Shown piece after piece: positions 1 through 44,484 of a stretch of 44,484 nt of DNA (its first letter is position 1; every line of letters begins with the position of its first letter). The DNA is from Alphaproteobacteria bacterium. Lineage in GTDB: Bacteria > Pseudomonadota > Alphaproteobacteria > Bin95. The position numbers were made by a program, and so were the translations under genes. The notes beneath the pieces were generated by a model, which saw nothing but the letters and a program-made list of their open reading frames with translations, searched no databases and had not been told where the DNA came from. The stretch is taken from the NCBI GenBank assembly GCA_026710105.1, contig JAPORR010000138.1:333-44816 (forward strand). The letters run 5' to 3'.

Positions 1-61
1 TCGGGAGCGCGCAGGTCGCTGTGGGGGTGGTTTTCGCCCAGGGTGGGCCGGCGGCCCCCCA

Positions 62-121
62 CGCCCTCGCACCGGCCCGGGGGGGGGGGGGGGGCCGCCC
101 CCCCCCCCCCCGCCGCCGCCT
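62..121. other. homopolymer-rich contig-edge sequence
   Basis: A run of 16 G (79-94) is followed after three bases by a run of 14 C (98-111), flanked by GCC/GGC triplets. Natural coding DNA in the rest of the window shows nothing similar. The hsdM frame on the minus strand degenerates here into poly-Arg, poly-Gly and poly-Pro. In another minus-strand frame, positions 1-60 read as protein-like (PTLGENHPHSDLRAP), which does not continue hsdM. I read this as a low-quality or chimeric contig end, not as biology. Confidence 0.7.
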
Positions 122-1753
122 GTGAATCCGCCGGATAACGGGCGGCGCATTCTCGCTCCGTGTTCCATGCTCCCTGAGCAGCTTGATCTCGGACGTCTTG
201 TAAGCAAGACCCGGATCGATGCCCTCAATGCGAAGCGGCCGCTCGACGGTCACCTTCCAGTAGCCGAAGGCGGCGTTGTCGAAAATCTTGCTTTGCTCGC
301 TCTCCTTGAAGGCGAGGAAGGTCTCGCAGATGCGGGCGATGTCGTCCTCGCCGAGTTCGCAGTTCTTCTTGCCGAGATTTTTACGCAGCGGCCGGTGCCA
401 GCCGGTGGCGTCGATCAGCTGTACCTTGCCTTGCCGATGCGGAGGCTTGCGGTTGGTCAGAACCCACACATAGGTCGCGATGCCGGTGTTGTAGAACATG
501 TTGAGTGGCAGGGCGACGATGGCCTCCAGCCAGTCGTTCTCGATAATCCAGCGCCGGATATTGCTCTCGCCCTGGCCGGCGTCGCCGGTGAACAGGGAAC
601 TGCCGTTGTGAACCTCGGCGATGCGGCTGCCGAGCGGCGTATGCTGCTTCATCTTGGAGAGCTTGTTCGCGAGGAACAGCATCTGGCCGTCGCTCACGCG
701 GGTGACCAGGGAGAATTCCGGATCGCCGCCATGTTCGATCATGAAGCGGGGATCGCGCATGTCCTTCTTGCCGCCCATGCGCTCAAGGTCCGTCTTCCAG
801 CTCTTGCCGTAGGGCGGGTTGGACAGCATGAAATCGAACTCGCGGGCCGGGAAGGCGTCGTTGGAGAGCGTCGAATGCTCCGGCCCGCCCACGATATTGT
901 CGGCGGCATCGCCTTCACCCTTCAGCAGCAGGTCTGCCTTGCAGATGGCGTAGGTCTCGGCGTTGATCTCCTGGCCGAAGAGATGGGTCGAGACCTGCTT
1001 GCCGCGTTCAGCGGCAAGCTCCTGCAGGGTCTCCTCGGCCACGGTCAGCATGCCGCCCGTGCCGCAGGCGCCGTCATAGAGCAGCCAGGTGCCGGACTGG
1101 ATGTCGTCAGCGATGGGCAGGAACACGAGCTTCGCCATCAGCCGCACGGCGTCGCGCGGCGTCCAGTGTTCGCCCGCTTCCTCGTTGTTCTCCTCGTTGA
1201 AGCGCCGGACCAGCTCCTCGAAGATCGTGCCCATGCCGTGATTGTCGAGGCCCGCATGGCGGACCGTGCCGTCAGTGTTCTTGACGGGGTAGGGGCTGAG
1301 GTTGATCTCCGGCGAGGTGAGCTTCTCGATCAGCGTGCCAAGCGCGTCCGCTCTGGAGAGGCGCGGGATCTGGTTGCGGAACTCGAAGCTGTCGAGGATG
1401 TCCTGCACATTGGGCGAAAACCCGTCCAGCCATGCTTCGAAGTCCGCCCTGAGCTGCTGCGGATTGAAGCGGGCGCGCAGGTCACGCAAGGCAAAGGGCG
1501 AGGCATTGTAGAAGGCCTGCCCCGCCGCCTGGCGCAATGCCACGTCCTGTTCGACCACGCCGTTCGCATCAAGAGCGACCTTCATGTCGAGCACTGCCTG
1601 CTTGCCGTCCTCAAGCACTGCATCCAGCCGGCGCAGCACCGTCATCGGCAGGATCACGTCGCGATACTTGCCGCGCACATACAGATCGCGCAGCACGTCG
1701 TCTGCGATACCCCAGATGTAGTTTGCGATCCAGTTCAGGTCGTTGTTGGTCAC
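122..1753 (-). CDS. hsdM: type I restriction-modification DNA methyltransferase subunit M (3' end lost)
   Basis: Methylates adenine at the N6 position in the target chosen by HsdS, and forms the core of the HsdMSR complex. The minus-strand reading starts at GTG 1753 (VTNNDLNWIANYIWGIADDV), the usual HsdM N-terminal helical domain. The SAM-binding motif DGACGTGG follows near residues 227-234 and the catalytic NPPY at residues 312-315. The frame is open for 544 codons and then enters the homopolymer tract, so the C-terminus is missing or corrupted. The start is weakly supported: GAAAG lies upstream, but GTG matches the family N-terminus. No hsdS or hsdR is visible; they would lie beyond the left edge. 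It is divergent from the repeat/HTH gene at 1910, which suggests a mobile or defence island. Confidence 0.9.
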
Positions 1754-1909
1754 TTGGCGTTCGCTTTCGGCCGCGGCTGCGATGACGGCCGAGCATAGCC
1801 CGGCACACGGTGACGGAATAGCGGACGAGAGGGGGGACTGCTGCCTTGTAGGATTACGCCCAACTGATCTTGTTGCCAGTCGCAAAATGTTCCTTTTATG
1901 TTCTTATTC
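1754..1909. promoter_or_regulatory. divergent intergenic region between hsdM and the repeat/HTH gene
   Basis: This 156-bp spacer must hold the promoters of both divergent genes. The right part is AT-rich and repetitive (AAATGTTCCTTTTATGTTCTTATT, split here as two ATGTTC units at 1887 and 1898). A similar AAATGTTTCC string recurs at 2377-2386, in front of the internal HTH start. No strong -35/-10 pair can be named. Confidence 0.3.
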
Positions 1910-2623
1910 ATGGCAACGCTCGATCACAGCTTCCGCCTCCTTCTCGACAGCTTTCTTGAAGAGACCGGCCTCTCCAGGCGGCGTTTCGGCATGGAGGCGC
2001 TGGGCGACCCGAGCTTCGTGAGATCGCTCGCCAGGGGGCGCCGTCCCGGTCTGAAGACGGCCGATCGTCTGCTTGTCTTCATGGGTCTGGAACCCATGGG
2101 TCCTGCCTTCCGGCGCGAGGTGGAGGCGTTCCTCGAAGCGACCGGTACCAAGGGCTACGTGCTGGGCGAACTGGTGCTGAAAGACCCCAGCTTCGTCCGG
2201 CGTTTGCGTCGCGGAGACTCGTTCCAGCTGGAGACGGTCGCTCGGGTACGAGGCTGGATGGTGGTGCAAGCCTCGGAGGAAGTGCGTGCGGCGATGCGTG
2301 CCGCAGTCGCAGGCGCGCCCCTGCTCAATGGAGACCTGGGCGCGGAAGACGGTGGCTCTGACCCGCATGGTGAAGGAAATGTTTCCTGCTATCGGGGGAA
2401 GGAAAATCACATGAACGAGACGATCACCTATCTGAACACGCGCGAGGCGGCGGCCCATCTCGGGCTGTCGACGCGCACGCTGGATCGCTACCGGGTCTCG
2501 GGCGACGGGCCGGTGTTCCTGCGCTTCGGCGGACGGGTGCGCTATCTGCGCGAGGATATCGATGCCTGGGCCAGAACCAGGCGGCGCCAATCCACCTCGG
2601 ACGACGGCACGGCGGCCCAGTGA
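1910..2623 (+). CDS. duplicated-unit protein continuing in frame into an HTH domain
   Basis: Residues 1-117 contain two copies of one unit: an FL..TG stretch, then G...L.DPSFVR.L.RG, then a T..R helix ending in M. The copies centre on DPSFVRSLARGRRP and DPSFVRRLRRGDSF. The pattern resembles short HTH-like proteins of alphaproteobacterial mobile elements; I cannot name the family. The frame has no stop before residue 168, where a second protein-like start (MNETITYLNTREAAAHLG) begins. The linker (about residues 140-167) is low in family-like sequence and contains a strong ribosome binding site, so this may be two genes whose stop codon was lost, or a true fusion. ATG 1910 is preferred over ATG 1898; neither has a clear Shine-Dalgarno sequence. 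Confidence 0.55.
   Translation: MATLDHSFRLLLDSFLEETGLSRRRFGMEALGDPSFVRSLARGRRPGLKTADRLLVFMGLEPMGPAFRREVEAFLEATGTKGYVLGELVLKDPSFVRRLRRGDSFQLETVARVRGWMVVQASEEVRAAMRAAVAGAPLLNGDLGAEDGGSDPHGEGNVSCYRGKENHMNETITYLNTREAAAHLGLSTRTLDRYRVSGDGPVFLRFGGRVRYLREDIDAWARTRRRQSTSDDGTAAQ
2375..2386. promoter_or_regulatory. small inverted repeat before the HTH start
   Basis: GGAAA-TG-TTTCC forms 5-bp arms with a 2-nt centre, 25 bp before the ATG at 2411. An autoregulatory operator for the HTH protein is possible. The arms are short, so this is tentative. Confidence 0.3.
2411..2623 (+). CDS. excisionase/AlpA-like helix-turn-helix protein (internal start)
   Basis: A 70-residue protein starting at ATG 2411, with a strong upstream GGGGGAAGGA ribosome binding site. 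NTREAAAHLGLSTRTLDRYR is a MerR/excisionase-type helix-turn-helix, and VRYLREDIDAWARTRR is the matching wing and third helix. Small HTH proteins of this kind accompany integrative elements and regulate excision or replication genes. It shares its frame with the CDS starting at 1910, so both products could be made. The independent start is favoured by the ribosome binding site and the typical family length. Confidence 0.75.
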   Translation: MNETITYLNTREAAAHLGLSTRTLDRYRVSGDGPVFLRFGGRVRYLREDIDAWARTRRRQSTSDDGTAAQ

Positions 2624-2864
2624 AGGCAAGGGGGATGCCGGTTGCCGGGACATCCGTCTGCGATATCTCGCCGTGAAGGGCGGGCACATTGCGATGCGCT
2701 TTTTGCTGGCGGTCTCTCTGCCCGGCTGCACGTCATTCAGCGGGGATGAAGTCGAGCGGGATGCGGCGGCTGTCGAGAGCCGGCTGGGTTCGGTCGTGGG
2801 TCCGGAGCGGCCTGGCTTCCGGTCTCTCACGCAATCGAAGGACCCCTGACTGGCGCTGCGGCCC

Positions 2865-3302
2865 GTGACGGAGACGGAGGCGCGCCTTCCGGAAGACCTG
2901 CTGTCGGAGACCGGCGTTGTCGTGACGCTCGGCGACGGGCCGGGCGACGAGGCTCTGGCGCGGCGGATATCGGATGCAGCGGGGCTCAACGTCCGTCTGG
3001 TCGGCGCCCACCGGCAGCCCATTGTTGGCGAGAACGGACAACCGGACGGTCTGCTCGCACTTACGCCAGATCATCGGGCTCGCTGGCTCATAGCGCTGGC
3101 CAACCAAATCAACCGATCCCACGCTGTGCTTCCCAACGGGCACGGCAACAAAACGCCCGCCTTCAAACGCGCCAAAGACCCCTCGCAGACAACGCCAAGT
3201 CCCGTTGCTACCGAAATACGCCCCTCAGCAGACCGAGCGATGTCAAAATCTCAGCCGCTCTCAATCAGCAGGGCAATTCTGCAAGAGGTTCAGATCATAT
3301 GA
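2865..3302 (+). CDS. hypothetical protein, possibly a gene remnant
   Basis: A 145-codon frame from GTG 2865. The first 65 codons look protein-like (DLLSETGVVVTLGDGPGDEA, then ARRISDAAGLNVRLVGAHRQ). From about residue 85 the composition turns lysine-, serine- and proline-rich and looks like random translation. No family is recognised. There is no convincing ribosome binding site. It may be the end of a truncated mobile-element gene fused by chance to noncoding sequence. Confidence 0.25.
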   Translation: MTETEARLPEDLLSETGVVVTLGDGPGDEALARRISDAAGLNVRLVGAHRQPIVGENGQPDGLLALTPDHRARWLIALANQINRSHAVLPNGHGNKTPAFKRAKDPSQTTPSPVATEIRPSADRAMSKSQPLSISRAILQEVQII

Positions 3303-3313
3303 AACTTTTCTAA

Positions 3314-3330
3314 CTTATCATCCCGATAAG
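3314..3330. promoter_or_regulatory. inverted repeat CTTATC-N5-GATAAG
   Basis: Perfect 6-bp arms (3314-3319 and 3325-3330) separated by ATCCC lie in an AT-rich stretch downstream of the altronate-dehydratase-like stop codon (minus strand, 3405). It could be a weak terminator for that gene or an operator left from a lost neighbour. There is no T-run. Confidence 0.3.
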
Positions 3331-3404
3331 AAATGTTGATAAAAAACATGAACAGCGTGAATCACAAGCCACAGCGCAGCGCAACCTCATTCTCAAACGG
3401 TCTC

Positions 3405-4922
3405 TCACATCACCGCGCCGACCTGCCAGGGGATGAATTCTGCTGCGCCGAGGCCCTGAGCTTCAGATTTGGTGGCTTCGCCAGAGGCGACGGAGAGGAA
3501 CTTGCCGAAAATCTCGCGTCCGACTTCCGCCACACTAGCCGTACCGTCGGTAATCACGCCGCAATTGATATCCATGTCCTCTTCGAGGCGGTGGTACATC
3601 TCTGTATTGGTGGCGAGCTTGATCGAGGGCACCGGCTTGTTGCCGTAGACCGATCCGCGTCCGGTGGTGAAGCAGACCAGGTTCGCCCCCGATGCTACCT
3701 GGCCAGTGATAGAGCAGGGGTCGTAGCCGGGGCTGTCCATGAACACGAAACCCTTGCGGTCAATAGGCTCGCCATAATGGTAAACGCCGGCAAGATTGGT
3801 GGTTCCGCCCTTAGCCGCCGCGCCGAGCGACTTCTCCAAGATCGTCGTGAGTCCGCCCGCCTTGTTGCCAGGCGAAGGGTTATTGTTCATCTCTCCACCA
3901 TTGCGCGCCGTGTAATCCTCCCACCAGCGGATGCGTTCGATGAGCTTCTGGCCGGTGCGCTCGTCCACGGCCCGGCGGGTCAGCAGATGTTCCGCGCCGT
4001 AGATTTCGGGCGTTTCCGCCAGCACGCCGGTGCCGCCATGACAGACCAAATTGTCGACGGCAGCGCCGAGCGCCGGATTCGCGGTAATGCCGGAATAGCC
4101 GTCCGAACCGCCGCATTGCAGCGCGACGATGAGTTCGGATGCCGCGATGGGCTGGCGCCTCGCACGGTCGGCTTCCGGCAGCATCTCGCGGATGAGGTCG
4201 CGGCCGCGCTCTACTGTGCGCCGTAGCCCGCCGGTCTCCTGGATATTCATGGTGCTGAGGAACGGCCCACGCTCAAGGCCGTAAGCGTCAAGCAGGAAGT
4301 CTATCTGGTTCACCTCGCAGCCAAGCCCGACCAGTAGGATGCCGGCGAAATTGGGGTGGCGCGCATGGCCCCAGAGCACACGCTGGAGGTTGTCATAGCC
4401 ATCACCTGCTCCCGCCATGCCGCAGCCGGTAGAATGGACGAGCGCGACGACGCCATCTACATGCGGGTAGTCCGCTAGCATCCGTTCCTCGACCGCTTCG
4501 GCGATGAAACGCGCCGCTGTCGCCGAGCAGTTCACGCTGGTCAGCACGCCGATATAGTTCCGTGTACCGACCCGGCCGCTGGGCCGCAGATAACCTTGGA
4601 AGCTTGCCCGCTCATCCTCGGGCACGAACGCGACTGCCTTCATGTCCTGTCCGATGGCGTAGTCGCGTTTGAAATCACCCATCACGCAATTATGGACATG
4701 GACATGCGCGCCAGCCTCAACCAGCTCGCTCGCAAAGCCGATGATCTGGCCGTATTTTCGGATAGGTTCGCCTGCGGCAATCGGGCAAGTGGCGATCTTG
4801 TGGCCGGCGGGCACGGCGTCGAGCACCGTTACCCCCTCCGGGGGCAGTGCTGTACCAGCGGCGATGTCGATGCGCGCGACGACCACATTGTCTTCGGGCG
4901 CGAGGCGAATCGAGATGGTCAT
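3405..4922 (-). CDS. UxaA/altronate dehydratase-family hydrolyase
   Basis: A 506-residue member of the altronate/galactarate dehydratase family, which dehydrates sugar acids to 2-keto-3-deoxy acids using Fe or Mn. The N-terminal SAF domain (about residues 1-80) ends with HVHVHN at 73-78. The large UxaA domain follows, with HSTGCG at 163-168, GLGCEVNQ, a CGGSDGYSG motif and GNKAGG. Length fits E. coli UxaA (about 495). Start ATG 4922 is chosen because an AGGAGG lies about 10 nt upstream and the family N-terminus begins at MTISIRL; an upstream ATG at 4991 adds unrelated residues. The true substrate (altronate, galactarate or another acid) cannot be read from sequence. A tandem GTACCGGTGC repeat lies upstream. 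Confidence 0.85.
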   Translation of the reverse strand: MTISIRLAPEDNVVVARIDIAAGTALPPEGVTVLDAVPAGHKIATCPIAAGEPIRKYGQIIGFASELVEAGAHVHVHNCVMGDFKRDYAIGQDMKAVAFVPEDERASFQGYLRPSGRVGTRNYIGVLTSVNCSATAARFIAEAVEERMLADYPHVDGVVALVHSTGCGMAGAGDGYDNLQRVLWGHARHPNFAGILLVGLGCEVNQIDFLLDAYGLERGPFLSTMNIQETGGLRRTVERGRDLIREMLPEADRARRQPIAASELIVALQCGGSDGYSGITANPALGAAVDNLVCHGGTGVLAETPEIYGAEHLLTRRAVDERTGQKLIERIRWWEDYTARNGGEMNNNPSPGNKAGGLTTILEKSLGAAAKGGTTNLAGVYHYGEPIDRKGFVFMDSPGYDPCSITGQVASGANLVCFTTGRGSVYGNKPVPSIKLATNTEMYHRLEEDMDINCGVITDGTASVAEVGREIFGKFLSVASGEATKSEAQGLGAAEFIPWQVGAVM

Positions 4923-4961
4923 AGGCGGAGGGCCTCCTGTGCGGCAAGCGGGCTGCGGTGT

Positions 4962-4981
4962 GTACCGGTGCGTACCGGTGC
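4962..4981. promoter_or_regulatory. tandem GTACCGGTGC repeat, candidate operator
   Basis: Two exact copies of the 10-bp unit GTACCGGTGC are adjacent. Each contains the palindrome ACCGGT, so the palindromes recur at one helical turn. The site is 40-60 bp upstream of the dehydratase start (ATG 4922, minus strand), a natural place for a regulator to bind. No regulator gene is adjacent. Confidence 0.4.
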
Positions 4982-5150
4982 GGCGGAGCATATGGTCAGG
5001 CCTGTGGGGTCGGATGTAGCGAAGTCCCGGGCGGGCGCGCTCGGCATGACCGACAGGCAGACCCCTGCCGCTGGTGACGTCGCGTGCTGCATGGGGCGGT
5101 TTTCGTTCATGGTTTCGTCTGTCTTCCCCTGTGACTCCGGCGGCTGCTCG

Positions 5151-5630
5151 TCAGGGCCCCTCGCAGGCGCCCCAGACCTCATCGGTCTTCAGCCAGCCCT
5201 TATGGCCTTGTGCTGAGATCTTGCACCAGCCGTCGCGGCGTTCTAGCACCGAGACCACTACCCTCGGCTCCAGCACGGCGACGCCGCGCGCACCGGCGTC
5301 CGGCGCGCGCCTGAGAATACGCGCCGCACCGGTCACGATGGCGCGGGGCCAGTCAGCCAGCAAATGCGCGCTCATCCAGCCTGTGTCGCCCCCCGGGTCC
5401 TCAATCTTCCGCCAGTCGAAATGTTCCTTGATGATGCGCACCGGCAGGCCGCGTTCTTCATACCGCCAGAGCACGGGATAGTTCGTGCTCGGTCCAACGC
5501 GGAGATTGGCTTCTGTAGCACGGACCGCGGCATAGCGTGGCAGGGGCAGGCCGGTGAGCCTTTCAGTGGCCCCTGAAACAAAGCTGAACAGGCACAGCAT
5601 CGCCGCGCCGGCAATCCGCAGTCCCGTCAT
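5151..5630 (-). CDS. exported SH3-like domain protein
   Basis: A 159-residue protein with an N-terminal signal peptide (MTGLRIAGAAMLCLFSFVSG) and a bacterial SH3 domain. The SH3 part begins at ANLRVGPSTNYPVLWRYEER and includes GDTGWMSAHLL; a second SH3-like stretch ends in GWLKTDEVWG. These domains bind peptidoglycan or partner proteins in the periplasm. ATG 5630 overlaps the stop of the upstream MFS gene (ATGA), so the two are translationally coupled. Longer upstream starts lie inside the MFS gene and are rejected. A functional link to the transporter is not evident beyond co-transcription. Confidence 0.85.
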   Translation of the reverse strand: MTGLRIAGAAMLCLFSFVSGATERLTGLPLPRYAAVRATEANLRVGPSTNYPVLWRYEERGLPVRIIKEHFDWRKIEDPGGDTGWMSAHLLADWPRAIVTGAARILRRAPDAGARGVAVLEPRVVVSVLERRDGWCKISAQGHKGWLKTDEVWGACEGP

Positions 5631-6835
5631 TGCCTCGCCTCGGGCCAGAGAAGGAGCGCCAGCGCCAGCATGACCAGCCCCTCGATGGCGATGACGATGA
5701 CCGCCGTGTGGGCACCCAGCCATTCTGCGAGCAGGCCGAGATGCAGGAAACCAATGGGGCCCGTGCCGATGCAGATGGTCAGGACGCCCATGGCGCGGTT
5801 ACGCATTTCCGGACTCGCACCGAGGAAGGTCAGGGTCGATTGCATGGTCGAGAAGCAAGCGCCTCCGATGCCGGCTGCAACCAGAATTGTGCCAGAAAGC
5901 AGGAACCAGGGCGAGGCTGCGAACACGATGGCAGACGCCATATAGACTGCTACGCCGACAACATAGATGCGCCGGAACCGCGCCGCGCGCCCGAACCAGG
6001 CAATGCCAAGCGCGCCGAGCAGGGCTCCCAGCCCCTCTGCGCTCTGCAACACGCCGACCGGAAAAGCCGAAAGGCCGAGCTCTTCCTTCCCGATCACCGG
6101 CACCATCGATGTCATCGGGAATCCCCAGATATTGTAGATGACGGTGACGACTAAGGTCGCCACCAGCGGACGGTTGGCGCGGATGTAGCGAAACCCGTCG
6201 CGAAGGATTGTGAACACCCCCGCGGACGCGGCGCCTGCCCGGCCGCTTTCAATATGCACGCGCACCATGAGCAGGAGCGAGAGAAGGTTGAGGATCGCGC
6301 CGGCGAAGAAAGCGCCGGAAATGCCGATGCCCTCCAGCAGCCCACCGCCCACGACCGGGCCGAGCATCCGGGTGGCATTGTTGGTGGCGGTGTCGAACCC
6401 CATCGCCTGAGCGACCCGCCCGTCGCCGGCTAGATCGCCCAGCATGGTGCGCCGAAGCGGCATTTCGCAGGCCCAGACCATGCCATTGAGAAACGCGCCC
6501 GCAGCGACATGCCAGAGCATCAGATCGCCAAACGCAGCGAGGAGCCCGAGTGCCGTCGAACTTGCCGTCAGTGTGCATAGCCCCGCCATCACCAGGGCCC
6601 GGCGATCAAACCGCTCCGCGAGAGAGCCCGCCAGTGCGCCGAACAGCATCAGCGGCAGCATCCGCAGCATGAACATCAGCGTCACATCGAAAGCGGAGCC
6701 GGAGCGGTCGTACACCCAGACGCCGACCGCGAGAATCTCCAGCCAGCGATTCACATTAGAGAGCGCGCCGGATACCCAGACACGCCGGAACGCGAGATTG
6801 CCGATGAGCGCGAAGGGACTTATGGTAACGGCCAT
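5627..6835 (-). CDS. MFS transporter (EntS/MFS_3-like)
   Basis: A 402-residue inner-membrane protein with about 12 hydrophobic segments. It carries the MFS signature after TM2-3 (GALAGSLAERFDRRALVMAG) and a second-half equivalent. The N-terminal ALIGNLAFRRVWVSGALSN pattern resembles exporters of the EntS/MFS_3 group, which expel small molecules or siderophores. The substrate is unknown. The start at 6835 lacks a clear ribosome binding site but matches the family N-terminus. It is the first gene of a two-gene unit with the SH3 protein. Confidence 0.85.
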   Translation of the reverse strand: MAVTISPFALIGNLAFRRVWVSGALSNVNRWLEILAVGVWVYDRSGSAFDVTLMFMLRMLPLMLFGALAGSLAERFDRRALVMAGLCTLTASSTALGLLAAFGDLMLWHVAAGAFLNGMVWACEMPLRRTMLGDLAGDGRVAQAMGFDTATNNATRMLGPVVGGGLLEGIGISGAFFAGAILNLLSLLLMVRVHIESGRAGAASAGVFTILRDGFRYIRANRPLVATLVVTVIYNIWGFPMTSMVPVIGKEELGLSAFPVGVLQSAEGLGALLGALGIAWFGRAARFRRIYVVGVAVYMASAIVFAASPWFLLSGTILVAAGIGGACFSTMQSTLTFLGASPEMRNRAMGVLTICIGTGPIGFLHLGLLAEWLGAHTAVIVIAIEGLVMLALALLLWPEARQ

Positions 6836-6939
6836 AATATATGCAAACCCTACCCGCGTCCGGTGCGCAATCCCGAAAACCGGCTCGGCCGACGGATCAC
6901 GGGCATATCCTGTCCGTGCGAGGATGAGGAAAGGCCATC
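6836..6939. promoter_or_regulatory. divergent promoter region, MFS / PHA depolymerase
   Basis: A 104-bp spacer between divergent genes. TATATT lies just upstream of the MFS start on the minus strand. On the plus side GAGGAAAGG (6925-6933) is the ribosome binding site of the depolymerase. No operator is evident. Confidence 0.35.
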
Positions 6940-8175
6940 ATGCTCTACGCGCTTCACGAGATGCAGCGCATTGCCTGGGCGCCCGCCCGCATGATGGCCG
7001 AGGCCGGGCGGCAGGCGGCGTCCCATCCGTTCCACCCGATGTTCTGGCACCCTGCTGGCCGTGCTGTCGGGGCCGCCTGCGAGTTGTTCGAGCGTGCGAG
7101 CCGTAAGCATGGCAAGCCGGAATTCGGCATCCGCGATGTACGGAGCGGAGCCCGGACACTGGCCGTACGGGAGGAAATTGCGGTCTCGCAGCCCTTCTGC
7201 GACCTGCTGCATTTTAGGCGTGAAGGCCGGACCGGAGACCCGGTCGTGCTGGTCGTGGCGCCACTTTCTGGCCATTTCGCCACCCTGCTGCGGGACACGG
7301 TGCGCGGGCTGCTCGCGGAGCACGATGTCTATATCACCGACTGGCAGGACGCCCGGCAGGTGCCGGCGAACCGCGGCCCGTTCACGCTCGACGACTATAT
7401 CGACACGTTGCTAGCGTTCCTCGAATATTTAGGGCCGGAGGCGCATCTCGTCGCCGTCTGCCAGCCCTCGGTGCCGGCGCTCGCCGCGACAGCGCTGCTT
7501 GCCGCCTCCGGGGAGGCGGGTCCGCGTTCGCTCGTGCTGATGGGCGGACCGGTCGATACCCGCGTCGGCGTCACCAAGGTGAACGAGTTCGCCAAGTCAC
7601 ATAGTCGGCGCTGGTTCGAGCAGATGCTGATTCAGACCGTGCCGCCCCCCTATCCAGGCCTCGGCCGGCGGGTCTATCCGGGGTTTATGCAGCTCTCTGG
7701 CTTCATGGGCATGAATCTCGATCGGCATGTGGGCGCTCATCTGCGCATGTTCGAGCATCTTGTGGCCGGAGACGGTGAGAGCGCCAAGGCCCATCGCCGG
7801 TTTTACGACGAATATCTGGCCGTCATGGACATGCCGGCGGAATACTTCTTGGAAACGGTGGAACGGGTTTTCCAGGAACACCACCTGCCGCGTGGCCTGT
7901 TCAAGCATCGCGGCACTCCTGTGGATACGGCAGCGATACGCAATACCGCGCTGATGACCGTCGAGGGGGAACGCGACGATATTTCGGGCGTCGGACAGAC
8001 AGAGGCAGCCCACCGGGTCTGCCCGAATGTGCCGGCGGCGCGGCGCCGCCATCGTTTGCAGGCAGGGGTTGGCCATTATGGCATATTCAACGGGCGGCGC
8101 TGGCGGAGCGAAATTCTGCCGGATATCGCTGACTTTATTTGCGCTGCCCGAAGCCGGGAAGGCGGTAGCCGATGA
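6940..8175 (+). CDS. phaZ: intracellular polyhydroxyalkanoate depolymerase
   Basis: A 411-residue alpha/beta hydrolase that mobilises intracellular PHB granules to hydroxybutyrate units. The nucleophile motif VCQPSVPAL has cysteine (C174) where lipases have serine, the hallmark of the intracellular PhaZ family. Asp346/347 in GERDDISG and His379 in GVGHYGIFNGRRW complete the likely triad. The long N-terminal segment (MLYALHEMQRIAWAPARMMA) is typical of the family. A good AGGAAAGG ribosome binding site precedes ATG 6940. Its stop overlaps the start of the DapA-like gene (ATGA), so the two are made together. No PHA synthase is visible in the window. Confidence 0.93.
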   Translation: MLYALHEMQRIAWAPARMMAEAGRQAASHPFHPMFWHPAGRAVGAACELFERASRKHGKPEFGIRDVRSGARTLAVREEIAVSQPFCDLLHFRREGRTGDPVVLVVAPLSGHFATLLRDTVRGLLAEHDVYITDWQDARQVPANRGPFTLDDYIDTLLAFLEYLGPEAHLVAVCQPSVPALAATALLAASGEAGPRSLVLMGGPVDTRVGVTKVNEFAKSHSRRWFEQMLIQTVPPPYPGLGRRVYPGFMQLSGFMGMNLDRHVGAHLRMFEHLVAGDGESAKAHRRFYDEYLAVMDMPAEYFLETVERVFQEHHLPRGLFKHRGTPVDTAAIRNTALMTVEGERDDISGVGQTEAAHRVCPNVPAARRRHRLQAGVGHYGIFNGRRWRSEILPDIADFICAARSREGGSR

Positions 8176-9095
8176 ACGACATGTTGTGCGTGGACCGGCC
8201 GCGGGGCGTTGCAGTCGCAACTCTGACGCCGATGACCGCAGGACTCGAGCCCGATGTCGACCGGTTCGTGGTGCATTGCCGCCGGATGCTCGACCGAGGC
8301 GCCGACCTGCTGGCGGTGCTCGGTACGACCGGTGAAGCGAATTCGCTCGGCGTCGACGAGAAATTGCGCCTCATGGACGCGCTCGGTGACTCGGATATCC
8401 CGGGCGAAACTCTGCTGCCCGGCACCGGAACCTGCTCGATCGCCGATACCGTGATCCTGACGCGGAAGGCGCTCGAGATTGGTGCTGCAGGCGTCGTGAT
8501 GCTGCCGCCTTTCTACTACAAAGGCGTGTCGGATGCAGGGTTGCACGCTGCTTACGAGGAGGTCATCCAGCGTGTCGGAGACGCCCGATTGCGTCTCTAT
8601 TTTTACAATTTCCCCTATAATTCCGGCGTGCCGATTTCGCATGGCCTAATCGAAGGGTTGCTCGCGGCCTATCCCGGCGCGATCGCCGGCATCAAGGACA
8701 GTTCCGGGGACCTCGACAATATGCTGGCGATGTGTCGGCGTTTCCCCGGTTTCGACGTGTTTGCCGGCTCGGAGCAGTTCCTGCTGCCGGTGCTGGAGGC
8801 GGGTGGTGCCGGCTGTATCTCTGCTACGGCGAATGTCACGATCAGCCTCTGCGCCGAAGTGCTGGCAGCGGCGAGGACGGGCGAAGACGCCAGCACCCTT
8901 CAGGAGCAACTTTCCGCCTGGCGCCTTGCCATCCAATCACAGCCCCTCATCCCGGCACTCAAGGCGATCCTGGCCCGCGATGATGGCGATGAGGAGTGGC
9001 TGGCACTCCGGCCGCCGCTGACGGTTCTGGATGCCGCATCCGGGACGGCGCTGGACGAAGCGCTCGGCGCGGCCGGTTTTGGCAGGGCGGTTTGA
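8172..9095 (+). CDS. DapA/NAL-family class I aldolase
   Basis: A 307-residue TIM-barrel enzyme of the dihydrodipicolinate synthase/N-acetylneuraminate lyase superfamily. It has the GTTGE substrate-carboxylate motif (51-55), the Tyr145 of YFYNFP and the Schiff-base lysine K175 in GIKDSSGD. True lysine-pathway DapA is less likely: the gene is coupled to a PHA depolymerase rather than to dap genes, and the sequence diverges outside the motifs. An aldolase or dehydratase for a keto acid is the safer call. It starts at ATG 8172, overlapping the phaZ stop. Confidence 0.85.
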   Translation: MNDMLCVDRPRGVAVATLTPMTAGLEPDVDRFVVHCRRMLDRGADLLAVLGTTGEANSLGVDEKLRLMDALGDSDIPGETLLPGTGTCSIADTVILTRKALEIGAAGVVMLPPFYYKGVSDAGLHAAYEEVIQRVGDARLRLYFYNFPYNSGVPISHGLIEGLLAAYPGAIAGIKDSSGDLDNMLAMCRRFPGFDVFAGSEQFLLPVLEAGGAGCISATANVTISLCAEVLAAARTGEDASTLQEQLSAWRLAIQSQPLIPALKAILARDDGDEEWLALRPPLTVLDAASGTALDEALGAAGFGRAV

Positions 9096-9170
9096 GAGGA
9101 CGCATCGAAGCCGTCATTGGCTTGCCGGGCTGCGACAATTCGTGCTATTAGGACACGGCTTCCGGCGGAG

Positions 9171-10127
9171 ATGCGCGTGCTCCTCAAAGGCCTTCTGCTT
9201 TGTCTCGTCGCTATCTTGGCGGCGGCGCTACCAGGGCCGGTGCAGTCCGACGATACTTATCCGAACCGCACAGTGGAATGGGTGGTTCCCTTCGGGCCGG
9301 GCGGCGGGTCTGACCGTTGGGCGCGGATTATGTCCTCGGCGGCGATTGATGCGTTCGGCCAGGCATGGCATGTGCGCAACCGGGGCGGCGAAGAGGGCCG
9401 GCTCGGTTGGCGTTACATGCTGGGTCGCCCGGCCGACGGCTACACCATCCTGCAAGGTAGTATGACGCCCAGTGTCGCGGCGCTCAGGGATCCGGACATG
9501 GGCTTCCGTCCGGACGATGTGAAAATCGCGGCGTTCATCTCGTCGATCAAGACACATCTGGTCGCCTTGTCAGGCTCTGGTTTTGATGACTGGGACGAGT
9601 TTGCGGCCCGTTCGCCTTCGGGAGCCCCGGCACGAATCGGGGGCACACCCGCGATGCTGCTTGCTGCTGCGACCGGTCTCGACCGGCTGGGCGTCTCCGC
9701 CTCCCTGCACAGCTATTCCGGCACGGGCGAAGCCGTGTTAGCCCTGCTTGCTGGCGAGATCGATCTGGCAGCCGTCAGCACTTCGACCGTTTTCTCGCTG
9801 GCCGGGCGGGCGTCTCCCGTCATCAATCTCGGTGCGCGCGACAACACGCCGGCGATCAAGGAGAGGATTGGCGATGTACCGTGGATCGGCGCGCTCGGGG
9901 CGGTGGGCATCGGAGTACCGCGCTGGGTGGGCGTTCACCCGGATACACCGGATGAAGTCGTGGAACGCATCTCCGGTGGTGTAGGCCGGATTCTGGCCGA
10001 CAAGTCCGTCGTCAAGCTGATGGCCCGGCTTGGCGAGGAAATCCACTATCTGCCCCGCGATGTTGCCGCCGCCACCTATGAAGAACTGCTGGAACGCATG
10101 AACGAACTTTTGGACCGGATGCCGTAG
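9171..10127 (+). CDS. orphan TctC/Bug-type periplasmic solute-binding protein
   Basis: A 318-residue binding protein of the tripartite tricarboxylate transporter family, which captures carboxylic acids in the periplasm. The signal peptide is MRVLLKGLLLCLVAILAAAL. The family hallmark YPNRTVEWVVPFGPGGGSD, then LGRPADGYTIL, and the C-terminal YEELLERMNELL are present. Start ATG 9171 places the signal peptide at the N-terminus; an earlier start at 9117 adds 18 unrelated residues. The membrane subunits TctA and TctB are absent nearby, so it is an orphan receptor, a common situation for Bug proteins. The adjacent aldolase may hint at a carboxylate substrate. Confidence 0.88.
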   Translation: MRVLLKGLLLCLVAILAAALPGPVQSDDTYPNRTVEWVVPFGPGGGSDRWARIMSSAAIDAFGQAWHVRNRGGEEGRLGWRYMLGRPADGYTILQGSMTPSVAALRDPDMGFRPDDVKIAAFISSIKTHLVALSGSGFDDWDEFAARSPSGAPARIGGTPAMLLAAATGLDRLGVSASLHSYSGTGEAVLALLAGEIDLAAVSTSTVFSLAGRASPVINLGARDNTPAIKERIGDVPWIGALGAVGIGVPRWVGVHPDTPDEVVERISGGVGRILADKSVVKLMARLGEEIHYLPRDVAAATYEELLERMNELLDRMP

Positions 10128-10179
10128 CCCATGTCTACTCCTATGGCGGTAGCGGCGGTTTTCCGGTAGCATAAGCAGT

Positions 10180-10614
10180 ATGAAAGAACCGGTTGAAGTA
10201 CCCCTCGCAGCCGATCTCGACGAGTTGAGCCGTCTGGCGGAGGTTGTGGAGGATTTCGGTGAGGCGAACGACGTGCCGCCCGGCGCGGTGTTCAAGCTTA
10301 ACCTTTGTTTCGACGAATTGATTACCAATGCAATTTCTTACGGTTTCGACACACTCGAGGATGCATCCCTTTCTGTGGCGCTGGCGGTCAGGGATAGTTC
10401 CGTTGTTGCGATAATCCGGGATAATGGCCGGCCTTTCGATCCGTTTGCCGAAACGCCTGAGGCCGATACGACCCTACAAATCGAGGATAGGCCCGTTGGT
10501 GGGCTGGGCGTCCTGCTCGTGCGCGAGTCGATGGATGATTTTTCCTATGAGCGGCAGGACGAAATCAATGTCGTCACGCTACGCTTGAAGCTGAATCGGG
10601 CCGAGACTCCGTGA
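10180..10614 (+). CDS. RsbW-like anti-sigma factor / HATPase
   Basis: A 144-residue GHKL ATPase domain standing alone. The N-box is LNLCFDELITNAISYGF (E46, N50), the G1 box IIRDNGRPFDP (D81, G83) and the G2 box GGLGVLLVRESMD (107-119). This is the layout of RsbW/SpoIIAB serine kinases that bind sigma factors or phosphorylate STAS antagonists. No STAS protein, PP2C phosphatase or sigma factor gene is adjacent, so the partner is unknown. There is no strong ribosome binding site; ATG 10180 fits the family N-terminus. Confidence 0.85.
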   Translation: MKEPVEVPLAADLDELSRLAEVVEDFGEANDVPPGAVFKLNLCFDELITNAISYGFDTLEDASLSVALAVRDSSVVAIIRDNGRPFDPFAETPEADTTLQIEDRPVGGLGVLLVRESMDDFSYERQDEINVVTLRLKLNRAETP

Positions 10615-10659
10615 CAAGCGAGGCATGCCGCTCGTTCTTCGACGAGTTGGCCGGTCGTG

Positions 10660-10958
10660 CCCCGGGACGCGGGCAGCTTGCCGGACGGTGAATTCTGGTT
10701 GTCGGTGGCGGACAGTGCGAGATTGAGGACCTAGACCCGCCGGTTGGCAATGGCCGCAGCTCTGCTCCACGCGCGCGAGGGCGCGCATGTTGCCGGCGCC
10801 CCGCGAGGAATGTGGAACCGCTACCCCTTCGGCCGCCACGGCACGGGTTGGGAGACTGCCTATGCGCCCCTGTTCCTCATGTCGCGCGAAAGCGCCTCAC
10901 GGCCCAGACCCTGGCCGTGGATGGCGGTCTGATCGACCTTTGGAGGCGCCCTGGTTGA
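10660..10958 (+). pseudogene. short-chain dehydrogenase (SDR) remnant
   Basis: Pieces of one SDR gene are readable across two frames. An N-terminal cofactor segment reads QLAGR-stop(10689)-ILVVGGGQ, then VGNGR. After a frameshift the reading continues as AAALLHAREGAHVAG. It then jumps, with the central catalytic region missing, to RYPFGRHGTGWETAYAPLFL. A second frameshift leads to LTAQTLAVDGGLIDLW and a stop at 10956. The GGGQ...VGNGR and AVDGG motifs are diagnostic. A nonsense codon, two frameshifts and the loss of the Ser-Tyr-Lys core mean it is dead. It fills the gap before serS. Confidence 0.8.
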
Positions 10959-11033
10959 CGGTTGGTAGCGCTGGAGCGCGGGCCCGACCGGTTCTATAAG
11001 GCGCGCAAAGGCCGAGGCGCGGAAGGCAGAAGG

Positions 11034-12302
11034 ATGCTGGACCTCAGATGGATCAGGGAGAGCCCGGAAGCACTCGACCGCGCCCTGGTGCGTCGGGGCG
11101 AGGCACCCGCCGCGGCTCAGTTGGGTGCGCTTGATGCCGAGCGGCGCGCCTGTCAAACTCGCTTCCAGGAATGTCGCCAGCACCGCAATGCGCTCTCGCG
11201 TGAGATCGGAAAGGCCAAGGCGACTGGCGGGTCGGCCGATGATCTGATCGCGGAAGTCTCGCGTCTCAAGGATGAAGAGCGTGCCGCCGAGGAAGCCGAA
11301 CGCAAGGCGGCGGCGGCGCTGGATGCGCTTCTTGAGGGCCTGCCGAATCCGCCAGACGAGGATGTGCCGGACGGCGCAGGCGAGGCGGATAATGTGGAGC
11401 TCGGCCAGACTGGCACCCCACCGAGATTCGGCTTTGCGCCGAAGGACCATGTCGAGTTGGGCGAGGCGCTCGGCCTGATGGATTTTGAACGCGCGGCGAT
11501 CCTGTCCGGGGCCCGGTTCGTGGTTCTGCGTGGGGCTTTGGCGCGTCTTGAGCGGGCGCTGGCGCAATTCATGCTAGACACGCATACAGAGGAATTCGGC
11601 TATGAAGAGGTGTCGCCGCCGACACTGGTGCGCGGCCGAGCGCTGTTCGGCACCGGCCAACTGCCAAAATTCGAACAGGACCTGTTTGGGACGAATACCG
11701 GCCATTGGCTGATCCCGACAGCGGAAGTACCACTTACCAATCTTGCGGCAGGCCGCATTCTGGCGGAGGAGGAATTGCCGTTGCGCTTCACCGCCTTCAC
11801 CCCGTGCTATCGTTCTGAAGCCGGTTCAGCCGGGCGTGATACGCGCGGCATGATCCGCCAGCATCAATTCCAGAAGGTCGAGCTGGTTTCTGTGACCCAT
11901 CCTGAGGCGTCGACTGAAGAGCATGAGCGGATGACGCAGGCGGCGGAAACGATTCTCCAACGCCTGGAGCTTCCCTATCGCCGTATGCTGCTGTGCACGG
12001 GCGATCTAGGTGCGGTCGCGCGTAAGACCTATGACCTTGAAGTGTGGTTGCCGGGTCAGGACGCTTATCGCGAAATATCGAGCTGCTCCAATTGCGGCGA
12101 CTATCAGGCGCGGCGGATGAATGCACGCTTCCGGCCATCAGGAAGCAAGGCAACGTATTTCGTGCATACGCTGAACGGCTCCGGCCTTGCCGTCGGGCGC
12201 ACCCTGGTCGCATTGCTGGAGAACGGTCAGCAGTCGGACGGATCGATTGCGTTGCCGTCGGCGATCCGGCCCTATATGGGAGGATGCCAGCGCCTTGAAT
12301 AG
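11034..12302 (+). CDS. serS: seryl-tRNA synthetase
   Basis: Charges tRNA-Ser (and tRNA-Sec where present) with serine. It has 422 residues, the normal length. The N-terminal coiled-coil arm spans about residues 30-105. Class II motif 2 is in [18 protein letters not shown], and motif 3 is near the C-terminus ([20 protein letters not shown]). Start ATG 11034 ([15 protein letters not shown]) matches the family and follows GGAAGGCAGAAGG. The gene is followed closely by pcm and the LysM/M23 lipoprotein, a common alphaproteobacterial order. Confidence 0.97.
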
Positions 12303-12339
12303 GAAACGCCGAGGCGCCGCGCCGCGAGGGGGAGTGGAG

Positions 12340-13005
12340 GTGCCCCCGACTCCGGGCGCCACGCGCGCGCGGTTATTGATGATGCTACGTCGGTCAGGCG
12401 TTATCGACGAGAAGGTGCTCGCCGCAGTCGAACGCACGCCGCGCGACGCCTTCGTGCCGGCGGTATTTCGGGATCGGGCCTATGAGGACACGGCCCTGCC
12501 GATCGGCAGCGGGCAGACCATCAGCCGTCCGAGCGTCGTCGCTTTCATGACCGCTATGCTGGCGCCGGGACTGCGTATGCGGGTGCTGGAGATCGGCACC
12601 GGGTCCGGCTATCAGGCAGCTGTTCTGACCTGGCTTTGCCGGCGAGTGTACACGATCGAACGACACCGGCCGCTGCTTTCGGAGGCCGAGGCCCGGTTCC
12701 AGCGGCTGAGGCTCACCAATATCACGACGCGTTGCGGCGACGGTGTGCGCGGCTGGCCCCGAGCGGGTCTGTTCGACCGCATCCTGGTCACGGCGGCAGC
12801 GGATGATGTATCGAGTGTGCTTGTTGACCAGCTTGCCGAGGGTGGCCGGATGCTGGTTCCTATCCGCGAACATGACGGCGTGCAGCGGCTGGTCTGCCTG
12901 ACCCGGACGGATAGCGGTGTCGAGGTAGAGACGTTGCGTGAGACCTCGTTTGTGCCGCTAGTCGGTGCCTATGACGAACCGGATCCGCAGGAGGTGGCGC
13001 CGTGA
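12340..13005 (+). CDS. pcm: protein-L-isoaspartate O-methyltransferase
   Basis: Repairs damaged isoaspartyl residues by methylation with SAM. It has 221 residues if started at GTG 12340, where GAGGGGGA lies 7 nt upstream; GTG 12334 is too close to that site and TTG 12295 would overlap the serS stop. The family signature PIGSGQTISRPSVVAFM and the SAM motif VLEIGTGSGYQAAVL (around residues 82-96) are clear. The stop overlaps the next gene, so pcm and the lipoprotein are coupled. Confidence 0.93.
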   Translation: MPPTPGATRARLLMMLRRSGVIDEKVLAAVERTPRDAFVPAVFRDRAYEDTALPIGSGQTISRPSVVAFMTAMLAPGLRMRVLEIGTGSGYQAAVLTWLCRRVYTIERHRPLLSEAEARFQRLRLTNITTRCGDGVRGWPRAGLFDRILVTAAADDVSSVLVDQLAEGGRMLVPIREHDGVQRLVCLTRTDSGVEVETLRETSFVPLVGAYDEPDPQEVAP

Positions 13006-14120
13006 TGCGGGCATGTGTCCTGCTTGCCACACTGCTGCTTTCTGCCTGCGGCTGGGTCGAAGTGGCAGACCTCGCCGGCGGGACGAGGGAGCGGCTAACA
13101 GCTTCCGCTCCGCTGCAGGCCGTGCCGGCGGACAGACGGGTTCGGGTGCGGAAGGGTGACAGCGTCTATCTGATCTCGAGGCGTTACGGCATTCCGATGC
13201 GCGACATCATCGAGAGCAACGGGTTGAGAGCGCCTTATCATTTGCGGGAAGGGCAGAAGCTCATCCTGCCCGCGACGCGTCAGCATGTCGTGAAAGCCGG
13301 CGATACGCTCTCGTCGATTGCCTACAACTACGGCGTGCCGATGGCGGCACTGGTGCGTGCCAACGGCCTGAAGGTACCCTACACGATCTACAGTGGAACG
13401 ACACTTCGCATTACTGGTCGGACGGAACCGCCGCCGCCGGAGGTTGCGGACGCACGGCCCGGTGGGAAACCCACCGCCGGCACGCCACCGATTCCAAGTC
13501 CTGCGCCTGTGGCGCGGGCGGAAGCGCCACGTCCGCGCGGTTCGGGCGCTGTGCCAGTGCCCCGGCGTGCGCCGGCTCCAGCGCTGCGCAAGACAGCGAA
13601 GGCAACCTCTTCGCCCGGTCAGGCGCCGGCAAGGAAGTCCACACCAGCCCTGACGCCGACAGAGAAGCCTGCGCCGCGTACCGTCGCTAAGCCGCCCACC
13701 GCGCCGGTCCAGACAGCCTTGAAGCCGTTGCCGGCGCGCGCCGGACGGTTCTTGCGCCCCGTAGAGGGCCGGGTTGTCTCGGGTTTCGGGCCGCAGACGG
13801 ACGGCCTGCACAATGACGGAATCAACATAGCCGCACCGCGCGGTGCGGCCGTCCACTCGGCAGAGGCGGGGCGGGTTGCCTATGCCGGTAATGAGCTTCC
13901 GGGCTATGGCAACCTGCTGCTCATCAGGCACAGGGGCGGTTGGGTCTCTGCATATGCCCATAATGAGCGCCTGCTGGTCACGCGGGGCGACGAGATCCAA
14001 CGTGGTCAGAGGATTGCGCTGGTCGGCAGCAGCGGCCGGGTGACGACCCCGCAACTCCACTTCGAATTAAGGCGGCAGGGGCGAGCCGTCGATCCCGCTC
14101 CGCATCTGGGCGGTGGCTGA
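13002..14120 (+). CDS. NlpD-like LysM/M23 lipoprotein (degenerate peptidase)
   Basis: A 372-residue envelope lipoprotein. The lipobox LLLSAC puts the lipidated cysteine at residue 16. Two LysM domains follow (about 45-88 and 90-133), then a Pro/Ala-rich linker (about 140-245) and a C-terminal M23 domain (about 248-365). The metal site is broken: the usual HxGxD reads NDGIN, and the HxH reads QLH in TPQLHFELRR. So it probably activates an amidase, as NlpD and EnvC do, instead of cutting peptidoglycan. GTG 13002 sits 7 nt after AGGAGG and is chosen over ATG 13005. It overlaps the pcm stop. Confidence 0.92.
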   Translation: MMRACVLLATLLLSACGWVEVADLAGGTRERLTASAPLQAVPADRRVRVRKGDSVYLISRRYGIPMRDIIESNGLRAPYHLREGQKLILPATRQHVVKAGDTLSSIAYNYGVPMAALVRANGLKVPYTIYSGTTLRITGRTEPPPPEVADARPGGKPTAGTPPIPSPAPVARAEAPRPRGSGAVPVPRRAPAPALRKTAKATSSPGQAPARKSTPALTPTEKPAPRTVAKPPTAPVQTALKPLPARAGRFLRPVEGRVVSGFGPQTDGLHNDGINIAAPRGAAVHSAEAGRVAYAGNELPGYGNLLLIRHRGGWVSAYAHNERLLVTRGDEIQRGQRIALVGSSGRVTTPQLHFELRRQGRAVDPAPHLGGG

Positions 14121-14121
14121 G

Positions 14122-14139
14122 TGAAGGCGGCCCGCTTCA
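14122..14139. terminator. possible hairpin between convergent genes
   Basis: TGAAG (14122-14126) pairs with CTTCA (14135-14139), with a GC-rich centre. It sits in the 16-bp gap between the lipoprotein stop and the serine hydrolase stop. It could end both transcripts, but the stem is short and lacks a T-run. Confidence 0.3.
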
Positions 14140-15318
14140 GGCAGCGGCCAGAAAATCACGGACAGCGAGTGCGTCTTCGAGCCCGCGCGATATGAGCTCG
14201 GGCTCGATCGGCAGGGGACGGGAGCACAGACGGACCATCACCACTTCTGCATAGCGGTCCACATAGAGGTTCTGACCGTGGATGCCGATGCCGAAGATCA
14301 GCGGATTTTTATCGCGCAGCACGTAGCATTGCGAGCGATAGTGCATCCGTCTGCCCGGAAAGAACGAGGAGAATTCGCCCGCTTCCCAGGCCTCTGGGTC
14401 GCCATTGCTCTCGATGTCGTCGATCCAGCGCTCCGGCAGCACCTGTCGCCCGTCTCGGCGACCGTTCTCGACGATCAACTGGCCGATGCGGGCAAGATCA
14501 CGGGCGGTAACGCACATGCCACCAGCTGCGCGCGGCGCGCCCAGACGATCCACGGTGATATAGGCCGGCCACCCGGCCCCGGCCGGGGCCCAGAGCAAGC
14601 GCCCCATCAGGTCCGCATAGCGCTCACCCGCCGCCCGCTCGATGACCCAGGCGAGAAGGTCGGTATTCGGCGAGACATAGTGGAAGCGTTGCCCGTGCGA
14701 TCCATCCGCTCCGGCAAGCTGCGCGAGGAAGGAGCGCAGGTCCGAAGGCGGTTCGCCCGGTTCCAGCGGGTTCCACCCTGTGGCACGGCGATAGTCTACG
14801 ATCGGTCCGTCGCCAGCCATATAGTCCTCGTCGAAAAGGATACCGGCACGCATGTCGAGCAATTGGCGGACTGTTGCCCTACGATAGGCAGTATTGCTGA
14901 CCTCGGGCACATGCTCGGTGACCGGCGCCCCGGTATCGAGGCATCCTGACTCCGCCAGAATACCGGCCAGCAACCCCAGCATCGACTTCGATACCGACAT
15001 CAGGATATGCGGTGTTCCGGCGGCCATACCGTCCGCATAGCGCTCGGCCACGATGCGGCCGCGATGTAAAACCAGCAAGGCGTTGCAGGGTTCCGCTATC
15101 CTGTCGAGGCTCGGCAGGGCCGTCGGCGCTTCGGGCAGGGGACGTACCGAACGGGGATCGTTCTTGATCTCCGCCGAGGGAATCAGTTCCCGTACATGGC
15201 TAAAGCCCCAGTGGCTGAAGGGCGCGGTGCGCCAGTTTGCGAGCGTGACTTGTCCCTCTGGTGGAGGCGGGAAGGCGTGCATCATGCTGTTTGCCCCCTC
15301 AAGGCTGGCCGCGGTCAT
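14137..15318 (-). CDS. serine hydrolase, class C beta-lactamase / NylB-like family
   Basis: A 393-residue serine hydrolase of the beta-lactamase-fold family. The SxxK motif is S108-V-S-K111 (HILMSVSKS) and the tyrosine motif is Y214 in FHYVSPNTD. Spacing and context match 6-aminohexanoate-dimer hydrolase NylB (S112, K115, Y215). There is no signal peptide, so it acts in the cytoplasm. The natural substrate is unknown; amide or ester cleavage is expected. ATG 15318 overlaps the kinase stop (ATGA), tying the enzyme to the two-component system. Confidence 0.88.
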   Translation of the reverse strand: MTAASLEGANSMMHAFPPPPEGQVTLANWRTAPFSHWGFSHVRELIPSAEIKNDPRSVRPLPEAPTALPSLDRIAEPCNALLVLHRGRIVAERYADGMAAGTPHILMSVSKSMLGLLAGILAESGCLDTGAPVTEHVPEVSNTAYRRATVRQLLDMRAGILFDEDYMAGDGPIVDYRRATGWNPLEPGEPPSDLRSFLAQLAGADGSHGQRFHYVSPNTDLLAWVIERAAGERYADLMGRLLWAPAGAGWPAYITVDRLGAPRAAGGMCVTARDLARIGQLIVENGRRDGRQVLPERWIDDIESNGDPEAWEAGEFSSFFPGRRMHYRSQCYVLRDKNPLIFGIGIHGQNLYVDRYAEVVMVRLCSRPLPIEPELISRGLEDALAVRDFLAAA

Positions 15319-16631
15319 AACGGAAGACGCACGCGGACGCCAAGACCGCCTTCAGGCGAATTGCCGAGAAGGATGTCGCCACCGTGGCTCTGGATTACAT
15401 CGCGCGCGATGGAAAGGCCGAGGCCGACACCGCCTGGTTTGCCCGGCTGTGTCCGGTCCCGGCGGTAGAAGGGACGGAACACCTTTTCCCGGTCTGCCGT
15501 TGGAACGCCTGGGCCATCGTCGTCAATCCCGATCTCGAACCACTCACCTCGTTGGCGGCAGGCGATCCACACCTGGTTGCCGTAGCGCATGGCATTATCG
15601 ATGAGATTGACGAGGCAACGCCTGATGGCGGTGGCCTGCACCGGGATTTTCGGTGCACTTGCAATGCGCAGATCGATGGAGCCGCCGGCCCGCCGCGCGC
15701 CAGTCACGACATCTTCGATCAACTCTCCAAGGTCTGTTTCCACAGCTGGTTCGCCCCCTTCCCCGCGGGCGAATGCCAGATAGCCCTCCAGCATCGCCTC
15801 CATTTCAGCGATATCGGCCTGCAATCCACGCGCGTCGTCGTCTTCCGGCAGAAGCGCCAGCGCTACTCTCATGCGTGCGAGCGGCGTGCGCAGGTCGTGG
15901 GAGACGCCGGCCAGCATCTCCGTGCGCTGGGCGATCTGGCGCTGAATGCGGTCGCGCATACGGCGGAACGCGACGGTTGCGCGGCGCACCTCCGCCGCCC
16001 CCCCAGGCTTCGGGTCTCCCGCCTCGCGCCCCTTTCCATAGGCGTCGGCTGCCTCCGCGAGCCGCCTGATCGGGCGGATCTGGTTGCGCATGAACAGTCC
16101 GGCGACGGCGAATAGGATCATCGAAGTTCCGACCATCCAGAGCGCCCAGAAGGTCGTGGTCGAACTGAACAAACGCCTTCGTGGGGCGATGACATTCAAC
16201 ACGCTATCTCTGAGTTGCACCCTGATAAGAATCTCGTCCTCATAAGCCTTAGTGTCGAACTGGAACGGCCGGCGCACGCGATTGGCCAGCTCCCGCGCCA
16301 ACAATTTGTCCAGACCGCCTGTCGGTTCCGGCTGCGGGCGGTTCGGAAGGATGGCACCGGGCGCGATGGTTGCACGAAGATCGGTGCGGTCGGCGAGCAG
16401 CACCAGAAGGACCCCCTGTGCCTCAGCACCGGGGAACCGGTCCATCGCGTCGATAACTAGACCGATTTCGCCCGCTACGCCCGCCGCCAAGCGTTTCATA
16501 ATGATATACCAGTGCCGCTCGTAGAAGATCCATGTAGAGACGACCTGCAACAATATCAGTGGCATCACGATGATGAGCAGGGAGCGCGTAAATAAGGTGC
16601 GCGGCAGGAAGCGGGCGAGGTGTGCAGTCAT
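15315..16631 (-). CDS. EnvZ-like sensor histidine kinase
   Basis: A 438-residue membrane sensor. TM1 is about residues 16-37 and TM2 about 161-181, enclosing a periplasmic sensor domain of about 120 residues, followed by a HAMP domain. The H-box MLAGVSHDLRTPLARM carries the phospho-acceptor His245. The N-box is CLVNLIDNAMRYG, G1 is IDDDGPGVP and G2 is GGVGLGLSIARDVI. ATG 16631 overlaps the regulator stop by one base (TGATG) and gives the usual family start MTAHLARFLPRTLFTRSLLI. It signals to the OmpR-type regulator encoded just upstream. Confidence 0.95.
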   Translation of the reverse strand: MTAHLARFLPRTLFTRSLLIIVMPLILLQVVSTWIFYERHWYIIMKRLAAGVAGEIGLVIDAMDRFPGAEAQGVLLVLLADRTDLRATIAPGAILPNRPQPEPTGGLDKLLARELANRVRRPFQFDTKAYEDEILIRVQLRDSVLNVIAPRRRLFSSTTTFWALWMVGTSMILFAVAGLFMRNQIRPIRRLAEAADAYGKGREAGDPKPGGAAEVRRATVAFRRMRDRIQRQIAQRTEMLAGVSHDLRTPLARMRVALALLPEDDDARGLQADIAEMEAMLEGYLAFARGEGGEPAVETDLGELIEDVVTGARRAGGSIDLRIASAPKIPVQATAIRRCLVNLIDNAMRYGNQVWIACRQRGEWFEIGIDDDGPGVPTADREKVFRPFYRRDRTQPGKPGGVGLGLSIARDVIQSHGGDILLGNSPEGGLGVRVRLPL

Positions 16632-17332
16632 CAGTCGGGCCGCAATGCGTAGCCGCGTCCCCACACCGTCACCAGATAGCGGGGGTGCTTGGGGTCCGGC
16701 TCCAGCTTCCGCCGCAGCCGCGCAACCTGCACATCGACGGCCCGCCCGGAACCGATGCTCATGACAGCCAGCTCCTCGCGCGAGACCGTGCCGCCGCCTC
16801 TGAGCGAGAGAGCGTCCAGCAACAGAGCCTCTGCCGGGGCGAGAGAGCGGACACTTCCATCGTCGTGCTCCAGGGTTTCGCGCCCGGCGGTCCAGGTGAG
16901 CGGGCCGAAGCGCAGCGTCTCGCGGCGCGTGGTTTCCCGACGGCGCAGGATCGTACGGATGCGCAGCACCAGCTCACGCGGCTCGAATGGCTTGACCATA
17001 TAGTCTTCCGCGCCCGCTTCGAGGCCACGCACGCGATCCTCCGGTTCGTCCATCGCCGTAAGCAGCAGGATCGGAGTCGTGTTCCCAGTCTTTGTCAGTG
17101 CCGCGCTGAGTTCGAGGCCGGACTCTCCCGGCAGCATGATGTCCAGCACCACGAGGTCAAAGGCGACACCGGCGATGGCGCGCCGGGCCGCCTCGGCCTC
17201 CTCCATCGCCGTCACCCGGAAGCCCGACCCGGAAAGGTAGCGCTTCAGGAGCGCCCGCAGCCGCTCGTCGTCGTCGACGAGCAGGATATGAGGAAGATCC
17301 TGTGAAGGACCAGGCGAAATCGCTTCACGCAT
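16631..17332 (-). CDS. OmpR-family response regulator
   Basis: A 233-residue two-domain regulator. In the receiver domain, phospho-acceptor Asp64 lies in VVLDIMLPGESG, with acidic residues in LLVDDDE and Lys114 in MVKPFEPREL. The C-terminal winged helix has DVQVARLRRKLEPDPKHPRY and the terminal VWGRGYALRPD. Start ATG 17332 is preferred; upstream in-frame ATGs add about 20 residues without family support. It is the first gene of a three-gene overlapping operon (regulator, kinase, hydrolase) divergent from the aminotransferase. Confidence 0.95.
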   Translation of the reverse strand: MREAISPGPSQDLPHILLVDDDERLRALLKRYLSGSGFRVTAMEEAEAARRAIAGVAFDLVVLDIMLPGESGLELSAALTKTGNTTPILLLTAMDEPEDRVRGLEAGAEDYMVKPFEPRELVLRIRTILRRRETTRRETLRFGPLTWTAGRETLEHDDGSVRSLAPAEALLLDALSLRGGGTVSREELAVMSIGSGRAVDVQVARLRRKLEPDPKHPRYLVTVWGRGYALRPD

Positions 17333-17408
17333 CGGCGGAAATCCGTCATAAGCTGCAAAGCTGCGTTTCGGCATCATACCGTGCCCGAACACAGAGGAGA
17401 AATGCGCG

Positions 17409-18290
17409 ATGACGGTGGACTTGCTCCCCTATGACGACCGCGACGGCTTCATCTGGCTGGACGGTGCACTGATTCCTTGGCGGGATGCCCGGCTGCATGT
17501 CCTAAGTCATGGCCTGCACTATGCCAGCACAGTCTTTGAAGGCGAGCGTGTCTATGGTGGGCATATATTCCGGTCGCGCGCCCATTCGGAGCGCCTGCAT
17601 GAGTCCGCCCGGCTGATGGGCTTCGCCATACCCTATTCGGTGGACGCGTTGGAAGATGCCAAGCAGGAGGTGCTGCGGGCGAACGGGTTGAAAGACGCCT
17701 ATCTCAGGCCAGTGGCGTGGCGCGGCGCCGAGATGATGGGCGTATCCGCGCAGCAGTCCCGGATCCATGTCGCGATCGCCGCTTGGTACTGGGGCGACTA
17801 TTTCGGCGACGGCTCGGCCATGACCGGCATCCGCATGAAGACCGGGCGTTACCGCCGTCCGGGACCGGAATGTGCGCCTGTACACGCCAAGGCGACAGGC
17901 CTCTACATGATCTGCACGCTCAACAAGCACGAGGTTGAGGCCGAGGGCTATCACGATGCTCTGATGCTGGATTCCCGCGGCTTCGTTGCGGAAGGGTCCG
18001 GGGCGAACATATTCTTGGTGCAGGATGGCAAATTGCATACCCCGACGCCGGAATCGTTCCTGAACGGTATCACCCGCCAGGCCGTGATCGGGCTTGCCGA
18101 AAAGCGCCAGATCACGGTGGTCGAGCGTTCGATTCTGCCGGAGGATTTCGCCGATACGACAGAGGTTTTCGTGACTGGTACGGCTGCTGAGCTGACGCCA
18201 GTCGCTGAGATCGACAACTATCGCTTCACGCCTGGTAACATCACGCGCGTGTTGAGGGAAGACTTCCGCGCTATCACGACGACCGGATAA
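17409..18290 (+). CDS. ilvE: branched-chain amino acid aminotransferase
   Basis: A fold-type IV PLP aminotransferase of 293 residues, performing the last step of Val/Leu/Ile synthesis or the first of their breakdown. It has HGLHYASTVFEGERVY, the PLP lysine K161 in HAKATGLYM, GFVAEGSGANIFLV, PGITRQAV-like NGITRQAVI and the C-terminal VTGTAAELTPV. GAGGAGAAATG precedes the start. D-amino acid transaminases are related, but these motifs favour IlvE. It is followed 23 bp later by the thiolase gene, so the two may be co-transcribed. Confidence 0.93.
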   Translation: MTVDLLPYDDRDGFIWLDGALIPWRDARLHVLSHGLHYASTVFEGERVYGGHIFRSRAHSERLHESARLMGFAIPYSVDALEDAKQEVLRANGLKDAYLRPVAWRGAEMMGVSAQQSRIHVAIAAWYWGDYFGDGSAMTGIRMKTGRYRRPGPECAPVHAKATGLYMICTLNKHEVEAEGYHDALMLDSRGFVAEGSGANIFLVQDGKLHTPTPESFLNGITRQAVIGLAEKRQITVVERSILPEDFADTTEVFVTGTAAELTPVAEIDNYRFTPGNITRVLREDFRAITTTG

Positions 18291-18313
18291 CGCAAACAAC
18301 GAGGACCTGTTTT

Positions 18314-19516
18314 ATGCGCGACGCCTATATCTGTGACGCCGTCCGCACGCCCGTCGGGCGCCATTCTGGAGCGCTCGCCACCGTGCGGGCGGATGACCTC
18401 GCTGCGCTGCCGCTCAAGGCGTTGATGGAGCGCAATCCTGGCCTCGATCCAGAGGCGATCGACGATGTGATCTTCGGCTGCGCCAATCAGGCCGGCGAGG
18501 ACAACCGTAATGTTGCGCGCATGGCGGTGTTGCTAGCCGGCCTGCCGCAATCCGTGCCGGGCAGCACGGTGAACCGCCTTTGCGGTTCATCGCTGGATGC
18601 GGTCGGCTCGGCGGCGCGCGCCGTCAGGCTTGGCGAGGCGGAGCTCATGGTTGCGGGCGGAGTGGAGAGCATGTCGCGCGCGCCTTATGTGGTCAGCAAG
18701 TCCAGTGCCCCCTGGGGTCGCGATGTGCAGATGTTCGATACTTCCATCGGCTGGCGCTTCGTGAATCGCCAGATGGAGGAGGAATTCGGCACCGACTCCA
18801 TGCCGCAGACGGCCGAGAACCTCGCCGAGGAGCGGCAGATCTCCCGTGAGGATCAGGACGCCTTCGCGGCCCGCAGCCAGCAGCGCGCTGTCCGTGCCCA
18901 GGAAAACGGGCGGCTCGCCAAGGAAATCATCGCGGTCACGATCCCGCAGCGGCGCGGCGAGCCAGTTGTCATCGACAGGGACGAGCATCCGCGCCCCGAG
19001 ACGACGGCGGAGAGCCTTGCAAAGCTGCGTGCGCTGCACAGAGACGGAACGGTGACCGCGGGCAACGCCTCGGGCGTGAATGACGGGGCCGGCGCGCTTA
19101 TCCTCGCGAGCGAAGACGCAGTGCGGCGCCATGCACTGACGCCGCGTGCGCGGGTCCTCGGCATGGCGACTGCAGGCGTGCCGCCGAGGATCATGGGTAT
19201 AGGCCCGGCGCCGGCCACACGCAAGCTGCTGGACCGGCTTGGCATCGCGCTCGGCGACATCGACGTGATCGAGCTCAACGAAGCATTCGCCGCCCAGTCG
19301 CTGGCGGTCACGCGCGATCTCGGTCTCCCCGATGATGCGGAGCATGTGAACCCCAATGGCGGCGCCATCGCGCTCGGCCACCCGCTTGGCATGAGCGGCG
19401 TACGGCTGGCGGGTGCTGCGACGCAGGAGCTGCAGGAGCGCAAGGCGCGCTACGCTCTCTGCACCATGTGCATCGGCGTGGGCCAGGGCATCGCTGCTGT
19501 TCTCGAACGGGTGTAG
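18314..19516 (+). CDS. pcaF: thiolase, 3-oxoadipyl-CoA type
   Basis: A 400-residue thiolase that cleaves 3-oxoacyl-CoA to acyl-CoA and acetyl-CoA. The nucleophile is Cys90 in STVNRLCGSSLDA. NEAFAAQSLAV, the histidine in GGAIALGHPLGMSG and the second cysteine in YALCTMCIGVGQG complete the site. GCANQAGEDNRNVARM and GRDVQMFDTSIGWRFVN are characteristic of PcaF/PaaJ-type enzymes of aromatic breakdown. No other pca or paa genes are nearby, so a general acetyl-CoA acyltransferase role remains possible. Confidence 0.88.
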   Translation: MRDAYICDAVRTPVGRHSGALATVRADDLAALPLKALMERNPGLDPEAIDDVIFGCANQAGEDNRNVARMAVLLAGLPQSVPGSTVNRLCGSSLDAVGSAARAVRLGEAELMVAGGVESMSRAPYVVSKSSAPWGRDVQMFDTSIGWRFVNRQMEEEFGTDSMPQTAENLAEERQISREDQDAFAARSQQRAVRAQENGRLAKEIIAVTIPQRRGEPVVIDRDEHPRPETTAESLAKLRALHRDGTVTAGNASGVNDGAGALILASEDAVRRHALTPRARVLGMATAGVPPRIMGIGPAPATRKLLDRLGIALGDIDVIELNEAFAAQSLAVTRDLGLPDDAEHVNPNGGAIALGHPLGMSGVRLAGAATQELQERKARYALCTMCIGVGQGIAAVLERV

Positions 19517-19543
19517 AGCCGACGGAGGGAACAGCAGGGGGTA

Positions 19544-20686
19544 TCAGGGAAGAAAGCCTGCGAGCATCCTTTCATAGACGCGCGTCAGGCTCTCAAGGTC
19601 TTCGATTTCTAGATATTCGTCCACTTGGTGAGCGGTTTCGCTCACAAGGCCGAGTTCGACTACAGGGCAATAGTTCTTGATGAACCGTGCATCGGACGTG
19701 CCGCCTGATGTCGAAAGTTCCGGCACTGCGCCCGTGATAGCGCGCATCGCGTCCGCTGCAAGGTCCACCAGCGGCCCCGGCGGCGTGAGGAAAGCTTCGC
19801 CGCTAACCGATACTTGCAATTCGTAGCCATGTCCTTGTCGGTCGAGCATCCGGCGCAGCTGCTCTTCCAGGCGCGCGCCCGTATGCAGATCGTTGAAGCG
19901 TATGTTGAAGCGGGCCTCCGCGCGGGCAGGGATCAGGTTGGTGGTCGAGTTGCCGACATCAACGCTTGTGACCTGGAGCGATGAGGGTTGGAAATTCGCC
20001 GTGCCGTCGTCAAGCGGGGTCGCGGCAAGGCTGTGGGCCATTTCGAGCAATGGATGCACAGGATTATCCGCGAAGTCGGGATAGGCGGCGTGACCCTGCA
20101 CACCTTCCACGACGAGGCGTGCGTTCAGGGAGCCGCGTCGCCCGATCTTGATCATCTCGCCGAAGCGCGCGGGATTGGTCGGTTCCCCGACCACGCAGGC
20201 GTCGAAGCGTTCGCCGCGCGCCGCCAGCCGCTCCAGCATCGGCCTTGTACCATTGATTGCCGGACCCTCCTCGTCGCCGGTGATGAGCAGCGCGATTGAG
20301 CCGGTAACGGGGCCAAGACGCGCCACGGCCTCGACGAAGGCCGCGATCGCCCCCTTCATGTCGGCCGCGCCGCGCCCGATAAGTCGGCTGCCGGCGACCG
20401 TCGCCGAAAAGGGAGGGACGCTCCAGTCTGCGGGGTCGCCTGCGGGGACCACATCGGTGTGCCCGGCGAAGCAGAATAGAGGCCCCTCGTGGCCACGCCG
20501 GGCGTAGAGATTGTCAACATCCGGCGTGCCGGGCGTGCTGAATGGCATTCGTTCGCAGGCGAAGCCGAGCGGCCGAAGGGCTGCCTCCAATACGTCCAGC
20601 GCGCCCTTGTCGGCCGGCGTGACGCTCGGACAGCGGATCAGGGCGCGGGCGAGTTCGAGGGCACCCCCGGCTGTTCCTTCCGACAT
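19544..20686 (-). CDS. dapE: succinyl-diaminopimelate desuccinylase
   Basis: Removes succinate from N-succinyl-LL-DAP in lysine and peptidoglycan synthesis. A 380-residue M20-family zinc enzyme: [12 protein letters not shown] holds the first metal ligand, [14 protein letters not shown] the bridging Asp, and [13 protein letters not shown] the catalytic Glu. The closing metal-binding region precedes [12 protein letters not shown] 20686 overlaps the dapD stop by one base (TGATG), so the two consecutive pathway enzymes are coupled. Confidence 0.97.
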
Positions 20687-21528
20687 CAGTCGCGCAAGAG
20701 GTCGTTGATCGCCGTCTTGGCGCGGGTCTGTGCATCTACCGTTTTGACGATGACAGCACAGGAGAGGTGGGGGCCGGGGCTGCCATCCGGCAGTGGGCGG
20801 CCCGGCAAGCTGCCCGGCACGACGACGGCGTAGGGCGGCACATGGCCCGTATGCACCTCACCGGTGTCGCGATTCACGATCTTGGTGGTGGCGGAGATAA
20901 AGGTCCCCATTGCGAGAACGGCCCCCTCGCCGACGATTACCCCCTCCACGACCTCGCTACGCGCGCCGATGAAGCAATTATCCTCGACGATCACCGGTTC
21001 AGCCTGGAGCGGCTCTAGCACACCGCCGAGCCCTACGCCGCCGGAGATATGACAATGAGCCCCCACCTGCGCACAGGAGCCAACGGTGGCCCAGGTGTCG
21101 ATCATGGTGTTCTCGCCGACCCATGCCCCAACATTCACGAAACAGGGCATCAGCACGGCGCCGGGGGCGATATAGGCCGAGCGCCTGACCGTGCAATTGG
21201 GCACGGCACGGAAGCCGGCCTTGGCGAAGCGCGCCGCGTCCCAGCTCTCGAATTTGGACGGCACCTTGTCATACCAGGGCGCGCCATCGGGCCCACCGGA
21301 CACTGGTGCGGACTCGGCGAGCCGGAAGGAGAGCAGCACGGCCTTCTTGCACCATTGACGGACATACCACGTCCCGTCCGCCTTTTCGGCGATGCGGATT
21401 TCGCCCCGGTCGAGCGCATCGAGCGCTGCCTCGATCGCTTCGCGCACCTCGCCTTTCGTGTGTGGCCCGATGGCAGCGCGGTCCTCCCAGGCACGGTCGA
21501 TGGCAGCCTGCATGCTCGCATCGGACAT
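20686..21528 (-). CDS. dapD: tetrahydrodipicolinate N-succinyltransferase
   Basis: Transfers succinyl from succinyl-CoA to tetrahydrodipicolinate. A 280-residue left-handed beta-helix enzyme: helical N-terminus, then hexapeptide repeats (around [36 protein letters not shown] and [16 protein letters not shown]). Start ATG 21528 ([17 protein letters not shown]) follows GGGGGAGAAC; earlier in-frame ATGs at up to 21750 add unrelated sequence. A 220-bp gap separates it from the divergent isomerase gene; that gap holds the promoters but no other gene I can see. Confidence 0.97.
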
Positions 21529-21748
21529 GCGGATGTTCTCCCCCAAAAATGGTGCCGGACCGTTCCAGAACCCACCCGCCCTGTCAATGCGGCGGCGAGC
21601 CGTGCTTGATGCCCACGACGAGCCGGCACATCGCGTCACAGAAGACACGAAAGCTCTGCAACGGTGTCGCCGGAGACTGGAAATCCGCCCAACCAGGCCG
21701 GATTGTGCTCTATAGTTCTGTAAACGCTGAGGAGACGGGACGCTTTTC

Positions 21749-22336
21749 ATGCCGAAACGCCTTGAATTCTGGTTCGATGTCGGTTCGCCAACCGCCTATC
21801 TCGCTCATACGCAGATGCCCGGAATCGCTGGGCGCACCGGTGCCGAGATTGTTTGGAGGCCGATGCTGCTCGGTGGCGTCTTCAAGGCGACCGGTAATGC
21901 GCCACCCGGCGATGTACCCGCCAAGTCTGCCTATTACGCCGTGGACCTGCCGCGCTTCGCTCGACGTTACAGCGTGCCCTACACGCGCAACCCCTTCTTC
22001 CCGATCATGACACTCGGGCTCATGCGTGGCTGTCTCGCTGCGGAGCGTGACGGCTGTTTCAAGGCCTATGTCGATGCGGTGTTCGCCGCGATGTGGGTCG
22101 AGGGTAGGAACACCGGCGACTTTGAGGTGCTGCGGGATGTGCTTACCGCCGCTGGCCTCGATGCCGAGGCACTCATCGCCGCGGCGCAGGAACTGACGGT
22201 CAAGCAGCAATTGATCACCAATACCGAAGAGGCGGTGGCGCGCGGGGCATTCGGGGCGCCCACCTTCTTCGTCGACGATGAGATATTTTTCGGCCAGGAC
22301 CGGCTGGATTTTGTCGAGGAGGCTCTCGCTGGCTGA
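21749..22336 (+). CDS. 2-hydroxychromene-2-carboxylate isomerase / DsbA-like family
   Basis: A 195-residue DsbA-fold protein of the kappa-GST type. [15 protein letters not shown] carries the serine that replaces cysteine in the NahD active site. [11 protein letters not shown] and [20 protein letters not shown] are family motifs. Members isomerise aromatic-pathway intermediates or act as glutathione transferases. GAGGAGACGGG precedes the ATG. Nothing nearby is an obvious naphthalene pathway, so the substrate is open. Confidence 0.88.
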
Positions 22337-22338
22337 CC

Positions 22339-23043
22339 TCAGGGACAGCCAAGCCGGTCGGCGAGGTCGATGAAGTCCTCGGCGACGACGGTGAAGCCGG
22401 GGTCAGCTTTCAGGTCGGTTGTCTGGCTGGGCCCATATTCCATCCGGCGGGGCACGAAGGCGGTGGCCATGCCCTGGGCGGCAGCGGCGTGCAGGTCACC
22501 ATTGTGGGCAGCCGTCATCATCACCTCTTCTGGCACCAGGCCGAGCGCGGCGCAGCTCAGCCGGTATGCGTCCGGCTGTGGCTTGTAGGTCCGAGCGATT
22601 TCCGCGCCCAGGATTGCGTCCCAGGGCAGACGTGCATGCCGTGCCATGTTCACCATGAGCGCGATATTGCCATTGGAGCAGGTGCCAATGATGTATTTCC
22701 GCTTGAGGCGCGAAAGGCCCAGCACAGCGTCGGGCCAGGGGTCGAGACGATGCCAGGCGCGGTTAAGGTCGTTCTTGTCGGCCTCGCCCAGTCCCGATAC
22801 ACCGAACTCATCCAGCAGGGACTCCAAGTTCTCCCTGTGGAGTACGTCGAGGATGGTGTAGGGCCTCGCTCCGCTCCGGACTTCCTCCATAGCGGGTTGA
22901 TAGCGGTCTCGCCAGCGCCGCGCGAAGGTGACCCAGTCCAGCTCGTAGCCCCTGGGCGCCAGCGCCTTGCGCGCCTCCCGCGCCACTGAGCCCCGCCAGT
23001 CCACCACCGTACCGAACACATCGAATAGAAGTGCCTTCACCAT
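22339..23043 (-). CDS. haloacid dehalogenase type II (HAD hydrolase)
   Basis: A 234-residue HAD-superfamily enzyme. The nucleophile Asp is in LLFDVFGTVVDWRGSV, motif II is in GTCSNGNIAL, the Lys in YKPQPDAYRL, and acidic motif IV in MTAAHNGDLHAAAAQGM. These match (S)-2-haloacid dehalogenases, which hydrolyse 2-haloalkanoic acids, although many family members have other phosphate or ester substrates. It is convergent with the isomerase gene, 2 bp away. Confidence 0.87.
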   Translation of the reverse strand: MVKALLFDVFGTVVDWRGSVAREARKALAPRGYELDWVTFARRWRDRYQPAMEEVRSGARPYTILDVLHRENLESLLDEFGVSGLGEADKNDLNRAWHRLDPWPDAVLGLSRLKRKYIIGTCSNGNIALMVNMARHARLPWDAILGAEIARTYKPQPDAYRLSCAALGLVPEEVMMTAAHNGDLHAAAAQGMATAFVPRRMEYGPSQTTDLKADPGFTVVAEDFIDLADRLGCP

Positions 23044-23136
23044 CGCACGACCTTCCCACTGCCATCGGGCCTAGAGACTGCCTTCGCGTCTCCGCGCTCG
23101 CAACCAGTCCAAGGAACCGGCCGGAAGGGAGAGATC

Positions 23137-23165
23137 GTGGCAGGAAGCCAGGGATGAGTTATAGT
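23137..23165 (+). promoter_or_regulatory. sigma-70-like promoter of the glutaredoxin-DinB gene
   Basis: GTGGCA (23137-23142, 4 of 6 matches to the -35 consensus) lies 17 bp from TATAGT (23160-23165, 5 of 6 matches to -10). The predicted transcript starts about 23 nt before the ATG at 23195. GAGAAGAGGG (23179-23188) is the ribosome binding site. This supports an expressed gene with its start before the TGA. Confidence 0.55.
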
Positions 23166-23194
23166 GGCGGCACAATGCGAGAAGAGGGTAGTCA

Positions 23195-23947
23195 ATGAGC
23201 GAGGCGATCAAGGTTTTCTGGCAGCCCGGTTGAACCAGTTGCCTGAGAACCAAGGAGTTCCTCTCGGTCCGTGGGATCGAGTTCGACAGCATTAATGTGA
23301 CGACCGATCCGACTGGCATGGACCAGCTTCGCGCCCTCGGTGCCCGGTCGGTTCCGGTGGTCTCGCGTGGCAAGGAGTTTGTCTTTGCCCAAGCGATTTC
23401 CGATGTGGTGGCGTTTCTCCGGCTCGACGAGGATGTCGGGCCTGCACTCTCCATGCCGGAGCTTGCTGCGACGCTCGATATGGTGCTCGCGGCAGCGGTG
23501 CGTTTCATTGCCCAGATGCCGGATGAGCGACTCGGCGACAAGCTGCCGGGACGGGACCGCACCTACCGCGTCCTGTTCCACCATATCTTCAACATTGCCG
23601 AGGCAACTATCTCGGCGCTGGAGAGTGGGAGCCCGGTCGCCTACGAGGCGCTGACGGCGCTGCCGCCCGACGACATGCGGACCGTGGCGGATATCGTGGC
23701 CTATGGCGAGGGCGTGCGCGCCCGGGTCGCCCGCTGGTGGGACACGGGGCCAAAACCGGACCCGGTGGACACCTATTACGGCCTGCACCCGCTGCATGAG
23801 GTGTTCGAGCGCACGGTCTGGCATCCAGCCCAGCATGTCCGGCAATTGATGCTGATCCACGAGATGCTTGGCATCGAGACCGCCCGCCCGCTCAGCGGCG
23901 AGGACTTCCGCGGCCTGCCGCTTCCCGAACAGGTCTGGGACGGCTGA
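23195..23947 (+). CDS. glutaredoxin-DinB fusion with in-frame TGA at the redox Cys (candidate selenoprotein)
   Basis: From ATG 23195 the frame reads MSEAIKVFWQPG, then TGA at 23231-23233, then TSCLRTKEFLSVRGIEFDS and onward without another stop to 23947 (250 residues). Residues 1-85 are a glutaredoxin fold; GARSVPVVSRGKEFVF includes the cis-Pro loop. The TGA stands exactly where relatives have the first cysteine of PGCTSCL, giving U13-T-S-C16. Residues about 95-240 form a DinB-like four-helix domain with metal-type histidines H129/H130 and H210/H214 (HPAQH). The start has a good ribosome binding site and promoter. Gene callers would begin at GTG 23297 and lose the redox site. Selenocysteine is an inference; a Cys-to-stop mutation is the alternative. 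Confidence 0.72.
23249..23268 (+). promoter_or_regulatory. possible SECIS-like stem-loop downstream of the TGA
   Basis: ACC (23249-23251) pairs with GGT (23266-23268), and AGG (23253-23255) with CCT (23260-23262). They enclose the loop AGTT (23256-23259), which has G at its second position. The loop begins 22 nt after the TGA, within the distance typical of bacterial SECIS elements. Stems are only 3+3 bp with an internal loop, and an alternative fold with loop TTC exists, so support is modest. Confidence 0.4.
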
Positions 23948-23955
23948 ACGCGGAA

Positions 23956-25281
23956 TTGCCGCCGTCGGCCGCGAAGCCTGTCCCATTCCGGGAGGCGCTG
24001 GCAGCCTGGACGCGGATCGGGTGTGCGAGCTTTGGCGGGCCGGCGGCGCAAATCGCCCTAATGCACCGCGTGGCGGTGGAGGAGAAGCGCTGGCTCGACG
24101 AGCCACGTTTCCTGCATGCGCTCAACTTCTGTATGCTGTTGCCAGGGCCAGAAGCGCAGCAGCTCGCCACCTATATCGGCTGGCTACTGCACGGCATACG
24201 CGGTGGCCTGGCGGCGGGCCTCCTGTTCATCCTGCCAGGCGCGGTTGTCATTGCGGCCTTCGCCGCCGTGTATGTGCTTTATGGGCGGCTGCCGGCGGTC
24301 GAGGCTGCGTTTCTCGGCGTGAAGGCGGCGGTGCTGGCGCTGGTGGTGGAAGCCTTGCTCAGGATCGCGGGCCGCGCGCTTAGGGATCGCTTCGCCTGGG
24401 GGCTTGCTTGCAGCGCCTTTGCCGCGCTGTTCCTGTTCGACGCCCCTTTTCCGGCCGTCATCGCCGCGGCAGCGTTGCTGGGCGGCGGGCGGGTGCTGCT
24501 CGGAGGCAGAAGCGGGCAGTCAGTGGAATCAGACATGCCTTTGTGCCCCAGCGGCTCAGCTACCACGCGCCACGGGACCGGCAGGCTAGCGTTCATCCTG
24601 CTCGCCATCTGGCTGCTGCCGACGGGGCTGCTGCTCGCCTGGCTTGGCGGCGGGCATGTATTTTCTATCATCGCTGTCTTCTTCTCGAAGATGGCGGTGT
24701 TGACCTTTGGCGGGGCCTATGCCGTCCTCTCTTGGGTGGCGCAGGAGGCCGTTGCCGCAAGGGGCTGGCTGTCGCCCGGTGAGATGCTGGATGCGCTCGG
24801 ACTCGCCGAGACGACACCCGGACCGCTTATCCTAGTGGTGGAATTCGTCGGATTCCTTGCGGCATGGCGCGAGGCCGGGGGGCTTGATCCCCTCGTGGCA
24901 GGACTGCTGGGCGCGGCACTCACGCTTTGGGTTACCTTCGCACCCTGTTTCCTATTCATCTTCGCTGGTGCCCCGCATGTCGAGCGGATGAGGGGGCGGC
25001 CTGGATTGCAGGCCGCTCTCGCAGGCGTGACCGCGGCCGTGGTCGGCGTGATCGCCAATCTCTCCGCCTGGTTCGCGCTTAATCTACTGTTCGCAGAAGG
25101 GGGGCGAATAGCGCCAGGTCCAGTCTCCGTCTATCTGCCGGACCCGGCGAGCCTCGACTCAAAGGCGCTCGTGCTGGCAGGGATCGCGGCGTTGGCGTTA
25201 TTCGTGCTCCGCCTTGGTGCGTTCCGCACACTCGCCCTTGCCGCGCTTGCTGGCCTCGCTCTCTTCGCGGTGGGTGCCTGA
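23956..25281 (+). CDS. chrA: chromate transporter, two-domain CHR family
   Basis: A 441-residue membrane protein with two homologous CHR halves. N-half: FGGPAAQIALMHRVAVEEKRW and LLPGPEAQQLATYIGWLLHG. C-half: FFSKMAVLTFGGAYAVLSWV and GLAETTPGPLILVVEFVGFL. The family exports chromate by proton antiport; some members may carry sulfate-like anions. The start is TTG 23956, 8 bp after the previous stop, since no in-frame ATG precedes the conserved FREALAAWTRIGCASFGGP. Tight spacing suggests co-transcription with the glutaredoxin-DinB gene, pairing redox stress with oxyanion export. Confidence 0.9.
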   Translation: MPPSAAKPVPFREALAAWTRIGCASFGGPAAQIALMHRVAVEEKRWLDEPRFLHALNFCMLLPGPEAQQLATYIGWLLHGIRGGLAAGLLFILPGAVVIAAFAAVYVLYGRLPAVEAAFLGVKAAVLALVVEALLRIAGRALRDRFAWGLACSAFAALFLFDAPFPAVIAAAALLGGGRVLLGGRSGQSVESDMPLCPSGSATTRHGTGRLAFILLAIWLLPTGLLLAWLGGGHVFSIIAVFFSKMAVLTFGGAYAVLSWVAQEAVAARGWLSPGEMLDALGLAETTPGPLILVVEFVGFLAAWREAGGLDPLVAGLLGAALTLWVTFAPCFLFIFAGAPHVERMRGRPGLQAALAGVTAAVVGVIANLSAWFALNLLFAEGGRIAPGPVSVYLPDPASLDSKALVLAGIAALALFVLRLGAFRTLALAALAGLALFAVGA

Positions 25282-25295
25282 GCCCGAACAGGTAG

Positions 25296-26180
25296 TCAGC
25301 GAGCTTGCCGGGCGGCCAGGGCATTGGCGATGCGTAGCACAGCCCTGGCGCGTTCGGCGACCGGCACGTCCACCATCTTGCCGTCTACGGTAATGGCACC
25401 CTCGCCGCGGGCTAGCGCCTCCTCATAGGCCTCGACGACACGCCGCGCCTGCGTAACCTCGGCGTCCGTTGGGCCGAATTCCTCATTGCAGACCCGGACC
25501 TGATTCGGATGGATACAGGCCGCGCCGCGCAGGCCCATCTTCTTCGACCGGCGCACGATGCGGCGAAACGCATCGATGTCCCGGAACTCGGCGATGGAGC
25601 CGACGAAGCCCATTGGCAGGAGGCCTGCCTCGGCCGCGCAGGCGACCACCTGTTGCTTCAGGCCGTAAAGCGTCTCCTCGTCAGCTGTCATGCCCATAGA
25701 GAGGCCGAAATCCTCTGAGCCAAGCGACAGCGAGACGCTGCGAGGGGCGGCATGAGCGATTTCGCGCAGGTTGAGATAGCCCTTCGCGGTCTCGACGGCG
25801 ATGCAGAGCCGCACCTGACCTGCCGGGATACCGCGGTCGGCTTCGAGCTCGGCGACGGTCTCGCTGAGCGCAACCACATGCTCGGCGCTGTCCACCATCG
25901 GGCACAGCAGGCCAGTGAGCTCCGGGATGACGATGGCCTCGAGATCACGCACTGCAAGCCGCCATGGCCGGTTGATTCGCACCAGCGTGTCGATACCCCT
26001 GGCCGCGAAGCCCCGCACGATGTCTGGCGCCTCGGCGCGGGCGGCGTCCTTGGCATTGGCCGCGACGGAATCCTCCAGGTCGAGGATCAGCCCGTCGGCG
26101 CCCACGCCGGGGCCCTTCTCGATGAAGGTCGCGGCTGTCGCCGGGATAAATAGCAGCGAACGCCAGATAGGGAGAGTCAT
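25296..26180 (-). CDS. HpcH/HpaI-type CoA-ester lyase (CitE-like)
   Basis: A 294-residue TIM-barrel lyase of the CitE/malyl-CoA lyase group. LPIWRSLLFIPATAATFIEK, the Mg-binding DGLILDLEDSVAANAKD, RINRPW, CIAVETAKGYLNL and GSEDFGLSMG are family motifs. Such enzymes cleave malyl-, citramalyl- or related CoA esters. It overlaps the CoA-transferase gene (ATGA), suggesting that one activates an acid to its CoA ester and the other cleaves it, as in itaconate/citramalate breakdown. The substrate is inferred only. Confidence 0.88.
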   Translation of the reverse strand: MTLPIWRSLLFIPATAATFIEKGPGVGADGLILDLEDSVAANAKDAARAEAPDIVRGFAARGIDTLVRINRPWRLAVRDLEAIVIPELTGLLCPMVDSAEHVVALSETVAELEADRGIPAGQVRLCIAVETAKGYLNLREIAHAAPRSVSLSLGSEDFGLSMGMTADEETLYGLKQQVVACAAEAGLLPMGFVGSIAEFRDIDAFRRIVRRSKKMGLRGAACIHPNQVRVCNEEFGPTDAEVTQARRVVEAYEEALARGEGAITVDGKMVDVPVAERARAVLRIANALAARQAR

Positions 26181-27376
26181 AATGCGCCCTCCTCCTTGAG
26201 CTGGTCGAGATCCAGGCCAAGGCCACCCAGGATTTCCTCGTTATGCGCGCCGAGATCGGGCGCCGGCGTGCGGATGGCGCCCGGCGTCCGCGATAAGCGC
26301 GGGATGACATTGTGCATCGGCAACCGTCCGAGTTCGGCATCTGGTAGGTTGACGATCACACCGCGTTCCTTTGCGTGGCGGTCTTCCTTCAGTTGTGCAG
26401 CGGAATAGACCGGCCCCGCCGTTACGCTCTCGCGTTCGAAGACCTCCATCGCCTCCTTGAGCGTTAGCCTGGCAATGAAGCCGCTGACGATAGTGTCCAC
26501 TTCCTCGCGATGGGCCGAGCGCGCCGCTGGGGTGTTGTAGCGGGGATCGTCGCACATGTCGGCGCGGCCGATAGCACGGAAGATGCGCATTGCCATGGAC
26601 TGCATGGAGCCACTCATGGCGATCCATTCACCGTCTTTCGTCTGATAGGCATTGCGCGGCGAGGTCGTGTTGGAGGCGTTGCCGAGCCGCGCTGGCGCCG
26701 TGCCGGTCGCGCTGTGGATTGCCGCGTCTGGACCCAGGATCGAGACCGCCGGTTCCAGCAGTGACAGGTCGATCACCTGACCTGCGCCACCCTTGAGTTC
26801 GACTTCCCGGAGCGCCACCATCACGCCGAAGGCGCCGTAGAGCCCGGCCACCATATCCGCAAGTGCCAGCGGCGGCAGGGCTGGCGGCTTGTCGGGGAAG
26901 CCATTTTTGTAGGCGAAGCCAGACATGGCTTCGACCAGTGTGCCGAAGCCAGGCTTGTGGGCGTAGGGGCCGGTCTGGCCGTAGCCGCTGACGCGCGCGA
27001 TGACGAGCCCGGGATTGCGCGTGAGCAGGATATCGGGCCCGAGATCCATGCGTTCCAGTGCGCCGGCCCTGAAATTCTCCACCAGCACCTGCGCCGTCGG
27101 TACCAGGTCGAGCAGGACCTCGCGTCCCCTCTTACTGCGCAGATTGAGCGAAATGCTCTTCTTGTTGCGCGCATAAACTTTCCAATTGCAGGCGATCCCG
27201 GCGGCCGTCCAGTGTCGGAGCGCGTCTCCCTCTTTCGGGTTCTCGACCTTGATGACCTCGGCACCGTGGTCGGCAAGCGCATGAGTGATCGCATTGCCGG
27301 CAACCAACCGGGAGATGTCGAGAACTCGCACACCGTCGAGCGCACGAGGAGCATCGGGTCGATAGTCGAGATCCAT
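26177..27376 (-). CDS. family III (CaiB/BaiF) CoA-transferase
   Basis: A 399-residue CoA-transferase. RVLDISRLVAGNAITHALAD and GAEVIKVENPKEGDALRHW form the N-terminal CoA-binding region. The catalytic Asp is in PPLALADMVAGLYGAF, and NAYQTKDGEWIAMSGS and GPVYSAAQLKEDRHAKERG are typical of the family. It moves CoA between carboxylic acids. With the overlapping CitE-like lyase it forms a two-enzyme catabolic unit. Confidence 0.9.
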   Translation of the reverse strand: MDLDYRPDAPRALDGVRVLDISRLVAGNAITHALADHGAEVIKVENPKEGDALRHWTAAGIACNWKVYARNKKSISLNLRSKRGREVLLDLVPTAQVLVENFRAGALERMDLGPDILLTRNPGLVIARVSGYGQTGPYAHKPGFGTLVEAMSGFAYKNGFPDKPPALPPLALADMVAGLYGAFGVMVALREVELKGGAGQVIDLSLLEPAVSILGPDAAIHSATGTAPARLGNASNTTSPRNAYQTKDGEWIAMSGSMQSMAMRIFRAIGRADMCDDPRYNTPAARSAHREEVDTIVSGFIARLTLKEAMEVFERESVTAGPVYSAAQLKEDRHAKERGVIVNLPDAELGRLPMHNVIPRLSRTPGAIRTPAPDLGAHNEEILGGLGLDLDQLKEEGAL

Positions 27377-27445
27377 GATAATGGTATATCCGCGTCGGGA
27401 ACGCGGCGGATGGTGCGCGATCCGCCTGTTTCCGGCAAGGCCCGG

Positions 27446-28693
27446 CTACCGCTCCAGCGTCGCACGTACGGCCTGTAGGCGGCGTAATAGCAGGATGATG
27501 ACAGCGAGGCAGAGGCAGGCGCCGCCAAGCACGGGCCAGGAAAGTCCGATGCGATCGGCGAGCGCGCCCATGGCAAGCGCGCCCAGTGCCGGGCCCGCCC
27601 GAAAAGAGAGGCCGTAAATGCTAAGCACCCGGCCGAGCATGTCGGAAGGTGTGCCCATCTGTATGAGGCTCTGCGCCCCGACGCCCATGACCAGCATGGC
27701 GAAGCCGGCGGTTCCGAGCACGGCTAGTGCAAGGTGGAAGTCCTTGGTTACCGAAAACAGCGCCACCATCCCTGCGTGAACTGCGGCGCCGCCGAACACG
27801 ATAGCGGCAAGCCCCCGCCGCCGGCCGCGCTGTGCCAGCCAGACACCACCCGCCAGCGCACCGAGGCCGTTGACGGCGATCAGCATGGAAAAGCCTTCCG
27901 CACCCTGCTCGAAGGCTACGTCGGCGAAGGCTGGCAGCAATTCGACATAGGGCCGGACCAGCAGCGCGCCGGTTAGCAGGAGCAGGATCAGCGCGCTGAC
28001 GCCAGCATGGCGCGCGATATAGCGGAAGCCCTCGCCGATCTCAGCAAACAGGCTCTGGTGTTCGCGCTGCCCTTTCGGGCGGGGGGTGAAGCGAAGCATT
28101 GGCAATATGATCAGGAAGACTGCGAAACTGGCCGTATTGCAAAGAAACGCCCAGCCGGCGCCTGTTACCGGGCCGAAATGGAGAAGGAGCGGCCCCGCCA
28201 GCGTCGGGCCGACAAAGCGCGCGCTGTTCCAGCCGACGGAGTTGACGGCAACCGCTGACGGGATGTCATCACGGGCGACGAGCGAGGGCACGAGAGAGAG
28301 GCGTGCCGGTTGCGCCGCCGCGGTTGCTGCGCCAAGCACTAGGGTGAGCAGGAAGAGCATTTCCGGTGTGATGAGTCCAGTGACAGTCAGCAGACCAAGC
28401 GCCAGCGCCTGGGCGCAAAGTAGGCCCTGCATGACGGCGATGATGCCAAGCCGGCTCATCCGGTCTGCCACCGCGCCAGCGAAGGGGCCGAGAAGGATTG
28501 ACGGCAGGAATTCCGCGAGTGCGATCAAGCCGAGATAGAAAGCCGATCCGGTTAGCTCCCAGGCGAGCGCGCCGACACCTGTGCGCTGCATCCATGTGCC
28601 GATCAGCGAGATCGTATTGCCGGTGAAGTAAAGGCGGTAGTTGCGGTTAGCGAAGGCGCGCCTTATGCCACCACGCGCGGGCCGGGGGGCCAT
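27446..28693 (-). CDS. MFS transporter (MFS_3-type exporter)
   Basis: A 415-residue 12-TM protein. FANRNYRLYFTGNTISLIGT and WMQRTGVGALAWELTGSAFY are typical of the MFS_3/EntS-like group, and GPFAGAVADRMSRLGIIAV is the loop 2-3 signature. The substrate is unknown. ATG 28693 overlaps the nitroreductase stop by one base (TGATG), so the two are co-translated. Confidence 0.87.
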   Translation of the reverse strand: MAPRPARGGIRRAFANRNYRLYFTGNTISLIGTWMQRTGVGALAWELTGSAFYLGLIALAEFLPSILLGPFAGAVADRMSRLGIIAVMQGLLCAQALALGLLTVTGLITPEMLFLLTLVLGAATAAAQPARLSLVPSLVARDDIPSAVAVNSVGWNSARFVGPTLAGPLLLHFGPVTGAGWAFLCNTASFAVFLIILPMLRFTPRPKGQREHQSLFAEIGEGFRYIARHAGVSALILLLLTGALLVRPYVELLPAFADVAFEQGAEGFSMLIAVNGLGALAGGVWLAQRGRRRGLAAIVFGGAAVHAGMVALFSVTKDFHLALAVLGTAGFAMLVMGVGAQSLIQMGTPSDMLGRVLSIYGLSFRAGPALGALAMGALADRIGLSWPVLGGACLCLAVIILLLRRLQAVRATLER

Positions 28694-29535
28694 CAGTCTA
28701 GCCGGTAGCCCTGGCGGCGAAGGAAGGCACCGAAATCCCCGCGTTCGGTATGTGATACTTGTCGGGCCTTGTCCTCGGACCAGCCGTAGAAGGCTGCCTC
28801 GCCGTAAAGGTCGAGGTCCCGCTGCTTTTCTGCCGGGATGCTGTAGGTGGCATGGCGGCGGCGGTCATACGCATCAATGCCGGCGGCCAGCTTCTCGTCG
28901 TCATAGCGGTTGGTATGGACTGCGACCGAGGGCGGCACCCGCATGGAGATATGGCCTTGCGCCGCCGGCCAGCCGACGCAGAGTCCGGCGACCGGGAACA
29001 CCCAGTCAGGCAGGTCTAGCAGGTCCCTGATCCGGAAGGCGTGGTTGCGCAAGACGCTGATCGGACAGCAGCCAAGCCCCGTCGCCTCGGCTGCGAGTAT
29101 GAAGGTCTGCATGGCGAGCGCTGCATCGACGGTTGGGTTGAAAACAGCATCGAAATGGTCGTTAGCGAAGGGCTTGCCGCGCATCCCGCAGATGCGTCTT
29201 ATACGCCGTCCGTCGCCACACCAGACCATGAACACCGGCGCTGCACTGATCCACGGCATGCCCGGGATGAGCGCTGCAACCTCCGCCCGGAGCGCTGGGT
29301 CAGCGATACGCACGACTGAAGCCTGCTGCAGGTCGGACTTGGCGCTTGCGGAGAAGGCGCAAGCGAACAGCAGGTCGAGCATGTCCTCCGGAACGGGTTG
29401 GTCGGCGTAGTGCCGGTGCGTGCGCCGGTCGAGGATCGCCGCGAGCGGGCCTTTCGCCGGCAGGTCGGTGCCGCCAGGCGTTTCCGGGCCGTAGCGCTTC
29501 GCCACCAGGTCGGCGAGGGTATCGGGCATCGGCAT
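28693..29535 (-). CDS. nitroreductase-family flavoprotein
   Basis: A 280-residue FMN-dependent oxidoreductase. RRTHRHYADQPVPEDMLDLL opens the fold with the FMN-binding Arg region. LQQASVVRIADPAL, FNPTVDAALAMQTFILAAEA and GLGCCPISVLRNH follow. A C-terminal extension (about residues 220-280) is longer than in short nitroreductases. Start ATG 29535 (MPMPDTLADL) follows GGAGAGA; the longer reading from 29712 runs over the divergent gene. It is the first gene of a unit with the MFS exporter. Confidence 0.88.
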   Translation of the reverse strand: MPMPDTLADLVAKRYGPETPGGTDLPAKGPLAAILDRRTHRHYADQPVPEDMLDLLFACAFSASAKSDLQQASVVRIADPALRAEVAALIPGMPWISAAPVFMVWCGDGRRIRRICGMRGKPFANDHFDAVFNPTVDAALAMQTFILAAEATGLGCCPISVLRNHAFRIRDLLDLPDWVFPVAGLCVGWPAAQGHISMRVPPSVAVHTNRYDDEKLAAGIDAYDRRRHATYSIPAEKQRDLDLYGEAAFYGWSEDKARQVSHTERGDFGAFLRRQGYRLD

Positions 29536-29622
29536 TCTCTCCGTATCGGGTAGCGCGCCGGGGGATGACCCTACGCCTACCGACCCGGCTGTGGAAGCCG
29601 ACCTAGCTCTTGCGCCGGTCGG
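29536..29622. promoter_or_regulatory. divergent promoter region, nitroreductase / IlvD-Edd dehydratase
   Basis: An 87-bp gap between divergent starts. It must contain both promoters. No clear operator or -10/-35 pair is seen. The dehydratase start could instead be ATG 29641, which would lengthen the gap. Confidence 0.3.
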
Positions 29623-31380
29623 ATGGGCCAGCGCAGACTCATGCCTTCTAGCCCAGAATTTCCGAAAGGTGCTTCCCCCGTGACCGACGGCATCCGTTCC
29701 GGCCTCGCCCATTATGGCGACGCCGAACTTTCCTTCTTCCTGCGCAAGGCGTTCATCAAGGCGATGGGCTATTCAGACGAAGCCCTCGAACGACCTATCG
29801 TCGCCATCACCGATACCTTCAGCGGCTATAATGGGTGCCACCGCACCGTGCCGGAGCTCATAGCAGCCATAGAGCGCGGCGTCATGCATGCGGGCGGCCT
29901 GCCGATCCGTTTCCCGACGATCTCGATCCATGAGAGCTTCTCGCATCCAACCTCCATGTTCCTGCGCAATCTCATGGCGATGGATACGGAAGAGATGGTT
30001 CGCGCCCAACCGATGGATGCCGTGGTGCTGATCGGTGGCTGCGACAAGACTGTGCCGGCCTTGCTAATGGGGGCCGCGAGCGCCGGCATCCCCGCTATCA
30101 TGGAAGTGACGGGGCCGATGATGACCGGGCATTTCCGGGGCGAGAGGCTCGGCGCCTGCACGGATTGCCGGCGGCTCTGGGGCCTGTACCGGGCAGGCGA
30201 GATGGACGCTGCCGAGGTCGAGATTGCCGGCGGGCGGCTGATGCCGACGGCGGGAACCTGCATGGTGATGGGCACGGCGTCGACCATGGCGCTGATGACC
30301 GAAACGATCGGCATGATGTTGCCTGGTGGCGCTGCTATCCCGGCGGTTCATGCCGATCGACTGCGCCATGCAGAAGCAACCGGCGCGCGCGCCGCAGCGC
30401 TAGCCGGGGAGGGGCTCACGCCCGATCGAATTATGACAGCAGCGGCCTTCGAGAACGCCTTCCGCATGCTGCTCGCGGTCGGTGGCTCGACCAACGGGCT
30501 GATCCACATGGCAGCAGTCGCCGCCCGGCTCGGCATCAAGACCGATCTTGAGGCCATCGACGCCATGGGCCGGGAAACGCCTGTGCTGGTGGACCTGAAG
30601 CCTTCAGGCCAGCACTACATGGAAGACCTGCACCGGGCGGGCGGTGCGGCGCCCATCCTGAAGGAACTCCGGGGACTTTTGAACTTGGACGTGCTGACGA
30701 TCACCGGGCGTACGCTCGGCGAGGAGATCGACCGGATGGCCGAAGAGCATCCGGAGCAGGCCGTGGTGCGCCCGCTGGCGGACCCGATCTGGCCGGAAGG
30801 CGGTGTCGCCGTGCTGTGCGGCACGCTTGCGCCGGACACGGCCGTCATCAAACAGTCGGCAGCGAGCCCGGAATTGCTTGTGCATGAGGGCCGGGCTGTG
30901 GTGTTCGATGGGCTGGAGGACTTGGCGGCACGGATCGACGATCCGGACCTCGAAGTGGCGGCCGACGATGTTCTGGTGCTCCGCAATGCTGGCCCGAAAG
31001 GCGCGCCCGGCATGCCGGAAGCGGGCTCGATGCCGATTCCGAAAAAGCTGGCTGCAAGGGGCGTGCGTGACATGTTGCGCATTTCGGACGCGCGCATGTC
31101 GGGCACTGCCTTTGGCACGATCGTGTTGCATTGCTGCCCGGAAGCGGCGGTCGGCGGGCCACTCGCGCTCGTCTGCACCGGCGACCGCATCCGCCTTGAT
31201 ACGCCGGCGCGCCGCCTCGACCTGCTGGTGGATGATGCGGAACTTGAACGCCGGCGCGCGGACTGGCGTCCGCCAGCCCATGCCGGCTCAGACCGCGGCT
31301 ATCTCAAGCTCTATCTGGAAACCGTGACCCAAGCGAATCGCGGCTGTGATTTCGATTTCATGGCAAAGACTGCCGGCTAA
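29623..31380 (+). CDS. IlvD/Edd-family dehydratase
   Basis: A 585-residue Fe-S dehydratase acting on dihydroxy acids or sugar acids. Cluster cysteines fit C72 (YNGCHRTVPEL), C140 (LIGGCDKTVPA) and C213 (TAGTCMVMGTAS). GACTDCRRLWG and the C-terminal DARMSGTAFGTIVLH are diagnostic. The context with an altronate-dehydratase-like gene elsewhere and no ilv cluster suggests a sugar-acid substrate (for example an arabinonate-type acid) over the Val/Ile pathway. ATG 29641 is an alternative start. Its TAA shares bases with the TAG of the convergent polyferredoxin gene (CTAA, 31377-31380). Confidence 0.9.
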   Translation: MGQRRLMPSSPEFPKGASPVTDGIRSGLAHYGDAELSFFLRKAFIKAMGYSDEALERPIVAITDTFSGYNGCHRTVPELIAAIERGVMHAGGLPIRFPTISIHESFSHPTSMFLRNLMAMDTEEMVRAQPMDAVVLIGGCDKTVPALLMGAASAGIPAIMEVTGPMMTGHFRGERLGACTDCRRLWGLYRAGEMDAAEVEIAGGRLMPTAGTCMVMGTASTMALMTETIGMMLPGGAAIPAVHADRLRHAEATGARAAALAGEGLTPDRIMTAAAFENAFRMLLAVGGSTNGLIHMAAVAARLGIKTDLEAIDAMGRETPVLVDLKPSGQHYMEDLHRAGGAAPILKELRGLLNLDVLTITGRTLGEEIDRMAEEHPEQAVVRPLADPIWPEGGVAVLCGTLAPDTAVIKQSAASPELLVHEGRAVVFDGLEDLAARIDDPDLEVAADDVLVLRNAGPKGAPGMPEAGSMPIPKKLAARGVRDMLRISDARMSGTAFGTIVLHCCPEAAVGGPLALVCTGDRIRLDTPARRLDLLVDDAELERRRADWRPPAHAGSDRGYLKLYLETVTQANRGCDFDFMAKTAG

Positions 31381-33338
31381 TGGTCCTTGCTGCGGTCGCG
31401 CAGATAGTCCTCGGTTGTGCGTACGCGGGGCCGTTCGCCCATGGCGAAAGGATTGTCGGCTGCATGGTATTGCGCGTTGATGCGGCAGTCGTCACACATG
31501 CAGATGAGGCGTGCGGCGTCGCTGCCTGCGAACATTGAGTGCTTGCCAGCCAATTGCGCGACGATCCGCTCCACAGTCGATTTCACGCCGAAGGGCTTGC
31601 CGCACTCGATGCACTCATAAGGGGCTTCCTCATTGAGCACTCGCTGCTCCAGAGCGGCATCGGAGAGGTTGAGACGGGGCTCAAGGGAGACCGCATTTTC
31701 AGGGCAGACCTGGACGCAGAGCCCGCATTGCAGGCAGGCATCCTCCTGGAAGCGTAGCTGCGGCATGTCGGGATTGTCGCCGAGCGCACCCGAAGGGCAG
31801 AGCGAGGCGCAGGCTAGGCAGAGCGTGCAGGCATCCGTATCAACCGTCACCGACCCGTAGGGCGCGCCGTCGGGTAGCGGCAGCAGGGCGCCGGCGGGAT
31901 TGAGTGCTTGCGCTGCTAGTCGTGCAACTTGCCGGCGGGAGCCGAGTGCCAGAACGGGGTCGACGGACGCCGGTGCGACCTCGCGTCTGTAAAGCGTGTC
32001 CGCGAGCGCGTCGGGATCGCCAACCTCAAGCAGATTAAGGCGTCCCTCACCGCCCATCGCCTCGGCGAGCGCGAGCTCCCGGCGCGGCACCTCGTTCTCG
32101 GCGCGTGGCGGCAACAAGATATCCACCGACGTAAATCCCCCTGCCAGGGCCGCCAGCATCTCGGCATGGCCGAAGCCTTCCAGAGCCTCGACCTCGAAGG
32201 GGATGACATCGGCCGGTAAGCCGCGCCCAAACCGGGCCAAAAGTGCGACCATCTCCGCGCCGTGGCTCCTATCCGTCACCAGCAGGCGTGCCGTTGTGCC
32301 CCCGGCTTTGCGCCAAGCTTCGGAAAGCGTTTCCATGCGGCGGAACAGCGAGGCGACTGGCGGCGCATCGAAAGATATGGCGGCGGAAGGGCAGACGGCC
32401 GAGCAGGCCCCGCAGCCAGCGCAGACCATTGGATCGACGGCCACATGGTCTCCCGCCGGCACGATGGCGCCGGTCGGACAGATGTTGAGGCATTTACTGC
32501 AGCCGCTCTGCCCGGCGCGGGAATGTGCACATAAGCTTTCCTCCAGCCGGACATAGAGCGGCTTTTCGAATGTACCAACGGTCTGCCCCGCTTCGAACAC
32601 GGCAGCGGCAACAGCGTTTGGGTCTCCCGGATCAACGCGGAAATAACCCTCACGCTTCTCGTGGGCAGGGAAGAGGGGTGTGCCGCCTGAAAGGTCGAGG
32701 ATCGTGTCACACGTGGTATCGGCACCGTCGCGCGGCTCAGAGAACGTGAACGTGCCGCGTCCGCCGGGCTCCATCTGCCGGAGCCCGTCAAGCCGTAGGC
32801 GGAATCCCCCGAGTGCACCCGTTGCCGTCCGCAACCTGCCGATCACGACCTCGAAGCGGCGGTCCACCGGCAGGTCCTCCGGTGGTGCCGCAAGCAGCAC
32901 GGTGACCGACAGGGGTTCGGCCAGGCGTTCCGCTGCTGCGACAGCGATCTGTTCTCCGCCGAGTATCAGGCAACGCCCCTCGGACTCTACATCTACGGTG
33001 CGCGTCGCCGGCGTGGCGAGCAGAGCCTGGGCCACCAGTGCCGCTTGTTTGGGGCCGGCAGTTGCGGCTTCGTCTGACCATCCGGCGCGGTCGCGGATGT
33101 CGACTAGCAAAGGTGCCGGGGCTTCCAGCTCCTCCGCGATTTCCTCGAATCGTGCCCATTCCTGCTGGCAGGCGATGACCGCGTCGCCACTCTGTATGGC
33201 TTGTGCGGCGGCGGCAGCTTCTGTTGTGCAAAGCGCACTGTGGAGGCGTGAACAGGTGACGCCGGCGCCGGCGTCGATGGCGCGCATATCAACCACCTGG
33301 CTCTGGGCGCAGTTGCATACGAGCAAGGTTCGGGTCAT
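31377..33338 (-). CDS. multi-cluster ferredoxin of the formate dehydrogenase locus
   Basis: A 653-residue cytoplasmic iron-sulfur protein. The N-terminal third has no clusters. A first ferredoxin pair is CSKCLNICPTG and CAGCGACSAVCPSAA (about residues 280-320). A second pair is CTLCLACASLCPSG and CLQCGLCVQVCPENA (about 505-550). C-terminal CIECGKPFG and CMCDDC could bind a metal. Proteins of this kind are encoded beside DUF3305/3306-type formate dehydrogenases in Alphaproteobacteria and may pass electrons or aid maturation. It is transcribed divergently from the fdh operon. Confidence 0.88.
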   Translation of the reverse strand: MTRTLLVCNCAQSQVVDMRAIDAGAGVTCSRLHSALCTTEAAAAAQAIQSGDAVIACQQEWARFEEIAEELEAPAPLLVDIRDRAGWSDEAATAGPKQAALVAQALLATPATRTVDVESEGRCLILGGEQIAVAAAERLAEPLSVTVLLAAPPEDLPVDRRFEVVIGRLRTATGALGGFRLRLDGLRQMEPGGRGTFTFSEPRDGADTTCDTILDLSGGTPLFPAHEKREGYFRVDPGDPNAVAAAVFEAGQTVGTFEKPLYVRLEESLCAHSRAGQSGCSKCLNICPTGAIVPAGDHVAVDPMVCAGCGACSAVCPSAAISFDAPPVASLFRRMETLSEAWRKAGGTTARLLVTDRSHGAEMVALLARFGRGLPADVIPFEVEALEGFGHAEMLAALAGGFTSVDILLPPRAENEVPRRELALAEAMGGEGRLNLLEVGDPDALADTLYRREVAPASVDPVLALGSRRQVARLAAQALNPAGALLPLPDGAPYGSVTVDTDACTLCLACASLCPSGALGDNPDMPQLRFQEDACLQCGLCVQVCPENAVSLEPRLNLSDAALEQRVLNEEAPYECIECGKPFGVKSTVERIVAQLAGKHSMFAGSDAARLICMCDDCRINAQYHAADNPFAMGERPRVRTTEDYLRDRSKDH

Positions 33339-33385
33339 GTCCTTGTCCTCCGCACAAGCCCCTGTTGGCCATCTTCAGGCTTACT

Positions 33386-33420
33386 GCAAGCTTGCCAATT
33401 TACCGCCGTACTGGGCGGTA
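33386..33420. promoter_or_regulatory. palindromes in the divergent fdh control region
   Basis: GCAAGCTTGC (33386-33395) is a perfect 10-bp palindrome. TACCGCC (33401-33407) and GGCGGTA (33414-33420) form a perfect 7-bp inverted repeat with a 6-nt centre, and the GGGCGGTA half recurs at 33508-33515. They lie in the spacer (33339-33634) between the polyferredoxin gene and the fdh operon, 50 bp from the former's start. A regulator binding here could control both. The AT-rich stretch near 33550-33575 may carry the plus-strand promoter. Confidence 0.45.
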
Positions 33421-33634
33421 GTTTCCGAGGGCACTGCCCCCGTCGCGCGCAGACTAGGTTATGACCTCTGTCGACCACCTGTCCAGACCGACGGAATTGC
33501 TGGCTGCGGGCGGTAATTCGGCAAAGCAGTTTTTGTGTTGGCGCAAGGCTAAAATTAAGTGCATTATTGTATGGGGTAGCGCGTCGTCTTGTGCGGAAAT
33601 GGCGATGTGCCTGCCTGGAGGGAGGGTCGCCACC

Positions 33635-34195
33635 ATGTTGGTGAGCGCTTTGTCTTTGCCGCTTGGAATCGTTCTCCGTCGGAGTCCGGCGGCGAGCCCT
33701 TGGGTGCGCTGGTCCTGGACGGTGGCGGATGTCGTGCCCGGTGCTGCACCAGCGGACTGGCACGAGCTTAGGCGTGACGGCGATATCGTCGAATACCATG
33801 CGGCCACGGTGCCGCTTGAGTTCTGGGCCGCCGATGTCGAGGCCTATATGACCGGTCTCGCGGCGCGCCTGCCGGCCGTTTATGTCGTCATGCGTCGAAC
33901 CGACGACGCGGATGCGTCCCAGGAGCTCGAAGTCGTGCTGGCCACAGCGTCGCCCTACGAGGCGCAGGACTATATGGACAGCGGCGAGGAGATCGTCGAC
34001 CAAGCTCCGATGCCGGAGGGGCTGGTCGCGGTGGTGCGTGACTTCATCCAACGCCACCGTGAGGAGGAACCCTTCGTCAAGCGCAGGCGTGACAAGCGGC
34101 GGGTCGATTTCGTGGAGGACGGGAAGGGCGATCCGCGTATCCGCCAGATGTCCGATGTCTATCGTGCGCCGAGGCGCGCGGAGTCGCTACATTGA
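33635..34195 (+). CDS. DUF3305 protein of the formate dehydrogenase operon
   Basis: A 186-residue protein. LGIVLRRSPAASPWVRWSWT, VPGAAPADWHELRRDGDIVE and YHAATVPLEFWAADVEAYM match DUF3305, found only beside formate dehydrogenase genes of this type. Its role in maturation or assembly is not known. Start ATG 33635 follows GGAGGGAGGG by 8 nt; an earlier in-frame ATG at 33461 adds 58 unrelated residues. It overlaps the DUF3306 gene. Confidence 0.85.
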   Translation: MLVSALSLPLGIVLRRSPAASPWVRWSWTVADVVPGAAPADWHELRRDGDIVEYHAATVPLEFWAADVEAYMTGLAARLPAVYVVMRRTDDADASQELEVVLATASPYEAQDYMDSGEEIVDQAPMPEGLVAVVRDFIQRHREEEPFVKRRRDKRRVDFVEDGKGDPRIRQMSDVYRAPRRAESLH

Positions 34196-34812
34196 ATGCG
34201 CCGCCCGATTTCTGGTCGCGCCGTAGGGCTGCGGTGGCGGAAGAAGAGCGGGCCCACGAAGAGGCCGAACTGGAATCCCGCGTCGCCGAAGAGCGCGCGG
34301 CGTTGGCGGCACGGACGGACGAGGACGTGCTTGCCGCACTGGAATTGCCAGACCCTGACAGCATGAAGCAGGGAGACGACTTTTCCGCCTTTATGGCCGA
34401 GGCGGTCCCGGAACGGCTGCGACGGCGGGCGTTGCGACGGCTCTGGCGGTCGAATCCGGTGCTCGCCAATCTCGATAATCTGGTTGACTACGGTGAGGAC
34501 TACACTGACGCGGCGCTGGTGATGGAGAATCTTCAGACGGCTTACCGCGTCGGCAAGGGGATGCTGAAGCATCTGGAGGCGATGGCCGAGGCAGCAGAAA
34601 GGGCAGAAAAGCCCGAAGCAGGGATAGTGGAAAACGAAGATGATGCCGTGGAAACAGAGGCTGATACGGTCGAGGAGCCTGCGATGGAAGCCGAAGCTGT
34701 CGTGCTTCCCACGCGGCTCGAAACGCCGGTGATGGAAGAGGCGCCAATTGCGCGGGCGAAGCCCCGGATGAGGTTCGCTTTCGTGGATGCTGAAACCGGG
34801 CAGGCGGCCTGA
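34192..34812 (+). CDS. DUF3306 protein of the formate dehydrogenase operon
   Basis: A 206-residue acidic protein. The conserved core is FWSRRRAAVAEEE, DDFSAFMAEAVPERLRRRAL, RRLWRSNPVLANLDNLVDYG and EDYTDAALV, which matches DUF3306. The C-terminal half is Glu/Ala-rich and probably disordered. The start is TTG 34192, overlapping the DUF3305 stop (TTGA); a TTG start fits the tight coupling. Its function is unknown, but the family travels with DUF3305 and TorD. Confidence 0.85.
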   Translation: MNAPPDFWSRRRAAVAEEERAHEEAELESRVAEERAALAARTDEDVLAALELPDPDSMKQGDDFSAFMAEAVPERLRRRALRRLWRSNPVLANLDNLVDYGEDYTDAALVMENLQTAYRVGKGMLKHLEAMAEAAERAEKPEAGIVENEDDAVETEADTVEEPAMEAEAVVLPTRLETPVMEEAPIARAKPRMRFAFVDAETGQAA

Positions 34813-34816
34813 CGCG

Positions 34817-35440
34817 ATGGGGGAGGCGATGACCGTAGAGGCCGTGCAGGGTGTGGAAATCGCTGAAGAGGAAAGGCTCCGCGCCGATCTTTACGATTTC
34901 CTGGCCACGCTGCTGGCCCGACCGCCGGACCGCGTGCTGCTTGACAAGGCTGTGGCGCTCACCGGCGACGACAGCGAGCTTGGCCGCGCTGTCCATGCGC
35001 TGTCCCGGGTCGCGGGCGCGACGACCGAGAAGGCTGCGGAAAGCGAATACACCACCTTGTTCATCGGCGTGGGGCGGGGCGAATTACTGCCCTATGCCAG
35101 CTACTATCTCACGGGTTTCCTCAACGAGAAGCCGCTGGCGGTGTTGCGCAACGACATGGCTGCCCTCGGCATGCAGCGTGCCTTCGCCGTCTACGAACCC
35201 GAGGATCATATCGCCAGCCTGATGGAGATGATAGCGGGGATGATCCTCGGCCGCTTCGGCGAACCATCTTCTCTCCAGGAGACCCGGCGATTCTTCAACA
35301 GGCATGTCGCTCCCTGGGCGGGGCATTTTTTCACGGATTTGGAAGGCGCCCGGAACTCAGTCTTCTATGCACCTGTCGGCTCTGTCGGGCGGGTGTTCAT
35401 GGAGATCGAGAAGGAGGCTTTCCGAATGACAGCGGGCTAG
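34817..35440 (+). CDS. TorD-family molecular chaperone for formate dehydrogenase
   Basis: A 207-residue all-helical chaperone. RADLYDFLATLLARPPDRVL, EYTTLFIGVGRGELLPYASY and EPEDHIASLMEMIAGMIL are TorD/DmsD-type motifs. Such proteins bind the Tat signal of a molybdoenzyme and hold it until the cofactor is inserted; the target here should be FdhA. ATG 34817 has AGGCGG at a fair distance; ATG 34829 has a ribosome binding site only 2 nt away and is a second choice. Confidence 0.9.
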   Translation: MGEAMTVEAVQGVEIAEEERLRADLYDFLATLLARPPDRVLLDKAVALTGDDSELGRAVHALSRVAGATTEKAAESEYTTLFIGVGRGELLPYASYYLTGFLNEKPLAVLRNDMAALGMQRAFAVYEPEDHIASLMEMIAGMILGRFGEPSSLQETRRFFNRHVAPWAGHFFTDLEGARNSVFYAPVGSVGRVFMEIEKEAFRMTAG

Positions 35441-35496
35441 CCCCCGCATAAACGGGCCTGCCGAGGGTAGGCTGGACGAAAAGGAGGAGCATACGC

Positions 35497-35688
35497 ATGA
35501 GCAGCAGAACGGACGGCGAGAGAAGCAATCGCCGGGACTTTCTGAAGCTCGCATCGGTCTCGGTGCCTGTAGCCGCGGTGGTGGCTGTGACAGGCAAAGC
35601 GGCCGAAGCGGCGGTCCCGGACAGCAATAGCGAGCGCATGCAGGATACTCTGCATACACGCACCTATTACGAAAGCGCCCGTTTCTGA
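35497..35688 (+). CDS. formate dehydrogenase region Tat-target small protein
   Basis: A 63-residue peptide with a twin-arginine signal (SNRRDFLKLASVSVPVAAVV) and a short tail ending RTYYESARF. This matches the small 'formate TAT target' family found next to such formate dehydrogenases. A strong AAAAGGAGGAG ribosome binding site precedes ATG 35497. Possibly a small subunit exported with FdhA; its role is unproven. Confidence 0.9.
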   Translation: MSSRTDGERSNRRDFLKLASVSVPVAAVVAVTGKAAEAAVPDSNSERMQDTLHTRTYYESARF

Positions 35689-35798
35689 CGGACGCCTCTT
35701 GCCGACGCGTGGCCTACGGTTGCGAGACGCCCGGCGGCCATCGGTATGACAAACCTGGCGGACCGGCCTGAATCCGGGACGCATGACGGAGGAGCAGA

Positions 35799-38693
35799 AT
35801 GCTCAGGAAAAAGACCAACGGGGTTGCGAGACGCCCCCAGCGGACTTCGATCCTACCCAATATGTCGGAGGCATCAGTCGACCGGCGGACCTTCCTGCGG
35901 GGCTCGGGCCTCGCGATCGGAGGTCTGGCTGCTATCGGCGCCGCCGGTGGCATGGTGACGAAAGCCGAAGCGCAGCGGTCAGCGATGGGTGCGGTTACCA
36001 CGGCGAAATCGGTCTGTACGCATTGTTCGGTCGGTTGTACGGTGATCGCCGAGCTTGATAACGGCGTTTGGGTTGGCCAGGAGCCCGGCTGGGACAGCCC
36101 GTTCAATCTCGGTGCGCATTGCGCCAAGGGCGCTGCCGTGCGCGAGCATGCGAATGGCGAACGCCGCCTCAAATACCCCATGAAGAAAGAGGGCGGCGAG
36201 TGGAAGCGTATCAGCTGGGACCAGGCGATCAACGAGATCGGCGACGGCATGATGGCGCTCCGCGAGCAGAGTGGCCCGGACAGCGTTTACTGGCTGGGGT
36301 CGGCGAAGTTCAGCAATGAGCAGGCCTACCTGTTCCGCAAGTTCGCGGCCTATTGGGGCACGAACAATGTGGACCACCAGGCTCGCATCTGCCACTCGAC
36401 CACGGTAGCAGGCGTTGCGAATACATGGGGCTACGGCGCCATGACCAACTCCTACAACGACATCCACAACAGCCGCGCGATTTTCATCATCGGCGGCAAC
36501 CCAGCCGAAGCGCATCCGGTATCGCTTCTGCATGTGCTTAAAGCCAAGGAGCAGAACAACGCGCCGTTGATCGTGTGCGACCCGCGCTTCACGCGTACCG
36601 CCGCCCACGCTGACGAATATGTCCGCTTCCGGCCTGGCACAGATGTGGCGCTCATCTGGGGTATCCTCTGGCACATCTTCGAGAACGAGTGGGAGGACAA
36701 GGAGTTTATCCGCACCCGCGTCTGGGGCATGGATCAGATTCGCGAAGAGGTTGCAAAGTGGACGCCTGAGGAGGTGGAGCGCGTGACCGGCACGCCCGGC
36801 TCGCAGCTTCGCCGCGTCGCCCGTACCATGGCAAACAACCGTCCCGGCACCGTGATTTGGTGCATGGGCGGCACCCAGCACACCCAAGGCAACAACAACA
36901 CGCGTGCCTACTGCGTGTTGCAGCTTGCGCTCGGCAATATGGGCACCACCGGCGGCGGCACCAACATCTTCCGTGGCCATGACAATGTGCAGGGCGCTAC
37001 AGACCTCGGCATCCTGTCGCATACACTGCCGGGCTATTACGGCCTCTCCGGCGGCGCCTGGGCCCATTGGGCGCGTGTCTGGGAAGAGGACCTCGACTGG
37101 TTGAAGGGCCAGTTCGACATGCTCGAAGGCGCGGACGGCAAGAAAAAGCCCCTGATGAACCTGAAGGGCATTCCAGTGTCCCGCTGGATCGACGGCGTGC
37201 TTGAAGATAAGGCCAATATGGACCAGCCGGACAATGTTCGGGCTATGGTGCTTTGGGGCCACGCGCCCAACTCGCAGACTCGCGGTAAGGAAATGAAGAC
37301 CGCGATGGAGAAGCTGGACATGCTGGTCGTGATCGACCCGTATCCTACTGTCTCCGCCGTGCTTCATGATCGCACTGACGGCGTCTATCTGCTGCCGGCC
37401 TCGACGCAGTTCGAGACATACGGCTCTGTCACCGCTTCGAACCGTTCGATTCAGTGGCGTGAGCAGGTAGTGGCCCCGGTGTTCGAGAGCCTGCCCGACC
37501 AGAATATCATCGCGAAATTCGCCAAGAAATTCGGCTGGGCGGACCGGCTCTTCCGCAATATCAATATGGATGCGGACGACACACCGAATGTCGAAGACAT
37601 CACGCGCGAGATCAACCGTGGCATGTGGACGATCGGTTATACCGGCCAGTCACCGGAGCGGATCAAGATGCACATGGCCAATCAGCACACCTTCGACCGC
37701 ACGACTCTACAGGCGGTTGGCGGCCCGGCTGACGGTGACTATTACGGCATGCCCTGGCCTTCTTGGGGCCCGCCGGAAATGGGCCATCCCGGTACGCCCA
37801 ACCTCTACGACATGTCGAAGCCAGTTGCCGAAGGCGGTCTAACCTTCCGCGCCCGGTTCGGCGTGGAACGCAATGGCGAGAACCTGCTGGCCGAAGGCGT
37901 CTATTCCGTCGGTTCCGAGCTCCAGGACGGTTATCCCGAGTTCACCATGCAGATGCTGATGGATCTTGGGTGGGACAAGGATCTGACTGACGCCGAGCGG
38001 GCCGCCATCGACGCCGTTGCAGGGCCGAAGACCAACTGGAAAACCGACCTTTCTGGCGGTATCCAGCGTGTCGCGATCAAGCATGGCTGCGCCCCATTCG
38101 GTAATGCCAAGGCGCGGGCCGTGGTGTGGACCTTCCCGGATCCTGTGCCGCTACACCGCGAACCGCTCTACACGCCGCGACGGGACCTGGTGGCAGACTA
38201 TCCGACCTATGAGGATCGGAAGTTCTACCGCCTGCCGACCATGTACGCCTCGATCCAGAAGCAGGATTTCTCGAAGGACTACCCGATGATCCTAACTTCG
38301 GGCCGTCTTGTCGAATATGAGGGTGGCGGCGACGAGTCGCGGTCGAACAAGTGGCTCGCTGAACTCCAGCAGGACATGTTCGTGGAGATCCACCCGAAGG
38401 ACGCCAATGATCTCGGCGTGCGCAATGGCGCGCAGGTTTGGGTCGAAGGCGCTGAGGGCGCCAGGGTCAAGGTCATGGCTATGGTGACTGAGCGCGTCGG
38501 TGTCGGGGTCGTCTTCATGCCCTTCCACTTCGGCGGGCATTTCGAGGGTGCAGATCTGAGGCATAAATATCCCGAAGGCGCCGACCCCTTCGTATTGGGC
38601 GAGAGCTCCAACACGGCGCAAACCTATGGATATGACTCGGTCACGCAGATGCAGGAGACCAAGACCACTCTCTGCAAGATCTACGCGGCCTGA
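35799..38693 (+). CDS. fdhA: formate dehydrogenase major subunit (molybdopterin, Cys form)
   Basis: A 964-residue molybdopterin oxidoreductase that oxidises formate to CO2 in the periplasm. The twin-arginine signal is DRRTFLRGSGLAIGG (R29, R30). The [4Fe-4S] cluster uses C73, C76, C80 and C108 (CTHCSVGC, then AHCAKG). The Mo/W ligand is Cys198 in ARICHSTTVAGVANTWGYG, where E. coli FdhN has selenocysteine. The C-terminal molybdopterin-dinucleotide domain includes MILTSGRLVEYEGGGDESRS. GGAGGAGCAGA precedes the ATG. Subunits FdhB and cytochrome b follow directly. Confidence 0.96.
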   Translation: MLRKKTNGVARRPQRTSILPNMSEASVDRRTFLRGSGLAIGGLAAIGAAGGMVTKAEAQRSAMGAVTTAKSVCTHCSVGCTVIAELDNGVWVGQEPGWDSPFNLGAHCAKGAAVREHANGERRLKYPMKKEGGEWKRISWDQAINEIGDGMMALREQSGPDSVYWLGSAKFSNEQAYLFRKFAAYWGTNNVDHQARICHSTTVAGVANTWGYGAMTNSYNDIHNSRAIFIIGGNPAEAHPVSLLHVLKAKEQNNAPLIVCDPRFTRTAAHADEYVRFRPGTDVALIWGILWHIFENEWEDKEFIRTRVWGMDQIREEVAKWTPEEVERVTGTPGSQLRRVARTMANNRPGTVIWCMGGTQHTQGNNNTRAYCVLQLALGNMGTTGGGTNIFRGHDNVQGATDLGILSHTLPGYYGLSGGAWAHWARVWEEDLDWLKGQFDMLEGADGKKKPLMNLKGIPVSRWIDGVLEDKANMDQPDNVRAMVLWGHAPNSQTRGKEMKTAMEKLDMLVVIDPYPTVSAVLHDRTDGVYLLPASTQFETYGSVTASNRSIQWREQVVAPVFESLPDQNIIAKFAKKFGWADRLFRNINMDADDTPNVEDITREINRGMWTIGYTGQSPERIKMHMANQHTFDRTTLQAVGGPADGDYYGMPWPSWGPPEMGHPGTPNLYDMSKPVAEGGLTFRARFGVERNGENLLAEGVYSVGSELQDGYPEFTMQMLMDLGWDKDLTDAERAAIDAVAGPKTNWKTDLSGGIQRVAIKHGCAPFGNAKARAVVWTFPDPVPLHREPLYTPRRDLVADYPTYEDRKFYRLPTMYASIQKQDFSKDYPMILTSGRLVEYEGGGDESRSNKWLAELQQDMFVEIHPKDANDLGVRNGAQVWVEGAEGARVKVMAMVTERVGVGVVFMPFHFGGHFEGADLRHKYPEGADPFVLGESSNTAQTYGYDSVTQMQETKTTLCKIYAA

Positions 38694-38707
38694 GGGAGGA
38701 GAAGGAG

Positions 38708-39304
38708 ATGGGAGCAAGAGCTAGATTTCTCTGTGACGCCGAACGTTGCATCGAGTGCAACGCCTGCGTGACCGCGTGCAAGAACGAGCATGAGGTTCCG
38801 TGGGGGATCAATCGGCGCCGGGTGGTGACCATCAATGATGGCAAGCCCGGCGAGCGGTCGATCTCCGTGGCCTGCATGCACTGTTCGGATGCGCCTTGCA
38901 TGGCCGTCTGCCCGGTGGACTGCTTCTACCAGAACGAAGACGGCGTGGTCCTGCACTCGAAGGACCTTTGCATCGGCTGCGGCTACTGTTTCTATGCGTG
39001 CCCGTTCGGTGCGCCGCAGTTCCCGCAGGCGGGTAATTTCGGATCCCGGGGCAAGATGGACAAGTGCACCTTCTGCGCCGGGGGCCCGGAAGAGACCCAC
39101 TCCACAGCAGAGTTCGCCAAATACGGGCGCAACCGGATCGCGGAGGGCAAACTGCCGATCTGCGCCGAGATGTGCGCGACCAAGGCGCTGCTGGCAGGCG
39201 ATGGCGACATTGTCTCGGGTATCTACCGCGAGCGTGTGGTTGCCCGGGGCTTCGGTTCCGGCGCTTGGGGCTGGGGCACGGCCTACGGCCAGAAGGGCTC
39301 CTGA
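38708..39304 (+). CDS. fdh3B: formate dehydrogenase iron-sulfur subunit (FDH3 beta)
   Basis: A 198-residue electron-transfer subunit with four cysteine groups: CIECNACVTACKNEH, CMHCSDAPCMAVCPVDC, CIGCGYCFYACPFGA and CTFC with CAEMCATKAL. This is the usual four-cluster arrangement of DMSO-reductase-family beta subunits. It passes electrons from FdhA to the membrane cytochrome b. GGGAGGAGAAGGAG lies before the ATG, 15 bp after the fdhA stop. Confidence 0.95.
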   Translation: MGARARFLCDAERCIECNACVTACKNEHEVPWGINRRRVVTINDGKPGERSISVACMHCSDAPCMAVCPVDCFYQNEDGVVLHSKDLCIGCGYCFYACPFGAPQFPQAGNFGSRGKMDKCTFCAGGPEETHSTAEFAKYGRNRIAEGKLPICAEMCATKALLAGDGDIVSGIYRERVVARGFGSGAWGWGTAYGQKGS

Positions 39305-39317
39305 AGCCCTGAAGCAT

Positions 39318-39350
39318 GGCCGGTCCCTCCGCATGGCGGTGGGACCGGCC
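39318..39350 (+). terminator. strong stem-loop after fdh3B
   Basis: GGCCGGTCCC (39318-39327) and GGGACCGGCC (39341-39350) are perfect 10-bp arms. Inside, CCGC (39329-39332) pairs with GCGG (39336-39339) around a 3-nt loop. A CTCTCTCTTTAT tract follows. It may terminate part of the transcript or set subunit ratios by protecting mRNA, since the cytochrome gene continues the operon 85 bp later. Confidence 0.6.
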
Positions 39351-39434
39351 CGCCTCTCTCTTTATCGACGGCGGGGAGGGCTCCGGCCCTTTACCGTTTT
39401 CTGTTCCGCCCGAATTCATCGGGAGTTCTGGAAG

Positions 39435-40658
39435 ATGATGGCCTTGCGCCTGCCGATGCTCACGATCTTCGCTGCCATGCTGTTCTTGGCGGCGCCTGTT
39501 GCAGCGCAAGAAAGCGCTGGCAGTAATCCGGACAACCCGAGGGCTGCCACTGGCGGCGCGCAAACGCTTGAGGACATTATGGCGCGCCAGCGGGGCGAAC
39601 GCATAGACGACAGTTTTCGTCGCGAGGCTGTCGGCGACCCGGCGCGTGCTGCGGACATGGGTATGCAGCTTGGCACGCTCGGTGGCGCTTCCGACGCCGA
39701 AGTCTTCCGCGCGCTTCGCTATGGTGGCGCCGATGTGACGGTCTCGGACAGAGGGCCCGCCTCCGACATTATTATTCAGGATGGCGGCATGCGCTGGCTC
39801 GAATGGCGGAGGGGACCGCTACGCGAATGGGGTGGCTGGCTGCTCGCCGGTATAGTCGGCCTGCTGGCGCTATTCCTCTTGCTGCGGGGGCCGATCCGCA
39901 TAGACGGTGGCAGAACCGGTGAAACCATTCTCCGGTTTACCGCGCTTGAGCGGTTCGGGCACTGGCTGCTTGCGGGTTCCTTCATCCTGCTCGCGATCAG
40001 CGGGCTCATCACGCTGTTCGGACGCCCTTTGCTGATCCCGCTTCTTGGCAAAGACGCCTTCGCGCCCGTCGCACTTGCGTCCAAGTGGATTCACAACAAT
40101 GTTGCCTGGGCCTTCATGCTGGCGCTGGTCTGGGTATTCGTATTCTGGATTGTCCACAATATCCCGAACCGGGCAGATCTGGTCTGGCTAGCGAAGGGGG
40201 GCGGGCTCTTCACGCGGGGCAGCCATCCGCCAGCGCGAAAATTCAATGCTGGGCAGAAGATCATCTTCTGGGTGGTGATCGTGCTTGGCCTCTCGATCTC
40301 GGCGTCCGGTATGTCGCTGCTGTTCCCGTTCGAACTGCCGATGTTCGCTAAGACCTTCGACATCCTGAACGCGACAGGTCTGCCGCAGATGCTCGGCTTC
40401 GGCGAATTGCCGACGCAGCTCGCCCCGCATGAAGATATGCAATATGCGCAGCTCTGGCACTCCATCGTCGCCTTCGTCTTCATCGCGATCATCATTGCCC
40501 ACATCTATCTCGGTTCGATCGGCATGGAAGGCGCATTCGACGCTATGGAATCGGGCGAAGTGGACCGGCAATGGGCGAAGGAGCACCACTCGCTCTGGTT
40601 CGAGGAGGAAACGGGCGAGCCGGCGCATCCTGCCCATCGGGCGCCGTCGGCGGAATAA
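39435..40658 (+). CDS. formate dehydrogenase cytochrome b subunit
   Basis: A 407-residue gamma subunit. A signal-like N-terminus (MLTIFAAMLFLAAPVAAQ) is followed by a periplasmic extension to about residue 130. Four or five membrane segments follow, with heme histidines in ERFGHWLLAGSF, SKWIHNNVAWAFM and LWHSIVAFVF with IIAHIYLGS. It takes electrons to the quinone pool. The double ATG at 39435/39438 is the likely start; upstream in-frame sequence back to 38835 lies inside fdh3B and is rejected. Confidence 0.93.
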   Translation: MMALRLPMLTIFAAMLFLAAPVAAQESAGSNPDNPRAATGGAQTLEDIMARQRGERIDDSFRREAVGDPARAADMGMQLGTLGGASDAEVFRALRYGGADVTVSDRGPASDIIIQDGGMRWLEWRRGPLREWGGWLLAGIVGLLALFLLLRGPIRIDGGRTGETILRFTALERFGHWLLAGSFILLAISGLITLFGRPLLIPLLGKDAFAPVALASKWIHNNVAWAFMLALVWVFVFWIVHNIPNRADLVWLAKGGGLFTRGSHPPARKFNAGQKIIFWVVIVLGLSISASGMSLLFPFELPMFAKTFDILNATGLPQMLGFGELPTQLAPHEDMQYAQLWHSIVAFVFIAIIIAHIYLGSIGMEGAFDAMESGEVDRQWAKEHHSLWFEEETGEPAHPAHRAPSAE

Positions 40659-40673
40659 CGCCCGGCGTGTGAC

Positions 40674-41993
40674 ATGCCTTTCCTGCGGCTCCAGGCGTTT
40701 CTGACGACCTTGTTGCTGCTCTCCCCGGCCGCTGCGCCGGCCGGGGATTTCTTCAAGTTGACCGGTCATGGTGGCCCGATCCGCGCCATCGACGTGTCGC
40801 CAGACGGCCGTCGCTTGCTCACCGCAAGTTTCGACTATTCTGTCGGCCTCTGGCGTTCTGGCGCGCCGGTCTGGCTGGAAGCGCACCGGGCAGCGGTGAA
40901 CGCCGTGCGCTTCGTCGATGCCTCGCGGGCGGTGTCAGCCGGCGACGACAATGATGTCCGGCTATGGGATCTTGAACGCGGCGTGTCCGAGCGCCTTGGT
41001 GGTCACAAGGCGAAAGTGGTAGCGCTTGCACTCTCGCCGGACCGGCGCCTCGTCGCGTCCGCGAGCTGGGACGGACGTATCGGCCTCTGGCCTATATCAG
41101 GCGGCTCGGCGCGGTTCCTGGAAGGGCACAGCGCCGGTGTCAATGATGTCGTCTTCTCAGCCGACGGTGCCCGCCTCTATTCGGGATCGACTGACGGCAC
41201 GATCCGCATCTGGGATGTCGCGCGCGGGGTCCAGACGCGGCACATGCTGGAAGGCCACTTCGGTATCAGCGCGCTGGCGCTTGATGAGGAGGCCGGCTGG
41301 CTTGCCTATGGCGGGGTAGACGGTGCAACCCGCGTGCTGGATCTGGAATCCGCCCGCGAGATCGCCGATTTTACCCTCCAGCGTCGGCCGATCCTGGTGA
41401 TGGCTTTCGATGCTGAGAAGAGCAGGCTCGCAGTCGGCGACGGCGAAGGCTTTATCAAGGTAATCGACAGCCGGGCATGGACGGTGCTCCGAGACTTCCG
41501 TGCCGCGCTGCGCGGGCCGGTCTGGGCGCTGGCCTTCTCGGCAGACGGGCAGGATATCCTGGCGGGCGGCATAGACGACGCGCTCTACAGCTGGCCCCTC
41601 GCGTCGCTGGGTGCGGGCGGGCTGATGGGTGGCAGCGAGCGGAGCTTCCTACGCGACCCGGCGAGCATGGACAACGGGGAGCGCCAGTTCCAGCGTAAAT
41701 GTTCGATCTGCCACACATTGGGACCCGAAGGCCTCCGGCGCGCGGGCCCGACGCTTTTCGGTATTTTTGGCCGCCCGGCGGGTGGCGTTTCGGAATATAA
41801 ATATTCGCGGGCGTTGCGCGAGGCGGCGTTTGTGTGGAATGAGGATACCATCGACGCCCTGTTTGACCTGGGGCCGGACCGGTTCGTGCCCGGCACCAAG
41901 ATGCCGATGCAGCGGATTGCCGAGCCCGTTGACCGCAATGACCTGATTGCGTTCCTGAAACAAGCGACGAAGGAAAGAGAACACCAGAAATGA
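40674..41993 (+). CDS. exported WD40 propeller-cytochrome c fusion
   Basis: A 439-residue protein with a signal peptide (FLRLQAFLTTLLLLSPAAAP). It has about seven WD40-type repeats (residues about 25-310; for example TGHGGPIRAIDVSPDGRRLL and DGTIRIWDVARG). A class I cytochrome c domain ends the protein: heme site C343-S-I-C346-H347, and a Met ligand probably in GTKMPMQRI. It lies 16 bp after the cytochrome b gene and overlaps the next small gene, so it belongs to the fdh operon. It may give formate electrons a route to c-type cytochromes. Confidence 0.92.
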   Translation: MPFLRLQAFLTTLLLLSPAAAPAGDFFKLTGHGGPIRAIDVSPDGRRLLTASFDYSVGLWRSGAPVWLEAHRAAVNAVRFVDASRAVSAGDDNDVRLWDLERGVSERLGGHKAKVVALALSPDRRLVASASWDGRIGLWPISGGSARFLEGHSAGVNDVVFSADGARLYSGSTDGTIRIWDVARGVQTRHMLEGHFGISALALDEEAGWLAYGGVDGATRVLDLESAREIADFTLQRRPILVMAFDAEKSRLAVGDGEGFIKVIDSRAWTVLRDFRAALRGPVWALAFSADGQDILAGGIDDALYSWPLASLGAGGLMGGSERSFLRDPASMDNGERQFQRKCSICHTLGPEGLRRAGPTLFGIFGRPAGGVSEYKYSRALREAAFVWNEDTIDALFDLGPDRFVPGTKMPMQRIAEPVDRNDLIAFLKQATKEREHQK

Positions 41994-42112
41994 GAGCCAT
42001 ACTGATCGCCTTCCTGGCCATGGCCGTTATCGCCGTGGCTGCCGACTTAGTGCTCGACTATTCTGGCTTTGCCACCGCCGAGACTACCACTGGGTCAGCT
42101 GTGAGAAATTAA
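41990..42112 (+). CDS. 40-residue membrane peptide ending the fdh operon
   Basis: ATG 41990 overlaps the WD40-cytochrome c stop (ATGA). The product begins MRAILIAFLAMAVIAVAADL, one membrane span or signal anchor, and has a short polar tail to the TAA at 42110. Codon use and coupling suggest a real gene. Function unknown; a small subunit or assembly factor of the formate dehydrogenase is plausible. Confidence 0.65.
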   Translation: MRAILIAFLAMAVIAVAADLVLDYSGFATAETTTGSAVRN

Positions 42113-42146
42113 GGCGGCTACCGTTTTAACCCGGATGGATCGTGCT

Positions 42147-43010
42147 TTATTCGTGCTTCGCCTGCTGGTCGAAGAAGGAAGCCGTGGTCGGTAGCTGGGG
42201 GAGCTGGAGTTCGAAGGCGGTGGAGCGGATGCGGCCGCTACGTTCACCCCGGACCATCAGCCCTTCGTAACGGTTGGGCATGGGGTTGGGCGAGCTCGGC
42301 ACGGCATCCTCGGCGCTGTAGACCGAGATATGCAAAGTACGCGGTCGGGCTGAACGGTTGGGCGCGGAGCCGTGCATCAGCCGCGTATGCATCAGGCAGA
42401 CCGCGCCTGCCGGCCCTGTGCAGACCACCGCCGCTCGTTCGGCTTCCGCCGCCACTTCGTCCGCGACCGCGCCAGTAAATGCGCCGCCGTGCCAGAGGCC
42501 GTGGATCGGGCCCCGGTGCGAGCCCGGCAGCACCTTGAGCGGACCGTTTTCTTCCGTCACCTCGTCGACCATAAGGAGCGCGGTCACGATGTCGTCATTG
42601 CTGTGCGGGGTGAAAGGGAAATCCTGGTGCCACTTTACCTCCGTATGCCCACCCGGCAGTTTAGAGTTGATCTTGGTGTGATGCAGCTTGACGGCGGGGC
42701 CGATCAGCGTGGCGACGAAATCGGTCATCCGGCTGTCGGTCGTCGCGCGGAAATAGGCTTCGGAAACCTCGATCGGGGCATTGACGCGTCGCAGTCCCAG
42801 TCGCTCGGCCGTATGGCCTGGCTCCAGGTCGAAGCGAGGCCGGCCATCTGCAGTGTCGCCCCAGGGATCGTTGTGCCGGCGGCTTTCCTCGACCCAAGTG
42901 CCGAAATCGCCCCGAAGTTCGGCCAGCAGGCAGGTGTCCACGGCGTTTTCCACCACGACATAGCCGTGCTCCCAGAAGAAGTCCCGCTGTCCATCGTCCA
43001 GCCCGGCCAT
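42147..43010 (-). CDS. phytanoyl-CoA dioxygenase (PhyH) family protein
   Basis: A 287-residue Fe(II)/2-oxoglutarate oxygenase. The iron ligands fit H128 and D130 (KWHQDFPFTPH) and H213 (LMHGSAPN), with the 2-oxoglutarate Arg in ARPRTLHISVY. The family hydroxylates varied small molecules; the substrate is unknown. Start ATG 43010 (MAGLDDGQRDFFWEHGYVVV) has GGGAGG 7 nt upstream and is preferred over ATG 43082. It is divergent from rmuC. Confidence 0.88.
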   Translation of the reverse strand: MAGLDDGQRDFFWEHGYVVVENAVDTCLLAELRGDFGTWVEESRRHNDPWGDTADGRPRFDLEPGHTAERLGLRRVNAPIEVSEAYFRATTDSRMTDFVATLIGPAVKLHHTKINSKLPGGHTEVKWHQDFPFTPHSNDDIVTALLMVDEVTEENGPLKVLPGSHRGPIHGLWHGGAFTGAVADEVAAEAERAAVVCTGPAGAVCLMHTRLMHGSAPNRSARPRTLHISVYSAEDAVPSSPNPMPNRYEGLMVRGERSGRIRSTAFELQLPQLPTTASFFDQQAKHE

Positions 43011-43116
43011 GCCTGCGCCTCCCAGTGATTTCTCGTTTGCGGCAGTGTAGGCCGTCTGCATTGCCGGCGGAAAGGCTTTCATCTATCCCCCACGCCAAAG
43101 AGACGGAGGAGAAGGC

Positions 43117-44358
43117 ATGGAAATCTGGCTGCCTGTCCTGTGCGCGCTCGCGGGCGCAGCACTGGTCTGGTTCATATTCGCTGCACCCGCGCGCCGCCGG
43201 GCCGACAAGGCGGAGGTGAACCTCGAGGCCGAATGCAGGGCCCACGCCGTGCGTCTGGAGGAGATTGAAAAGGCCCGCCGCGAAAGCGAAACCCGCTTCA
43301 CCGCGCTGGCTACCGAGGCGCTGAACAAGAACAGTGACTCCTTCCTGCGTCTGGCCGGCCAGCATTTCGAGACGCATAAGGTTGAGGCCGGTGCGACCCT
43401 GAAGGCGCGGGAAGAGGCTGTCGCGGCGCTGGTGAAACCGATCCGCGAAGAATTGAAGAAGGTCGAGGAACGGGCGCAAGAACTGGAGAAATCACGCGAG
43501 GGCGCCTACCAAAAAATCCATGAGCAGGTAAGGCATCTTGCTGAGGGGCAGGTGCGGCTGCATACGGAGACCGGACGCCTCGTACAGGCGCTGCGCCACC
43601 CCGGGACGCGCGGAAGATGGGGCGAGTATCAACTCCGAAATGTGCTCGAAATGGCGGGCATGACCAGGCATGTCGATTTCGTCGAACAGCAGACACGACA
43701 GGGAAGCGAAGGCGCACTTCGTCCCGATGTGATCCTGCGTCTGCCGGGCGGCAAGTCCATCGTTATTGATGCCAAGACGCCGCTAGAGGCCTATCTCAAT
43801 GCTGTCGAGGCGGAGGACGAAGCAAAGCGCGCCGAACATGTTGCTGCCCATATCCGTCATCTGCGGGGTCATATGCGTGCGCTCGCATCGAAGGAATACT
43901 GGCAGGCGCTGACGAACGAGACGCCGGATTTCGTGGTCATGTTCGTGCCGGGCGAGGCGTTCGTCTCGGTGGCAATGGATAAAGACCCAAGCCTGTTCGA
44001 GGACGCGGTTGCGAGCCGAGTGTTGATTAGCACGCCAACCACGCTGATTGCCTTGGTTAAGGCCGTGGCTTACGGCTGGCAGCAGGAGAAACTGACCGAG
44101 AACGCGCGCGACATCGCGGCAGCTGGGCGGGAACTCTATGACAGATTGAAGACCTTCGGCGACCATATGGAGCGGATTGGGCGGTCGCTAAGACAAACGG
44201 TGGAGCATTTCAACCGAAGCGTTGGCTCGCTGGAGGGGCGGGTACTGCCCTCAGCCCGCCGCCTGGAGGCACTTGGTGCCGCACCGGACGGTGCGGAACT
44301 GGAGACGATGGAGCCTATCCAAGCGGAGCCGAGTAACCTTCACGCATATGGGTCCTGA
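43117..44358 (+). CDS. rmuC: DNA recombination protein RmuC
   Basis: A 413-residue protein. An N-terminal membrane anchor (MEIWLPVLCALAGAALVWFI) leads to a long coiled coil (about residues 25-150) and the RmuC nuclease-like domain: RGRWGEYQLRNVLEMAGM, RPDVILRLPGGKSIVIDAKT and PDFVVMFVPGEAF. The family limits recombination between inverted repeats. GACGGAGGAGAAGGC precedes the ATG. Its stop codon (44356-44358) lies inside the tRNA-like fragment, so the last residues may have been set by an integration event. Confidence 0.95.
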   Translation: MEIWLPVLCALAGAALVWFIFAAPARRRADKAEVNLEAECRAHAVRLEEIEKARRESETRFTALATEALNKNSDSFLRLAGQHFETHKVEAGATLKAREEAVAALVKPIREELKKVEERAQELEKSREGAYQKIHEQVRHLAEGQVRLHTETGRLVQALRHPGTRGRWGEYQLRNVLEMAGMTRHVDFVEQQTRQGSEGALRPDVILRLPGGKSIVIDAKTPLEAYLNAVEAEDEAKRAEHVAAHIRHLRGHMRALASKEYWQALTNETPDFVVMFVPGEAFVSVAMDKDPSLFEDAVASRVLISTPTTLIALVKAVAYGWQQEKLTENARDIAAAGRELYDRLKTFGDHMERIGRSLRQTVEHFNRSVGSLEGRVLPSARRLEALGAAPDGAELETMEPIQAEPSNLHAYGS

Positions 44359-44484
44359 AGGTCGTAGGTGCAAATCCTGCTCCCGCAACCACCGAGACCG
44401 ACATCTCCGGCATGGGGATGTAGGTCTTCGTGTTTTCGCGCCCGTTTCCGGCCCATTCGAGGATCGCGCCGAGATCGCCGTGCA
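44315..44484 (-). CDS. partial minus-strand frame entering from the right edge
   Basis: Open from the window edge to TAG at 44317-44315. It starts HGDLGAILEWAGNGRENTKT and then YIPMPEMSVSVVA, which looks protein-like. From 44391 leftwards it is encoded by the antisense of the tRNA fragment (AGAGFAPTTFR) and the end of rmuC. It could be the C-terminus of a gene in an integrated element whose last codons run through the attachment core. No family recognised. Confidence 0.35.
   Translation of the reverse strand, partial: HGDLGAILEWAGNGRENTKTYIPMPEMSVSVVAGAGFAPTTFRTHMREGYSAPLG
44354..44391 (+). repeat. 3' fragment of an initiator tRNA, likely attachment-site scar
   Basis: CCTGAAGGTCGTAGGTGCAA and the following bases through CTCCCGCAACCA match the anticodon-stem 3' side, T-arm and acceptor end of alphaproteobacterial tRNA-fMet. 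The T-stem GTAGG/CCTGC pairs, and the CCA is at 44389-44391. One T-loop base differs (TGCAAAT for TTCAAAT). The 5' half of the tRNA is absent: rmuC coding precedes it. Such 3' copies are left when an element integrates into a tRNA gene. Confidence 0.7.

Follow-up and report, generated by a model that had tools for sequence, protein, structure and literature searches.

A putative selenoprotein family joining a selenocysteine-containing glutaredoxin domain to a DinB-like domain

The gene at 23195-23947 of the window (the whole stretch of DNA analysed, 44,484 nucleotides) almost certainly encodes a selenoprotein, a conclusion reached without protein or selenium data. SelB and tRNA-Sec would decode the UGA at codon 13 as selenocysteine (Sec), directed by a hairpin about 37 nt downstream, and in the product an N-terminal UxxC glutaredoxin would be followed by a DinB/YfiT (S-transferase-like) metal-binding domain at the C terminus. 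This explanation as a whole is held with high confidence. The identity of the Sec residue, the SECIS element, the decoding machinery, the domain folds, the invariant redox pair, and the His triad are well supported by the sequences, not by experiment.

Predicted architecture and putative metal site

The gene, its upstream signals, and the residues discussed below are as follows.

23137-23165, forward strand: sigma-70-like promoter match, by consensus only (9 of 12 positions agree)
23180-23188, forward strand: purine-rich ribosome-binding site, AGAAGAGGG, ahead of ATG 23195, read from the sequence
23195-23947, forward strand: Sec-glutaredoxin/DinB fusion gene, 250 codons plus stop, from read-through translation and homologues
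23198-23428, forward strand: glutaredoxin (Trx-fold) domain, residues 2-78 (PF00462; model match to 3zit and 7c10)
23231-23233, forward strand: TGA codon 13, putative selenocysteine, the U of UxxC (homologues: TGA in 67 of 80, Cys in 13 of 80)
23240-23242, forward strand: Cys16, the resolving residue of UTSC, unchanged across the 67 homologues aligned
23444-23905, forward strand: DinB/YfiT (STL) four-helix-bundle domain, about residues 84-237 (PF12867; model match to 6iz2, 2nsg, and 8f5v)
23582-23584, forward strand: His130, first putative metal ligand, invariant in 67 homologues, analogue of BstA H67
23822-23836, forward strand: His210 and His214, putative metal ligands of the HxxxH motif, invariant in 67 homologues, analogues of BstA H160 and H164

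When the TGA is read through, the sole internal stop of the frame is codon 13, whose context in the translation is WQPG-U-TSC-L; the terminator of the gene itself is also TGA. The first-pass annotation had described a single frame broken only at this codon, at the position of the first redox Cys between WQPG and TSCL, with promoter, ribosome-binding site, and both domains intact. Translation agrees with this description, with the promoter recognized by consensus alone, and both domains were matched by Pfam models: Glutaredoxin (PF00462) at residues 5-63, containing the UTSC motif (E 1.6e-10; 41.5 bits against a gathering cut-off of 22.9), and DinB_2 (PF12867) at residues 127-218 (E 6e-6; 27.2 bits against 24.8).

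The AlphaFold2 model, built with 67 homologues, has a pLDDT of 95 and a pTM of 0.90. Its residues 2-78 match the glutaredoxin-like structures 3zit (Z 13.1) and 7c10 (Z 11.6), and its residues 84-234 match DinB proteins, 6iz2_B over 140 residues (Z 14.9; rmsd 2.3). The model and Pfam agree on the U13-T-S-C16 redox domain joined to a DinB-like domain, as had been proposed; metal binding itself is inferred.

The closest PDB sequence by profile is cGrx1 from Clostridium (Alkaliphilus) oremlandii (7c10, 7c12), and the glutaredoxin fold is common to both proteins. Native cGrx1 is a selenoprotein with Sec as the catalytic residue 13 and Cys16 as the resolving residue, and Cys13 was substituted for the structure determination (PMC7642778). 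However, cGrx1 is a stand-alone protein of 84 residues with a U-P-x-C motif and no DinB domain, whereas the motif here is U-T-S-C. The NCBIfam families UXX-star (NF041212) and HUGP/GUXX-star fusion (NF045501) also contain a Sec glutaredoxin-like domain, but their partner domain differs. Similarity to these models was weak (33.9 bits against a cut-off of 66 and 19.2 against 325, respectively), and the requirement for membership was not met.

The C-terminal part has the same fold and the same H...HxxxH triad as the DinB/YfiT STL superfamily, which includes BstA-H, mycothiol S-transferase, and mycothiol-dependent maleylpyruvate isomerase. The Z score of the model was 12.8 against the isomerase (2nsg), 12.0 against the S-transferase (8f5v), and 9.7 against 5wk0. 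Unlike the protein described here, these three enzymes have neither a glutaredoxin domain nor Sec. In the bacillithiol transferases of B. subtilis, which are metal dependent, H67, H160, and H164 are invariant (PMC5815605). His130, His210, and His214 are taken to correspond to this triad and show the same HxxxH spacing; the coordinates were not superposed.

An N-terminal Trx fold followed by an all-helical C-terminal domain is also found in cytosolic glutathione S-transferases (GSTs), which are listed by Foldseek. Their whole-length matches were rejected as evidence of homology, the rmsd being about 10-17 Å. The helical part here is DinB and not a GST C-domain, and any likeness is analogy only; the GST-like arrangement may have evolved independently.

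With regard to function, redox plus metal-thiol chemistry is somewhat favored, an inference based on the fold and the residues with no activity data. The DinB domain would bind a divalent metal, and this site might activate a low-molecular-weight thiol or a thiol-linked substrate. Glutathione is a plausible thiol, because glutathione synthase is present in the genome. The Sec-glutaredoxin domain would reduce or resolve the mixed disulfide or the oxidized product, and the whole protein might act as a self-contained thiol transferase or a detoxifying reductase for electrophilic catabolic intermediates. A role in the detoxification of electrophiles or catabolic intermediates is inferred only tentatively. 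It should be mentioned that the DinB half of the selenoprotein might be merely substrate-binding or structural, the protein being a disulfide reductase specialized for one partner. Glutaredoxin domains are often dedicated to a single partner, and C. oremlandii Grx1, which has been proposed as the reductant of MsrA (PMC7642778), was counted in favor of this possibility. It seems rather unlikely, however, since the invariance of the putative metal triad in the 67 homologues favors metal chemistry.

Gene neighborhood

The adjacent downstream gene is the following.

23956-25281, forward strand: chromate-transporter (ChrA) gene (Pfam PF02417), with adjacency conserved only within the genus

The start of chrA lies 9 nt 3' of the fusion gene. 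The first-pass annotation had taken the two genes to be co-encoded, perhaps for thiol-dependent detoxification. The adjacency is kept within the genus, but outside it chrA is not a neighbor, and a general role of the family in chromate or metal detoxification is not supported. The genes found there instead encode, among others, amidases, TctC receptors, UbiD, FMN oxidoreductase, hydantoinase, PhyH, and enoyl-CoA hydratase. It is therefore improbable that the selenoprotein works together with ChrA as an enzyme that detoxifies chromate or metals, in spite of the short distance and the position kept in the genus. No conserved operon was found around the homologues. The varied neighbors point to catabolism without giving any single pathway; this is suggestive and not a test.

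On plasmid p1318-3 of Roseomonas marmotae, a Cys form seems to share an operon with genes for an isochorismatase-family protein, an AtzG-like protein, and an amidase, which hints at the catabolism of amide-containing compounds. In three betaproteobacterial Cys forms (L076, L082, and L092), the next open reading frame shares about 11 nt with the 3' end of the gene, suggesting translational coupling; in L076 this frame encodes a TctC receptor.

Decoding of the UGA codon

The genome containing the window is a draft assembly of 3.35 Mb in 246 contigs. The sel genes, named in the first-pass annotation as a check on its proposal, are all present. The tRNA-Sec gene selC was recognized by Rfam (73.6 bits against a cut-off of 47), and ARAGORN assigned to it the anticodon UCA. 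The selB and selA genes are adjacent on contig 229, and these two and selD score above the curated cut-offs.

Formate dehydrogenase is the commonest selenoprotein. No TGA interrupts its best alpha-subunit match in this genome (contig 35, 39683-41728), so formate dehydrogenase does not account for the kept Sec machinery here. A second large molybdopterin-oxidoreductase-like frame, with a partial formate dehydrogenase alpha match, is located at 36012-38531 of the window (C76:36344-38863).

The homologues comprised the best 80 loci of named genomes, most of them metagenome assemblies, belonging to Alpha-, Beta-, and Gammaproteobacteria. Among these 80 loci, codon 13 was TGA in 67, TGC in 12, and TGT in 1, and no other codon was observed. 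Of the 56 genomes with the TGA form, 51 gave a match to selA, versus 4 of 18 with the Cys form (Fisher p 6e-8). One duplicate genome had been removed; the genomes are related, and the p value is therefore approximate. The five TGA-form genomes without a selA match are all draft assemblies, and a missing contig is the likely explanation, which has not been shown. The Sec and Cys forms were clustered on a quick tree: their labels required four changes versus about 17 after shuffling. This means either that the two forms have interchanged more than once or that long branches were poorly placed.

The putative SECIS element is located within the coding sequence.

23263-23281, forward strand: bacterial SECIS-type hairpin, CUCGGUCC-GUG-GGAUCGAG, with the loop at 23271-23273, 37 nt after the UGA

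This hairpin covers bases 33-51 in a numbering that starts at the U of UGA. The published bSECIS model places the loop at a spacing of 16-37 nt from the UGA, with a G in its first two positions, and sets a stem of 4-16 bp and an MFE of -7.5 kcal/mol or lower (PMC13188914). The hairpin, with its 8-bp stem, GUG loop, and spacing of 37 nt, meets these criteria, the spacing being at the top edge of the range; the mean energy of the distal-type Sec forms was -8.66. Each of the 55 distinct Sec sequences of the distal type had the GUG loop, and 92% of their pair cells were standard. In 47 distinct rows, the helix was 92.3% paired versus 15-60% in slid versions, and RNAalifold, without guidance, predicted the core of this helix. 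Three helix pairs were changed on both sides across these rows. Such compensatory changes are few (six cells), because the same bases are constrained by coding. Compared with synonymous recodings, the mean z score of stability was -2.5 in the Sec forms, whereas the Cys homologues showed no excess (z 0.1). Within the genus, synonymous changes were found in 0 of 49 comparisons at codons 23-29 versus 33% and 24% in two stretches of codons 30-250. The predicted SECIS-type hairpin is thus specific to the Sec forms and absent from the Cys homologues.

An Rfam scan of 23100-24000 gave no SECIS match and only three chance-level hits, which says little, because bacterial SECIS elements are diverse. A proximal hairpin, GAAACUC-AAG-GAGUUUC, was seen in Reyranella and Acetobacteraceae; neither of its first two loop bases is a G, it is not shared, and the distal hairpin was preferred as the SECIS element.

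Six Sec homologues (L061, L062, L063, L065, L094, and L097) lack the usual hairpin and have a different one, (A/G)CGAAAGA-GUU-UCUUUCGU, whose loop lies 23 nt beyond the UGA. The residues under the usual hairpin (SVRG/A) also differ in these homologues, and the tree puts the six together with one other, weakly placed, row. The different hairpin and the altered residues indicate that, as predicted from these alignments, a SECIS element at a new position has apparently taken the place of the usual one in these members of the family.

The sel genes, the restriction of codon 13 to TGA or Cys codons, and the Sec-specific hairpin all support the selenoprotein inference of the first-pass annotation. 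Transfer RNAs with the UCA anticodon that read UGA as Cys occur in some bacteria, and the homologues with Cys at residue 13 would be compatible with such a reading or with a changed genetic code. Insertion of an amino acid other than Sec is nevertheless very improbable: tRNA-Sec, selA, selB, and selD are present, the TGA forms track selA, the hairpin is restricted to them, and UGA also terminates the same gene.

A frame of 216 aa is available from GTG 23297 inside the gene, and some homologues are annotated as "DinB family protein"; of these, the single example inspected proved to be a Cys form of full length. It might be supposed that UGA 13 terminates translation and that a separate DinB protein begins at this GTG. 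There is very little room for this, as residues 1-41 are conserved and begin the glutaredoxin fold, and the Cys forms read straight through.

Sec decoding is further favored by the recurrence of the codon. The TGA was found at codon 13 in 13 of 13 genomes of the same genus or family having the gene. In 190 related genomes, the full-length homologues had no internal TGA at all or just the one at codon 13. Additional stops in close relatives would have counted against the proposal; none was found in the related genomes, and the best 80 loci had no internal stop besides codon 13. The homologue genomes include those of the isolates Reyranella soli, R. aquatilis, and Acidisphaera sp. S103, and sequencing error is excluded because the TGA recurs in dozens of independent assemblies, isolates included. 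A pseudogene arising by a TGC-to-TGA mutation or an error would need only one base change, in a draft assembly, but is already refuted by the recurrence in three proteobacterial classes, with conserved flanks and no other damage, and the earlier view that a chance nonsense mutation was unlikely is borne out. A phylum-wide alignment search (E 1e-25; at most six candidates scored per genome) found one genome beyond the window's own and gives no basis for prevalence.

Relation to catalogued selenoproteins

In a 2026 catalogue covering 119 families and subfamilies of prokaryotic selenoproteins, glutaredoxin is listed but its fusion with DinB is not (PMC13188914). The Sec-glutaredoxin/DinB fusion was not found in the catalogues searched, and no NCBIfam model (June 2026) covers such a protein. 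No literature relevantly joining selenoproteins and DinB was found in a search limited to open-access papers, with preprints excluded, and priority cannot be claimed. The proteins probably constitute an undescribed selenoprotein family, in which a Sec-glutaredoxin and an STL (DinB) metal domain make up one enzyme and the SECIS element has moved along the gene.

With this family, the prokaryotic selenoproteome would gain a widespread Sec-containing architecture, of which the gene would be truncated or missed by standard gene callers. The two hairpin positions in one family would provide a natural experiment on movement of a SECIS element while the protein is conserved. The protein may be one reason why this genome keeps its Sec machinery. 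Selenium would also be linked, for the first time according to the sources searched, to the large and poorly understood DinB/YfiT thiol-transferase superfamily.
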